Shown in pieces: positions 1 to 64,000 of a stretch of DNA of 64,000 nt; position 1 is the stretch's first letter; each line of letters opens with the position of its first letter. The position numbers and the translations under genes are program-made. The notes below the pieces were generated by a model. The model saw only the letters and a program-made list of their open reading frames with translations, had not been told where the DNA came from and searched no databases. Origin of the DNA: Haliclystus octoradiatus (lineage: Eukaryota; Cnidaria; Staurozoa; Stauromedusae; Haliclystidae); assembly GCA_916610825.1 (NCBI GenBank), contig OU744447.1, positions 15,793,751 through 15,857,750 of the forward strand, read 5' to 3'.

Positions 1-2811
1 GTTTTTGGTGACCCTCCAAGTCCTGATTTGTCACAGGAAAGTCTTCACTATTTGGCAACAAAATTTGGAAAGGACTATCCAATTGGATCAAGCATCGTAA
101 AGAATCACATCTATATGGACGATGTTGCCAGCTCCAGAAATCAACCTAGAGAAGCAGAACAAGTCATCAAAGAAACAACTCAACTGTTATCAAAAGCAAA
201 GTTTGAAATAAAGAAATGGCATTCCAATTCCATTGAATTAGAAGAAAAAATGAACAAGAAGATTGAAGACAGTAATAACCTATCAGAAAATCGTGATACA
301 ACCATTTTGGGTCACTACTGGGAGAAAGACATAGATACAATCTCACTGAAATTGAAAAAACTACCAAAGATTGAAATTGATGCATCTTCAAAGACCCAAG
401 AACATAAACTGTCAAAAAGAATCATTTTAAGCATGATAGCCAAAGTTTGGGACCCTCTCGGAATTCTGTCACCAGCATTGGTAAACTTGAGAATTCCTTT
501 ACAACAACTGTGGAGAAAAAAATATGATTGGGACACAGCCATAGTGGGAGAAGATGCTGATGACTGGGTGGATAGATTCAAACAATTAGAAGGAAAGCTG
601 TCAACCAAAATTGAGCGCTGCATCACTGAAGAAAACAACACCGAATTGCCTGAGCTGCATGCATTTTCCGACGGCGGAGATAAAGCTTTTGGCACATGCG
701 TTTACCTACGACAGAAAAGAGAAGATGGCACATTTAATGTACACTTTGTAGCAGCCAAATCTTTTGTAACACCAGTCAAAGGTTGGACAATACCTCGAAC
801 GGAATTAGTTGCTACACTAGTAATGTCTCGACTAGTAAAGAACATTGTCTCAGCATTAATGATCAAACCAAGCACAATTTCATACTGGGTTGATTCTAAA
901 GTGGTATTGCATTGGATTAGATCAAGAACTCCTCAGATGAAGGCATTTGTTGAAGCGAGAATTAACGAGATTCAAGAAACAACCAAGATTGAAGATTTCC
1001 ATTATGTTCCTTCTAAAGAGAATGCTGCAGATGCACTGACAAAACCGAACAATGTAGACTTAGAGCAATGGCACCAAGGACCGAAATTCTTACAAGAAAA
1101 GATTATTCCAGAATTTGAAACAGCAAATATCACTAAAGAAATTGAGCTAAGAAAAGATTTGACTGAAATAAAACCTGAAAGAAAAAAGCGCAAAAAGAAG
1201 ACCTGTATAGCAAAGAAGGTGAATGCTTACTTCTCGGTTGCAAACACAATTACAAAGATGAGTGATGAAGAATGTAAACAAATACTACAAATTGCAGCAG
1301 ATAGCAACTCAATGGAAGAAGCAATTAACAAAATTTCAGAAAAATCAAACAAGACTGATCACAAAGGAGGTAAAATGAAGATATATCAAGCTCTGCAAAG
1401 AAATACTAACTTTGACGATAAGAATTTCAAGAAACTCTGTCCTTTCATTGATGACGAAGACAAAATTTACAGATTAGGTGGAAGATTAGAACACCTTAAA
1501 GATTTCAAGCCCGACTTAGCAGCACCAATAATCATTCCGAAATGTAAAAGGAACAAAGAAAATGACCATTATACTAATCACAAAAAAGTCATCAACATGG
1601 TTACGAAAGAATTTCATGAACAAACAGGACACTGCGGAGTCAACCGAACACGATCTGCGATTGAACAATCAGGACTCTGGATAATTGGAGTCAACAGAAT
1701 ATTGAAAACAATTGGAAAGAACTGTCTATACTGCAGAAGAAGGAAACGTCCTCTGTTGGAACAAAAGATGGGTCAACTCCCAAGTTTTCGACTGGACTGT
1801 GACAAACCTGCCTTCTGGTCATCTGCTGTCGACTTCTTTGGTCCACTTAAAACGAAGCTATACCGTGGAACTGTGAAAGATGCTCATGTAGCCTTATTTG
1901 TATGCACCGTCACAAGGGCAATACACCTTGAGTTCTGTTACGACCAGGAAGGTGGGGAAGGTCTTTCAACTGAAAAATTTCTAATGGCTCTTAGGAGATT
2001 CGTCAGCTTGAAAGGAATTCAGCCTGTACAACTGTACAGCGATAATGGACCAAATTTAATTGGAGCATCTCCAAAAGTAGAAAAGTTAGTAAAAGAATGG
2101 GATATAAAAGTGCTAGAAAACGGAATTAAAGGAAATGGTTTCCAATGGTTATGGAATTGTCCTACTGCGTCCCATCACAATGGAGTTGTTGAGACATTTG
2201 TCAACTTGGTCAGAAAAGCATTGGACGCCATGGCAGATTGCTATAACAACACTTTAAAGCCTGATGAATGGATGACTGCTCTTGCTGAAGTAGCTTATCT
2301 TATAAATTCAAGACCACTTTGGCCAAACTCAAGTGCGGATCCTATTGATATGAACGAAATTATAACACCAAATTCCTTGCTGTATGGACATCATCTGACT
2401 CTTCCACAGCCACAAGATGAAAATAAAATACATCCAAAAGATCGTATGGCATCAATTCAGAAGCGTATTCAAATTTTCTGGAATTATTGGTCATCGAATA
2501 TGCCAAATCGTCTATTATGTCGAAATAAGTGGTTTTCACAAAGAAGAAACCTGGAAGTTGGAGATATTGTTTTGGAAAAAAAGAACAACTTAAATGGAAT
2601 TACCCCGAGAGCAATATGGCCAGTCGCTATGGTAACTGAAACGTTCCCTGGTACAGATGGACTTGTCAGGAAGGTGAAGATTCAAAACAAAGCTGGAAGT
2701 TATGATAGACCTATTGCAAAGCTTATTCTATTGGCAACAAAAGAAGAAATAGATGCAAAAGCCATCAACGGTACAGAAGAAATCCTGGCTGGTATAAAAA
2801 GAATAAGATAA
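1..2811 (+). CDS. BEL/Pao retrotransposon pol polyprotein (5'-truncated by window edge)
   Basis: The frame is open from base 1 and runs without a stop or frameshift to TAA at 2809-2811 (about 936 residues visible). It begins inside the reverse transcriptase: the catalytic YMDD box is at 112-123. RNase H follows, with Asp at 670-672 (HAFSDGG), then IPRTEL, WVDSK and the ENAADALTK motif. An integrase zinc finger of the HxxxGHxG...CxxC type comes next, then an integrase core with Asp 1831 (VDFFG), Asp 2041 (YSDNG) and Glu 2191 (NGVVE). The C-terminus matches the BEL/Pao DUF5641 tail (NLEVGDIVL, RAIWP, DGLVRKV, RPIAKL). This domain order is that of BEL/Pao LTR retrotransposons; gag, protease and the 5' LTR lie outside the window. 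All visible catalytic residues are present, suggesting a young copy. Translation of the mobilising polyprotein starts upstream, so no start codon is assigned. Confidence 0.93.
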   Translation, partial: VFGDPPSPDLSQESLHYLATKFGKDYPIGSSIVKNHIYMDDVASSRNQPREAEQVIKETTQLLSKAKFEIKKWHSNSIELEEKMNKKIEDSNNLSENRDTTILGHYWEKDIDTISLKLKKLPKIEIDASSKTQEHKLSKRIILSMIAKVWDPLGILSPALVNLRIPLQQLWRKKYDWDTAIVGEDADDWVDRFKQLEGKLSTKIERCITEENNTELPELHAFSDGGDKAFGTCVYLRQKREDGTFNVHFVAAKSFVTPVKGWTIPRTELVATLVMSRLVKNIVSALMIKPSTISYWVDSKVVLHWIRSRTPQMKAFVEARINEIQETTKIEDFHYVPSKENAADALTKPNNVDLEQWHQGPKFLQEKIIPEFETANITKEIELRKDLTEIKPERKKRKKKTCIAKKVNAYFSVANTITKMSDEECKQILQIAADSNSMEEAINKISEKSNKTDHKGGKMKIYQALQRNTNFDDKNFKKLCPFIDDEDKIYRLGGRLEHLKDFKPDLAAPIIIPKCKRNKENDHYTNHKKVINMVTKEFHEQTGHCGVNRTRSAIEQSGLWIIGVNRILKTIGKNCLYCRRRKRPLLEQKMGQLPSFRLDCDKPAFWSSAVDFFGPLKTKLYRGTVKDAHVALFVCTVTRAIHLEFCYDQEGGEGLSTEKFLMALRRFVSLKGIQPVQLYSDNGPNLIGASPKVEKLVKEWDIKVLENGIKGNGFQWLWNCPTASHHNGVVETFVNLVRKALDAMADCYNNTLKPDEWMTALAEVAYLINSRPLWPNSSADPIDMNEIITPNSLLYGHHLTLPQPQDENKIHPKDRMASIQKRIQIFWNYWSSNMPNRLLCRNKWFSQRRNLEVGDIVLEKKNNLNGITPRAIWPVAMVTETFPGTDGLVRKVKIQNKAGSYDRPIAKLILLATKEEIDAKAINGTEEILAGIKRIR

Positions 2812-2872
2812 TTATATGAATAAAGATTGATCTCATCTATCGTTCAAAATTTGTTAAATTAAACTTCTCACT

Positions 2873-2881
2873 AAGGGGGAG
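2873..2881 (+). promoter_or_regulatory. polypurine tract of BEL/Pao element
   Basis: The purine run AAGGGGGAG sits immediately before a TG dinucleotide, where plus-strand priming is expected at the inner edge of a 3' LTR. Confidence 0.6.
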
Positions 2882-3196
2882 TGATCGATTAATCTTATAT
2901 CCGCCATTTTTTTAATATAAACGTCATGTTATTTGTGTTGATTTACGTCATTATGTTATTTTTATAGCTTGCGAAATATTTTAAAATAATTTTGATTATG
3001 TAAGCAAAATATACCTTTAGAAAAGCCTAGACTAATTCAGAAACTTCAGTATGAGAAGCTACATTCGAAACGAAATCATACAACATTTTAGAAATTATAT
3101 ATATTGAAACATGAGATGATTACGAAATAAATTGTTATGAACTTATGAATCGTCCGTGTGTTTGTATTCGACCCCGTATTCGAACCCTCATACTCA
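2882..3196 (+). repeat. 3' LTR of BEL/Pao element (approximate right edge)
   Basis: The LTR starts with TG right after the polypurine tract. An AATAAA polyadenylation signal lies near 3126, and the likely end is a CA at about 3190 or 3196. The right edge is uncertain because the 5' LTR is not in the window. Confidence 0.5.
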
Positions 3197-4389
3197 AATA
3201 AGAAGTCAATTAATATGTGAATAAGGATTTTCAAAATTGGCAAAACAGTGACATCTCTCTAATTGATTGAGAGGTATATAATGTTAACGCAAAATATCTC
3301 AAAACGCGCTTTTTATATGAGCTGTGATGTGGTATGATATGATAGATCATAGATTATAGAATACATGTATTCTATAATCTATGGATAGATCAAGTTCTAG
3401 TGGTAATTTGATTTTAGTAAGATTAATTGTTTGAGTAGATTAATAGTATAAAGTAATGTCTATTTCTTTATAAAGTAAACTTATATATAGTTTTTAATCT
3501 CCACTATTAACTGAATTTTTATGCTTTATACATATTATGCCGTAACAGTAACGCCATAAACTATGGTTGCTGTAAACTGTTATTTAAATGCAAACAATAT
3601 TCTGGCCAGTGGCCACGTTATATCATTCATATATCGTTCATACCATTCGCATTTCACTGTCATTTCCTCTTTTGAATGCCAAAAGTATTTTTTTTAAAGA
3701 AGCATTGACAGGCGATTACTTAATTAATAGGAGTCTTTTGTCATGCTAAGTGTAAGGAATGTCTGCTGGCGAATACAATGCAAGAAAGTTTAACCGGGAA
3801 AGTTTATTGGACGCTTGTATCGGCAGCAGAAGATACATTTTAATAACTTGAATAGCCTAAACCATGCACAAAATCTGGTCTTTCTAGTGATATATCATGC
3901 ATCATCTTCTGTTTGACAATTGTGTGATGATGCGTCATTGAACACACAGACAGATTTGAGAAAAATTTAAAAGTAGATGTTTGAAAAGAAATTTCAGAAA
4001 TTTCCAATTCAATGTCAATTCGTTGGTGGAGGCCAGAGAATGGCGGGGATTAACCGGCGAGGCAATAGATATTTCTCGATTATATCAGGCACTAGACATT
4101 TTATAACAATGCCTTGCAAATCTCTGTCAATCCCCAACATCCTTTGCCTTCATAGAGCAAAGCCAACTCCTAAGTGGAGATATTGAAATGCTAATACAGC
4201 TTATAAATAGTAACAGCATTGGTCCAAAGGCTTACAAAGCCTTCGATGCCGGCAGCCTTTTTTTTAGTTGTTAATTATAATTTAGAGGTCCAAAACGGCA
4301 GGCAATTAAATGTTATCCTTATTTCAAATCGTTAGAAATATCCTTCATTTGATAATGTGAAAGATCAAACATACAATACAGTACAGTAC
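3197..4389. other. Non-coding stretch between LTR element and last coiled-coil exon
   Basis: No convincing exon was seen on either strand. The region contains a 36-bp perfect palindrome (3348-3383). If the coiled-coil gene has further 3' exons in the window they should be here or beyond the retrotransposon, but none was recognised. Confidence 0.5.
3348..3383. repeat. 36-bp perfect palindrome
   Basis: Two 18-bp arms (catagattatagaataca and its reverse complement) meet at ACATGT with no spacer. The flanks continue as an imperfect inverted repeat of the GATAGATC type. Confidence 0.85.
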
Positions 4390-7300
4390 CTTATTTTCAT
4401 CCTGTAATTTGATAATTTCGTTTTCAAAGAAGTCATTCATATTGGTATGAGGTGTATCGCTCTAAATTGAAAACAAATTTATGCAATTGAACTTTGAGCA
4501 AAACGATAACATCATTTAGCCTCCTGTCACCTAACTATAGTCTATCTGAAACACAAATGCATATTACAATGCTTAGTATTATGTCTGTTTCCATATTGAT
4601 CTAGGTTATGTAAGTGACAAAGATGTTTTGAGAATTACGTATTTAGAAGAGTCAGAAAACAAGAAATTATCTCCACTTTGTAATAGACACTTTTTCAAAC
4701 GCTTTTTCTTGACAAATACTCATCCATTTGTATGTTATGTTACGAGTGCTAAAGCACAGGTATCATAAACTCTGAGCTTCTCGATTTTGCTTCTCCAAGT
4801 GAAGTTAAAGATTAGAAGTGTCCATTTGAGTTGTAACCTCTGTGAAAAATATTTATGAGTTCATTAACGTCATGCACAGGTTGCTATGCTTCACTGCAAT
4901 TTACCTAAACAAGTGATGTTGGGAGAGCTGAATGATGGTCCGAGATCAAGTATTTTGTAGCTTCCCGGGTGCAGGTTAATCGCGATGAAGCACAGCAACC
5001 TGTGCAGCACCTTGTTCTAAAAGGATATATGCTAAAACAAGTCATTAATTTCCTGATTTGTTTTATTTTCTCAACAAAACAACCTACTGTTGGATCAACA
5101 CTGGCTTCTAAACATTTTCTTTCAATCACCATCATCCTTGTCCAAAACAATTGGTTTTGTTTAATTAATAGATAATTTTCCATATATGAGCTAATAGTTT
5201 GATGTAGCAGTTACTACCAGGATAAATGGTTTGTTAGTTAGCTAGTAAAAATATTTGAGTCTGATGGGAGCTGTTCATGAACACTTCATGAAAAAGTTCA
5301 TGAAAATTCAACGTTCATTTACTGTTTGTGAACTGTTTATAAGGTGCTTATGAACAGTTCATGAAAATTTGTAATTAAAAAATGAATAGTTCAAGAGTGT
5401 TCATAAACAGCTCATGAATAGTTCAGGAACTCAATTAATTTTTCGCAGGGGTAATAAGTAGTCACATTGTAATTTTTACCTCTTGTACTGTGATAGCTTG
5501 ATTTTTTTCTTCTATAAGTTTTGTATGGATTGCTTGTATTTCACTGAATTGAACATTTAAAGCTATTTTTTCATGCTCAATAATTCGTTTTTCGTTTTTT
5601 AATGAATTTGTAAAGAGAAGAAGATGATGGTTGGTATGTTTCAATTTCTTCACAAATTGACAAACTTTAGAAACTGAAAGTTAAAAATAAATGATATAAT
5701 GTATAATGATATAAAAACAAGATCTGTTTTGTAGTTTTCAATTGAACAATACTATTACAAAGTTTTCAGATTTACAATGTCGCTCACTGTCTCCTCCCTT
5801 CAAGAGAAAATTACACTTGTTACTTTACCTCGTCTATGTAGTTCATTCATATCACTAATCAGTCGGGCTGTTTCTTCTTTGACAGAAGCACAATTGATTT
5901 CCATTGATCTCATTTTATCTATTTGATTTCCGCGATGTGATATCTGCAGTTCATACTCTCGCCCCTACAATAAACCAAGTACTTCAGTTCAATTACATAC
6001 CTTTAAGTACTGTAACTGTCTTAGGTGTAGATAAACCCTTTGAAGGATCCCTTTGAAGTTACTCAATAGATAACTTTGAAATGTTCAAATACTATCACAA
6101 ATGCTGAACATGTGATTCACAAATAGACATAAGTATAAAGAAAATTAACTGATCGAGGTATATAGTAGTTTATTTTTCCCCCTTAGACCGATAATAATAG
6201 ACATGAAAAATTACTGGATTCTGATTGGCCAAGAGATGGTGAAAAAAGCAAAATCTAATTTTGATTGGTTGAGAGAACACTGGAACTCAAAATGAAGCAA
6301 TAGAAATAAAATTTAGAAAAGCAGAGGGAAAAGTAAACCCTGTCGGAGTAAGAAGTAGTAGTTGTAGTTGTTGATAGAACAGGTCACAGATAATTCTGAA
6401 TAGCAGAGACAATACAAATGTCTGATCTGAATGACTGACGAATTAAGAATGCTATATTTCCAACTGCTACTAAAACGACAATAGAACAGTCGGGGAATAG
6501 CTCAATGAATGTTAACACTGCCCAAAGTTTTGGACAAGTGTGTTAAAAGTTGGAGCTAAGAAAGATGCTTAGAAGAAGCTAATGAAAAGACATCGCCTGT
6601 TGAACTAAATGTTTACAATTGTAAATATTCCTAGAATAATTATACAATACATTATCTATAAAAAGGCCTGCATTCCAAGATAAATAAATCAACATTTTGA
6701 TGACGAATTCTGTTTCTTTGGCCAGTTCTCGGATGAGCTGCTTCCTTTGTATTTTTTTCATTTATATTATTAAATAGCAATCATACGGTTTCATATGATG
6801 AAAGAAGAAAAGATATAAAGAAAAGATATAACGTAAAAGATAAATTTATGAACATTTTGGGTTACAAAGTAGGCTACAGCAGGGCATTCTATAAACCAGA
6901 CGTACATTGAAGATAGTGTCCGTTATTCCTAATGTTATTTTAAGTATGTAAAATGTACCCGAAACGACAAAAAAATGTTTGAATAGTTGATGAGGAATCT
7001 GCCAATATACTTTGTGAGTCATTTTGTCTAGATATTTGATGAAAAATTGAACAAAATACCATGAAACCTCTTGGTTATGGTTGATTACTGAGCCACTGCT
7101 ATTTGAGTTGCCCCAAAAACAAGTACAGCGGGAATAATGACAAACGTATTACACCAGATTCATTAAGGATTGACTTGTTCTAAAAATATCATATTACCTG
7201 ATCAATAAGCCTTTTCTCAAGATTGTGTTTGCTTAACTAAAAACAAAACAAAAATTTCAACATAGTTTGAATGGTCATTATCTATGTAGATGTAGATATG

Positions 7301-10300
7301 TATAATATAGATCAGATTACAACTCTGAAATTATTGACAGATTGTTGCTGTTTACCTCTGTGAAATGAATCTAATGAAGTTCATGAAAGTGGACATTTAC
7401 ACTGAACAATTCAAGAACAGTTCATACAAGTACAACTCAATCTAGATTCACCATTTTGATATAAGGTTTGTGAAATATTATTATGTACAATTCTACAATG
7501 CTTGAATGAACATGAAAAATTACATGAACAGTTCTAATTGTTCATGAAAATTTAAATATATTATGTTTCATATGAAAGACAGGCTTTGCTTTCTACTTTA
7601 TCTCATTCTATCAATCAAGAATCATTGATTCCATGAAAGAGCGTACAATAGGCATGTAATTGTAGAATTGCTTAAATCACCTGCAAGGCCATAAGTTCAT
7701 CTTTCAAACTCTTGAAACTATCAGCATTTGCTTCCATGGCCATTCCATTTTTCATCTAAAAATAAATAATGCTGATTACCTTGGGTCCACTATGTCAGCT
7801 CAAGATGGGTACAAACCAGAATAAATAAAGGTAAAGGCTCAATCTCTGTAACTTATCAATAATACCTTTTCTTCTTGAAATTGTTGCAGCTTCTCGTCAT
7901 ACTGTAATCAAAGCATAATAATAGTATTGTATAACCATAGACACAGGCTAACCAAATAATTTCACAACATAGTGTAGAACACCTGAGGACTATAGACCAA
8001 CAAAAGGCAGGGTACAATAGAGTAGGCAGTTTAAGAAATATTCATGTATTCCCTGCAAAAATATTAATGGAGTTCATGAACTGCTCATGAACTCTTGAAC
8101 AGTTCATAAACAGTTTACGAACTTTACAAATTTTCATGAATTGTCATGAACATCTTATAAATAGTTCATGGTCAGTTCATGAACGTTAACTGGCAAAATT
8201 TTCATAAAATCTTTTCATGAACTGTTCATGAACACCTTATAAATAGTTCATAAACAGTTCATGAACGTTAACTGGCTCAATTTTCATAAAATATTTTCAT
8301 AAACTGTTCATGAACACCTTATATATAGTTCATAAACAGTTCATGAACGTTAACTGGCCCAATATTCATAAAATCTTTTCATGAACTGTACATGAACATT
8401 TTATAAAAGAGTTCATGAACAGTTCATGAACGTTAACTGGCAAAATTTTCATAAAATCTTTTCATGAACTGTTCATGAACACCTTATAAATAGTTCATAA
8501 ACAGTTCATGAACGTTAACTGGCCCAATATTCATAACATCTTTTCATGAAATGTTCATGAACATTTTATAAATAGTTCATGAACAGTTCATGAACGTTAA
8601 CTGGCAAAATTTTCATAAAATCTTTTCATGAACTGTTCATGAACACCTTATAAATAGTTCATAAACAGTTCATGAACGTTAACTGGCTCAATTTTCATAA
8701 AATATTTTCATAAACTGTTCATGAACACCTTATATATAGTTCATAAACAGTTCATGAACGTTAACTGGCCCAATATTCATAAAATCTTTTCATGAACTGT
8801 ACATGAACATTTTATAAAAGAGTTCATGAACAGTTCATGAACGTTAACTGGCAAAATTTTCATAAAATCTTTTCATGTACTGTTCATGAACACCTTATAA
8901 ATAGTTCATAAACAGTTCATGAACGTTAACTGGCCCAATATTCATAACATCTTTTCATGAAATGTTCATGAACATTTTATAAATAGTTCATGAACAGTTC
9001 ATGAACGTTAACTGGCTAAATTTCATAAAATCTTTTCATGAACTGTTCATGAACACCTTATAAATAGTTCATAAACAGTTCATGAACGTTAACTGACTCA
9101 ATTTTCATAAAATATTTTCATAAACTGTTCATGAACACCTTATATATAGTTCATAAACAGTTTATGAACGTTAACTGGCCCAATATTCATAAAATCTTTT
9201 CATGAACTGTACATGAACATTTTATAAAAGAGTTCATGAACAGTTCATGAACGTTAACTGGCAAAATTTTCATAAAATCTTTTCATGAACTGTTCATGAA
9301 CACTTTATAAATAGTTCATAAACAGTTCATGAACGTTAACTGGCCCAATATTCATAACATCTTTTCATGAAATGTTCATGAACATTTTATAAATAGTTCA
9401 TGAACAGTTCATGAACGTTAACTGGCTAAATTTCATAAAATATTTTCATAAACTGTTCATGACACTCTATAAATAGTTCATGAACAGTTGATGAATGTTA
9501 ACTGGCCCAATTTTCATAAAATCTCTTCATTAACTGTTCATGAATACCATTTAATAATCACTTGAAAAAAACTTGAGTCATGATTGGTGGATTTGTACCA
9601 CGTGCTTAGCAGTTATGTAAAGACAACCCACGATATTCCATGGCAACCACTAAAAGCGTGAAGGTATAGGTCTATACCCGCACGTGTGCGGTTATAGAGC
9701 TATACCTGCACGGCTTTAACCAAACAGCCAGAACACATGTTTTGAAAATGGCGACAATCTGGACAGATTGAATATTTTTTCATAAAATCAAATGAAATGT
9801 ATAATCTGCAATTGAAAATTCAATTGAGAAATTAAAAAAAGTAACAGCTTGGGAATTGCTATATTCAGATGTAACTTTTACTATATTTTTAATATTGCAA
9901 ACATGTTTGAAAAACAATTATATTGAATTCTTCGCTTTATATTTTGAAATGATATTCGTAAGAATTTCACTCAAATTGTATTTAATGAAAAATCAATGAA
10001 CCATTAAATTAGAAAACAAGTCATTGTTGTATGGAAATTGATGACAGACAATTGATGTTCCAGACAAGGTTATGTTACATGATTATTAAAATGATTACAT
10101 CTGTAATCCTTTAATAAATAGTTCATGAACAGTTTAAGAACTTTACAAACTTTCATGAACTGTTCATGAACATCTTCCCAGCAAACACTGACGGTCAGGG
10201 GACGTCCCCAGTGAGTCTGGAAGGTTTCACAGCGGTCAGTCACAATTATACAGCTATACAACGTCCCTCAACGTCGTGTCAGGGTCCCAAACACTTTTAT

Positions 10301-13300
10301 AAAACTATTTTCATGTGTTTACGTCATAAGTGCCGACTAGGTCGCAAAATTACGGCTTGGCAACCTACGTATTCTTGATCGATTGGAGACGTATGTAAAC
10401 AATATCACACCCAGTTTGAATTGCAGAAAAGAGGCGCCAGAAAGTTTCACAACACATTTTTATAACGGCCGTTCTGGAGCTTCCGTGTTGATGAAGTTGG
10501 AATTTAAATAATCGTTCAATATCTCTCGGGATTTTTAAAGGTAAGATGCTCTTGAAAATTCAATACAGTTTAGCTATTGAAAATATAGGCAATCCTGACT
10601 TCTACGGTATCAAAATCGTGTTTACGTTTTAGGAATTTTAATTGGTGTGAACAACCCACCTTTCCGAAAACATTGACGCGCTTGTAGACATCACATGTCT
10701 GTCAGCTACAACCCATTTGCTGCTGAAAAGTACCTCGTTTTCAAGCTTTGTATGTTATTAATTATCCGTCCTCCGGTTATAGCTTGAAAAAAGCCGGTTT
10801 TTATGTTTTTCAACTTTAAATGTCTCTCATACAAAAACGGGCGATACAATTCATTTCATTTCTTAGTATGTCATAGTCAAACGTGTATCGAAGTGATTTA
10901 AAAAAACTACATAAAAAAATATCAAGTCGATATTTAGAAACAGCCATTTAAGTTGACCTAAGTGTGATTTCACGTCTTTTCAGATTTTGAAAAAAGCCGG
11001 TTTTTATGTTTTTCAACTTTAAATGTCTCTCATACTAAAAAAGAAGATACAATTCACTTCATTTCTTAGTATGTCATAGTCAAACGTGTATCGAAGTGAT
11101 TTAAAAAAACTAGATGGAAAAATATCAAGTCTATATTTAGAAACAGCCATTTAAGTTGACCTAAGTGTGATTTCACGTCTTTTCAGATTTTGAAAAAGGC
11201 CGGTTTTCTACTTTCTCAAGTTTAAATATTTCTCATACTAAAACGGGCGATACAGTTCACTTCATTTCTTAGTATGTCATAGTCAAACGTGTATAGAAGT
11301 GATTTAAAAAAACTAGATGGAAAAATATCAAGTCTATATTTAGAAACATCCATTTAAGTTGACCTCGGTGTGATTTCACCTCTTTTCAGATTTTGAAAAA
11401 AGCCGGTTTTCTACTTTCTCAAGTTTAAATATTTCTTATACTAAAACGGGCGATACAATTCACTTCATTTCTTAGTATGTCATAGTCAAACGTGTATCGA
11501 AGTGATTTAAAAAAACTAGATGAAAAAATATCAAGTCTATATTTAGAAACAGCCATTTAAGTTGACCTCGGTGTGATTTCACCGTTTTAGTATGAGAGAC
11601 ATTTAAAGTGAAAAAAAGTAGAAAACCGGCTTTTTTCAAAATCTGAAAAGAGGTGAAATCACACCAAGGTCAACTTAAATGGCTGTTTCTAAATATAGAC
11701 TTGATATTTTTTTATCTAGTTTTTTTAAATCACTTCGATACACGTTTGACTATGACATACTAAGAAATGAAGTGAATTGTATCTCACGTTTTAGTATGAG
11801 AGACATTTAAAGTTGAAAAACATAAAAACTGGCTTTTTTCAAAATCTGAAAAGACGTGAAATCACACTTAGGTCAACTTAAATGGCTGTTTCTAAATATA
11901 GACTTGATATTTTTCCATGTAGTTTTTTAAATCACTTCGATACACGTTTGACTATGACATACTAAGAAATGAAGTGAATTGTATCTCCCGTTTTAGTATG
12001 AGAGACATTTAAAGTTGAAAAACATAAAAACCGGCTTTTTTCAAAATATGAAAAGACGTGAAATCACACCTAGGTCAACTTAAAAGGCTGTTTCTAAATA
12101 TGGACTTGATATTTTTCCATCTAGTTTTTTTAAATCACTTCGATACACGTTTGACTATGACATACTAAGAAATCAAGTGAATTGTATCGCCCGTTTTAGT
12201 ATGAGAAATATTTAAACTTGAGAAAGTAGAAAACCGGCCTTTTTCAAAATCTGAAAAGACTAGAAATCACACTTAGGTCAACTTAAATGGCTGTTTCTAA
12301 ATATAGACTTGATATTTTTCATCTAGTTTTTTTAAATCACTTCGATACACGTTTGACTATGACATACTAAGAAATGAAATGAATTGTATCTCCCGTTTTA
12401 GAATGAGAGACATTTAAAGTTGAAAAACATAAAAACCGGCTTTTTTCAAAATCTGAAAAGACGTGAAATCACACTTAGGTCAACTTAAATGGCTGTTTCT
12501 AAATATAGACTTGATATTTTTCCATGTAGTTTTTTTAAATCACTTCGATACACGTTTGACTATGACATACTAAGAAATGAAGTGAATTGTATTGCCCGTT
12601 TTAGTATGAGAAATATTTAAACTTGAGAAAGTAGAAAACGGCTTTTTTCAAAATCTGAAAAGACGTGAAATCACACTTAGGTCAACTTAAATGGCTGTTT
12701 CTAAATATAGACTTGATATTTTTCCATGTAGTTTTTTTAAATCACTTCGATACACGTTTGACTATGACATACTAAGAAATGAAGTGAATTGTATCTTCTT
12801 TTTTAGTATGAGAGACATTTAAAGTTGAAAAACATAAAAACCGGCTTTTTTCAAAATCTGAAAAGACGTGAAATCACACTTAGGTCAACTTAAATGGCTG
12901 TTTCTAAATATCGACTTGATATTTTTTTATGTAGTTTTTTTAAATCACTTCGATACACGTTTGACTATGACATACTAAGAAATGAAATGAATTGTATCGC
13001 CCGTTTTTGTATGAGAGACATTTAAAGTTGAAAAACATAAAAACCGGCTTTTTTCAAGCTGTAACCGGAGGACGGATAATTAATAACATACAAAGCTTGA
13101 AAACGAGGTACTTTTCAGCAGCAAATGGGTTGTAGCTGACAGACATGTGATGTCTACAAGCGCGTCAATGTTTTCGGAAAGGTGGGTTGTTCACACCAAT
13201 TAAAATTCCTAAAACGTAAACACGATTTTGATACCGTAGAAGTCAGGATTGCCAAAATATATACTTGCTGATTGTTTATACTGAGGTAGTATATGTTTGC

Positions 13301-16300
13301 TTTATTGTAGATTAGATTTCAATTAATGTTTTCGACACAGTTTTTGAAAGCGAAATGTCTACTTCTTCGATGTGTCGCTGTCAAATAAATGAGACTGCCA
13401 GGTAAAATATTACAACCTCATTGCTATAGTTCAGTATAAACTAACTAATGTTTATAATAATACTTTTAATGATCTTGAATTCAAGCTTATTTATCTGCAG
13501 TTGAATTGAAAAACCGAATAACAATGTTACCTTCGCCGCTCATTCCATCAAACTTATACCGAAGGTAAATCTATCAAAACGCTGCCTAATTATTCTTCAA
13601 AACATCATTTTTTAGTTGTCTATATTTAATGTATTATAATGATCATACTATACCAGTTACTGACCTATAATTTCTATATATTTATTTATCTATTAATAAA
13701 CAAATTTCCTTCACCTTACATCGACATTTTCCCAGAGGTAAATATATCAAAGACGCTGTATTAATCCTTAATTTCTTACATGATGTTTGAGTTGTCTATA
13801 TTTATGCTTTAATATTAATAATAATATTCTTTATTATTTCTGTTAAAGATTTAATCTGAATCGCTAGTGATATGGCCAGCCAAGCCGAGAGGAACATATT
13901 TGGAAATATATTATTGGGTTTTATTGCAACAAAATGGCTGATGTATTCCTATAAGATCTACAACTACTTAGAACTTCGATGTTGGATTATTATTACAAAA
14001 GATGGTTATAAAATCTGGGATTTATATTATTAGCAGACATGTTTACGGATTTGGTTATCACAACGAAAGTACCTGTGGATTTAGCTACTAATGGCGTATC
14101 GAATATATTATTTGTATTGACAATTTGCGTGAAATTTATCAACATTCATTAAAGGAATTCCTTTAACTAACTTGAACGGTAGAAGATAAACACTTGTAAG
14201 AAAGATCTCATAACTATCATTTTAACTCAACTATGAACGTTTTATTTTATGTTTAATAAATTGAATGCGTTTGAAAACACAACACTTTGTAGTTTCCTTT
14301 CATGTTAAATACTTTTAAACAGAATAGTGTGAACTGTGACCTTCATGCGTGGCATATATTGCCAAAGGCGAGGCAAATATCTCGCAAATCAACGTCAGAG
14401 TTTAGTCACCGGAGGGTCTCCATGAAGGTCTCCTAGACAATCTGGTAACGTCACCGGGGCGTAAAAAATTGTCTACTGGTACACTGTCGATAGACGTCCA
14501 AAGAGACGTCTCGGAGACTGTCCATCGACCTTCGTAGACGTCTCCTGACGTTGCAGGGACGTCTCCGTGTTTGCTGGGTTAAAATTAGTTCATGAATAGT
14601 TTAAGAACTTTACAAACTTTCATGAACTGTTCATGAACTGTTCATGAACATCTTAAAATTAGTTCATGAACAAGTTGAGAACTTTACAAACTTTCATGAA
14701 TGGTTCATGAACACCATATAAATAGTTCATGAACAGTTTAAGAACTTTACAAACTTTCATGAACTGTTCATGAACATCTTAAAATTAGTTCATACACAGT
14801 TTAAGAACTTTACAAACTTTTATGAACTGTTCATGAACAGTTCATGAACGTTGACTGGTTAAATTTCACAAAACATTTTCATGAACAGTTCATGAACACC
14901 ATATAAATAGTTCAGTTTAAGAACTTTACAAACTTTCATGAACTGTTCATGAACACCTTGTAAATAGTTCATGAACAGTTCATGAACGTTAACTGGTCAA
15001 CTTTTCATAAAACATTTTCATGAACAGTTCATGAACAGTTTAAGAACATTACAAACTTTCATAAACCGTTATTGAATACATTATAAACAGTTCATAAACA
15101 GTTCATGAACGTCAACTGGTTAAATTTCCATAAAAAAAGTCATGAACTGCTCATGGCACCCTATAAATAGTTCATGAACAGTTTAAGAACTTAACAAACT
15201 TTCATAAATGTTAACATGCCCAATTTTCATAAACTTTTTTCGTGAACTGTTCAACAATAGTTCATGAAAATTAGGTCATTTAAAGTTCATGAACTGTTTT
15301 CACAGAGTGTGAATGTGAAACAATCCTTCATTGTAGAGTCTGTACCTTGTAAAAATGCAGCATAATATTTCATGTCATAACCTTTCCTAGCCATTAACAT
15401 TTCCCTCCTGTTGTATAAACACAGGCCCGTTGCGGCAGGGGGACTGGGTGATTGTTTGTTTCTACTTTCAAAAACATATTTTCCTTTGGACTCCAGAATG
15501 CAGGATAGAGCTTATACAGATACAATATTTGAAATTTTATTCCGGGGGAGCATGCCCCCATCCAACTAGTGTGAGGGCCCTTACGCCCTATTGTTCGTTC
15601 CATCCAACCCCCTCCCATTCCAAATTTGCTTCCAACAGGCCTGAAATACATAGAGTTCATACGGTAAAGACTAACTTCAAAAATGATAGCTCAACTTCAG
15701 TAGTTTAAAATCCACTCACCTTTCGTTTCTCTTCCCTTTGCTGCTGTTTCAGACAGTATATTTCTTTCATCAATTTGTCTCTTTCTTCCTCCTGCAATAA
15801 TTTATTATCCAAATAGTTGACATTACAGGACCATCTACAATTCATTAGTGTCATGAAAATTCATTTATAAAAGTAGTAGATTGCATTAAAAATTACATCG
15901 CCAGGAAAGTAACAGATTGAGCACATTGTAGTTTCATATCGTTTATTCCGACAATTCATGAACATATATGTGTATCTTATGTCTACAAATATTCATTACA
16001 TTCAAACCTTCTATTGCAGTCACCTCTTTATATGGAAACCAACTGTCTATAATGACCATTTAATTAATATATACAAAAATATTCAATGTTCTATTGAACA
16101 AACCCTGATATAAAGGTTACCTGTCTACAGTGGTCAATTGATCTTTCTATCTTATAGCCATAGGTGACTGCTATGTATGATTAATATAGATAGAAATAGA
16201 TATAGATACATTTCAATGACATTTTCCAAAACTTGCCAACTTCTATAGATCTATTACAATTTCTCACGATGGATATGCAATAATCTAATTCATACTATAT

Positions 16301-17204
16301 AATTATAGAATGTTAATAATTGTAAATCAACCTGTTCCCTTTTAAGAATCAATGTTTGTGTTAACAATTCATCTACTTTCTCAGCATTTTCTCTTTCCTT
16401 AACCTGCAACAGAAACGATGGATTATGACAATATATAATACAATAGAAATAAATAATGTTTTCTATATATCTTTGGGAACTCATTGAACTTATTCCACCC
16501 ATGGTGATATCAATATCAGTAACAAAATATTTTCAAAAGGTGTAATAATTGAAATGCGCACATTTTGTCACACATGGTACAATGAATCTTAGTAGGTCTT
16601 CCATAGTATAAATGTAATGAATGGGTAGTTGAATATGTCCTAACTAATAATATCTAGCTCAATACCATTATAGTGTGACCGCTTAAGTGCAATTCGGATA
16701 AGTGACATTCCCATTTATCTGCAACCTGAATCTGAAACCATATAATCTATATTCTGGTCACTCTTTGCTAAACGATTTTGAATGAACGCAATGGAAATCG
16801 TTGAAAATTTTGATTTGCAGTTAAGCAAGTTACATTTTACTAACTCACCCTCCTCAATCGTAACTCTTCAACCACCTGAAATAAAAAAAAACACCTTTGA
16901 GTTGAGATGACCATTGCCTAATAAATTTTGGGACAACAGATAACTTTTGGGAACACATGTTCGAAACAGAATAATTGTATCTGCAGAGTCCACTAGACAT
17001 GAATTGCTTTGGCATGATTTGGTTACAGATTTAGCCCACTGTTGTAGATATAGTGTTCCCTGGATAGCAATCACTGCTATGCATTGTGTTTGCAATTGTT
17101 AAACATAAAGCACAAGCTTTGCCTATACCTAATATGGGACTGGGATCTCAAACTATCATATTTGATCCAAACTACCCTTTTACAATTAATGTAGTTTTAT
17201 CTGA

Positions 17205-17279
<75 letters not shown>

Positions 17280-17418
17280 TTACTACAGTACTAAATTTCA
17301 CCATCTAAAAGTCCACCTGAAATATTTGATCTTTCAGAGAGAAGTCATTGAGTTGATTGATATTTTCAATTTCAAGTGAATCATTTTGAGTACTGCCACA
17401 TCTCAATTTCTGTTCCAT
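4390..17418 (-). CDS. CCDC73-like coiled-coil protein (3' end not found)
   Basis: Ten exons join in consistent phase: 17418-17317, 16875-16849, 16403-16332, 15791-15720, 7901-7866, 7755-7681, 7236-7198, 5964-5829, 5673-5480 and 4461-4390, each bounded by AG/GT. Together they encode about 275 residues. The start ATG at 17418 has an in-frame TAA upstream near 17450. The product is Glu/Lys/Gln-rich heptad coiled coil. From memory of human CCDC73, the N-terminal DF...EELRLRR stretch, the LQ-SKHNLEKR stretch and the following block through CASVKEE resemble its N-terminal coiled coil in order and spacing. The function of CCDC73 is poorly known. Eight of the ten exons are multiples of three (27 to 102 bp). 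No stop codon was found, so further exons must lie below 4390 or outside the window. The exon assembly is more certain than the family name. Confidence 0.68.
5270..5455. repeat. Isolated TTCATGAAC repeat element
   Basis: Several TTCATGAA units form a short foldback-like element ending in TTTTTCGCAGGGG. The reverse complement of that end matches the left edge of the large array near 8052 (CCCTGCAAAAAT), so both belong to one family. A weaker patch of the same units lies at about 7375-7560. Confidence 0.6.
8052..9560. repeat. TTCATGAAC satellite with 82-bp monomer and 411-bp higher-order repeat
   Basis: Monomers of 82-83 bp each carry GTTAACTGG (starts at 8185, 8267, 8349, 8432 and so on) and paired TTCATGAAC palindromes. 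Five variant monomers, distinguished by the bases after ACTGG (caaaattttc, ctcaattttc, cccaatattc) and by ACC/ATT endings, recur in fixed order. The ctcaattttc type starts at 8267, 8678 and 9088, giving a 410-411 bp higher-order period repeated about three times. The array lies in the intron between exons 15720 and 7901 of the coiled-coil gene. Confidence 0.9.
9561..10109. other. Non-repetitive spacer inside satellite region
   Basis: No gene was seen. An imperfect inverted repeat built on GGTATAG...CTATACC with a GCACGTGTGC core lies at about 9663-9712. Confidence 0.4.
10110..10176. repeat. TTCATGAAC satellite, segment left of transposon
   Basis: Short continuation of the satellite, interrupted at 10176 by the foldback transposon. 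The matching right flank resumes at 14579. Confidence 0.7.
10177..14578. mobile_element. 4.4-kb foldback DNA transposon with CCCAGCAAACAC termini
   Basis: The ends are a 12-bp terminal inverted repeat (CCCAGCAAACAC at the left, its complement at the right). GACGTC-like subterminal motifs are dense on the right and sparser on the left. It is inserted in satellite DNA: the left flank ends CATCTT and the right flank starts TTAAAATTAG. The unoccupied form CATCTTAAAATTAG is present in a sister unit near 14650, showing a 2-bp TT duplication. Inside is a giant palindrome (10588-13253). No transposase ORF was seen, so it is non-autonomous. The superfamily is not recognised from these features. Confidence 0.8.
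10588..13253. repeat. 2.7-kb inverted repeat built from ~203-bp tandem units
   Basis: The outer about 195 bp of each arm (10588-10782 and 13058-13253) are near-perfect reverse complements. Between them, units of about 203 bp (each with a GCCGG run, an AACTTTAAATGTCTCTCATAC-type segment and GTGTGATTTCAC) run forward four times (10783-11583). They then run in reverse seven to eight times (11584-13057). The axis is at about 11583. Confidence 0.85.
14579..15305. repeat. TTCATGAAC satellite, segment right of transposon
   Basis: Irregular units of about 80-90 bp with TTCATGAACTGTTCATGAAC and TTTAAGAACTTTACAAAC. The region ends in a CTGTTTTCACAGAGTGTG sequence that may be the right terminus of the repeat family. 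Confidence 0.75.
17206..17276. repeat. (TA)n microsatellite, about 70 bp
   Basis: Uninterrupted AT dinucleotide run in the first intron of the coiled-coil gene. Confidence 0.97.
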
Positions 17419-18163
17419 TTTATTCCATTTTACTTTCAATTACCGGTCATAACAACATTTTAAAACGTTTATTTATTAAAAACATGGTTGAGGTTTTCCC
17501 GCCTTTCTTCGAATTAATCGTCACAGCAACGGGGTGTATCAAGTGTGATTGCCCTCCAAATTCATGATTTCAATCAACAAAAGTACATTTTACTTGAGTA
17601 TTCAAATAGATTTTCCCCCTGCCTCCAGAGCCTGAATTTAACAAGCATTTTTTGCAGATTTAATGGAATATCCTTTGGATTCAGAGCTTGATTAGATGCA
17701 GAAATGCAGAGGTTGTAAATAGATGGCTCTGTTACTGTTTAGATGGAAGCAGGAAAGATTTTTACAGAAATTGAAAATCATGCATGCTGCAGTGTTGACC
17801 CCCATTTCAGTTCTACGACCGATAATAATGGAAAATCCTAAGAAGAATTTCAGGGATAAAAGCAAGCACACTTACCAATATTTATGATAACAATGCTGGC
17901 ATTGTTTTGCAGTGATAACAACAAATCAGTCTACATAACGTGCACAAAAATGTAACAAACTTCAGTTTTCAAGATATTTCAGCATTGCCCCTTTACGCAT
18001 CCTTAAAAGCCGACCCAATGCGCAGCCTGATTCAGGCAAGCCATTTTGAAATCTCCACACAGCAGTAACATTGCATATTTGGCTTAATCTCACCTATGTA
18101 GAAAAACCCAACTGGAATGGCCATTACCAAACTAAAACATACATAATTCGTCTCGAATTCAAA
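17419..18163. promoter_or_regulatory. Candidate bidirectional promoter between CCDC73-like gene and MFF
   Basis: The start codons of the minus-strand coiled-coil gene (17418) and plus-strand MFF (18164) diverge 745 bp apart. A minus-strand donor-like ATTGGTAAGTG at about 17873-17883 could end a 5' non-coding exon of the coiled-coil gene. No TATA box or specific binding site was assigned; the promoter role is inferred from geometry. Confidence 0.4.
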
Positions 18164-21100
18164 ATGGACAACCCTGTAGCAAACGGATCGTCGTTTGACA
18201 CTGGTTCATCAAATGACTACACAAATAGTGCTGCTTATAATGGAGGTTATAAAGGGCGAGTTTCAATGAATGTGCCGGAAAGGATTGGTAATAAAGTAGA
18301 GTAGTTATTCATATTTTCATAGAGTTAAAAATTATTTTACATGTTTCTCGAGTTACTTCACTATGAAATGTGTATACTGACTATAACGTAACTCTGGCTC
18401 GGGTCAACCGTCTGTGTTGATCGATTTGGTTTGACAGTCAAATTGTCACGGTCGAATGGGTTCGCTTACAGCTTATGAAAATAAACTAGGCCTACTTACT
18501 TTTTAAAACGTAATCCAATCAGTTAGTGCTGTCCAAATATACTTGACCTTATTCACGTTGTATGATCCTGTTCGAAAATCCTACTGCATGTTATACAGTT
18601 ATGCTCAAAGTAGAGTTGGGAAAACAAATTTACCCACATAACTCAAACTGGTTTTAAATCCTAGCCTGCCTACGTCCATATTTAATTGCGAACAATATTT
18701 AGTCAAAAACATAATTTTGCTACAAAACAATATTTACATTTTCATGATAGCCTGGCTAGAGCTTTATGAAACACATTTTGCGACATATGAGTTGTGCAAC
18801 CCAACCATTTGCATGTCTGACTAAGAATTTTGAAGCCTATAATCATGCTTAAAATGTTACAGAATGCAATTACTCTTTCGGACCCAACTAAATGGTTATG
18901 ATGAAGATGATAACACTTTGCAATCATTAATAATTAATGTATGCTAAATGCTGAATGTATAGATAACTGACTTCAATCATGACTTTAGCTCTACCCATAA
19001 GATCTTAATCAATAACAGAAACATTCAATTTATCTGATTACAGTTCTATCTGCTGGTTATGATGGTGATGATAACACTAACTCTAATCTAAATGGTGACT
19101 CCCTTGATGATGGTCCAATATTCCCAACTGATGCAATGCTTGGTGGAATGCGTACTCCTCCTAATATGTTGACAATTGATGACAGTACATCACTTTATCC
19201 AAGGTAAATAGTCGTAGACAAATGTTCATACCAATCGAAGTTTAACTGGCCAACAGGTTTTGCAGAACTCAGAGTCCATGAAGTTCACATTACATTCTGA
19301 AGAAGATAGTGTATAGAAATATCTACTTCATCTATGGCAACTTACTTTAATTTCTTATTCCCAATTTTATAACACTTTTTGAATTTTCATACCTCCCTCC
19401 TCGTATATCCTTATTAGCTGTACCCTTCTGATGACCAACCCCTTGAATTCCTCACTTTGGACAAGACAGTAGTGCCATCTGTGTATTAGCCTTTTTGCAG
19501 TCTCAAAATTTTTCCAAGCGAAACTGTCTACTATAGATGTTTTGTTTAGAAACATTTGGAGTCTGCACGCAGGCGACGTGTACAAAATTGTATATGGCCC
19601 CATAGGCTACCATATATCAGACCATGATTTCCAGCATCAACTGCTGCAATCGCGGAATGGAAGGGATGATTCAAACATGTTCTACTTGAAACTGTAGTGC
19701 AACTCATCCTGAAAGCCCTGAATTTTAGGAACCTACTACCCGCAATGCCATCACAAATTCGGAAGGTTTCGAATGTCACAATAATTTCAATAACGAAGTG
19801 TCTATTTGACCAGCAGTCACAGCCATTATGGATTCAGCTGCGCGTGCGCAGACAGTCAAATACGTCATTCATTCGATCACATGTTTCACTCGTCCCAGGG
19901 TTAGGGTTAGGTTTAGGGTCCGATCACGTGACCGCCCAATCGAGGGTAAATTTTGTATCACAAGCTTTCGTTGGTTGGCGTAGCTCATTCGGAGTGCGTC
20001 TGACTAGCGTGCAGGTTATGCTGGTTCAAGTTCAGGTCGTTCCAAATTTATTTCCATTATTTGTATTCCACAATGTTTGTAAGTTACTATTCGTTCATGA
20101 TACGCATGCGTTGATATCCATAATGGCTGTTTTTTAAGTCACTTTTAAAGCAGTATATTTGAGTTTTATTATCATTATTAATGTCTTCAAAAAGGTAAAA
20201 AGGCAGGACATTCAACACTGTCAAGTTTGGTGGGAGGTTCAGTCATCCCTGACCCCCCTCCAAGCACCTTGGAGGTAAGGTTTGGTGGAGTCAGGTCTGC
20301 TATTGCTCAACTAGCTATTGTATTTTGCTGCCAACCTCCCACCAACCAAGCACCTAGGCCAAATTTATTGTGATGTTAAGGATTGGAGATAAAGGGTTTA
20401 ATTGTAGTTAAATGAAATTTTACTGAGGTTAAACACTATCTTTGAAACCCGCTGCAAGCTCTCCTGTTAAATGGCACAAAGTCTTCTTATAGACACCAAT
20501 CTGCCTTAGTGTTGAATTGAGCACATGTAACAGCATGACTCTGTCAGTTCCTTATTCCTATGACCCTAGATTAAGCTAATTATCGGTGCGGCTCAGGGCG
20601 ATACTGTTCTTTCTTTGCTTCAACGCACCGCTGAATGGTTGAGGAAAGTTGATGAGGGTTTATGCTTATTGAATGGCTCGTTTGATCTGTGACTGCATGT
20701 ATGCCTATGATCTGTTATGTAAAAGCCTTTCATCTAAACAATGATGTCAAGTTTGTATATGAACACAATTGTTATGCTGTTGCTATTGTATTTGTTGAAG
20801 CGGTTGATTTATGTGCTGCTGATATTTTACGCTGTTCATTGTTTACTTTCCCCTCCTTACCCATCCCTTTGTTGGTTGATAAAGGTAAGTATAACTAGGA
20901 ATTCCACTGACTTAGCAGTGTGACTGGAGCTTGGTTGGTGGTGTCAGGTCTGCTATTGCTCAACTAGCTATTGTATTTTGCTGCCAACCAAGCACATAGG
21001 CCAAATATATTGTGATGTTAAGGATTCGAGATAAAGGGTTTAATTATCATTATTAATGTCTTCAAAAAGGTAAAAAGGCAGGACATTCAACACTGTCAAT

Positions 21101-22695
21101 CACAAACTTATAAAATCACAGCTTTTGGCAGTATAACAGAAATTATTTTCTTTCTTGATTTTGTTGTCTGTATACCAACAATAAAATATCAATACATTTT
21201 TAATTTACATTGGGAACAAATGGAGAAAGCATACATAAAAATTTAATAAATACCTTTTTAATGACAGAGTTGCCGTTTGTCAAAGATTACGAAAGATTGT
21301 CATGGGGTGTAGCAAAACACACAAAACTTTCTCCGCTCTAAAATGAAACTTTACCTGTTAACTAACGAAGTATAGCGTAGTACATACAAATCCGATATAT
21401 ATCTGATACATTTTTCTAACTCCACCAAAGATTGAAACCACTACAATGAGCAAGCGATTTTCAGGGAATTTGGTTGTCTCTCACTCACAATGACGGTCTG
21501 TTGAAAAGATGATTACAGAAAAAGTTGCACAGACGTATCGCGCATGATGAATTTCATCGTCGTTGCGAGGTTTGACACACATCTGAAGCTCTCCATTATT
21601 CTCAGGATCCGACAAAAGTAGTAATCCTAGATTCCGGAAGGCTAGAGCAAATTCAGAAGAAAACTCATATTTTTATGATTTATTGGTGAAACTTAACAAA
21701 AAATTTTTGAAGAAAATGTTGAAATTCCTCATAGGATTCTTCAAGGCTCTAGAACCTGTTTTTTAAATTATTCCAGCAACACCATTGACACTCATTGCTT
21801 GTATAATGTATTCTTTAATTGGTTTATTGGTTGTGTTAACAGAAGTTCAAATAAAAATGGTCGTCATGCAGAAGGTGATGGCAGTGATCATGTGACACCA
21901 CTTTATAAAATGCAAAAGAAGACTGGGAATGATGATGCCGCTAGTGATGACGAGTAAGTCACTTTTTGTTCAAATTCCATGCAGTGATATTGTTCATTGA
22001 TCATATCATATCCTAGATATCGACCACAATAATATAACGGTCATCTAATTTGAGCTTACATGAAACCGGATAAAACAAGACGGTTTTAAGTTTGCTCAAT
22101 ACATCCTTTATACATCCATGAATAACGTTTGAAAGAACTGTTCAAATGCTGCATGCAACCTCTGTGATCCATCAAAATTTGTAAATGTCAATTGAAAATC
22201 TCAATCATCAACTGTCTATCTCTTATTGTATTTCACATACTCCTCAGCAACTTTGCTAAATGTTTACCACTAACAACGGATTCTGCCAAAACCGGTAAAA
22301 TAGTTAGTTTGTCTCCCTAGCATACTGTTAATGCCGGACTCAACTGTAAATTAACCTTTTAACATTATGAGATTTTTGTGTTGAGGAATGGCAGTATAAC
22401 AGGGATTATCTTCATTGTTGATTTTGTTGTCTTTTTCGTTAGGAGTGATGACCCTTCATTACAACGAGCATTAGCTCCAGTTGGACAAGACGAAATGTAT
22501 TTATATCACGCAGCAAGTGAAGCAGAAATGTCATATCCTAATGCTGTTGTACAGTTACAGCGCAGAGTATACAACTTAGAAAAAGAACTTCAAGATAATA
22601 AATCAAGTCAGTTCTATTGGAAAATGTTTTTATTAGCAATAAGTGTCATTAATCCTGTTGTTGTAACTATTTTTATGAATAGCAGGAGACGATAA
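18164..22695 (+). CDS. MFF: Mitochondrial fission factor (MFF/Tango11 family)
   Basis: Four exons join in phase: 18164-18287, 19044-19203, 21843-21953 and 22443-22695, giving 215 residues. MFF is a tail-anchored receptor on the outer mitochondrial and peroxisomal membranes that recruits the fission dynamin Drp1. The exon 1/2 junction creates NVPERIVLSAG, close to the conserved N-terminal MPERI motif of MFF. A Ser/Thr/Asn/Asp-rich middle follows. Exon 4 encodes a coiled coil (VVQLQRRVYNLEKELQ) and a C-terminal hydrophobic anchor ending in a basic NSRRR tail, as in the family. The protein is shorter than the human form, mainly in the middle. An in-frame ATG at 18071 could extend the N-terminus by 31 residues; 18164 was preferred. 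It is tail-to-tail with the DLG5-like gene. Confidence 0.85.
19897..19918. repeat. Short interstitial TTAGGG-like tract
   Basis: About three and a half TTAGGG/TTTAGGG units inside MFF intron 2, flanked by CGATCAC sequences on both sides. Confidence 0.7.
19970..20045 (+). repeat. tRNA-like sequence, probably a SINE head
   Basis: An A-box-like TAGCTCATTCGG and a B-box-like GGTTCAAGTTC are spaced as in a tRNA gene. The acceptor stem does not pair well, so this is more likely a tRNA-derived retroposon fragment than a working tRNA. Confidence 0.4.
20172..21100. repeat. Locally duplicated segments in MFF intron 2
   Basis: A block at about 20283-20403 (TCTGCTATTGCTCAACTAGC onward) recurs at about 20946-21050. 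Another at about 20172-20224 (ATGTCTTCAAAAAGG onward) recurs at about 21046-21099. The order of the two blocks is swapped, so this is not a simple tandem duplication. Confidence 0.75.
21605..21780. repeat. Degenerate hAT-like mini-element
   Basis: It starts CAGGATCCGACAAAAGTAG and shares its first about 80 bp with a second copy at 25127. The start resembles the CAGGGTCCGACAAA terminus of the larger hAT element at 26810. Confidence 0.45.
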
Positions 22696-22853
22696 TATCT
22701 CAGTTCACTTATCATTTAGATAGACACTTCTGTTATATACATAATCCATCATTGTATGATACTTTTGAAATGAGTTTTTAAAACATCATAATTATTTACT
22801 TATTGTTATGGTGATACTATTTGCTTTATAAATATCATGGTTCATGAGTACTA

Positions 22854-24239
22854 CTACCGTAGTTTCTTTTTCATGTTGTTATGTTTCATAGGGATTCTAA
22901 AATTCAGAAGCAGATTGTCAGTCGGTATCAATATTTCTCGCATAGTCACATGATCTACTGACTGATATAGATATGCGTTTTGCAGTACATTTATGGTGGA
23001 TGTTAATTGCCTTGCATCGAATAGACATAAGGAAATTAAAATTAATGACAGCTGTAGCATAAACTGGACAGTGTCAAGTTTTATACTTTTTTCTTCTTGA
23101 TTTTTGTAATTTCAATTGTCTTCAGATTTTGTTCTACCCTTCCGCGATTCAGGACCCCGCAAGAACAGAAATGATTGTAGTTCAAACCCCCTATACTAAA
23201 GATCAACTCAGCCTTGACTAAAACACATTTCGCATTGACAAAGCATATATCTACCATGAAATTTGTTGAAATTGATCTGAAGTGTTGCGGCTGAGATCAA
23301 AAAAGCGCATTTTAAATCATTGCTCTTAAGCAAAAGAGCCACTCATCTACAAGAGTGTTACAGACGATAACGTCTCAATTACGTACTTTTAGAAGGATAA
23401 TAAATTGCTCTCTTTCACTATAATATGCAGGGGAAAGTGGCAGCTGATGCAGTGTGTATCTGATTATCTGTTGATATGAACTGACCATTCAGTACAGGTT
23501 TTATGAGCACTGTGACAGGTTTGTGTTTGTTAAAACATAATGCCTCATTTGCTATATGAAAATGTTTATTTATGAATTTTGAAAATATTTGATAATTTCT
23601 ATTTTTATTTACAATTTTCTTGAAATTTATTATATAAAATATATAAAATGTATATATATATTTTAGTTTATGCATGAATATAATGATGTCCCATGTAGTT
23701 TGAATGAAATGTGCAGATGGTTTTTAGACATATTATTTATGAAGCGTTTCTTCAATTGCTGAATAGTTCATAATGTTCAAGAACTTGATAATGAGGTAAT
23801 CTGTTACCTAATAGAAACAAAAATAACAAATATTTCATAAGTATAGAAACTACAACACCATAAAACAAGAAATATTCATCATATTTGATTACCTTAACAA
23901 CAACATTATATGGATGTGAAAAAAACATATGCATTTAATCCCCTTGGGATTTGAAATTAACGTGCTATACTCTTGTCTCATGAAGGTTACAATTTGTTAT
24001 TATGTCCAAATTAGCCTATACGCTCTGATTCTGGTTATTAGCATTGGTATCAACAATAAGGCATTAATGTAATAATTATCTGCAGCCTGACTTGAAAATA
24101 GAATCCGATTGTGTATGATAGATGTGATAGACTTGGAAACAAAGAAAATCATAACTTCTGAAACTTTAGCCAAACTGTTAAACTTACAGCTGTTGTAGGT
24201 TTATCAATTTCGTTAAACACCAAATAAAATGAAAAACAT
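22854..24239 (-). CDS. Tentative 3'-terminal exons of the DLG5-like gene
   Basis: Two intervals with acceptable splice signals continue the phase of the scaffold gene: 24239-24188 (52 bp, donor GTAAGT) and 23010-22854 (157 bp, ending in TAG). They would add about 69 residues with no resemblance to a guanylate kinase domain that I can see. Phase agreement could be chance. The stop lies 159 bp from the MFF stop, giving a compact tail-to-tail arrangement. Confidence 0.22.
23125..23392 (+). mobile_element. tRNA-derived SINE, copy 1 (degenerate head)
   Basis: It shares with the copies at 34519 and 45563 the segments TCAGCCTTGACT, CCATGAAAT, TGTTGAAATTGATCTG, GCGGCTGAGATCA and a GTCTCAATTAC end. 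The tRNA head is eroded; a GTTCAAACCCC B box is still visible. Confidence 0.7.
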
Positions 24240-24368
24240 CTACGGTACTAGGAATTGATTTTTCTGATTTCTGTAGTCTCACGTCCTAATCAAAATTCCT
24301 TACGTACTTTAGATAATGTAATTGATACTTAAACATTTATCAATTGATTCTAAATTTAGCCTACTTAC

Positions 24369-27300
24369 TGATGACATCTTCTTTGCTGTCTTCACTTTTC
24401 ATTTTCCGTTTTCGAAGACTTGAAGATCGTTTTCTTATCCAATTTTTTACTTCTGTAGCTGATTTTGTTAAAGTTTTACTTCTTCTATGAGGAGATTCAT
24501 CGTTGGATTTTGGTGCGACATTCTTTGGCTTTGAAGATGTTTCTCCACTGGTACTTTGTGCTCCTTCTGTTGGATCTTTCATGTTACTAATACAAAATTT
24601 ATGATTGAAATTTGAATATTGTTTATACAATCTATATCTACTATTTCTTTGCACAATATTGGCTGAGTACAAAACAGACATGTACAACAATCAGCTGATG
24701 TGATTGGAAAATTGATCTGTCTACCGTAATTGGGTAAAACCGACTTTGTCGTCGCTATCAACTGATATTCACATCAGCTTCGATCAATAACAGCTGAATA
24801 TTTCTGTCTCACCTTTCAATACTTGGTATGCATCCTGATTGATCTACCAAACGATTCTTTACTACTTTGGTTCCAAACCATTTCCATTTAGTACCATTCT
24901 CTTCTGGATTGACCATTGTATCGCTTATGCAAATGATTTCACCCATTCCAAAGGACATCTCTGTCTCATCGGATGTTTCATGTGAATGTAGTGTCCTAAA
25001 TATGCAAACATTGAAATCTACAGTTCTAAACTCTCAAAATACTCACTTAATAACATAAATACAAATGCAAGCATACTTTGTATTTGGGTATAATAGAGAA
25101 ATGATGTACAATGTTACACACCTAAGCAGGGTCAAGCAAAAGTAGTAATCCTGCAATCCTAGATTCCGCAAGGTTCTAGCAAATTCAGAAGAAAATAATG
25201 AAATGCCTGTAGGATCCAAGAAAGCTGAATCTGTTGTCGGACCATGCGTATAGTATAAGCGCATTTTGAAATTGTAAATGATTTCCACTGCATTTTTCTG
25301 ATTTTTCACTTATCTGGGAATATTTAACAAGGTTTTACCACCTCCTAAATGATGTGATTCTATCAAATAACAGGATTAATAGTCAAATAAAAAGTTAGAA
25401 TAAATTGATCATATACCAGTACCTTCTTATCAAATATGAAACTTACTTGACAAATAGTTTATCAAATGGTGCTCTCTTCATTATATCATTGAAATCTATA
25501 AATGCAGTTTAAAAATTCAAAATAAATAAGATGCTACCGGCATATATATTGACATCAACAAAAGATATATTGTAAACACGCTTACCTGGTTCATATTGAA
25601 CTTCAATCCTCACACATTCACTGCTACGATTCCAAAGCAATACCCGAGATGCATAGTCTAATGTTGCATTTTTCAAGTCAAAAGAGTTGAACTGTAAAAT
25701 AGCACAAACACTATGATTCCATTTACAATCTGTCACAACAATAAATTATATTTTACTTTCATTGTCACATATGTTACATAAATTGATAAGATCATGTTCT
25801 AATTCCTTGAGGGAAAACAAAGCCAACTTGTTCCTGATAAAATTTCACAAAGTGGAAGAGTATTTTATATCCATGAGCATAAGGTGGACCATCATTGACT
25901 CAGACGCGTCAGTCCAGCAATCTCATTTGCTGACATTTGTTCTGTGTTACACCAATCAAGAATTGTTCCTCAAATCCACCTGAGCCAATTCGACAAGTCT
26001 GTACGCAACCCAACAACGTCGGACAAAATAAGATACTGTAATTGCAAACGGTAGTTTTTCAAATGCTTGTGAATGTTTATTACATTTATCTCAATTTTGT
26101 CATTTTTGTCAATGATGTAACTTTTCTCAAATTAGTTTGAGTTGTTTTCCATTATTTTATAAGACAGTCAATCCATTTGTCTATTTCTTGCGATAACACC
26201 ATATTTCAAACTGAAAAATGTCTTTAGTGACCCAAGTTAAGGTTTTGAAAGTTGTCCATACCATTTTGGTTGCTCTTTATATTTAAGGGATACAGTATAA
26301 TAACTGAGTATAAGCTATGCGTTAATCAAATATTATAATAAAATTTATGCGTAAAGTTGTGTCAAATCTGAATATTGAATCAAAGCCAATGCAAAGGGAC
26401 AACTTTTTATAGGGAATTTGAACTATTATATTGCTTACGTTTAGAACTCTATCGCCTACTCTCAGACCACCATGAGATGCCATCGATCCATCATTGATCA
26501 ATTGGATATATATACCAATTAAGTTACCTCCGCATATTGTGAAACCGAGTTCACTTGATGCAGATTTTTGAAGTCGTAACACTCTTGTGTTTCTAAATAG
26601 TGAAGAAGAAAATAAAATAAATATTAAATGTAAAGATTTCATTGAATCATCCGTGTTGGAACTTCTGAAGATAACATTTACAGTTTGTCAGTCATTTGTA
26701 AATGTAAAATATGATAATGATGATAACAATCATCTATAAGAGCTCACCCTAAACAAATAAGCTGTCAATCCATTTGAAAACAGAGTGCTACTGCCAATAT
26801 AGGCTAGATCAGGGTCCGACAAAAGAATTTACCTTCCGGGAACCTGAGTTTTTTCTCAAATTTCTTCGGAAATTTTTCCCGGAAATAGCGTTTATAGTCA
26901 TTTTTGCGTAAATTTTTTAACTTGTTTCAAAAGCCCGTCTCAGAGTCATAGGTATGGAAATTTTCATAAATGTATAGCTTATCTTTATAAATGCGAAAGT
27001 ATGCCTGTGCTCCATGGTAATGTTTTCTACTGTATTCTCAGTCGGTTTTCAAGTAAGATATAATAATAAGTATGTTACGTATCATTGGAATCGCTGTTTT
27101 TCAGTTGTAGTTTGGATGGGCTTCAATTTTGTTATTACCCCCTTCTGATTGGTATAACTAAAGAAATATACTGTTTGAAATGCATTACAACTGATCAAAC
27201 TTCGTTGTTTGTCAAGTTCCAAGAACACATCTTTAATCAGCAAATTATAGTTTACAACGGAAAGATAATTATAAAACTGTGATCGTAATAGCCGAAATAT

Positions 27301-30300
27301 CTCATCGTTAACAAAGATTTTACAAAGAGTCTGCTGAAGACTTTTACTTAACACGTACTCCGTACTTTCATTTGATTCTATCTCGATACAATCATACGCA
27401 AACGCAATTATCGAACTGTTCAAAATATGTTCGATGCTCGAAGTTGAAGCCAACGCAAATAGTTGTGAATATTAAATCGCTAATCGACTCCACTACAGAC
27501 AACATCAGTCGTGAATTGCCGAATATCCTGCTACACAGACATGTTCATGTTCTCAAACTGTAGACACTATGAGCATGATTAGACTTCATTTTGTTTCGAA
27601 ACAAAACTAGACATGTATATATAAAGTTACCGAAATACTTGAATAATGTTTAATGGAAATTCCAATTCAAATATTCAAGAATAATAATTTAATGTAGGCC
27701 TACAGACAACGAAAGCCGTGAAGATGCCGAAGTTAGAGAAGCCACGTCAACTCAAAGACAAATACGATAGATAAACAAATGTAACCACGATTTTCAAACT
27801 GAACGCAGAATAATTTTGTTAGTTTGCTCGCGATGATTGTGAAGGCGAGATGGAATAAAATACTTCTGCGTTTACGAGTTTGCGAGATAACATCAATTAA
27901 TCATTCATTCAATTCGAATGTTGTGACGCCTGACGTACTTCACACATTGTTATGAAACAAAGCGAGTGTGTAATGAGACACTTACGTTGAAAATTGAACT
28001 GTTTATTATGTTGATGAATAAATAGACATAGTTATATTAAATATAAAGACATGTAAATATTAATTCTTATTAAATAAATTATATTAATTTGAAAACTTCG
28101 GATAACTGACGAAATCTTCCAACCTTCGGAATTTAATTTACAAAACTTGAACGGGAAAAGTTTAAATTCTTCGGAATTCTTCGGAATTTGCCCAAACCTT
28201 CCGGGAACCTGGTTCCCAGGTTCCCGGACTTTGTCGGACCCTGGGCTAGATTCTAAACTTGTATATTATACAATGTATATTATTGCTTCACCAGGGTTCA
28301 AGAAAATAAGGGATTCTGAGACTGAGAGTCCCACAAGGCTAGCACAGATGCAGAGGGAAGAGATGGAAGTACAATAGTTATACAAGTTCTATAAGCAGAG
28401 GACAAATAACTTGCTGAGAGATTTTTTAGAAGATAAAAATGAGAAGATGCATTTGTAGGCCTATTACATTTTATGACAATAAATGATCAATAATCTCTAA
28501 ATTAAAAACCGTGAAAACCTTTAAACGATTTAATCAGCTGAAAAGTTTGGGAAGAAAAAACATAATCCCGGAATATAAAATGTTTAATTGGACTTTGTGA
28601 TTCATCAAGATACTTGATTGTGTTATCAAATGAGAAATAGCTGATATAGCAGGATCATCAGAATAAAAGAGGTGGTCTTTGCTTGTAACAAAGAATCAAA
28701 TCACTATAATTATTTTTGACTTTGACTGAAAACAGAAACAGATGCGCTCTGCTGCCCACACACACATATATTGAATTTTGCAGATGATAAAACTTACAGT
28801 TGAATATTGAGTTCCATAGCAGATGTATCTGCCCTTCCATATCTTGTCAATGTCATGCAACTTTCAGCGCCAGATTTCAAAGAATGATTATCATACGGTT
28901 CTGATGCACAACTGACTCTAGAAATATTAGATATTCTTCTATTTCGTTTTGAGTTAACTTCACTTCCTGTTCTCCTTAGTTTTGAATAAAACAGTTGTTC
29001 ATTACCAGATCTTCCATCTTCTTTTTTGCCTTGTAAATCACTGTTTGCTCTCCCTCTATAAGGTTCTCGTTTAGGAATACGAGGTGATGCTATTTTTTGC
29101 CTACTTTCCCTTCTTCTTGCACGATCAACTTCTGGCTCAGAGTCCTCCTCTAAACAGGTTACAAGGCGCTGTCTTGCAGCATCATTATTTAATGTGCTGT
29201 CATCAAATGGAAGGGTTGTGTTATCTGAATACTGAGACGTTATTGAGTTGATGGACAAATTATCTACTTTACTGATACATCCATTTGCTTCTAAACCGCG
29301 AACCTTCAATGATCGCAATACTGCAGGAGACATGGCTAATGAAATTGAATGGCTTTTCTTCTGCAATAAAGAAGTCAAGTTACAGTTGAGTAACAAAGAG
29401 TTATTAATTTGAGTAACAAAGAGTTAACAGTATAACACATACTCGTTTGGCAATTTGCAAATTGACCTTCCCGCCTGATTTTGCTGCTAATTTTCTGAGT
29501 AGCGACATGAAGATCAAGCTAACATCTTGAAAATTAATCTGTATCAAAAAAATAACAGAACTATACAGATAAAAACAATTCTAGCATGATCCATACTCCA
29601 TAGAGAAGTAGTATGGTAGGTAAGGTTATTATTATTATTGTTGTTGCTCTGGATTTACCTTTTCTATGATATCACCTTCTCTTATTGCATCATCCTGTAT
29701 GCCAATTGCTTTTGCATTCAACTCCATCACTTCAACAGTACACATTAAAGGACAATCTAAAAGTTGAATACAGTAATACGTATCAGTATTATAACAAGAA
29801 CAACAGTAGCTTTTGCAATGTTCACAATCAGTGAAGGAAAACGGACTGTGAAATTAAATTGATGTGAACCAAATGACTCCTTGTACAAATATTGTTGAGG
29901 GTTAAAAATTGGATGGTTGTTCACTTATCACCCCTCTTTAGAGCAAATAAAACAAAGAGTGATATGTAGAGAAATATTTCTGATTTGAAAATAGAATAGT
30001 AGAGCAACCTTTTGTTCTACTACCTCAAGCCTGAATCGATTTTAGAATAGCGCACATGAAACAAATGCGTTCATTAATAGCATTTGTGTTGAGGCGTTCT
30101 GAAAGCATTCTGAAATGTTCGGAACAACTTCATTGGATGTGAACTAATACAGGGATCCTTGGAACAACATATGGGATCAAATTTCTATGTAATTGATGAA
30201 AAGGTGTTCTTATTCGGAAGCAACAAAGCATCAAACGGTTATTGTTTGGAATTTTGACTTGAAAATTGGATTTTCTAACTTCACTCAACAAGTTTTGCTT

Positions 30301-33300
30301 ATATACCAAATTACAACAAAATCAGAAAGGGTTCATATTTGGAAAGCATATATATTAGAAAAAGGGTTCATATTCACAAAAGAAGTTCATATTAAGCAAT
30401 TTGACATCTAATGAACAAAACATAAGTTACACAACAGATGATTACATTACCTTTGCACTGTCTGCTATTTTTTAATTTCTAACATACAACCATTCAAACA
30501 GAGGACGAGTGACACAGTATTGAAAATCTTATTTATTCAAAATAGAAACATATAGAATGATCATTCATTGCAAAATTGGGTGATGCAGCCTGCCCAAAAC
30601 TTTGAAACAATCAAATTGAAAAGTCAACAACCTCATGACTTCACTTTGAAATGCTGTATCTATATTCCATAGTCTGAATTAATATGTGAAAGGTCTGATT
30701 TTTGGTAGAGCCTTCTATTCTATGGTAGGCAGGGGCGGATCTAGGGGGGTGCAAAAGGAGCGCTTGCACCCCTTCATAATTTTCGAAATGACGTAAATAC
30801 TATTTTAGTAGAAACCGATAGTAGAAAGTTTTCATTTTAAGCGAAAATTCGAGATAGGAGATCTGTTTTGTTTTTGGTAATCCTTTTCTGAAAGATTCTA
30901 ATTTTGTTTCATCCAAAGATGTGAATGTCTGACGAATCATTTTTATCAAACCTTTTGATTGGAGCGGTTTTGATCAAATGCACCCCATCATATACAAATC
31001 AGTTCGTCTTAATACAAAAGAAGCCTTGAAACTCTGTCTACTGATTGGCGCGGCTTGGTAACTTCAAATGCACCCCATCATATGCAAATGAGCAAGCTGG
31101 ATACAAAAGAAACAGGACTTTTCTGCCTCGTGATTGGCGCGGATAAGATCACTTGCACCCCCTCATATGCAAATGAGTTCGCTTCAAACTATACACGTGA
31201 TTAAATTTTGCTTATTTCTGTATTCTGATTGGAGCGGTTTTGCAACATCAAATGCACCCCCTCATATGCAAATTAGTTTCATCCGGGACATGTCAAAATA
31301 ATCTGAACCAAGAAAGAAACTGAAATCCAGATTAATCGGATTTTCTTGTCAGTACAACCACACTTTGGTGTTCTCAAACCATTCCAAATCGAGAAATCAT
31401 CATGGCGGACTTTCAACTAACATTGGAGCGAGCTATTTTAGCACTTTCTGATGAGAATGAACAGGACCTGAAAGCCTTTTATGATGAAATTATGTGTGAA
31501 ATGCGTTTTTTTTCTTCTGATGAACATTACGACTTGATAGATGACATAGGAATAGAAACGCAGAAATATATATAGCCTACCAAAGTCGTTGGAAAGCTGT
31601 GAAAGCAAGGATACGCCACATTTTGCTTTAAGGTATGAATTATGAAATGATATTTCATGGATAATTTACTTCATATTTTGTATTCCCTCGACCTTTTGTT
31701 CGACTGTTGGTTTGTTTAAACTTTCCTTGTGTTTATATATTTTGCTATGTAAGCCAGAACGCCACGTTTTGATTTAAGGTGTGAAATCCTACAAATATCT
31801 ACTTTTAAATTTCATTTATGATTTACTTCATGTTTTGTATTCCATCGACCTTTTCTTCGACTGTTGGGGCTTGTTTACACTTTCCTTGTGTTTATATATT
31901 TTGCTGTGTAAGCCAAACCGCCGCGTTTTGATTTAAGGTAGGCCTATGAATTATCAAATTAAATTTCATGGTTGATTTACTTCATGTTTTGTATTCCCTC
32001 GACCTTTTCTTCGACTGTTGGCTTGTTTACACTTTCCTTGTGTTTATAATTTTATAGATATCGTTGTGTAAGTTGGAATTTAGAACTTCTGATCTAATTA
32101 TTAATTCAGGGTATAATACTGTGCTTGTGTTTTATTCAATCCTACAATAGTTTCATTAATTTCTTGTTGGTTTGTCTAACAGATCCAAAGCAAACGGCAA
32201 CTGCCTTCACAGTTCAGCATCTTTGGTTCTTTACAGGTGACAATTCTCTAGTTAAAATTCTGAGGAAACCGATCTTGGCATCATATGTTTTGTGTTACAT
32301 GGTGGCTCAGTAGCTATTTTCAGATATTAAAACTGTGTAAAAGAATTCATCAAAGCCTACTCAGTTTCTAATTACAACAATCTAAAACAATGATTTTATA
32401 CATAAATAAGGATAAATCTATAATATCAGATTATATTATGTAAACTTTTATGATTGAGTAAATTACATGCATGGATTATACCTAATATGCTTTTCATACT
32501 GTATAACCAAGGGTGTCTATGATATTATCTTCTGACAATCTATTAACCATAGTGCCAAGCAACCTTAAGTCCTGTGGTCTATGGAGGTAAATATTTTCCT
32601 GTTCCTGTCCCCATCTTATGGAAAAACTGAACTGGAATATTGGGAGACCTGCACATTGAATGAATTTGAAATCAAACTAACACAACTATTTTTGTATAGT
32701 TTATGGTAATTAGCAACTTAATCGTTAGTATATTTTTTCAAGGTTTCACACCTATGTTAATATGATCTGTTAGTACTATTATTATAATTATTTCACTGCT
32801 GTAAATATTACATTTAATTATTGTGAAGCGCTTAGATAAATGCCTATATAGTCATTATATAACATTATATTATTATTAGTATTACATATTTTGAGACCAA
32901 GAAACTGCGTTTATAGGCGGTCTAAGAGCTTTAAATTTTCAAAAATTTTCCGAGGGGGCATGCCCCCGGACCCCCTAGATGGGCGGGACTTTGCCCTGCC
33001 CCGGGGGCTGCGCCCCTAAACAATAAATTCTTGCACCCCATAGGATTTTTCCTGCATCCGCCCCTGATGGTAGGTTATTATAGTCTAAATTTAAAACATC
33101 TATTACTGTACTACGTTAATACTAACCAGTAACAGCTGTAGATTTGACTGTTGCCTCGATGCTCATTAGTCCATTGCCTTTGTCATTATTCTTTGTTGAG
33201 TAACGCCTCAGAGTCTAAAAAGGTTAAGGTATATAAGCTTGTAGTAACACATATGTACAAAACCAACAGTCTATTCTATTTTACACAATATTTTTCATTG

Positions 33301-36300
33301 AAAGTTAATACAGTAATAAAGAAATGACTGTTTCACCAGGTGATAATAATTTACAAGAAATAGATGTCTCACCAAAATTAAATCACCAGGACAATCTTTG
33401 ATCATATTTTCAACATCTTCTTTGCTTGCTTCAGTTACATCTTTGCTATTAATTTTTAAAATACGATCAAAGCGCCTACAAAACAAGATTACATGAAATA
33501 GGTAGGGTTGTCAACTATTGAGATTTTTGTAATCAATCACCGTTACAACTACTTTGAACAATCGCTGGGTGATTGAATGAATGAATCAAATCATATGTAC
33601 ATATTATATAAGAATAAAATATTAAAACATATTAAAAACCTTTAAAAAAAAACTAATTTTAAAAATATTAAAAAATATTAAAAAATGTTTTTTAATTTTT
33701 GCTTTTTCAATCCAATTTTAATGGAAAAGGCAAAAATCTTGGGTTTTGAAAAGATAATTATATTGAGATCTAAGAATAATCTTGCTGGTGAATAGCTGTT
33801 AATATTAAATTATTGCTTGTGTGGAACCGAAAAGTATTACCTAATGCAAAAGAGTAACAAATATCGAAGTAACAATGATATTTGCAATCACATGAAGATG
33901 ATATACTGTAGTGATATAGACAATGCCGATAATCAAATAAATTTCCAAAAAAATAATAAATAACGAACAAATAAAAAAAAGAAATACAAATATCAAAATC
34001 ATAAAATAAAAAGTACTTGCAGAGACTTCAGTTGAACCGTAGCATGTAAAATACGTTTTAGAAACAAGGGATCACACCGACTAAGCGCTTAAGGAACAGT
34101 GCCACACAACAATTTCATGAAATATGTGATACGCAAAACACCATTATTATTACCCACAAAAGAAGTATATGAAGTGATGTCGTATTAGTGATACTGTATT
34201 TGCAAAATTTGGAAAACAGTAACAGTTAATTACCAGACATTTTCATAAGGAGCATAAGCCATATTTTCGATTTTAGCGTCCAGTGAAGGTGTGAAAGTCT
34301 TGCAAATGTGAAAGTTTAATTTTTATCTACATGGCGAGAATAATACTATATTAATACTATTATTAAGCTAAGCTTGGAAAACAGTAACAGCTTACCAATT
34401 AAAAAAAGTTTCATCTTTCACTTCCTAGTAGCATTCTGCTGTGTACCTTTGTTTATTGACGTTCAGAATTTCAGAATTCGAAACAAGCTATTATTTCTAT
34501 TGTTATCTAGTTTTCTAGGGAGGATTAGCTCAGATGGCAGAGCAATAGCACTTCAGATCGGATCATATCTGGTTTTCCGGTGGTTCAAATCCCTCGTATG
34601 TCAACTCAGCCTTGACTTTATCAAAACATCAAATGAGTACAATCTAAGGATGGTGGATGGAGGGTCCAGAGGGAATTGAATTGTTAATGGCTGCAGAGCA
34701 TTGTTGCACATTGACAATCGAGGCCTATCTGCCATGAAATCTGGTGATATTGATCTGCAGTTTCGCGGCTGAGATCAGTAAAGAGCACTTGAAATCATTG
34801 CTCTCATCAAAAAGAGCTACTCCTCTAGAAATAGAGGATTGGTACGGGTGGCTTCGGTAGGGGGATACTGTCTCAATTACTTACTTATTCATTTAGTTTT
34901 ATAGTAGCAAAAGTGCCGCAAATACAAAAGTTTTATTTTTATCGATCTAGCAAGAATAATTCTAATCAAGCAAAAGAAATCAGTGGATTGATGAAAAATT
35001 GTATTATCTTTCCAATAAGTTATACGTATGATGTTGACTTTGTTCTGCTTTCGTGAACACTTTGAAATCAGTTTTGCAGTGCCAAAAATAATGAGTTTCA
35101 ACCAAAGTTTAGGCTCAAAAACAAGTTATATCAATACAAAAGTGCCAGCAGATGATTCTAGAAATCATATTATTGAAAACGAATATGAAAATTAATTCCA
35201 ACTATTTTACATTTCACTTACTTTATATTTGAGTTTTTCGCAACCGTGTAAGAGACATCAATTACCATTATGGTTGGCAGATCAACTGCAGTATCAATCT
35301 TTAAACCAAATTTTGTGTCAATCTTGAAAGTAAAGAATATAGACAGCTGCACTACAAAACCAATTTGCAATAAGGTGACTCAATTGCGAATTGGAAAGTA
35401 TAGGCAAAATTGAATGTTTCCGACATTCTATAATTTGATAAATGCATTTCTCAAATATTTGAATATGGATTATGTCAAATTGGATCAGATTATCAATACA
35501 GAATCGATATGCAGACGAACCGCGCGGCATGAACAGTTCTTACCATATTTTGAACTCGCGAGAAAAACAACGATTGGAAGCATTGCTTTGTCCTTGGATG
35601 TGCCAGTACAGATAAGACAGATATATATAATAAGAAGAAGGAAACAATAACATTTTATCGCTGATCTGTGATCATTTGAATATAATTAATTATATGATAT
35701 GACATATTTTTATCATTATTATTGGTATATTATTAATCATTGCAATTCAGGCTAAGATTCGTCTGTTTATTTTGTGAATCAATGAATTAATGTAATTTAT
35801 GTAATTTATTCTGTAAAACAACATATTTGTTTATATATAAACATGGAATTGAGATTTATAATTACGAAGTATATAAAATGAAGGTGTAGAGTAACAGGGT
35901 TAAATGTTAATTAAGAATGTTGTTTAAGATACTGTGACAAGTCTTACAAATATCTTAAATAAAAATTTATCAACAACGTTATTAATAATTTTAAATTAAA
36001 GTATGAAATCGACAAACAACATTTTACTTCTAAAATTTTAACTAATTTAAAAATGGTAAGGATTTCATTTACGAAATGTTTCCTTTCCTCTAGCTGGATG
36101 ATTAACTTGACACAGTTACTAACTTTTCCATTTAAAAGTTCAAACAGGATGTAATTTTCCATGTCGTGTTCAAGCTGCAGTGCAGAATAAACAAATCACA
36201 AGAAAAAATGCACCGGAATCGAATGCAATTATTAATTAATAATATACTGATCAAAGATTATGTTGTATCATATAGTTACATTGCAATGATCACAGATGAG

Positions 36301-39300
36301 CGGTGAAATGATACTGTTTCCTTTTTCAGTAGCCACAGTTCTGGCAGCTTTGAACCATGCATTCTCTTCGTCTTTTCTATCCGTACAGTAAGAAAATCCT
36401 TCTTCTTATCCTATATTTGTACTATCTGTACTGGTACATCCAGGTACAAAGCAATGCCTCCATTCGTTGTTTTTCTTGCGGGTTGAGCCGTAATACCACA
36501 CAAACATTATCAAACAAATTAAGAACTTTTTCGACCACGCAGCTCAGCTGAATATTGATCTGTTACAGTGGTGGCATGCCAAATAAGTCGATTTTCCCGC
36601 AAAATTTTTTGATGACTTTCAATTTACATGCTCATTTCTTTCTATTTTGAAATAATATATTGGATGCATTCTTTTGAAGGGTACTAGATTTTATGAGGAA
36701 AAATGAAAAATAGGCAATATTTGTTTGGTGAGAATTCCCTATTCAGATCATATCGGATTCGGACTGAACATTTTAGCAAACTTTCAGATTATTATTTTCC
36801 AATACCATCCGATGCAGGCCTCTACTCTAGACACTCTCGATAAAACAACAAACATTTTGATAATGAAAACTTATAAATTTATATATACTGTATATATATA
36901 TAGACAAAAACAGAAACCAACAAAAACGGCAACTATAAGAGGCAATCCTTAAGCACACCGTGCCCACATTATGAAAAACTATCAAAGTGATCACTTTATT
37001 GTTGAGTTAATTGGCCTACCTTTCTCAGTGAAACTGTTATCTCATCATAATTAGAATTAGGTGGTTCATTGATGTCCTCTTTGTTATTTGGAACCTAATG
37101 CAAATGACAAATTGAAGAACCCATTAAAATGTGGGAATTTTAGCAAAATAGAGACAAACACTTTAAAGAAAGTAACGTTATTGAGGCAGTATCACCCTAA
37201 CAAAAGCGTTCTAAATTCTCATAAATACTCTCATAAATAACTCGCATAACTCTGAAAGCTCATGATGATATTACAAAATATTTCATGGCAGAGAGGCTTT
37301 GATTGTCAATGCACAGCTCTTCACAATGCAATTCCTTCTGGAACATCCCGTCTACCAAAAGAGAAGATGATACTCATTTCAGGTAAGTCTGACATGTCAT
37401 CATGACGATTTTGATATATGTGTAAGTGACGCTTACAACTTGCAGCATATCAAAGAATGACTTAGATCAGACAAAGTTTCTCATAGGTGTGCAAATAAAG
37501 CAGATTTAATCCATTTTCAATTTGCAATTTTTGAAATCACTGCTTGCTTGTTACAGGCATTATAATTTCAGTGTTTGTAACTTGTGTGTGCGCGTGCGTG
37601 CTGCGTGCGTGCGTTTACAGGAAATACGCCATAATTTATCACCTTTTTGACTACGACCTTCGCTTACGAATTTTAGTGTCTCAATGTTACGAAAAAAGTT
37701 CTGGCCTGGCTAAATTTGGCAGTTGCTGTCATGTCATAATTGACGGGTAATTTATTCCAGACCGAGTTCTAGACATAATTAATTTATTAAGAGATTAAAA
37801 AGTAAGGCTGTATAGCTAAGAATTGTCCATGAATTGTTGAACTTAAATTGGCAGGAAATCCATCACAAGAAAACGCAATTATTTGTAGGGGTTAGAAAGT
37901 TCTGAAATATTTATCGAAGTCTGTATCAATATCATCAATGTGATACATGCATTGCTTTGAAATTACTAAAAATAAGTTTTCAATTTTTAATCTGAAATTG
38001 GTATATATGTTTAATACTGTATATATAAAACGGCAATATTATAAAACGTTATAGCTGTCATTAATATCATTATTTAGCGGTAGAACAATGAATGTTTAAT
38101 GAATCAGAATATTAATAAATTAATCACGCACGCACTCAAGTTACAGACACCGTTATAATTTATTTTCCAACAAGATCTGATTAAATGTTCGGAAACTGGA
38201 TCATATCAATTTCCATCTTCAATCAGACTCAAGTCATAATGGAGGGGTAAGTTCAATTACAATCAAAAGTATAAACAAAATTTTCAATTGATGCAAATAC
38301 CTTAGTCGACTTTGAGTGGGGTAGTTCAAGTGTGCCTGTAGCATCTTGTTTACTTTCATCTCGTTTACTTTCAACTTGTTTACTTTCAACTTGTTTACTT
38401 TCAACTTGTCTAATCCTTCTTGACAAAGTATCATTTTCTTCTTGTAATATTATTAGTTCTTCTGCTTGCTCAAATGATTTACGAATAGCAGCATCCCTTC
38501 CTTGCGTTAATAAGGCTAATTCATGGTGTAACTTTTTCCTTTCTTCAACCGATGAATTCCACAACTTCAAAGCATGATCTCTATCATGCTTGCTTACAGC
38601 AACTTGCTGCTGCAGAGATGTAATTTTCTGATTTGCTTCACTGAGTTGATTAATCACGTTTTCTATTGCCTCGTCTTTACTTTGTAAGATTGTTTTGATT
38701 TCGTATTCTTTGCTTAGAGTGTTGTCACATTGAGATAATGCCTCTTGCCGTTCCTTTTTGGCCACACCCAATTGTTCCTCTAGGTCAGCACATGAGTCTT
38801 GCAGATCTCGAATTTCTGAATCTCGGTTGTCAAGATCAGCTTCAAACACAGCATTCAGTTCTCTTAATTGTTCATCTCTTGACTGCTTTTCATGTTTAAC
38901 CTGAGCAATAAACCAAGATACAAATTGTATGACAGATACGCTTAGTCACTTGAACAATCTGGTTTACAAAGGGTGGAGCAAGAGGTAGTATCATATATTA
39001 AACCATTTATCACCATCTCAAATTATATTTTTCTATGGATACTATAAACTTTTGAAAAATGCACACAGGAATTGATATTACAACCATGCTTGCAATTTTG
39101 TATCAATATCATTTCATTTCTAGGAAACAAATCTGTTTGAATTCACGATCTTCTCAAAATCTTGAAACTCGAATCAAACATTTTAATACGTATCGAGCAG
39201 TGTAATTATTTTGAGTAAAGTATTTCTAGGAAAGTATCATAAGTACATGGCAGATCAAGTCAAGTATGGGATATCAGTTCAGGTATATTATACAATAGCA

Positions 39301-41807
39301 ATTTATTTCTGCCTGCTGTTCTCAGTATTAATTTTAATAATCTGTAATTTAAATGTTTTTACAATGCGAAATTAAAAGATGAATCACCTGTCACAACAAT
39401 TCTTTCCAGGTGTAAAAAATTTAGCTTGCTTCTGCAATATTGTAGCGGTTTATATATATTGTAACTACTGTTTGTATCACGTCTTTCTCTACATGTAAAT
39501 AATCACTGTAATATGTAATCGCCCCCATTCTATGTTAACCTTTGTAAAGTCAACATCTAATAAATTCATTCTCATATAATCTGCACAAGTGCAACGCTGT
39601 CACATAATCATACATTTTATAAATTTCCATTTGTCTGTAAATATGTTCATGTCCCTCAAATAAACAAGCACTTGTGCTTAAAGTGTATATACCGGATATT
39701 TGGAGTTTGCTTCTTTGGATTGAGAAACATTTTCTATTAGTACATGCTGGTATTGTGTTTTTGCTTTGCACGATCACTACCCCTCTAAAAATGCAGTCAA
39801 AGTGACGATTTTGTGTCTCACTCTTTTTCCACCACCAGGAACCCATTTATGTTTATTTTTCATAAGAGGGCTTATAGACCGGAAAAAACACCAAACGTTT
39901 TTATATTTTTTGTCTCTAATTCAAAAACGGCTGATCCAAATGAAAACCTGCTTTCAGAATGATCATTTCAATGTTCAGCTCAATATGCAGACATATATTT
40001 TATCAATATTTGATGTCCAACAATAGATATAAGCCTGTAAAGTCAAATAAATGCAAGCTGGAACTGTTTTTAAACGGCTACACCTCTTCACGGCTTAACC
40101 TAAATAGGATTATCGCTGCGGGTATTCTTTGCATGCTTTCTCTGTATAGTCGATGAAGATTAAAATTACTCTTGTCTAAGAAAAGTCGTAAAGAGATGCC
40201 AACTGCATGCCGGTAAACACTTGAAAGAAAAAAATCTGAAACCAAAAAAATTTGGCCATCTGTAATTTGCAGTGTAAGTTGAAACGAACATTCTGAAAGC
40301 AGATTTTCATTTAGTTCAGCCGCTATTTTTCAAGAAACAGAAACTTTCTTGTGGAAAATAAACAGGTTCCTGGTGGCGGAAAAAGAGTGAGACACAAAAA
40401 TAATCCAAAAGGGCCACTTTGACTGCATTTTTGTAGGGGTAATGATCACGCAAAGCAAAACACAAGAACAACATGTACGAATAGAAAACTTTCCTCTATC
40501 TAAAGAAGCAATCTCCCAATATCCAGGATATACACGTTAAAGATGACTATAATTAATGATGCCTATCAGTCAACAGTATGTAATGGTGTATGCTGAAAAT
40601 GCAAACATAAAATTAAATGTATGTTGGAGACCTGTTTATAGATTAATTGCGATATTAATACTAGAGAGTATTAGCTTATCGTATATTAGAACATAACTAC
40701 CTCGTTCAATTCTTGTACTAGTACTTCAAAATCATCAAGCAATTGTTCCCATTTTGTTGTTGCGGTTGTCCATTCTTCGATTGCACGGTCTCTTTCCTGG
40801 GTCAAGACAACCTCTTTCTCGTTCATTACTTCAAGAATAGATTCCCTACGAGAGCATTGATCATCGCCATTGTATCCTTCATTATTGTTTGCTTCTTCAA
40901 TCGATTGTTTCTGACCAGCTGAAAATTTTCTCAAAAACCCAAATCGTTTGCCATGACGTGATGATGTTGAATCTGTGCTGCTACGGCGACGCTGCTCGTA
41001 TGATACTGATGATGGTGAAGGCATTTCAATAACAATACTTGGCTCTATTGGAGTTACATGATCAGTGAACACAATGTTCTCATTATCTTTTTCAGGGTTT
41101 TTTGTAAAAAGTTGTGTTGACGGTGTCTTATCAGCTTCAGGTGTAGCAGGGGTTATTGCCCCCTTTATAATAGTGGTTGTTGCTCCGTAGTGCTTCTGTT
41201 GTGTTTTAAATACTATTGGTGTTAAAGATTTTCGTTTTACAACCAACCGACCGTCAACAGAGTTTGCTCCGTTTGTTGACGGATCAATTACTTTACATGT
41301 CTTGCCATCTGTTTGGGTTGCAGGGGGGAAGGGTTTAGCTAATTTGGGGGGAAGTTTTGGCTTTTTACTTTTGGTATTTGAAGTTGATGTTGTTAGTTTG
41401 TTTTTTAGGGGAGTAGTGCGTTTTGGAGTTGATGAACTGTTAATTGTGCGAGCTTTACTACCTATTTGAAGAAACAATCCAAGACAAACATCAAAATATT
41501 CAAATGTCAAATTCAAAGGTATATGTTTTGGTTTACAATAATTATAGAACCCCTATGAGGTGACATTTTTGTCACATTAAACCATGTTATAATTAAGGTA
41601 TTTAACACGTGCTAATCGATGATTAAACATCGAGATAAAAGCCATATATCCAGGTATTACTTGAACTTGAAAAGAAAATGATGAAGATGTACATCATATG
41701 TATTTAAATTCGTTGTACTTACTTGCAATTGTGCTTGGCTTTGAAGGCAGTCCAGGCTTGTCTGAATGTGCAGTTTTTGACTTAGAAGCAACTGCAGACA
41801 TATCCAT
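24369..41807 (-). CDS. DLG5-like scaffold: proline-rich N-terminus, coiled coil, three PDZ, SH3
   Basis: Exons joined in agreeing phase: 41807-41723, 41461-40701, 38900-38301, 37094-37020, 36174-36124 (less sure), 35322-35222, 33475-33373, 33214-33127, 29756-29659, 29538-29443, 29360-28798, 26592-26439, 25691-25586, 25495-25447, 24995-24813 and 24586-24369. These give about 1110 residues. The order is a basic, Ser/Thr/Pro-rich N-terminus (KLPPKLAKPFPP), coiled coil (RDRAIEEW through exon 38900), PDZ1 (FGLKID...RILKINSKDV), PDZ2 (REGDIIEKINFQDV), a Ser/Arg-rich linker, PDZ3 (LGFTICGG...LRVGDRVLN), SH3 (FVKTLHSH...EMSFGMGEIICISDT...CIPS) and a basic Ser/Lys/Arg-rich tail. DLG5 proteins organise polarity and adhesion complexes at the membrane. 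DLG5 has four PDZs and a guanylate-kinase-like domain, and CARMA proteins have one PDZ; here I see three PDZs and neither a GK nor a CARD. The first ATG at 41807 is provisional and upstream exons are possible. Confidence 0.75.
25127..25247. repeat. 120-bp hAT-like mini-element
   Basis: Left end CAGGGTCAAGCAAAAG, right end GTTGTCGGACCATG: imperfect inverted repeats related to the CAGGGTCCGACAAA termini at 26810. No target duplication was recognised. Confidence 0.5.
26810..28243. mobile_element. hAT-type DNA transposon, 1434 bp, non-autonomous
   Basis: The terminal inverted repeat CAGGGTCCGACAAA is perfect for 14 bp at both ends. It is flanked by an exact 8-bp target duplication GGCTAGAT (26802-26809 and 28244-28251), the hallmark of hAT elements. 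The right end also holds a nested palindrome of GGGAACCTGGTTCCC type. A 123-codon minus-strand ORF (27453-27082) inside has no recognisable transposase motif. It sits in the scaffold gene's intron between exons 28798 and 26592. Confidence 0.9.
30958..31275 (+). promoter_or_regulatory. Four tandem ATTGG plus octamer units inside hAT element
   Basis: Four units of about 90-100 bp each contain ATTGG (inverted CCAAT box) with an adjacent GCGG, a TTGCACCCC- or ATGCACCCC-like stretch, and the octamer ATGCAAAT at 31082, 31167 and 31266 (ATACAAAT at 30992). They lie just upstream of the small ORF at 31402. CCAAT and octamer motifs are common in pol II promoters; promoter function is inferred. Confidence 0.5.
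31402..31575 (+). CDS. 57-aa ORF inside hAT element, function unknown
   Basis: ATG in context CATCATGG opens a 57-residue acidic frame (begins MADFQLTLERAILALSDENE) closed by TAG at 31573. The composition is helix-like and unlike the surrounding AT-rich DNA. It follows directly after the CCAAT/octamer array, so it may be the first exon of a transposon gene whose remainder is lost or spliced. I do not recognise the protein. Confidence 0.4.
   Translation: MADFQLTLERAILALSDENEQDLKAFYDEIMCEMRFFSSDEHYDLIDDIGIETQKYI
34519..34888 (+). mobile_element. tRNA-derived SINE, copy 2 (most complete head)
   Basis: The head contains an A box (TTAGCTCAGATGG) and a B box (GGTTCAAATCC) at tRNA spacing. A family body follows (CAGCCTTGACTTTATC, CATGAAAT, GATATTGATCTGCAG, GCGGCTGAGATCAGTAAA) with a GTCTCAATTACTTACTT end. 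Two other copies are in the window. Confidence 0.8.
38350..38410 (-). repeat. In-frame 15-bp tandem repeat in coiled-coil exon
   Basis: Three to four 15-bp units encode repeated K-Q-V-E-S (then R-D-E-S-K) near the end of the coiled-coil exon 38900-38301, keeping frame. Confidence 0.85.
39681..40540. mobile_element. 860-bp foldback element with about 300-bp inverted arms
   Basis: The left arm (about 39681-39990) and right arm (about 40236-40540) are reverse complements at roughly 80% by eye. They start GTGTATATACCGGATAT and end ATATCCAGGATATACAC. Shared internal landmarks include TGCAGTCAAAGTG and TGTGTCTCACTCTTTTTCC. It lies in the scaffold gene's intron between exons 40701 and 38900. No target duplication was identified. 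Confidence 0.75.
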
Positions 41808-43732
41808 GCGAATAGTAAATACACCAAATGTAATACAAAAGTTCTTATCCAATAATCCACTTAATAATTACCAGTCGTGCATCACAATTTTTTCATTCTT
41901 AATTTTCCATATATGTTGGTAAAAAGTGTCATGTTAGTGTCTTTTCAAAGACGTGTAGTCACGATACCAATCGCCACAAGTTTGGAAGAACAGGCTAGCT
42001 GTGAATTGAAATACAATTGCCTGTCATAATATTCTTGCTGTGATATCTATTTGTAAAGGAAGCGCTACTCAAACCTGCTGCGGTTTGCACTGTGGTGATA
42101 AAATAAATGAATTGTTCACGCGGGTAATTTGAAAAGATATCTTCAGATCTAAACATTCACCGTCAAAAGTCAAGTCTTTAACTCATTTAAGCCCCGACGC
42201 AACCAAAACAGTTTCTACTAATACCAATCATTGTCAATTAATCAAAAATATATCTTGGTGTTTGATAGCAATATAATGATATCAAAAATTCTTGAAGTTA
42301 TTATCTGAAGAGACCATAGACTTACAGAAAAGACAAGCCTGACATGAAGTGATGGGTTAATATATTTTCTGAGGCCCAGTGTCGCTGCTAGCTGCTACGT
42401 CCCGCCAAGACTCAGCAAATGTATTTTCGTACAACCTTTTGACTTTAGTGGCTATTGTTCATGTAGGCATACTGTATCCTTCCCGACAGAACATTTATTT
42501 TGTTTATCAGGACTTCTAATGATTTTTCATCAATATTACCCTCCTATCCAACGTCCTTTAAAAATGTTTTAATTACGATGACTAATTAAAATGTAATCAT
42601 GTGATGTTCTATTAACTATTAAGTGTTTAAAATGCATTCAATAGCCTCAATATTAACTACGTAATATAAATACAGTAATATAATAAATAAATGGATGAAT
42701 GGATGAGTTATGTTAAGTGTAAGAAAGCCGTATATCTGTGTAAAGAATCAAGCATGTCCCATTGGAATTTTTATGTATTGTTCATATACTATATAGAATT
42801 AGAGTTGTGTGTTGTTGGTATAACGGAAATTTGTATAAGGTACAACAAGATAAGTGGTCATAATGAGTAGGAATTACTTTGGTACAGGCTTTTGATTTGC
42901 ATCGATAAATATTTAATTAGATTAATATAGTGAACAACTACGAGAACAATTGTAGAAAGGATAAAAGAATTCCAAACGATGTCCAGACTATATGAGACAA
43001 GTAATTCATTGTATTGGGAAGGAAATTAGGTTAGTGAAAAAGTATTGTAAAAATTATAACCGCAGATTGATGATACCGCAGTATCCAAGGGTACAGTTAT
43101 GGTTACCATTGTTTTACCAAAGGGCTAGACCAGAAGCACCCCAGTTCGATATATAAGGATACCTTATCATTTACCCCCCAACAAAAACAAATTGATTTGA
43201 CTGTCCGGTCTATGGTCCAGCCTATCCCTTTGTGCGTCATCTGTCTAAATTAAGGTTGTGCGCTTACCTTCCGTCGGAAGATGCAGAATTGAGCTGGGAC
43301 GATACAAACATATTAACAAATAGTCCCCCTCTCTTAAACAAGGGCCTATTATCTTTCTTTCTTTATCACTGAGAAACCAGGACAACTAACATAAAATATT
43401 TTGAAACCAATCGGAGGAGTATCACGTACCGACGTTAAGTTGTATTGCGGATTTCTTTAAACTGTAAGACTGAGACAAGTACGGTTCATTGTCTAATAAA
43501 ACGTAGACAATTTGACCAATTAAGATCATCAATATACGTTGATGTCTTTGATGTAAAACTCATTCTAAAAGCTGGAATAGAAAATTTAATAAATCCGCAT
43601 AATACATGGTTAAACCATGCAAAGCATAGTAGTAATAGTAGTAGTATAGACAGTCACATTATAGGAATGTGCCATCTCTCTTACGCCTTACATATTTGCT
43701 ACACAAAGAACGCCACAAAGCACAGCCAGGCA
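41808..43732. other. Intergenic/5' region upstream of scaffold gene
   Basis: No exon, RNA gene or named repeat was recognised. Upstream exons or a promoter of the scaffold gene may lie here. Confidence 0.4.
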
Positions 43733-43806
43733 TAGCCTGCGTCACAGACCAAAACATTTTTAGAACGTTAACGTTCTAAAAATGTTTTGGTCTGTGACGC
43801 AGGCTA
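43733..43806. repeat. 74-bp perfect palindrome with flanking 13-bp direct repeats
   Basis: Two 37-bp arms meet at AACGTT/AACGTT with no loop. AGCCAGGCATAGC occurs at 43724-43736 and again at 43807-43819, immediately around the palindrome, like a target duplication. Confidence 0.9.
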
Positions 43807-43852
43807 AGCCAGGCATAGCTGACAAAGAAACTTTTAAATAACACAATTCACG

Positions 43853-44036
43853 ATACAAAACATTATGAAAAGATACTACTCTCCCATAGCCCCGTCGAAG
43901 CATCTCCTTCGGTTGCCAATGATATGCAAAGCACTTGTACATGTAGTAATAAAGTTTCATCAATTTTAAAATAAAATCAGTTTCTTTAATCATTTGAAAG
44001 AGGTACTGAATTTTCTTAACATTTTTGATGGCTTAG
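43853..44036. repeat. 184-bp direct repeat, left copy
   Basis: Nearly identical to 45113-45296; one difference noted (GCACTTG here, GCATTTG there). The two copies bracket the GRDP pseudogene fragment. Confidence 0.95.
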
Positions 44037-44038
44037 CC

Positions 44039-45112
44039 TGCCAAATTAAATCATTATCGTAACAGCGCTATTGTATGGGGGAATTGTAAAACTGAACATC
44101 TTGATCGCCTCCAGAGATTGCAGAACAGAGGAATGAGGTCAGTGCTCCGTTGTAACTATCGAACTCGTGTCTCTGATATGCAAAGTCAGCTTGGCTGGCT
44201 TTCTGTCAGAGACCGAATAACATCAAATCAACTAATGTTCACACACAAAATTAAATTTAACAAATCTCCTCCTTTGCTTTCTTCATTATTTCAACGACCA
44301 CATACCACCAGAACAAGATCCCACTACCACAATGACATTTACATCAGGTCAAGCCATTGCCACTCATTTCAACATGCTGGTGCTCATAAGTGGAACGATC
44401 TACCGTCTACAATGAAGGAAGTATCAAACAGGCCAACTTTCAAACGTCTCCTTGGGAAGCACTTACACGGAATAACATAATTAAGTTAATCAAATATTTC
44501 TTCAAATGTCTATCCTGTAAAGTATATTGTTGTAAAATTGTATTGTTATTATATGTATATCTATATATTTATAAATCAGTCTTGTGAAAAAAAGCTTTTA
44601 GCTTATTCAAGTTCTGAATAAATGATGATGATGATGATGATGATGATGAAGGAACAACAAAATGAGATGGGTTTTCTTTCTTTATTAATAATAACAATTG
44701 ATATCTCCTTTCACCATTTTCCAAGAATTTAATATCACGGTAATGCGGTAATGAAACTTGGTATATAAATGACGATTGTCGAATTGCAGCGGTTATTAAA
44801 TCATAGGAGATGTCTGATTGGAATGTTGCATCTTGTTTTGGTGCAGTTTTAAAATCTATTTCATAAGGTTCAAAAGGATATTTTTTCAGCCAAATTTTTG
44901 CTGTTTTTTAAGTAGTTCCGCTCTTGATTCCGTGGAATATAATTTATGGTCAACAACTTTTCCAATTACTTTCATACAATCCATACGATAATTGTAAGGT
45001 GATAGCATATGCACTTGCCATATCCATTCAATATCTAACGGTGCAACTACCTCCAAATCATATCTTGCAGCTAACGGTAGCCAATACATCTCGTATCTTT
45101 GGGCTACATATT
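44039..45112 (-). pseudogene. GRDP gene fragment, interrupted by LINE and frameshifted
   Basis: Bases 44039-44064 and 44649-45112 match 48083-48572 of the intact GRDP gene almost base for base, corresponding to about residues 41-204. A LINE fragment (44065-44648) splits it at the position equivalent to 48108. One T is missing from a T-run near 44910 (six T here, seven in the intact gene), shifting the frame after the AELLKK residues. There is no start codon or C-terminal part. The high identity indicates a recent duplication; it cannot encode a GRDP protein. Confidence 0.92.
44065..44648 (+). mobile_element. 5'-truncated non-LTR retrotransposon (LINE) fragment
   Basis: It contains the open C-terminal end of an ORF2-type protein (44067-44480, TAA stop). 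It opens AIVWGNCKTEHLDRLQRLQ, the classical C-terminus after the reverse transcriptase, and continues to a GAHKWNDLPSTM motif. An about 140-bp 3' UTR and a (GAT)n tail at about 44620-44648 follow. Comparison with the intact GRDP gene shows insertion with at most a 1-bp target duplication. The clade is not determined. Confidence 0.85.
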
Positions 45113-45296
45113 ATACAAAACATTATGAAAAGATACTACTCTCCCATAGCCCCGTCGAAGCATCTCCTTCGGTTGCCAATGATATGCAAAGCATTTGTAC
45201 ATGTAGTAATAAAGTTTCATCAATTTTAAAATAAAATCAGTTTCTTTAATCATTTGAAAGAGGTACTGAATTTTCTTAACATTTTTGATGGCTTAG
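45113..45296. repeat. 184-bp direct repeat, right copy
   Basis: Second copy of 43853-44036; it begins exactly where the GRDP homology ends. Confidence 0.95.
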
Positions 45297-45562
45297 TACT
45301 AAGTTCTCATAGACTTTATTCTCTTTAAAAAAAAGGAGTAGCCTACTTAAGGAACAGTTATGGACGCCAACTCAAACTTCTCAAGACTATGGCAATCGGT
45401 ACGCTCCGGAATCTTAATTATTGGAGAACCTTCAAAATCCGTTTGATGTGTTGCTCTGAGATATGACAAATTTTGAGCATCTCAAAACCTTGGTTTATAA
45501 TCTATCTTTGAATGAATTACATTATAGCTTCCTTTAAGAACCTCAAAATATGTCGTATTTGT

Positions 45563-45850
45563 AGGAGGATCAGCTCAGATGGCAGAGCAACCGAACTTCA
45601 GGCCGGGTCATATTTGATCGACTGTGGTTCAAATACCCCGAAGGTCCATTCAGCCTTGACTTTATCTAAAACACAAAATGAGTACAGTGAAGGATGGAAT
45701 AGCATTGTGAACAGCTGCATTGACGATGGAGGCCTATCTTCCATGAAATATGTTGAAATTGATCTGCAATGTCGCGGCTGGGACCAGTAAAAATAGAATA
45801 GTGGTACTGGGTGCTTTCGGCAGGGCGATACCATCTCAACTACTTACCAT
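45563..45850 (+). mobile_element. tRNA-derived SINE, copy 3
   Basis: Head with CAGCTCAGATGGCAGAGC (A box) and GGTTCAAATACC (B box), then the same body as the copies at 23125 and 34519. It ends in CATCTCAACTACTTACC. Confidence 0.8.
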
Positions 45851-46749
45851 TGCGTATTTTCTATTAATAGCTTTCCGTATAAACTTGTCCTTAAACTTTA
45901 AATGAAGAGAAAAATTATGAAAAAATGCCGGTCTACCTCTAAAATGGATTTTGAAAATCATCAATTTATAGACCCTACACTTAACTGTGATGGCAAAATG
46001 AGATAGAGAACGGAGATTAATTAAAAGTTATAAGGTATGTAAAAATATAACACGACGATACAAGCAAGAGTCGAAAAAAATACAATTTTGCATTAATAAG
46101 ATACGAATATAAATATTGGTCAATGACTTTGAAATAATCACGAATCACGCATAGATACGTATACAATATATATCACAAGCATGGGTTACTACAGTTGGTT
46201 GGTGATCTGATTTACCGCCTCTGTCAACCATTGGCATTGCGAACAATATCTATCATCTTTCTGCTGCTAAATAACCACATGATAATGATTACTAACATAT
46301 AGAGCATTTGCATAAATAGAAAATGACATTAATCAAATAAGTAATGATAGTGACACCTTTTAAACTTTTTCAGTAATTGTTAATGCAGTGCCTCATTCAA
46401 GGATATGCTCAAATAGTCGCATACCATGCATAGATATTAATGGTCCGTGAAGAATTCTAAGCCGTGCGTATATGTCTCTAGCGTACCGAGAAAGCAACGC
46501 TGTGAAGTAACGATCTGCGACTGGGTCTCTCCTGGGTTCTGTTGTGCATCGAGTATTGTCCAAGAATATGTTTGATTTGATGATAATTGACGAGATCCAT
46601 ATCCAGAGATCGTTCCCGTATAAGGATAGTGCAAATAATGTGATTTCAGGTAAGAAGCTGGTACAACTTGATTCAATTAAAAACAAATAATTTCAATTTC
46701 TGGTTCTCCTCCCATGAAAGTTTCTTATACCAATGAAACGTCTAGAGGA
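45851..46749. other. Intergenic region 3' of the first GRDP gene
   Basis: No certain gene. A minus-strand frame at 46676-46437 reads as a Tyr/Ser/Gln-rich, protein-like sequence and is discussed in the findings. Confidence 0.35.
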
Positions 46750-48693
46750 TTATCCCCCTCCACATCCTCCTCCACATCCCCCACCACCACAGCCTCCTCC
46801 GCCACATCCTCCTCCCCCACCCCCTCCTCCACACCCACCGCAACCACCGCAACCACCACATCCACCACCATCACCTCCATCTCCTCCGTTCCAACGAGAA
46901 GCATCTCCCCCTGGTGTATTCTGGTAATCCCCTAACATAGGGTCACCATTGTGATGATGTCCAACATAACATGACCTAGAACCACGTGTAGAAGTGCCGT
47001 AATAACGAGGTAAATAATAATTATATAAACCAGCACCAACAAGAAAAGACATTTCTGAAACATTCAACACACCAGGCCTAAATACAGACGAATCGTCATA
47101 GTTTGTAACCTGTTTCGTTTTCGTGTCAAATTGAGGAGGAGGTCGTGGATGACACAGTAGAAATAAAACAGCAACGCAGCATGCCATACATAGAACTTCA
47201 GGGACGCGTTCAACTTTTGATAACAGCCTCACCAAACCATTTGTTAAATCAATACTAACAGAATGACTTTTTTCACCAATATAATATCTCACGACAACAT
47301 CATTTCGACCATCAAAACTCGTCGACCAACTTCTCAAAACACCGTCAGGTGAATTCAAACTCACAACTTCCAAATGAAAACGTCCTAATCTGCCTTTGGT
47401 GTTCCGTGATCCTCTTTTAAAATCCAGCCATGAGCCTTTCACAATAAAACAATCTTGATTATGACTTCGTATTAGCATTGCTCTTTGTTTTATTGGTTTA
47501 AATGTTATACATTCTGCAACATTTTGAACCTGGTCTGGATGTGGTAAGATTTGAGCACCAATTGTATGTCCTGTACAAAGTAAATTATTAATGTCGTTAT
47601 TATCAATGTCAAATAATTCCACCGCAGAAAGAGCTGGCTTTTTACAATGTGTAACGCGTAACATACAGACAAGATTGGAGTCTGCTGTCAGAACATAAAT
47701 ACGGTTAAATTCACAGGGTGTGCCTTCCAAGTGGACTGATGGCGGACATAGGAATTCTGGATGTTGTAAAACTTTTGAAACTTGAGGTGCTTCTTGTGTT
47801 GTTTGTGAAACTCGGATTATAAAAGTGTAGCTTTTGGGATCGGTGAATTGTATATCTAAATTATTTAAACTTTTATGTAGTATCATAGGCTCTCCTCTAT
47901 ACATTGCACCGGATGTACTAAACAGTTTGCCTTTTAATTTCAATAAACGAGCTGTTTTATTACTAGAATCATCTAATTTCGACCCAGGTTCCCTTTCATT
48001 AACACTATCGTCATGATCTAACATTTTGCCAAGAAGGCGAGCAGTTTCTGTTTCATAAAGTATTGGATGTAGTTGATGAGCATGCCAAACTAAATCATTA
48101 TCGTAACAAGGAACAACAAAATGAGATGGGTTTTCTTTCTTTATTAATAATAACAATTGATATCTCCTTTCACCATTTTCCAAGAATTTAATATCACGGT
48201 AATGCGGTAATGAAACTTGGTATATAAATGACGATTGTCGAATTGCAGCGGTTATTAAATCATAGGAGATGTCTGATTGGAATGTTGCATCTTGTTTTGG
48301 TGCAGTTTTAAAATCTATTTCATAAGGTTCAAAAGGATATTTTTTCAGCCAAATTTTTGCTGTTTTTTTAAGTAGTTCCGCTCTTGATTCCGTGGAATAT
48401 AATTTATGGTCAACAACTTTTCCAATTACTTTCATACAATCCATACGATAATTGTAAGGTGATAGCATATGCACTTGCCATATCCATTCAATATCTAACG
48501 GTGCAACTACCTCCAAATCATATCTTGCAGCTAATGGTAGCCAATACATCTCGTATCTTTGGGCTACATATTGTAAATATGTACGGTCGAATAACTGTGG
48601 ATAGGTTGAGATAATTTTAAGGAAATCATACTCAAATTGGGCAGCTTCAACCAAATTAACTTTTGATTTGTATTTTGAAGTTACTGAACCCAT
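46750..48693 (-). CDS. GRDP/DUF1399-family protein with Gly/Cys-rich tail
   Basis: Single-exon ORF of 647 residues. GRDP proteins are known mainly from plants and fungi, with roles reported in stress and growth; the animal role is unknown. Two copies of the family motif are seen: DIEWIWQVHMLSP (about 68-79) and NDLVWHAHQLHP (about 199-210). Around 409-425 a block MLIRSHNQDCFIVKGSWLDF recurs in the paralogue. A hydrophobic Cys-containing segment (about 498-515, ending CHPRPPP) is followed by VGAGLYNYYLPRYYG. The last about 45 residues are almost only Gly and Cys. The N-terminus MGSVTSK fits an N-myristoylation signal, and with the hydrophobic Cys segment suggests membrane attachment (inference). 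The paralogue lies 4.3 kb upstream on the same strand, and a broken copy lies downstream at 44039-45112. Confidence 0.88.
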   Translation of the reverse strand: MGSVTSKYKSKVNLVEAAQFEYDFLKIISTYPQLFDRTYLQYVAQRYEMYWLPLAARYDLEVVAPLDIEWIWQVHMLSPYNYRMDCMKVIGKVVDHKLYSTESRAELLKKTAKIWLKKYPFEPYEIDFKTAPKQDATFQSDISYDLITAAIRQSSFIYQVSLPHYRDIKFLENGERRYQLLLLIKKENPSHFVVPCYDNDLVWHAHQLHPILYETETARLLGKMLDHDDSVNEREPGSKLDDSSNKTARLLKLKGKLFSTSGAMYRGEPMILHKSLNNLDIQFTDPKSYTFIIRVSQTTQEAPQVSKVLQHPEFLCPPSVHLEGTPCEFNRIYVLTADSNLVCMLRVTHCKKPALSAVELFDIDNNDINNLLCTGHTIGAQILPHPDQVQNVAECITFKPIKQRAMLIRSHNQDCFIVKGSWLDFKRGSRNTKGRLGRFHLEVVSLNSPDGVLRSWSTSFDGRNDVVVRYYIGEKSHSVSIDLTNGLVRLLSKVERVPEVLCMACCVAVLFLLCHPRPPPQFDTKTKQVTNYDDSSVFRPGVLNVSEMSFLVGAGLYNYYLPRYYGTSTRGSRSCYVGHHHNGDPMLGDYQNTPGGDASRWNGGDGGDGGGCGGCGGCGGCGGGGGGGGCGGGGCGGGGCGGGCGGG

Positions 48694-51600
48694 TTTGAGA
48701 ATACATCAAAGATTTGTCTAGAACAGAAAGGATACAATATTTATATGAATAAATAATGATGATGCATACTTTTCAATTATCGATTCTACACGTTAATTAA
48801 GATAGCCTTATCTCTCCTATATTATCCTCACAATTCTTTAACATAATTATGAGTTTCCTCAAAATAATAATTGTGAGATTTTTAACTGGGTCGTTGGTTT
48901 GGTATACTTATGAACTTCTTCGCCATAATTATATGAATTTCTTGGACGTGCGAACCATGCATTCTTGACATTCTTGAAATTGAGTACATACACAAAGACA
49001 TTCGCATTTATAGGTATAGATAGTAACTACAGTACTTATTAGTTTATTACCCTCCGTGCAAAGACACGCAATGCGAAGCGATTAAATGGGAAAGAGGCTT
49101 CACAGGAAGAACAGGAAGAACAGGAAGATGTCGAAAGCGTACCTGACGAAACGTCGTTCGTGTGAACGTGCAGTCAAGAAAAAGAATGATAATATTATTA
49201 ACATGTGAAATGTTAAAAAATCAAAGGCTACAGCTGCAAGATTTGGACAGCATGCTTAGTATCCGACATCAAATGCACGGTTAGCGAATTTCCAGTCGTG
49301 AAAGAAAAGTAGATGTAACTTGCTCATCAAGGTTCACATAGATGATGTAAAGAGGTTGCGGACGTGCGGTTGCGGATAATCATAACTCTCATAAATCTAT
49401 ACCATATGGACACCTTTCACCACGATATTCTAAACAAATTAACGTCAAAATATGCATGGGAACTAGTTCCAGGCTCCTTTTTATTTATATTGAGTTATGA
49501 ACATTGAACAAAACGTCTGAATATAATAATGGATTGAAGCTATCACGCGTTTACATTGCAATTTTGCTCATTCTGAAATCAATACTCAAAATATTTTGGA
49601 AACTCTGAAATAGGTACCAAACAACTAATTTTCAGAGACCATGAAAAGGTACCCTCATATTTGCACATCCCCTTATACCTACCAACCGTATGAAGTTAGC
49701 ATTAACCTACCCAGACCATTACTATTAAGGGGATACACAAAACGCTCTGACTCTGTAGAATATCGCCGCCAAAATGTATTATCCATCTTAAGTACTTCTG
49801 TGGAAACATATTCTATAAGTTCTCAAGTAGATTGAAAAACTAATTAGTGTAGCCATATATTCTGAAACGGGTTAATATATACCTATTTTTTTTTATTAAG
49901 CTATGCGGGGAGCTATAAGAACATTTAAATTGTGTTTTGGAGGTCAGAAAATAGATTTGCGGATATAAATAAATAGAAGCTCAAATGTTTAGTATAAAAA
50001 CCGCAGTGACAACAGAATTGTAACGATTTCAAAATAATTATATCATCGACATAAAGTAAAGCGCATATTGCATTTGAGATCAAGTGAAATATAATTTAAC
50101 ATACAATGATAGAATAGAGACGCTTAAACACAACAGGTTATGAAAAAAATGAGCGTGACAAAAACAGGAATACTGCTTTATAATATAGAATCGCTTCTGC
50201 AACTTCGCCGACTACGTTATCTGAAATTGCATTATAAACTTTACACAAGGAAGATGTATGGTTCTAGACTTATCATGTTTCCATCTAGCATATAATTTAT
50301 GATATCCTAGTTTGAAAATATTCTAATCATCAAGATAACAAATAATATGTTGAAAAACGCACACACTGCTTTACTCACCTAGTCTACAGCTGTCCTCAAT
50401 TTGCGAATCAGCGACTAACTCAACAATTTCATAAAATAACACAATTATGGTGATACGATTTTGTAGTATTTTCTCGACTAAGATATTCTTTAATTAAAAA
50501 ATAAAAGGATAATGTCATTTCGAGCCACAAGGCTTGATAAATCAGTGGTCAATTGAGAACATTTTGCAACGACGACTTGAAAATTGTTTTATAAGATTTA
50601 CGGAGCGTGTAAAATTGTTCTTTGAAAAACTGACGAAAACAACAGCGCAAAAATTTGGACCAATCATGTTGGTCTTATTTAATTACTTATATTAAAATTA
50701 CCGGTAAATATATCGAGATAAGCGTAATGATAATGAATAACAGTATTCGGAATAATACATTTTGAAAACAGCATAGTCTGCAGATACTCTGAAAATGTTC
50801 AGTTTTTGAGCCTAGAACTCTTTTTCACAACACTTTCTATGTTGAATGTGTCAATTGAAGTATTCAATATTTATTAAAAATGTATTGAAGCTATAGCAGT
50901 AGTTTACCTGTAGTTCATAAATTTGTTAAAATGGATTTCAAAAATGCGGTTAGGCTTGAATTTCCAAAGCAGTTAGATATTGAAATGCACTATTGATGCT
51001 GACGGCTGCATATGCATAATATGTCCTGTATAAATACGAAGACTCTCTACACGTTAGAAATCTAATCAGATTGTGTTGGTTCTATATAACTTTACATATT
51101 TCGTTTACAAGTGAAAAGTGAAATATTTTTCAATCGTGCCATGGCTGTCAGCTGTTTGCACGTTGGTTTGACAAGTAAAAGAGATCATTATTCGGTGGTT
51201 TGACCGCTGCACAGTATACTATTCCTTGAAATTAATTCTAAACCTTGAACCGAAATATACTTTATCAAAAACTTAAAACCGATCCCATTCCTGGCTAAAT
51301 CTTTATGTAGATCCTTGATGTGATGCTCTCTATATGGCGTAGAAACGGAAATATATAACTCTATTATATGAACAATGGCCCGAGTTTGCTTTTAGGTGGA
51401 TCCAGTATCCCAATATAAATCGGATTAGGTTCATCAAATTACGATCAACAGCGGTTGCACCTCCACGTTGTGGTAGGGGAGTCGTTATCAATGAATATTA
51501 GGACAATGATAGATTGGTTCGACTTTTCAGTTCACAACTGATAAGAACCGTGTTGTTGTCTGCCGTGCCCTAGTACCAGCCTAGTACTGGTTACTACCAA

Positions 51601-52981
51601 GATTTGTTCGTTCAAGCTTCTAAGGCTCAAAAATGATATATGGCAAGTAAGCGGTAGCAATGAGATATCGGACGTCACGATTGAGTCAAAAATAAATAAT
51701 TGGCCGTCATACTGTAGTACCTGACTGATTTAGTAACACACGATACCATAATTGCATCAGGTGTTTAATTTAAAAGGTACAGTAATATATATTAATGTTC
51801 AAATAGTCAGATGAAAATTACACGAAGAGCGTGGAAAACTCCAATTTATCCGGTGAAGAGAATTGATTCACTTATACAAACGTCATGTGAAGATAAATGA
51901 AATATTTGAATACAGTACATGCATACTAGATCATACAGAAATCGTATAAAGGAAACAACGATATAGTTGGTCTCAGTATAAGAAGTACTTCTTACAGAAA
52001 ACATCACAATAAAAAATGTATTAGACAAATAAATGAGGTAATTTGGTGAATTTGCATATATTACTATTTTGATTGTGATACAAATGATTTCATATGAAAA
52101 AGTGGAATAACAAGTAGTATGTTTTGTTATCTTTTCAAACATTGCAATTGATAACTACAATAAATAATATGTACTCAAAACCTGTCAAAACGCATGTGAA
52201 ATTCTCAGCTGTCAATTGGCAGCCAACCAGCCCCACTTTATCATTTACATAGTATATTTTTATTTGAATATTTTATTTACATATTATAACTATTGGTTTT
52301 TAACTACAAATAGAAAATATAATACCACTGCCTGCATTTTTGATGTTCCGTCCCGGGAGGAGCAACTTCGATATTTTTTGAATCGGGGAGGACGGTAAAA
52401 TCCGTAACATTTCACAATAATCCGGAAAAGGAACCTTAAAAATGGCACGTCCCGTATAGCCGATGTGTGGAAGTGCCCCCCTGGGCATGCCGTACACACT
52501 TCAAGTCATGATAGTTGTGTGAGAATTAAAATTTCAAAATAGTCTAAAATGAAGGATATATGTGGACCATTTTTAGATGGTTTCAAACGGGAAAAACGTA
52601 ATAACTCGAATTCACAAGGATGGAGATAGCCATAAATCGGCTAAAAATCTAAACATTCTAATGCATGTTTACTATGGAGATCAACAATACCGGGCTCGTC
52701 TAAGAAGAGGTGCTTCAATCAAATGTTATATTAGAATTCTTTGTTATAAATTTATACAAGCGATGGTCAATATACTAAAGCTACTTAATCCACGTGTATT
52801 GCAATCTGAATATTTCTCTATGCATAGCAGCAAATATTAAATGCAACTAAATAATCACTCCAACAATCAAAATTAGTCCCTTTCCATCTATATGGGCGTT
52901 GAAAATTCGAGATAAAAATGCTCTGCATATATACATTATATAAACCAGATAGTTGCATATTATATGAGCTGATTCTGACTT
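48694..52981. other. Intergenic region between the two GRDP genes
   Basis: Low-complexity AT-rich DNA with scattered short ORFs, none convincing. A GC-richer patch at about 52345-52500 may be an unidentified interspersed repeat. The promoter of the first GRDP gene should lie just above 48693. Confidence 0.4.
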
Positions 52982-55483
52982 TTAAAGATCTGTTTTAATA
53001 GTATCTTTGTCTCTTATTATTGTCTCATAGCCCCCATCGTCTATATCATCTTCTTCTGTCGTGTCATCTTCTATACCATCATCATTATCATTTTCTTTTG
53101 AAGGATTTTCTCCGCCGCTAATATCTCCAACCCCACTATCTCTCACAATTTCATCTAATTCTTCATCTGTTATATTAATTTCTTCAGAAGTTTCTCCATA
53201 CTTTGTACCAGCTACTTCGTTCTTATCATTAGTTGTATCATTCAATAGATGATGATCTGATTCCTGACTGTCCATACTTTTACTATTCCAAGATCTATCA
53301 AGTGACTGGTCATCATCGTTATCAATTTTTTTATCATTACTATTTTCAATTGGTCCATCTAACATACTATATCCATTAGTATTCACAATATTATCATAAC
53401 AACGTGGTAAACAATAATTGTATAGTCCAGCTGACACAACAAACAGCATTTTATCAACATCTAGAGCTTTCCTTTTCATAATACCAAATTCGTAAGGATG
53501 GACTGATTTTTTGATGTGATCAGAAAGTGGGGCTGGTCGGGGCTGACAGAGAACAAATAAAATGGCCGCACAACAACATGAGCAAATTACTTCTGCAACA
53601 CAAGGCAGATCATATTCAGATTCAATTGTTCCCTTTTTCATATCAATAGTTGCTGCATATATCTGCTCATCAAAATAAAATTCAACGTTTATTTGTTCTC
53701 TTCCTTTACATTGTAGAGAAAATAATTTTGCGGGGTGGTGGTTGCTCCTTAGAGTTGTGATATCAATTATCATTTTTCCCGATTTTCTTGTTTTTGTTTT
53801 ACCATCTTTAAAACCTAACCATGATCCTTTTAATAGTGCCCAATCTCTTCCATGACTTTGTATCAACATTGCTCTATTAATAGATGAATCATAAGCAATT
53901 GATTGATGGGTGTCACTCACTTGTGTTGGATGTGGCAAAGTTAAACCATCAATAGTACGTCCACTTGCAAGTAATTTATTATCCCTATCAGATAGTTCTA
54001 CAGCTGAAAACGCTGGATTGTTACAATGAATTACTTTCCATGAAAACACTTGGGTGCCATCGATTGTCTTTAGTGGATGTATTTGATATTGGCAAGGCGA
54101 TGGATTTTTAGGAATACCAGTCATATGTTGAGAATTTTCTAAAGCTTCGTTAACACCTGGTACAATATACATATTTTCCGTTTTATCCACAACAAAATAA
54201 TATTTAGTTGGTATAGATGAACTTTCTTCACTATCGACATAAATGGATAGAGTTGCAGGTAAAACAGAGTTGTCTTTGGTTGGAATAGATAAATCTTGTG
54301 GTCGTCCATTAGATGTTCCACAAATCAATGATAATGTTAAATGTTTTATAATAATATTATATTCAATATCATCTCCTTCAGTTTGCCCTCGACGTTTACC
54401 AATTAGATTGATTTGCAAACCTAAATCAATTTCACTATCAAAATGTAATAAACCTTCATGTTTTTGAAAATCTAAAGCACGTCGTCCTGTTGCAGAATCT
54501 AATCCTTTTTTACAAATTCGTAGGACGTCACTGTTGTGTTTTACGATGTTGACCGTTACAATAAAATTCATTTGATCTGGTAAGTCATCGAAACGCATCT
54601 GACTTAATTTCATATTATATTGCTTATTCACGAGAGATGTAAAAGGGTCCGAACTATCACGATCAATCAATTTAGGTGGTGTGCCTCGAAATCGTGTACC
54701 TTGAACAACGTGTATCTTGCCTTTAGCGTTGTATAACTTCAAGTTATCTTCAATATCTGATCTCGAGGCTGTATCAACAATTCTACCAGGTGCAGTACAA
54801 TCGTATTGTGGAGTTGACCCAAATAATTTCGTAGTTTCTAGTTCGTATATGAAAGGATGCAACATGTGTACATACCACACAAAATGATTATCATAACAAG
54901 TTAGATGATTAATATTAGGATTTTCTTTCATCAAAAATAAAAATAATTGATATCTTTTCAATGCTTTTTTCAAAAATCTTTTATCGTAATAATGAGGTAG
55001 CGAAACTTGATAAGCGAATGATGTTAATATTTCTGTTGCTTTAATTATATCATAATTTAATCTTGATTCAATTGGTAATTCAATAACTGGAGCTTCGTTG
55101 AAATCAACTGAAAATGGAACGTTGTTATGCTCCTTTTCCCAAACAATTCGTGTTGCTTCAAGTAATTTATCTCTATCTTCCGTTGAGAAACATTTATGAT
55201 CGATAACAGTGCCATAATTTCTTAAACAATCTTCTTTGTATGTGACCGGACTCAGCATATGTGCTTGCCAAACCCACTCGACGTCAATCGGCGCAGCAAT
55301 CGTTGAGTCATATTTAGCAGCTAACGGCAACCAGTATTTCTCATAGCGGTAAATAGCATATGGGACAAATTCACCATTAATTAAGCCAGATATTTCACCA
55401 ATATGATGTAAGAACTCGTATTGATGTTGACAAGCCTCGATAAGATTAATTTGTGATTTGTATTTGATTGATTGGTTACCCAT
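52982..55483 (-). CDS. GRDP/DUF1399-family protein with acidic tail
   Basis: Single-exon ORF of 833 residues, paralogous to the 46750-48693 gene along its length. N-terminus MGNQSIKYKSQINLIEA (compare MGSVTSKYKSKVNLVEA). Family motifs are DVEWVWQAHMLSP (about 68-79) and NHFVWYVHMLHP (about 199-210); in the second, the paralogue's WHAH is WYVH. A middle region (about 290-480) longer than the paralogue's contains beta-rich sequence. The MLIQSHGRDWALLKGSWLGF block is at about 539-558. The hydrophobic Cys-rich segment (EVICSCCCAAILFVLCQPRP) is at about 631-650, then VSAGLYNYCLPRCY. The final about 120 residues are Asp/Glu/Ser-rich instead of Gly/Cys-rich. The myristoylation signal is weaker (Ile at position 6). 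The function is unknown. Confidence 0.87.
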   Translation of the reverse strand: MGNQSIKYKSQINLIEACQHQYEFLHHIGEISGLINGEFVPYAIYRYEKYWLPLAAKYDSTIAAPIDVEWVWQAHMLSPVTYKEDCLRNYGTVIDHKCFSTEDRDKLLEATRIVWEKEHNNVPFSVDFNEAPVIELPIESRLNYDIIKATEILTSFAYQVSLPHYYDKRFLKKALKRYQLFLFLMKENPNINHLTCYDNHFVWYVHMLHPFIYELETTKLFGSTPQYDCTAPGRIVDTASRSDIEDNLKLYNAKGKIHVVQGTRFRGTPPKLIDRDSSDPFTSLVNKQYNMKLSQMRFDDLPDQMNFIVTVNIVKHNSDVLRICKKGLDSATGRRALDFQKHEGLLHFDSEIDLGLQINLIGKRRGQTEGDDIEYNIIIKHLTLSLICGTSNGRPQDLSIPTKDNSVLPATLSIYVDSEESSSIPTKYYFVVDKTENMYIVPGVNEALENSQHMTGIPKNPSPCQYQIHPLKTIDGTQVFSWKVIHCNNPAFSAVELSDRDNKLLASGRTIDGLTLPHPTQVSDTHQSIAYDSSINRAMLIQSHGRDWALLKGSWLGFKDGKTKTRKSGKMIIDITTLRSNHHPAKLFSLQCKGREQINVEFYFDEQIYAATIDMKKGTIESEYDLPCVAEVICSCCCAAILFVLCQPRPAPLSDHIKKSVHPYEFGIMKRKALDVDKMLFVVSAGLYNYCLPRCYDNIVNTNGYSMLDGPIENSNDKKIDNDDDQSLDRSWNSKSMDSQESDHHLLNDTTNDKNEVAGTKYGETSEEINITDEELDEIVRDSGVGDISGGENPSKENDNDDGIEDDTTEEDDIDDGGYETIIRDKDTIKTDL

Positions 55484-56507
55484 AGCAACAATAACTTTTG
55501 CGTGTTTCTATCCTGATACGAGAAAAATAGTAACGAAATGAAGCACATATACTAAAATGACTTTTTAATAAATATAATATTGAATTGGTTTAAATACGAA
55601 GAGCAATATATACATTGGATAAAGAAATAATGAAATTAATCATCTCATTCACAAAAGATTGTTATTCGAAAACAAATGTTTTTATTCTTTCTACTATACA
55701 AGTAAATCAAAATTGATGTTGAATATTTTTGTTTATTCTATTTAAATAAAACATATCAAAAAGCAATAATACTTACTCAAAATATCTGTCTTTCGTATAT
55801 CAACTCTAAACATTATCTAAACTGTCAACCAAATCTTTTATCTTGTGAAACTGTGATAAATAGTCTTTGATTCCTTTCAAATAGCCCGGAGGATATAGTT
55901 TCCTAATACGATAGGGGACAAGGGGCAATATGTTTTAATTCTATAGAAATCATAGAATTGATAAAATTAAATTACATTGATTTCGAATATAAACATAATC
56001 AACTACAGTCATTTAATAATGAATTGACGATTATCAAGAGTTCGTCTTTTGAGTTTATAACCGACGCGCAAAATCGACAAGATTTTTCTTTAACTAAAAC
56101 CAAGCTCAGTATGATTAGCAGGTCCCAGTCTAAAGTTTTAGTCATCACAAAACAGGTGTTACACAAAATGTCGCGGTTCACAAAGAACCACGATTTTAAG
56201 GTTTTATTCAATTATTGCCCTGATCTTTATTCTGTCTATGAGAAATCAGCCGATAGTATATTTTAAATGTAACAATAAGTCGATGACTAAACCGATTCTA
56301 TAATATTCAATAAGTTTGAAGCAAAACGCATTTAAGAGAATTAGAAGGAATTATTAGAGGATTTTCTTAATTTGTTGGCCATCGCCATGTTTTTGATAAG
56401 CTCATCACAAACGATTTTGCAAAGTGAGTTTAATTATCAAGGCCATATTTACATTATTATAGTGAATTTTAAAACGAAGTTTATAATTAACAAATGTCAT
56501 TTTCATC
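55484..56507. other. Intergenic region between GRDP paralogue and NDUFV1
   Basis: Holds the GRDP paralogue's promoter side and the NDUFV1 3' flank. A 102-codon plus-strand ORF (55958-56266) is not recognisable and has no supporting splice or family signal. Confidence 0.4.
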
Positions 56508-59500
56508 TCACATTCCTCCACTGGCTGCACGTTTATCAAATTCGGATTGATATTTCGCCATTCTATCCTCTAATTCTGGTCGGAAATGACGAATAAGTCC
56601 CTGGAAAGAAAACAAAAAAGTTATTTTAAAAAATAAACTCAAGAAAGTAGCCACCAATATACCGGGCTCTTATAATAGGCACAACATCTTGACCGATTTT
56701 TGCAAAAAATGGAAAGCGAGAATCGATATCAAAAATTGCACAATAATCACGTATAACAACTTCTTTCAGATTGAGCAGAAAAAGAGACCTTTTATAAAGT
56801 TACAATTTCCAATACTAAAATTGTCGCATTTGCATTCATGGGGAACTAATGAAAGTGGTGTTGCGTTTTGTATTTTAAACATAAGGAAGATTGTTTTACT
56901 TGTTGTTACGGCATCATGCGATCAATGATTACCAATGTAGTGTCTACAACGTATGACCAAAGAAATATGGGGGAGAGATAAATGACAATTTCATAACTTA
57001 AAAAATGAATGATGGTTGCTTGACTTCTGCATATTTGTTTTAATAATCTATAACATTGTTACTGCAGGGCAAATATCAAAATAACAGGTTTAAAATTAAA
57101 AGAACCGAATAAAACGTTTCAAAATGTTCCCCTGTTTTAATCATTCACAGCTGTGAGCATGATGAGATTGAAAAAAAAGTAAAGAAGCGTTATAATATGT
57201 AATATAATAGATATCCAATCAATGATTTCAACAATATGGACAGACATCTATAGTAGATTATGTCTAAAAAAGATGGTATAGAATTAGCACTTTGGTGAAG
57301 TAAAATCAAAACCCACATTTAATGATCCCGTAGTTAATTGCTATCGTGATTACCGTATTACATACGTCCTATAATTATGTAGTCAATACGGTGATATCCA
57401 TGTCTATGGAAGTCTAGCTATAGGTCTTACACCCACTTACGTGCATAGCATAGCTTATAAGAACATGAATAATTGAGTTGGACCTGGGTTTATACTTATT
57501 TTATTACGGTGAAACTCAACTAATTTTCCTTGATTTTGCTCAAATTTTAGCCTCTACAAGTGTAGCTACATTACTAAGGAATCGTTAAGCATTCCTAATT
57601 GAGCTTTGTTTACTAATATTCATGAATAGAAAGGGCAGGCGAACTATTGTATCAAGTATAGCGTGTCAATCATTATTTGTGCATAAATTAACAAAGTAGA
57701 ATACGTGAGCTGTTCGAACGTCATGCGCAAGATCAAAGACTCGTACATATTCCGCTGATTACCCTGTAGAAGTTGAACCGCAGTTACAAGCAAGTAATAT
57801 CTTTGTGATTATGGTGTTGTATCGAGATTCCATTCAAATTTACTATTGTCAGCCACGTGTATGACCACAACAAACTTTCAGAGTGTTTATCTTTTAAATA
57901 TTCACGTACATAGAAATGTGGTAAAACCAAATAATATAACATTGTTGTCCGTATGTAGCTGGACGACAGTTAATAGATTAAAACATTACCATGACAATAA
58001 TCAAATAGAATCAGTATTAATCTTGCTATGGCAACGATATAATATCAGCAGTTTGTAAAAGTCACAGCCCGCAACATATACATTAGTAAAATAAACAATA
58101 TATCAACAGCAATACTATATAACTGTTCAACAACTTAGAGTCAATAACCAAATGTCAAACCAATGTCAATAATAAACAGCATTGGAATTCATTACACTAT
58201 TACAGTAAATCACTTCGTTTAACGACCACCTGCGCAGTTAGGTCCAATCTTCTAAAGAACGGATTAATTGAATTTTCAAGAAGCATGATTGGATGTTCAC
58301 ATTACAAACCATTTGGGTATGATGGGGTATGATGGAATGCTGGTGTGTAATCAACATCGTCATCATCATCATTTAGCCAGGAATTGGATAAGCTGAAAAG
58401 TTTTTTCATAAGACTGAGTATTTACATTCTGTTCCTAATGTGGCCACTTGATAATGCGACACGCAGTATAATCACTACTCATATTCATGCTCTAATTGGT
58501 AAATAATAAGTTCATGGCTTATACTAACTTGAACAGGCCAGGCGGCACCATCGCCAAGCGCACAAATAGTATGACCTTCAATCTGTTTACTCATTTCCTA
58601 AACAAAATAAAATAATACAGATAAATAAGCAACACAGCATTTTCACATCCAACAGACAACCACACATACAACGTTTTCAGATAATAAAGAGAATATATAG
58701 ACTCTAACAATAAATCAGCTTTTTTGCATCAATGAATATTTGAAGTAGGACATTTCTGTCTCTCATTGGTTTGCATATTATTTATCCTACAACACCGTAT
58801 GTGAATTAATATTTGCGTCCACCGGAGTTATTAACATATCCCCTATTCATTTAAACGAACAACAGTTTCAGATACCCGAATACTCCATCCCACAACAGAC
58901 GAATACTAATCACCTTTTTATTTAAAAAGGGTATTTTTAACTGGGAATGATCCCATAATACCATAATACTTGTAGCATATCTGTGTGTCTTTCGTAATGC
59001 TCAGCAATAATGCTTCAGCCCGTTGAGCCCCCCCACCATCACTCCAATTAATGTCTGATGCTGCGACCTAACCGAATATCCAGTTGCATGTGGTTTTACA
59101 TAATTTACATTTGCTATGGTCGCTATACGGTATGTGCTTTGGGTTGTGTTTCATGGGATAAGCCAATGGCTCTCATTGGTGACTCTAACGGGAACTCTCG
59201 AGATTCCATGCATATTTGAACTTACCCACAACATGTCGATTTCATCAGCCTTTGCTTTCCCTTCGACTGGAATCCAAAGAAAAACGCATACTTTAAATTG
59301 TGAAAAATCACAAGGAATGGGAAGAAAGGAAAGGATGCTTCTGAGAAATACAAGTCGACAGCATGAGACAAAATGTAGATCAATCACTTCTCTGGAGATG
59401 ATACAACTCTAGACTAATTCTGCAGGAAAAGAACTTTCAGCTACAGTATTGTGATGATATGTATGGCTCAAGTTGACTGCTGATCGCAGACACGTTACAC

Positions 59501-61985
59501 ATTATATAGCTTGGATTGCCTGTGTAGCCAAAACCTTCGGGAAGAGTCAGGATTTATAAGCAAGAACGAACGTACACTTGATTCAAATGTATACAAACAT
59601 TGCAATAATAAATACATGAATTGAAATTAAAAATGAGGTTAGAGCATCATACCGAAACGATCCATCACTTTCTTCATCCATCCAGTTCCTTCACGGCATG
59701 GCGTACACTGGAAACAACAACATTAAGCTTATTGCAGATAACCAAAATCAAAGTACAAATATATCTTGATCGAAACCCAATACGACACGGATATACAGCA
59801 GTTAGCAAAGAATCACACAATTGCTAATATTTTCAAGATGAACATTTATCGTTACAGTTTGATTTGTTCGTTCATTCCTATTTGGATAATATAGTACTTC
59901 AGCTGACCATGAGCTGATGTGACATGAAACTAAAGATACATCGTTATCGATTATATCAAGAGTATTTTCTAGTTTGCTAGACAAGAAAGATGTAAATACA
60001 ATACAATTGTAGGTCCGAAATTGGTTCGAGTACTTGTTACTGAGCTTCTGTTTACGTCCAACCGATCGTGTTAATTACTGTATGACGGGCTGTTGTACTT
60101 ATGTTAGGGCTATTAATGTAGAAATTGAAGCAAAATGGAACTAGCCCATAGACAACGCCTCTTAGCGGTATCATTATCCCATTGCCTCGCATACTATGTA
60201 CAGGAGCTTTTATCACGGTGTCAAAAAGATAAGAATTCAGTAACATTTTACCGGCCTTCTATTGGTTTACCTGCCCACAGCTTTCATGCTTGTAAAAATC
60301 AATTAAACGAGCAATGCATTTTACAACATCCGCCTAAACCAATAAAACAGACAAATAATCAGAATAATACGTAATAAAATACAAATGCAAACTGCGTTAC
60401 TTGTGTTGAGTTAAATGAGACTATTAACGTATGTACTGTATATAGTCATAGTGGATATCAGCCCCGATATCAGTTTATGTAAATAGCAAATGCAGTGGCC
60501 TCTTTACGATGCAGTGATATAGAATAGGAAATAAAGTCTTTTCCGACTCAGTTTCCGACTCACTCGTTTAATTGCGATCCTTAAGACGGTGATACTCTTT
60601 GATGCAATGACATAAATAATAATTATAGACAATTGATGACTCCGTTATCTACTACACATGTAGAATAATTACTTTGGAAAGATATGATGAATTCTGTAGT
60701 ATAATTTACAGTGCTGATTTTAAATTTCTGAATAATTCACTTTGATCCATTTTTCTCTCGTGTTATATGTCGGCTACTCTATTTGTTGAGTGAAGATTCA
60801 TTGACAGATACTCGAAAGTCAAACGGGGATGATTTAATAGGTACGATCCGAATAAGACCATGTTATCTCTTTATTCGTGATAAGACTCACCTGTTTGTTC
60901 ATCACGATCACAGCTGCCGTACCAAGACCAGAATTAACAGCAACTAATGCATCAAAATCCATTAAAACATCTGACGCAATACTATCAGTCAAAACCAACA
61001 ACATTAAGTCAATACATAATAATAACAAATAATAAAGCTTATTTATATAGTACTATGGCACTATGTTCATACATTCATATGTTTATACAAATTAATAAAG
61101 AACAACACCTACATGCAATCATCTTTGATTTTATTTGTCATTTTCAAATATATTTGCAACACATTACTTTGCAAGGAGAAATTGAATTCAAGAATATATA
61201 TCCTCGAAGTAAATATAGTGCGGCTAATGTTTGTTGAAATCATGTAGAAATCTTTTTGAAAATCAAGATCAAATGAAAATCGATAAATAAATGAATCAAA
61301 ATTAAACAAAAATAGATGACAGATAATTATGTATTTAGCAATTCGTAAATTTTTGCTCGCAATAAAACGTAAATAATACATTTCCAGTCGAAAATCGTTA
61401 AAAGAATCAGAATAATTCGAGTTATGCGAAATTGAAAAGACATTATAAAATAAGTACTTGATTTCTGCTAGCAGAATTCAAAACATAATGAGCAGATGAT
61501 GCTGGTGTTGTTTGCACATTAAATACTCAGGAAAATATTACGTCAGAAAATAACGCATCTGTCGGCTCGTACATCATGCGCATCTTCATAATCATCAAAT
61601 TCACGTAATACCAAAGGAAACAAAAGTATTGATAAATGTGAATGGGTTAAATAATACATGTTCAAGTTTACCATTGAATAAGAACTTAGAATTGAGATGC
61701 TTGACAACTACCTTGGTATTTATCAAACTCTAGAACTTGAAACCATATTGAAATACATGTGCTATTACGATGCTATTATGTCACAGTTTATATCGTTGCA
61801 CTACTGGAAATCATGTTAGGTGGTATATAGATTAGTTAGCTTTCCTTGCTAATTAAAAATTTACTATTTACGAAGTATAAAGATCAGAATAAACCAATCA
61901 CGCTGATCAAGTTGTGTTTACCTCTGCGGGATCAACGGGACAGACGAGCCACCTGGGATAACAGCCAAAAGATTTTCCCAACCAC
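56508..61985 (-). CDS. NDUFV1: NADH:ubiquinone oxidoreductase 51-kDa subunit, C-terminal exons
   Basis: Seven exons in phase: 61985-61922, 60981-60891, 60333-60271, 59707-59653, 59266-59226, 58597-58529 and 56600-56508 (TGA stop). They encode the last about 157 residues of NDUFV1, the mitochondrial complex I subunit that binds NADH, FMN and one [4Fe-4S] cluster (N3). Seen: [45 protein letters not shown] then CTPCREG, and [19 protein letters not shown]. The three cysteines of SCGQCTPC and the one in HTICALGDG are the N3 cluster ligands, all present. The conserved C-terminus [11 protein letters not shown] is followed by a short Ala/Ser/Gly tail. The upstream roughly two thirds, with the NADH and FMN sites, is not found between 61985 and 63050. 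It must lie beyond the lipase gene or be absent. Confidence 0.93.
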
Positions 61986-63050
61986 CTACATGGATAAGAA
62001 AAACGCATAACATAGCAAATAGATAGATAGATAGATAGTTCGTTTATTATATATAGACATATAAACTTATGATAAGTAAAGGATGTTTTTAATTTAATAA
62101 TATGTATTACACTGATAATTTGCTACTGTTTTGATCATTTTTAAGTTTCTTGATGTCTGTACTTGTATGTGGTTAATTGTTCTGTAAGTGTTAGTTTAAG
62201 TTTACTAGTTTATTACATCATTCGTGAAGTTAGTTTTTTTAAAATGTTTTGCTATGTTTTTAAAAGTTTAAGATATCTCTGTTATTATTAATCAATTCTG
62301 ATCAACAATATTAGGATAATACACTTGACGTTATTAAAATACTCTCCGTCAAATTTTGATCAGCAGTATTTAGGGATGGTCAGAATATAGGAGGTCATGG
62401 GTGTTGTCCAGACCCTATTTGAGAACATTTGCCAAAAGCATCCACCCCGGAGGAGGAATATCAACTTGATTAACGAGATGTACATAACGATGACGTCCAA
62501 TACAATGCCCAAAGAGCATATTTTAACATCAAAATTCAGAGACACGATTTTGAGTGAGAAATGGTGATCGATATTTTGGATTCAGTGAGGATTGCAGGAT
62601 CATATTGCATATTGGTGGTAAAATAAAAGTACGCAAGTATCATGAAGTATACAAAGTTAGCGCGAACATATTAAGATGAACGTCCTCTGAAAACATCGAT
62701 AGATGAGTAAATATTGAATGAACGAAAATTTTAGAACATAAACTCCTAATATAAATGTATTTAGGTTGATCAATAATCTATTATTAGAGAGGAACGGAAA
62801 TTAACCAATAACCAATGTTTTGGTAAAAATAACAATAGATCACCACCGGAAGTAATATATAGCGGAACAATGTTGTTGATCTCAGCAAGATTTTGTTGAA
62901 GAATCATGCCGGCATGTATTTTGACCCCAGTTGGTTTGCATGTAGAGTTTGAACATAGCCGGGCGATTTATGATTCGAGAAACAAACATTAGCTGCGGAA
63001 AGTTCTTCTAAAATATTGCAGAATCTGAGCTTAGTTGTCATTACGTGAAG
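61986..63050. other. Region between NDUFV1 exon and lipase start
   Basis: No NDUFV1 exon was recognised on the minus strand here. It contains a short (GATA)n run at about 62021-62038 and presumably the lipase promoter. A minus-strand ORF at 62545-62360 has no family resemblance. Confidence 0.4.
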
Positions 63051-64000
63051 ATGGGTTATCTACTCGTCCTCGTCGTTACCATGGTTTCTGGCATTTCAGC
63101 CTTATCAATGCCTGAAGAAAGCATGAATGCCATGGAGTTAATCCGTCATTGGGGTTACAAAGCAGAAGAACATCAAGTTGAAACACAAGATGGATACATT
63201 TTAACCATGCATAGAATCCCACAAAGCAAGACAGATAACCAACAAACGCCATTCGGTAAAACATCCAAAGGTCAACGCCGTCCTGTTGTATTCTTGCAAC
63301 ACGGTCTATTATGTTCAAGTACAAATTGGTTGACAAACCTTCCACATCAGAGTCTTGCTTATATTTTATCAGACGCAGGGTTTGATGTTTGGATGGGTAA
63401 TGTACGTGGTAATACATACAGTCGTAAACATCGTTCGCTGTCAGTTAAAGATGAATCATTTTGGGATTTCACATGGGACGATATGGCTCAATACGATTTA
63501 CCAGCCATGATTGATTACGCATTGGCTGTGACGCAACAAAAGAAATTATCATATGTTGGACATTCACAGGGTACATTGATGGCATTTGCTGGCTTATCAG
63601 ATAACAAAACATTGGCAGATAAAGTGAATTTATTTATTGCTTTAGCACCAATATGGAGAATTGATCACATGATTAGTCCATTTAGATATTTGGCATATTT
63701 TGCACCGGAAGTCAGTTATTTATTCGAATTATTTGGAAAAGGTGAATTCTTGCCTTCAACATGGTATATTAGATGGTTGGCTGGGAATGTCTGTCCAAGC
63801 AACGAACCACTATGCAACAACCTCCTTTTCGTCATATCCGGCTACGACACACAAAACCTCAATTCCACAAGAATACCTGTTTACGCAAGCCATGTCCCGG
63901 CTGGTACATCAGTCAAGAATTTCATACACTACGGACAGATGTACCTTCAAGGTAGCCCTGGCAACAGCTACAACCACGGTGAGAAAACGAATTTGGCCAA
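63051..64000 (+). CDS. Acid lipase family (lysosomal/gastric lipase type), 3' truncated by window
   Basis: Open from ATG 63051 to the window end (316 codons visible). Signal-peptide-like N-terminus MGYLLVLVVTMVSGISA. Next comes the AB-hydrolase lipase region: IRHWGYKAEEHQVETQDGYI (about 31-50), the oxyanion-loop motif QHGLLCSS (about 83-90), GNVRGNTYSRKH, FWDFTWDDMAQYDLPAMIDY, and the nucleophile elbow GHSQG with catalytic Ser at about 172. The family normally has about 400 residues; the catalytic Asp and His should lie beyond the edge. Such enzymes hydrolyse triglycerides and cholesteryl esters in lysosomes or the gut. No intron interrupts the visible 950 bp, whereas vertebrate homologues are split into many exons. 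It lies on the strand opposite NDUFV1. Confidence 0.92.
   Translation, partial: MGYLLVLVVTMVSGISALSMPEESMNAMELIRHWGYKAEEHQVETQDGYILTMHRIPQSKTDNQQTPFGKTSKGQRRPVVFLQHGLLCSSTNWLTNLPHQSLAYILSDAGFDVWMGNVRGNTYSRKHRSLSVKDESFWDFTWDDMAQYDLPAMIDYALAVTQQKKLSYVGHSQGTLMAFAGLSDNKTLADKVNLFIALAPIWRIDHMISPFRYLAYFAPEVSYLFELFGKGEFLPSTWYIRWLAGNVCPSNEPLCNNLLFVISGYDTQNLNSTRIPVYASHVPAGTSVKNFIHYGQMYLQGSPGNSYNHGEKTNLA

Follow-up and report, generated by a model that had tools for sequence, protein, structure and literature searches.

At least five GRDP genes with uninterrupted coding frames in Haliclystus octoradiatus may encode membrane-anchored proteins

Do the two neighboring long reading frames of this locus encode animal members of the GRDP family, and would such proteins be held on a membrane? 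Both lie on the minus strand of the window, by which we mean the whole 64,000-nucleotide stretch that was analysed (G000:C2:15793751-15857750, chromosome 2 of Haliclystus octoradiatus). The coding region of gene 1 (G1; 46750..48693) is one open frame of 647 aa, and that of gene 2 (G2; 52982..55483) is one open frame of 833 aa. Against the Pfam profile PF07173 (GRDP-like/DUF1399), G1 scored 146.4 bits (E 1.2e-42) and G2 107.6 bits (E 1.1e-30). Both values lie far above the Pfam gathering score of 22.7, which bears out the family membership in an animal that a sequence-only reading had proposed.

A profile search of the whole genome (261,861,806 bases in 33 contigs) gave 11 matches, which resolve into five full-length GRDP genes and one fragment; the best stretches in the window genes fell at 48052..48453 (G1) and 54842..55240 (G2), both on the minus strand. 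A protein search of the genome with G1 returned the identical set, again with 11 matches. As such match counts are lower bounds, the genome holds at least five GRDP genes, compared with the two of the sequence-only reading. The further genes, G3 (C2, 18.51 Mb; 817 aa), G4 (C2, 18.54 Mb; 871 aa) and G5 (chromosome 8, contig C10; 756 aa), are each a single uninterrupted frame, as is thus the case in five of five.

PF07173 matched all five paralogue proteins and was the only Pfam family common to more than one of them; three others were each matched by a single member at E 0.03-0.25. No RNA-binding domain was found by Pfam in the five proteins and no family match by NCBIfam, and two weak matches in PHROGs (E 0.015 and 0.029) were taken as chance. 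Scans with two short peptide patterns each gave 35 pattern matches in prokaryotic genome contigs as well as 56 and 29 pattern matches in viral contigs, with zero confirmed relatives among either, although distant relatives would be missable by such patterns in both. When compared to solved structures, neither the 2 hits of G1 alone (best E 0.41) nor the single hit obtained with the two-protein core (E 0.29) was credible. The 43 solved-structure hits of the five-protein profile were rejected; all lie at profile positions 702-799, in the tail region, and the two alignments inspected show Gly-rich linkers.

The window contains 28 stop-to-stop ORFs of at least 100 aa, ten of which were scanned with Pfam. 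One of these is RT-like, one minus-strand block matches PDZ above the cut-off, and the liprin-alpha-like coiled-coil match of another falls below it; the scanned neighbor blocks look like exons. Rfam gave nothing in the window at the gathering score. Two adjacent tandem arrays of 203-bp units occupy 10784-13057, meet at 11582 and run in opposite directions, the units being reverse complements by eye. Satellite-like arrays built on the palindromic word TTCATGAA are located at 8131-9548 and 14579-15135, with units of 82 bp (17.3 copies) and of 63, 123 and 126 bp. Elsewhere in the assembly, the mitochondrial contig (18,316 bases) carries cox1, assigned by Pfam, head to head with cox2-atp8-atp6-cox3-nad2, assigned by eye; a TGA occurs inside cox1, and ARAGORN found two tRNA genes in the first 10,000 bases. 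Such an arrangement is indicative of a medusozoan cnidarian.

The core identity among paralogue pairs is 29-52%, and 107 of 703 core positions are invariant across the five proteins. NG86 estimates of dN were 0.44-0.80 and those of dS 1.9-4.2 in nine pairs, while dS of the tenth pair was not computable and is read as saturated. Since dS greatly exceeds dN, the paralogues look like old, constrained genes. They are most likely functional, old duplicates that have kept their long frames under purifying selection. The D..W.W..H.L.P repeats described earlier for both window genes are present as two copies in each, but the strict form is restricted to one copy per gene; the second, located 131 residues further on in both G1 and G2, requires the relaxed form D..[LF].W..H.L.P. 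In G1, the motif copies belong to a repeat within the protein, the units of which are 28% identical over 57 aa (E 7e-8). Aligned with G3, G1 also lacks a stretch of about 140 residues that links the DUF1399 and C-terminal parts and is kept in the other four proteins.

At the N-terminus, both window proteins share the start MGxxxxKYKS that had been noted before, with MGSVTSKYKS in G1 (48664..48693, minus strand) and MGNQSIKYKS in G2 (55454..55483, minus strand). Met1, Gly2, Lys7 and Lys9 are invariant in all five paralogues and Ser6 occurs in four. The nine-residue start, a small sample, thus has four invariant positions including the start Met, compared to 107 of 703 over the core. The PROSITE-type (PS00008-type) myristoylation pattern reads M-G-{EDRKHPFYW}-x(2)-[STAGCN]-{P}. 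It is matched by three of the five proteins, G1, G3 and G4, and failed by G2 (Ile at residue 6) and G5 (Lys at residue 3), so that of the myristoylation-like starts formerly attributed to both window genes, that of G1 fits the pattern and that of G2 does not. The start of G5 resembles that of hippocalcin, MGKQNSK.

In-frame stops are found 6-27 nt upstream of the ATG in G1 (TGA at -15), G2 (TAG at -27), G3 and G5. MG is therefore the first in-frame Met in four of five genes, including both in the window. For the same reason, no upstream coding exon would read into MG in these four genes unless an AG between stop and ATG is used; by eye, such an AG is present in G2 and G3 and absent from G1 and G5. 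The nearest in-frame stop of G4 is part of its candidate splice site, so that an upstream coding exon is possible for this gene. All five genes have a purine at -3 and a G at +4. The putative leaders of G1 and G4 contain one upstream ATG each, out of frame by eye.

The Cys-rich hydrophobic segment before AGLYNY, previously seen in both window genes, is present in all five paralogues; in the window genes, AGLYNY follows about 50 residues after it. In G1 the segment is VLCMACCVAVLFLLC (47152..47196, minus strand; residues 500-514) and in G2 it is VICSCCCAAILFVLC (53546..53590, minus strand; residues 632-646). It forms the top Kyte-Doolittle 19-mer (KD19) of both proteins, with 2.21 in G1 and 2.53 in G2, and the best 19-mers that do not overlap it score 1.0 and 0.98, respectively. 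Correspondingly, a Cys-rich hydrophobic run of 15-16 residues gives the top KD19 in all five paralogues (2.21-2.53), the next non-overlapping value being at most 1.47. The segments contain 3-6 Cys per 18 residues, compared to 1.7-2.7% Cys in the preceding part of the five proteins.

Judged from sequence, these features may describe a cytosolic GRDP that is held on the membrane by N-myristate and a palmitoylated Cys-rich segment, a reading to which we give a probability of roughly 45%. The protein would probably be held at two points. At the first, Gly2 would be exposed by loss of the initiator Met and receive the N-myristate, with Lys7 and Lys9 helping. The second contact would be the segment of 15-16 residues, most likely palmitoylated and placed in the inner leaflet without spanning the membrane. 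Between the anchors there would be the internal repeat of DUF1399 (conserved D-x4-W-x2-H-x3-P) and the unclassified C-terminal region, which is probably the partner-binding part, and the divergent tail, be it Gly/Cys, Gly or acidic, may set what each paralogue recruits or whether it cross-links. The two-anchor reading is supported by the PF07173 match in five of five proteins and by dS values far above dN, by the invariance of Met1, Gly2, Lys7 and Lys9 despite a core identity of only 29-52%, by the top KD19 together with the Cys enrichment in five of five proteins, and by the first-Met evidence with the purine at -3 and G at +4. It is weakened by the two of five starts that fail the pattern, by the small sample of start positions, by the upstream ATG in the putative leaders of G1 and G4, by a hydrophobic run so short that it might sit in the interior of a folded domain, and by the accessible text of PMC4299439, which discusses plant GRDPs as having a putative RNA-binding motif instead of a membrane anchor.

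Alternatively, the Cys-rich segment could be a buried core element of an unclassified C-terminal domain, with GRDP being a soluble protein that maybe binds RNA or proteins, as proposed for the plant GRDPs, and an inherited MG start that is free of lipid. We regard this as doubtful, though worth weighing. A run of just 15-16 residues would agree with it, as would the two starts outside the myristoylation pattern. In addition, the putative RNP-1 motif of plant GRDPs, given as KGSCFLPM in the same part of PMC4299439, resembles by eye the KGSWLDFK and KGSWLGFK of the window genes, and the C-terminal region may hence be shared with soluble plant proteins. However, this likeness is at best the four residues KGSW, and the other three paralogues have RASW or RSSW at this position. 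A KD19 of 2.2-2.5 with strong Cys enrichment was also judged the better fit to a membrane contact, and we therefore keep to the reading with two lipid anchors.

Are the genes also single exons, as had been stated? Their coding regions are one open frame each, but acceptor-like sites occur before both ATGs and the transcripts may be spliced, so that the term single-exon gene is not claimable from the DNA alone. The site of G1 (48718..48735, minus strand) would place the exon start 24 nt before the ATG and scores 7.23 bits, a value reached by 4.6% of the random control of 10,000 55-mers drawn from the window. For G2 (55513..55530, minus strand), the predicted exon start lies 29 nt upstream of the ATG, and the site scores 10.22 bits (0.24% of random). 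Similar sites lie 22 nt before the ATG in G3 (9.11 bits; 0.94% of random 55-mers as high) and 27 nt before it in G4 (7.42 bits; 3.9%), and none was found before the ATG of G5 (-0.99 bits; 81%). In a second control, 469 stretches upstream of ATGG words of the window, the fractions for G1 to G5 were 4.7%, 0.2%, 1.1%, 3.8% and 84%; Fisher's combination of the five is 1.6e-4, which assumes an independence that paralogues violate. The acceptor model and its frequencies are generic, and the test is post hoc, as sites and the 55-nt span were chosen after the sites had been sighted by eye. Four candidate acceptors of the gene at 24-41 kb score 6.4-9.7 bits, being best-scoring guesses and not verified boundaries. 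The acceptor-like sites before the GRDP frames probably belong to a 5' UTR intron or, less likely, represent a spliced-leader acceptor.

The sequence-only reading had explained the paralogues by retroposition of a spliced mRNA with subsequent local tandem duplication, which we consider unlikely. The uninterrupted coding frames of all five genes and the spacing of two gene pairs within 5 kb and 30 kb would be in line with it. However, none of the five genes has a poly(A) run of at least 8 in the 800 nt that follow it, a candidate splice acceptor precedes the ATG in four of five, and no intron-bearing parent is among the genome matches, which are lower bounds. The absent poly(A) run weighs less as counter-evidence, since with dS this high one would no longer expect such a run to be preserved; nevertheless, retroposition is left without positive evidence. 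Nor do the data favor an origin of the window pair by simple local tandem duplication, as G1 shares 51.5% identity with G3, at a distance of 2.7 Mb, and 39.1% with the adjacent G2. The tree of the five paralogues groups G1 with G3 too, with weak support (71.6/50). The flanks of the five genes, compared over 2 kb in each direction or 1.9 kb below G3, yielded matches of only 13-28 nt between any pair (best E 0.017).

Close to G1 there is a recent copy of a fragment of this gene at 44649..45115 (minus strand), which matches 48108-48575 with 99.4% identity over 468 nt; a further piece at 44035-44064 matches 48079-48108 with 93% over 30 nt. Within 43853-45296 of the window, the fragment (source 48079-48575) is flanked by two 184-nt direct repeats that are 99.5% identical, and is interrupted by a stretch at about 44065-44648 that has an (ATG)n tail and an ORF resembling RT by eye, for which Pfam gave no hit. 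By its looks, this is filler DNA that was recently inserted at a break and was accompanied by a long target duplication. Near the fragment, positions 43725-43814 form a near-perfect palindrome of 90 bp, whose 45-nt arms are 96% complementary and directly adjoin each other. Upstream of G3, an ORF (L009:5848-6804, minus strand) resembles by eye a piece of a retrotransposon gag/protease.

The paralogues differ most visibly at their C-termini, and the different tails reported for the window pair were confirmed. The Gly/Cys tail of G1 (46753..46998, minus strand; residues 566-647) consists of 51% Gly and 11% Cys, whereas the acidic tail of G2 (52985..53395, minus strand; residues 697-833) has 31% Asp plus Glu, 9% Ser and 8% Gly. 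G3 carries Gly/Cys repeats (58% Gly, 9% Cys), G4 a Gly-rich tail (28% Gly) and G5 a short tail of 62 residues (11% Gly). A Gly-rich C-terminal domain, the naming feature of plant GRDP1/2, is thus seen in G1 (51% Gly) as opposed to G2 (8% Gly); two Arabidopsis DUF1399 proteins are likewise described as being without it in the available part of PMC4299439. The tail consensus of plant GRDP2 orthologues given there, [CG]GGGCGG[GC], is matched four times in G1 and five times in G3, with zero matches in G2, G4 and G5. Composition-preserving shuffles gave a mean of 0.10 (G1) and 0.25 (G3) matches, and 0 of 1000 reached the observed number for either gene. As periodic repeats alone would beat such shuffles, this result speaks for a matching repeat pattern and is no evidence of common descent. 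Another plant tail consensus, GCGXXCXGXCG, listed with longer forms in the part of PMC8585784 at hand, had zero matches in all five tails, as did its two longer forms. With one plant consensus matched and another not, the Gly/Cys tail could be old architecture or a simple repeat that has arisen anew. The Gly/Cys repeat of G3 runs on in frame beyond the stop (L009 below 1882, minus strand; by eye), which suggests that slippage of the repeat and gain or loss of stops alter the length of the tail.

That the segment is instead a short transmembrane helix, with a cytosolic N-terminal half and a lumenal or extracellular tail that, where of the Gly/Cys type, could be cross-linked by disulphides, is quite improbable: the KD19 of all five proteins (at least 2.21) lies above the classical Kyte-Doolittle transmembrane threshold of 1.6 and the tails of G1 (11% Cys) and G3 (9% Cys) are Cys-rich, but 15-16 residues are short for a plasma-membrane helix and the conserved Cys within the segment are better explained by palmitoylation. 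Extending the reading with myristate and palmitate anchors, one may speculate on a cnidarian GRDP branch that is membrane-tethered and doubly acylated, in which paralogues swap Gly/Cys for acidic tails and a leader is spliced to an intron-free coding exon; we would hold this full combination to be rather unlikely.

The genes are real and conserved members of a family already known, in an animal class that has received little study, and the membrane-anchor hypothesis for them is coherent and predicted only. Plant DUF1399/GRDP proteins have effects on growth, auxin and stress with no mechanism known, and the animal members provide a simple membrane hypothesis. The earlier statement that family knowledge comes mainly from plants holds insofar as the DUF1399/GRDP literature that we searched is nearly all from plants, but animal members have already been counted and named. 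By title, DUF1399 led to plants and one fungus and 'glycine-rich domain-containing protein' to plants and nematodes, while PF07173, GRDP-like or IPR009836 led to soybean, Metarhizium and Hydra. Our literature search gave nothing that pairs DUF1399 with cnidaria or the family name with sponge. The term 'myristoyl' was not found in the accessible text of PMC4299439 or PMC8585784; membrane anchoring of GRDPs was not met in the literature consulted, by which we do not claim that it is unpublished.

How do the genes compare with known GRDPs? The likeness to plant GRDP1 and GRDP2 (Arabidopsis At2g22660 and At4g37900) is that of DUF1399 in the N-terminal half. The tails of G1 and G3 match the plant GRDP2 consensus, whereas that of G2 is acidic instead, and AtGRDP2 has five exons according to the accessible text of PMC4299439, in contrast to the one-frame coding regions found here. 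GRDP-like genes in animals are already known from the parts of PMC7642931 and PMC6826867 available to us. In the latter, C. elegans F32B5.7 is named glycine-rich domain-containing protein, so that an animal protein bears the family name, a comparison by name alone. In the former, GRDP-like domains were counted in seven cnidarians including Hydra, Clytia, Morbakka, Aurelia, Nematostella and Acropora; following the sequence of the table legend, they number 9, 7, 2, 2, 1, 2 and 3. These carry the same Pfam name, and their numbers, compared as domain counts alone, bracket the five found in H. octoradiatus.
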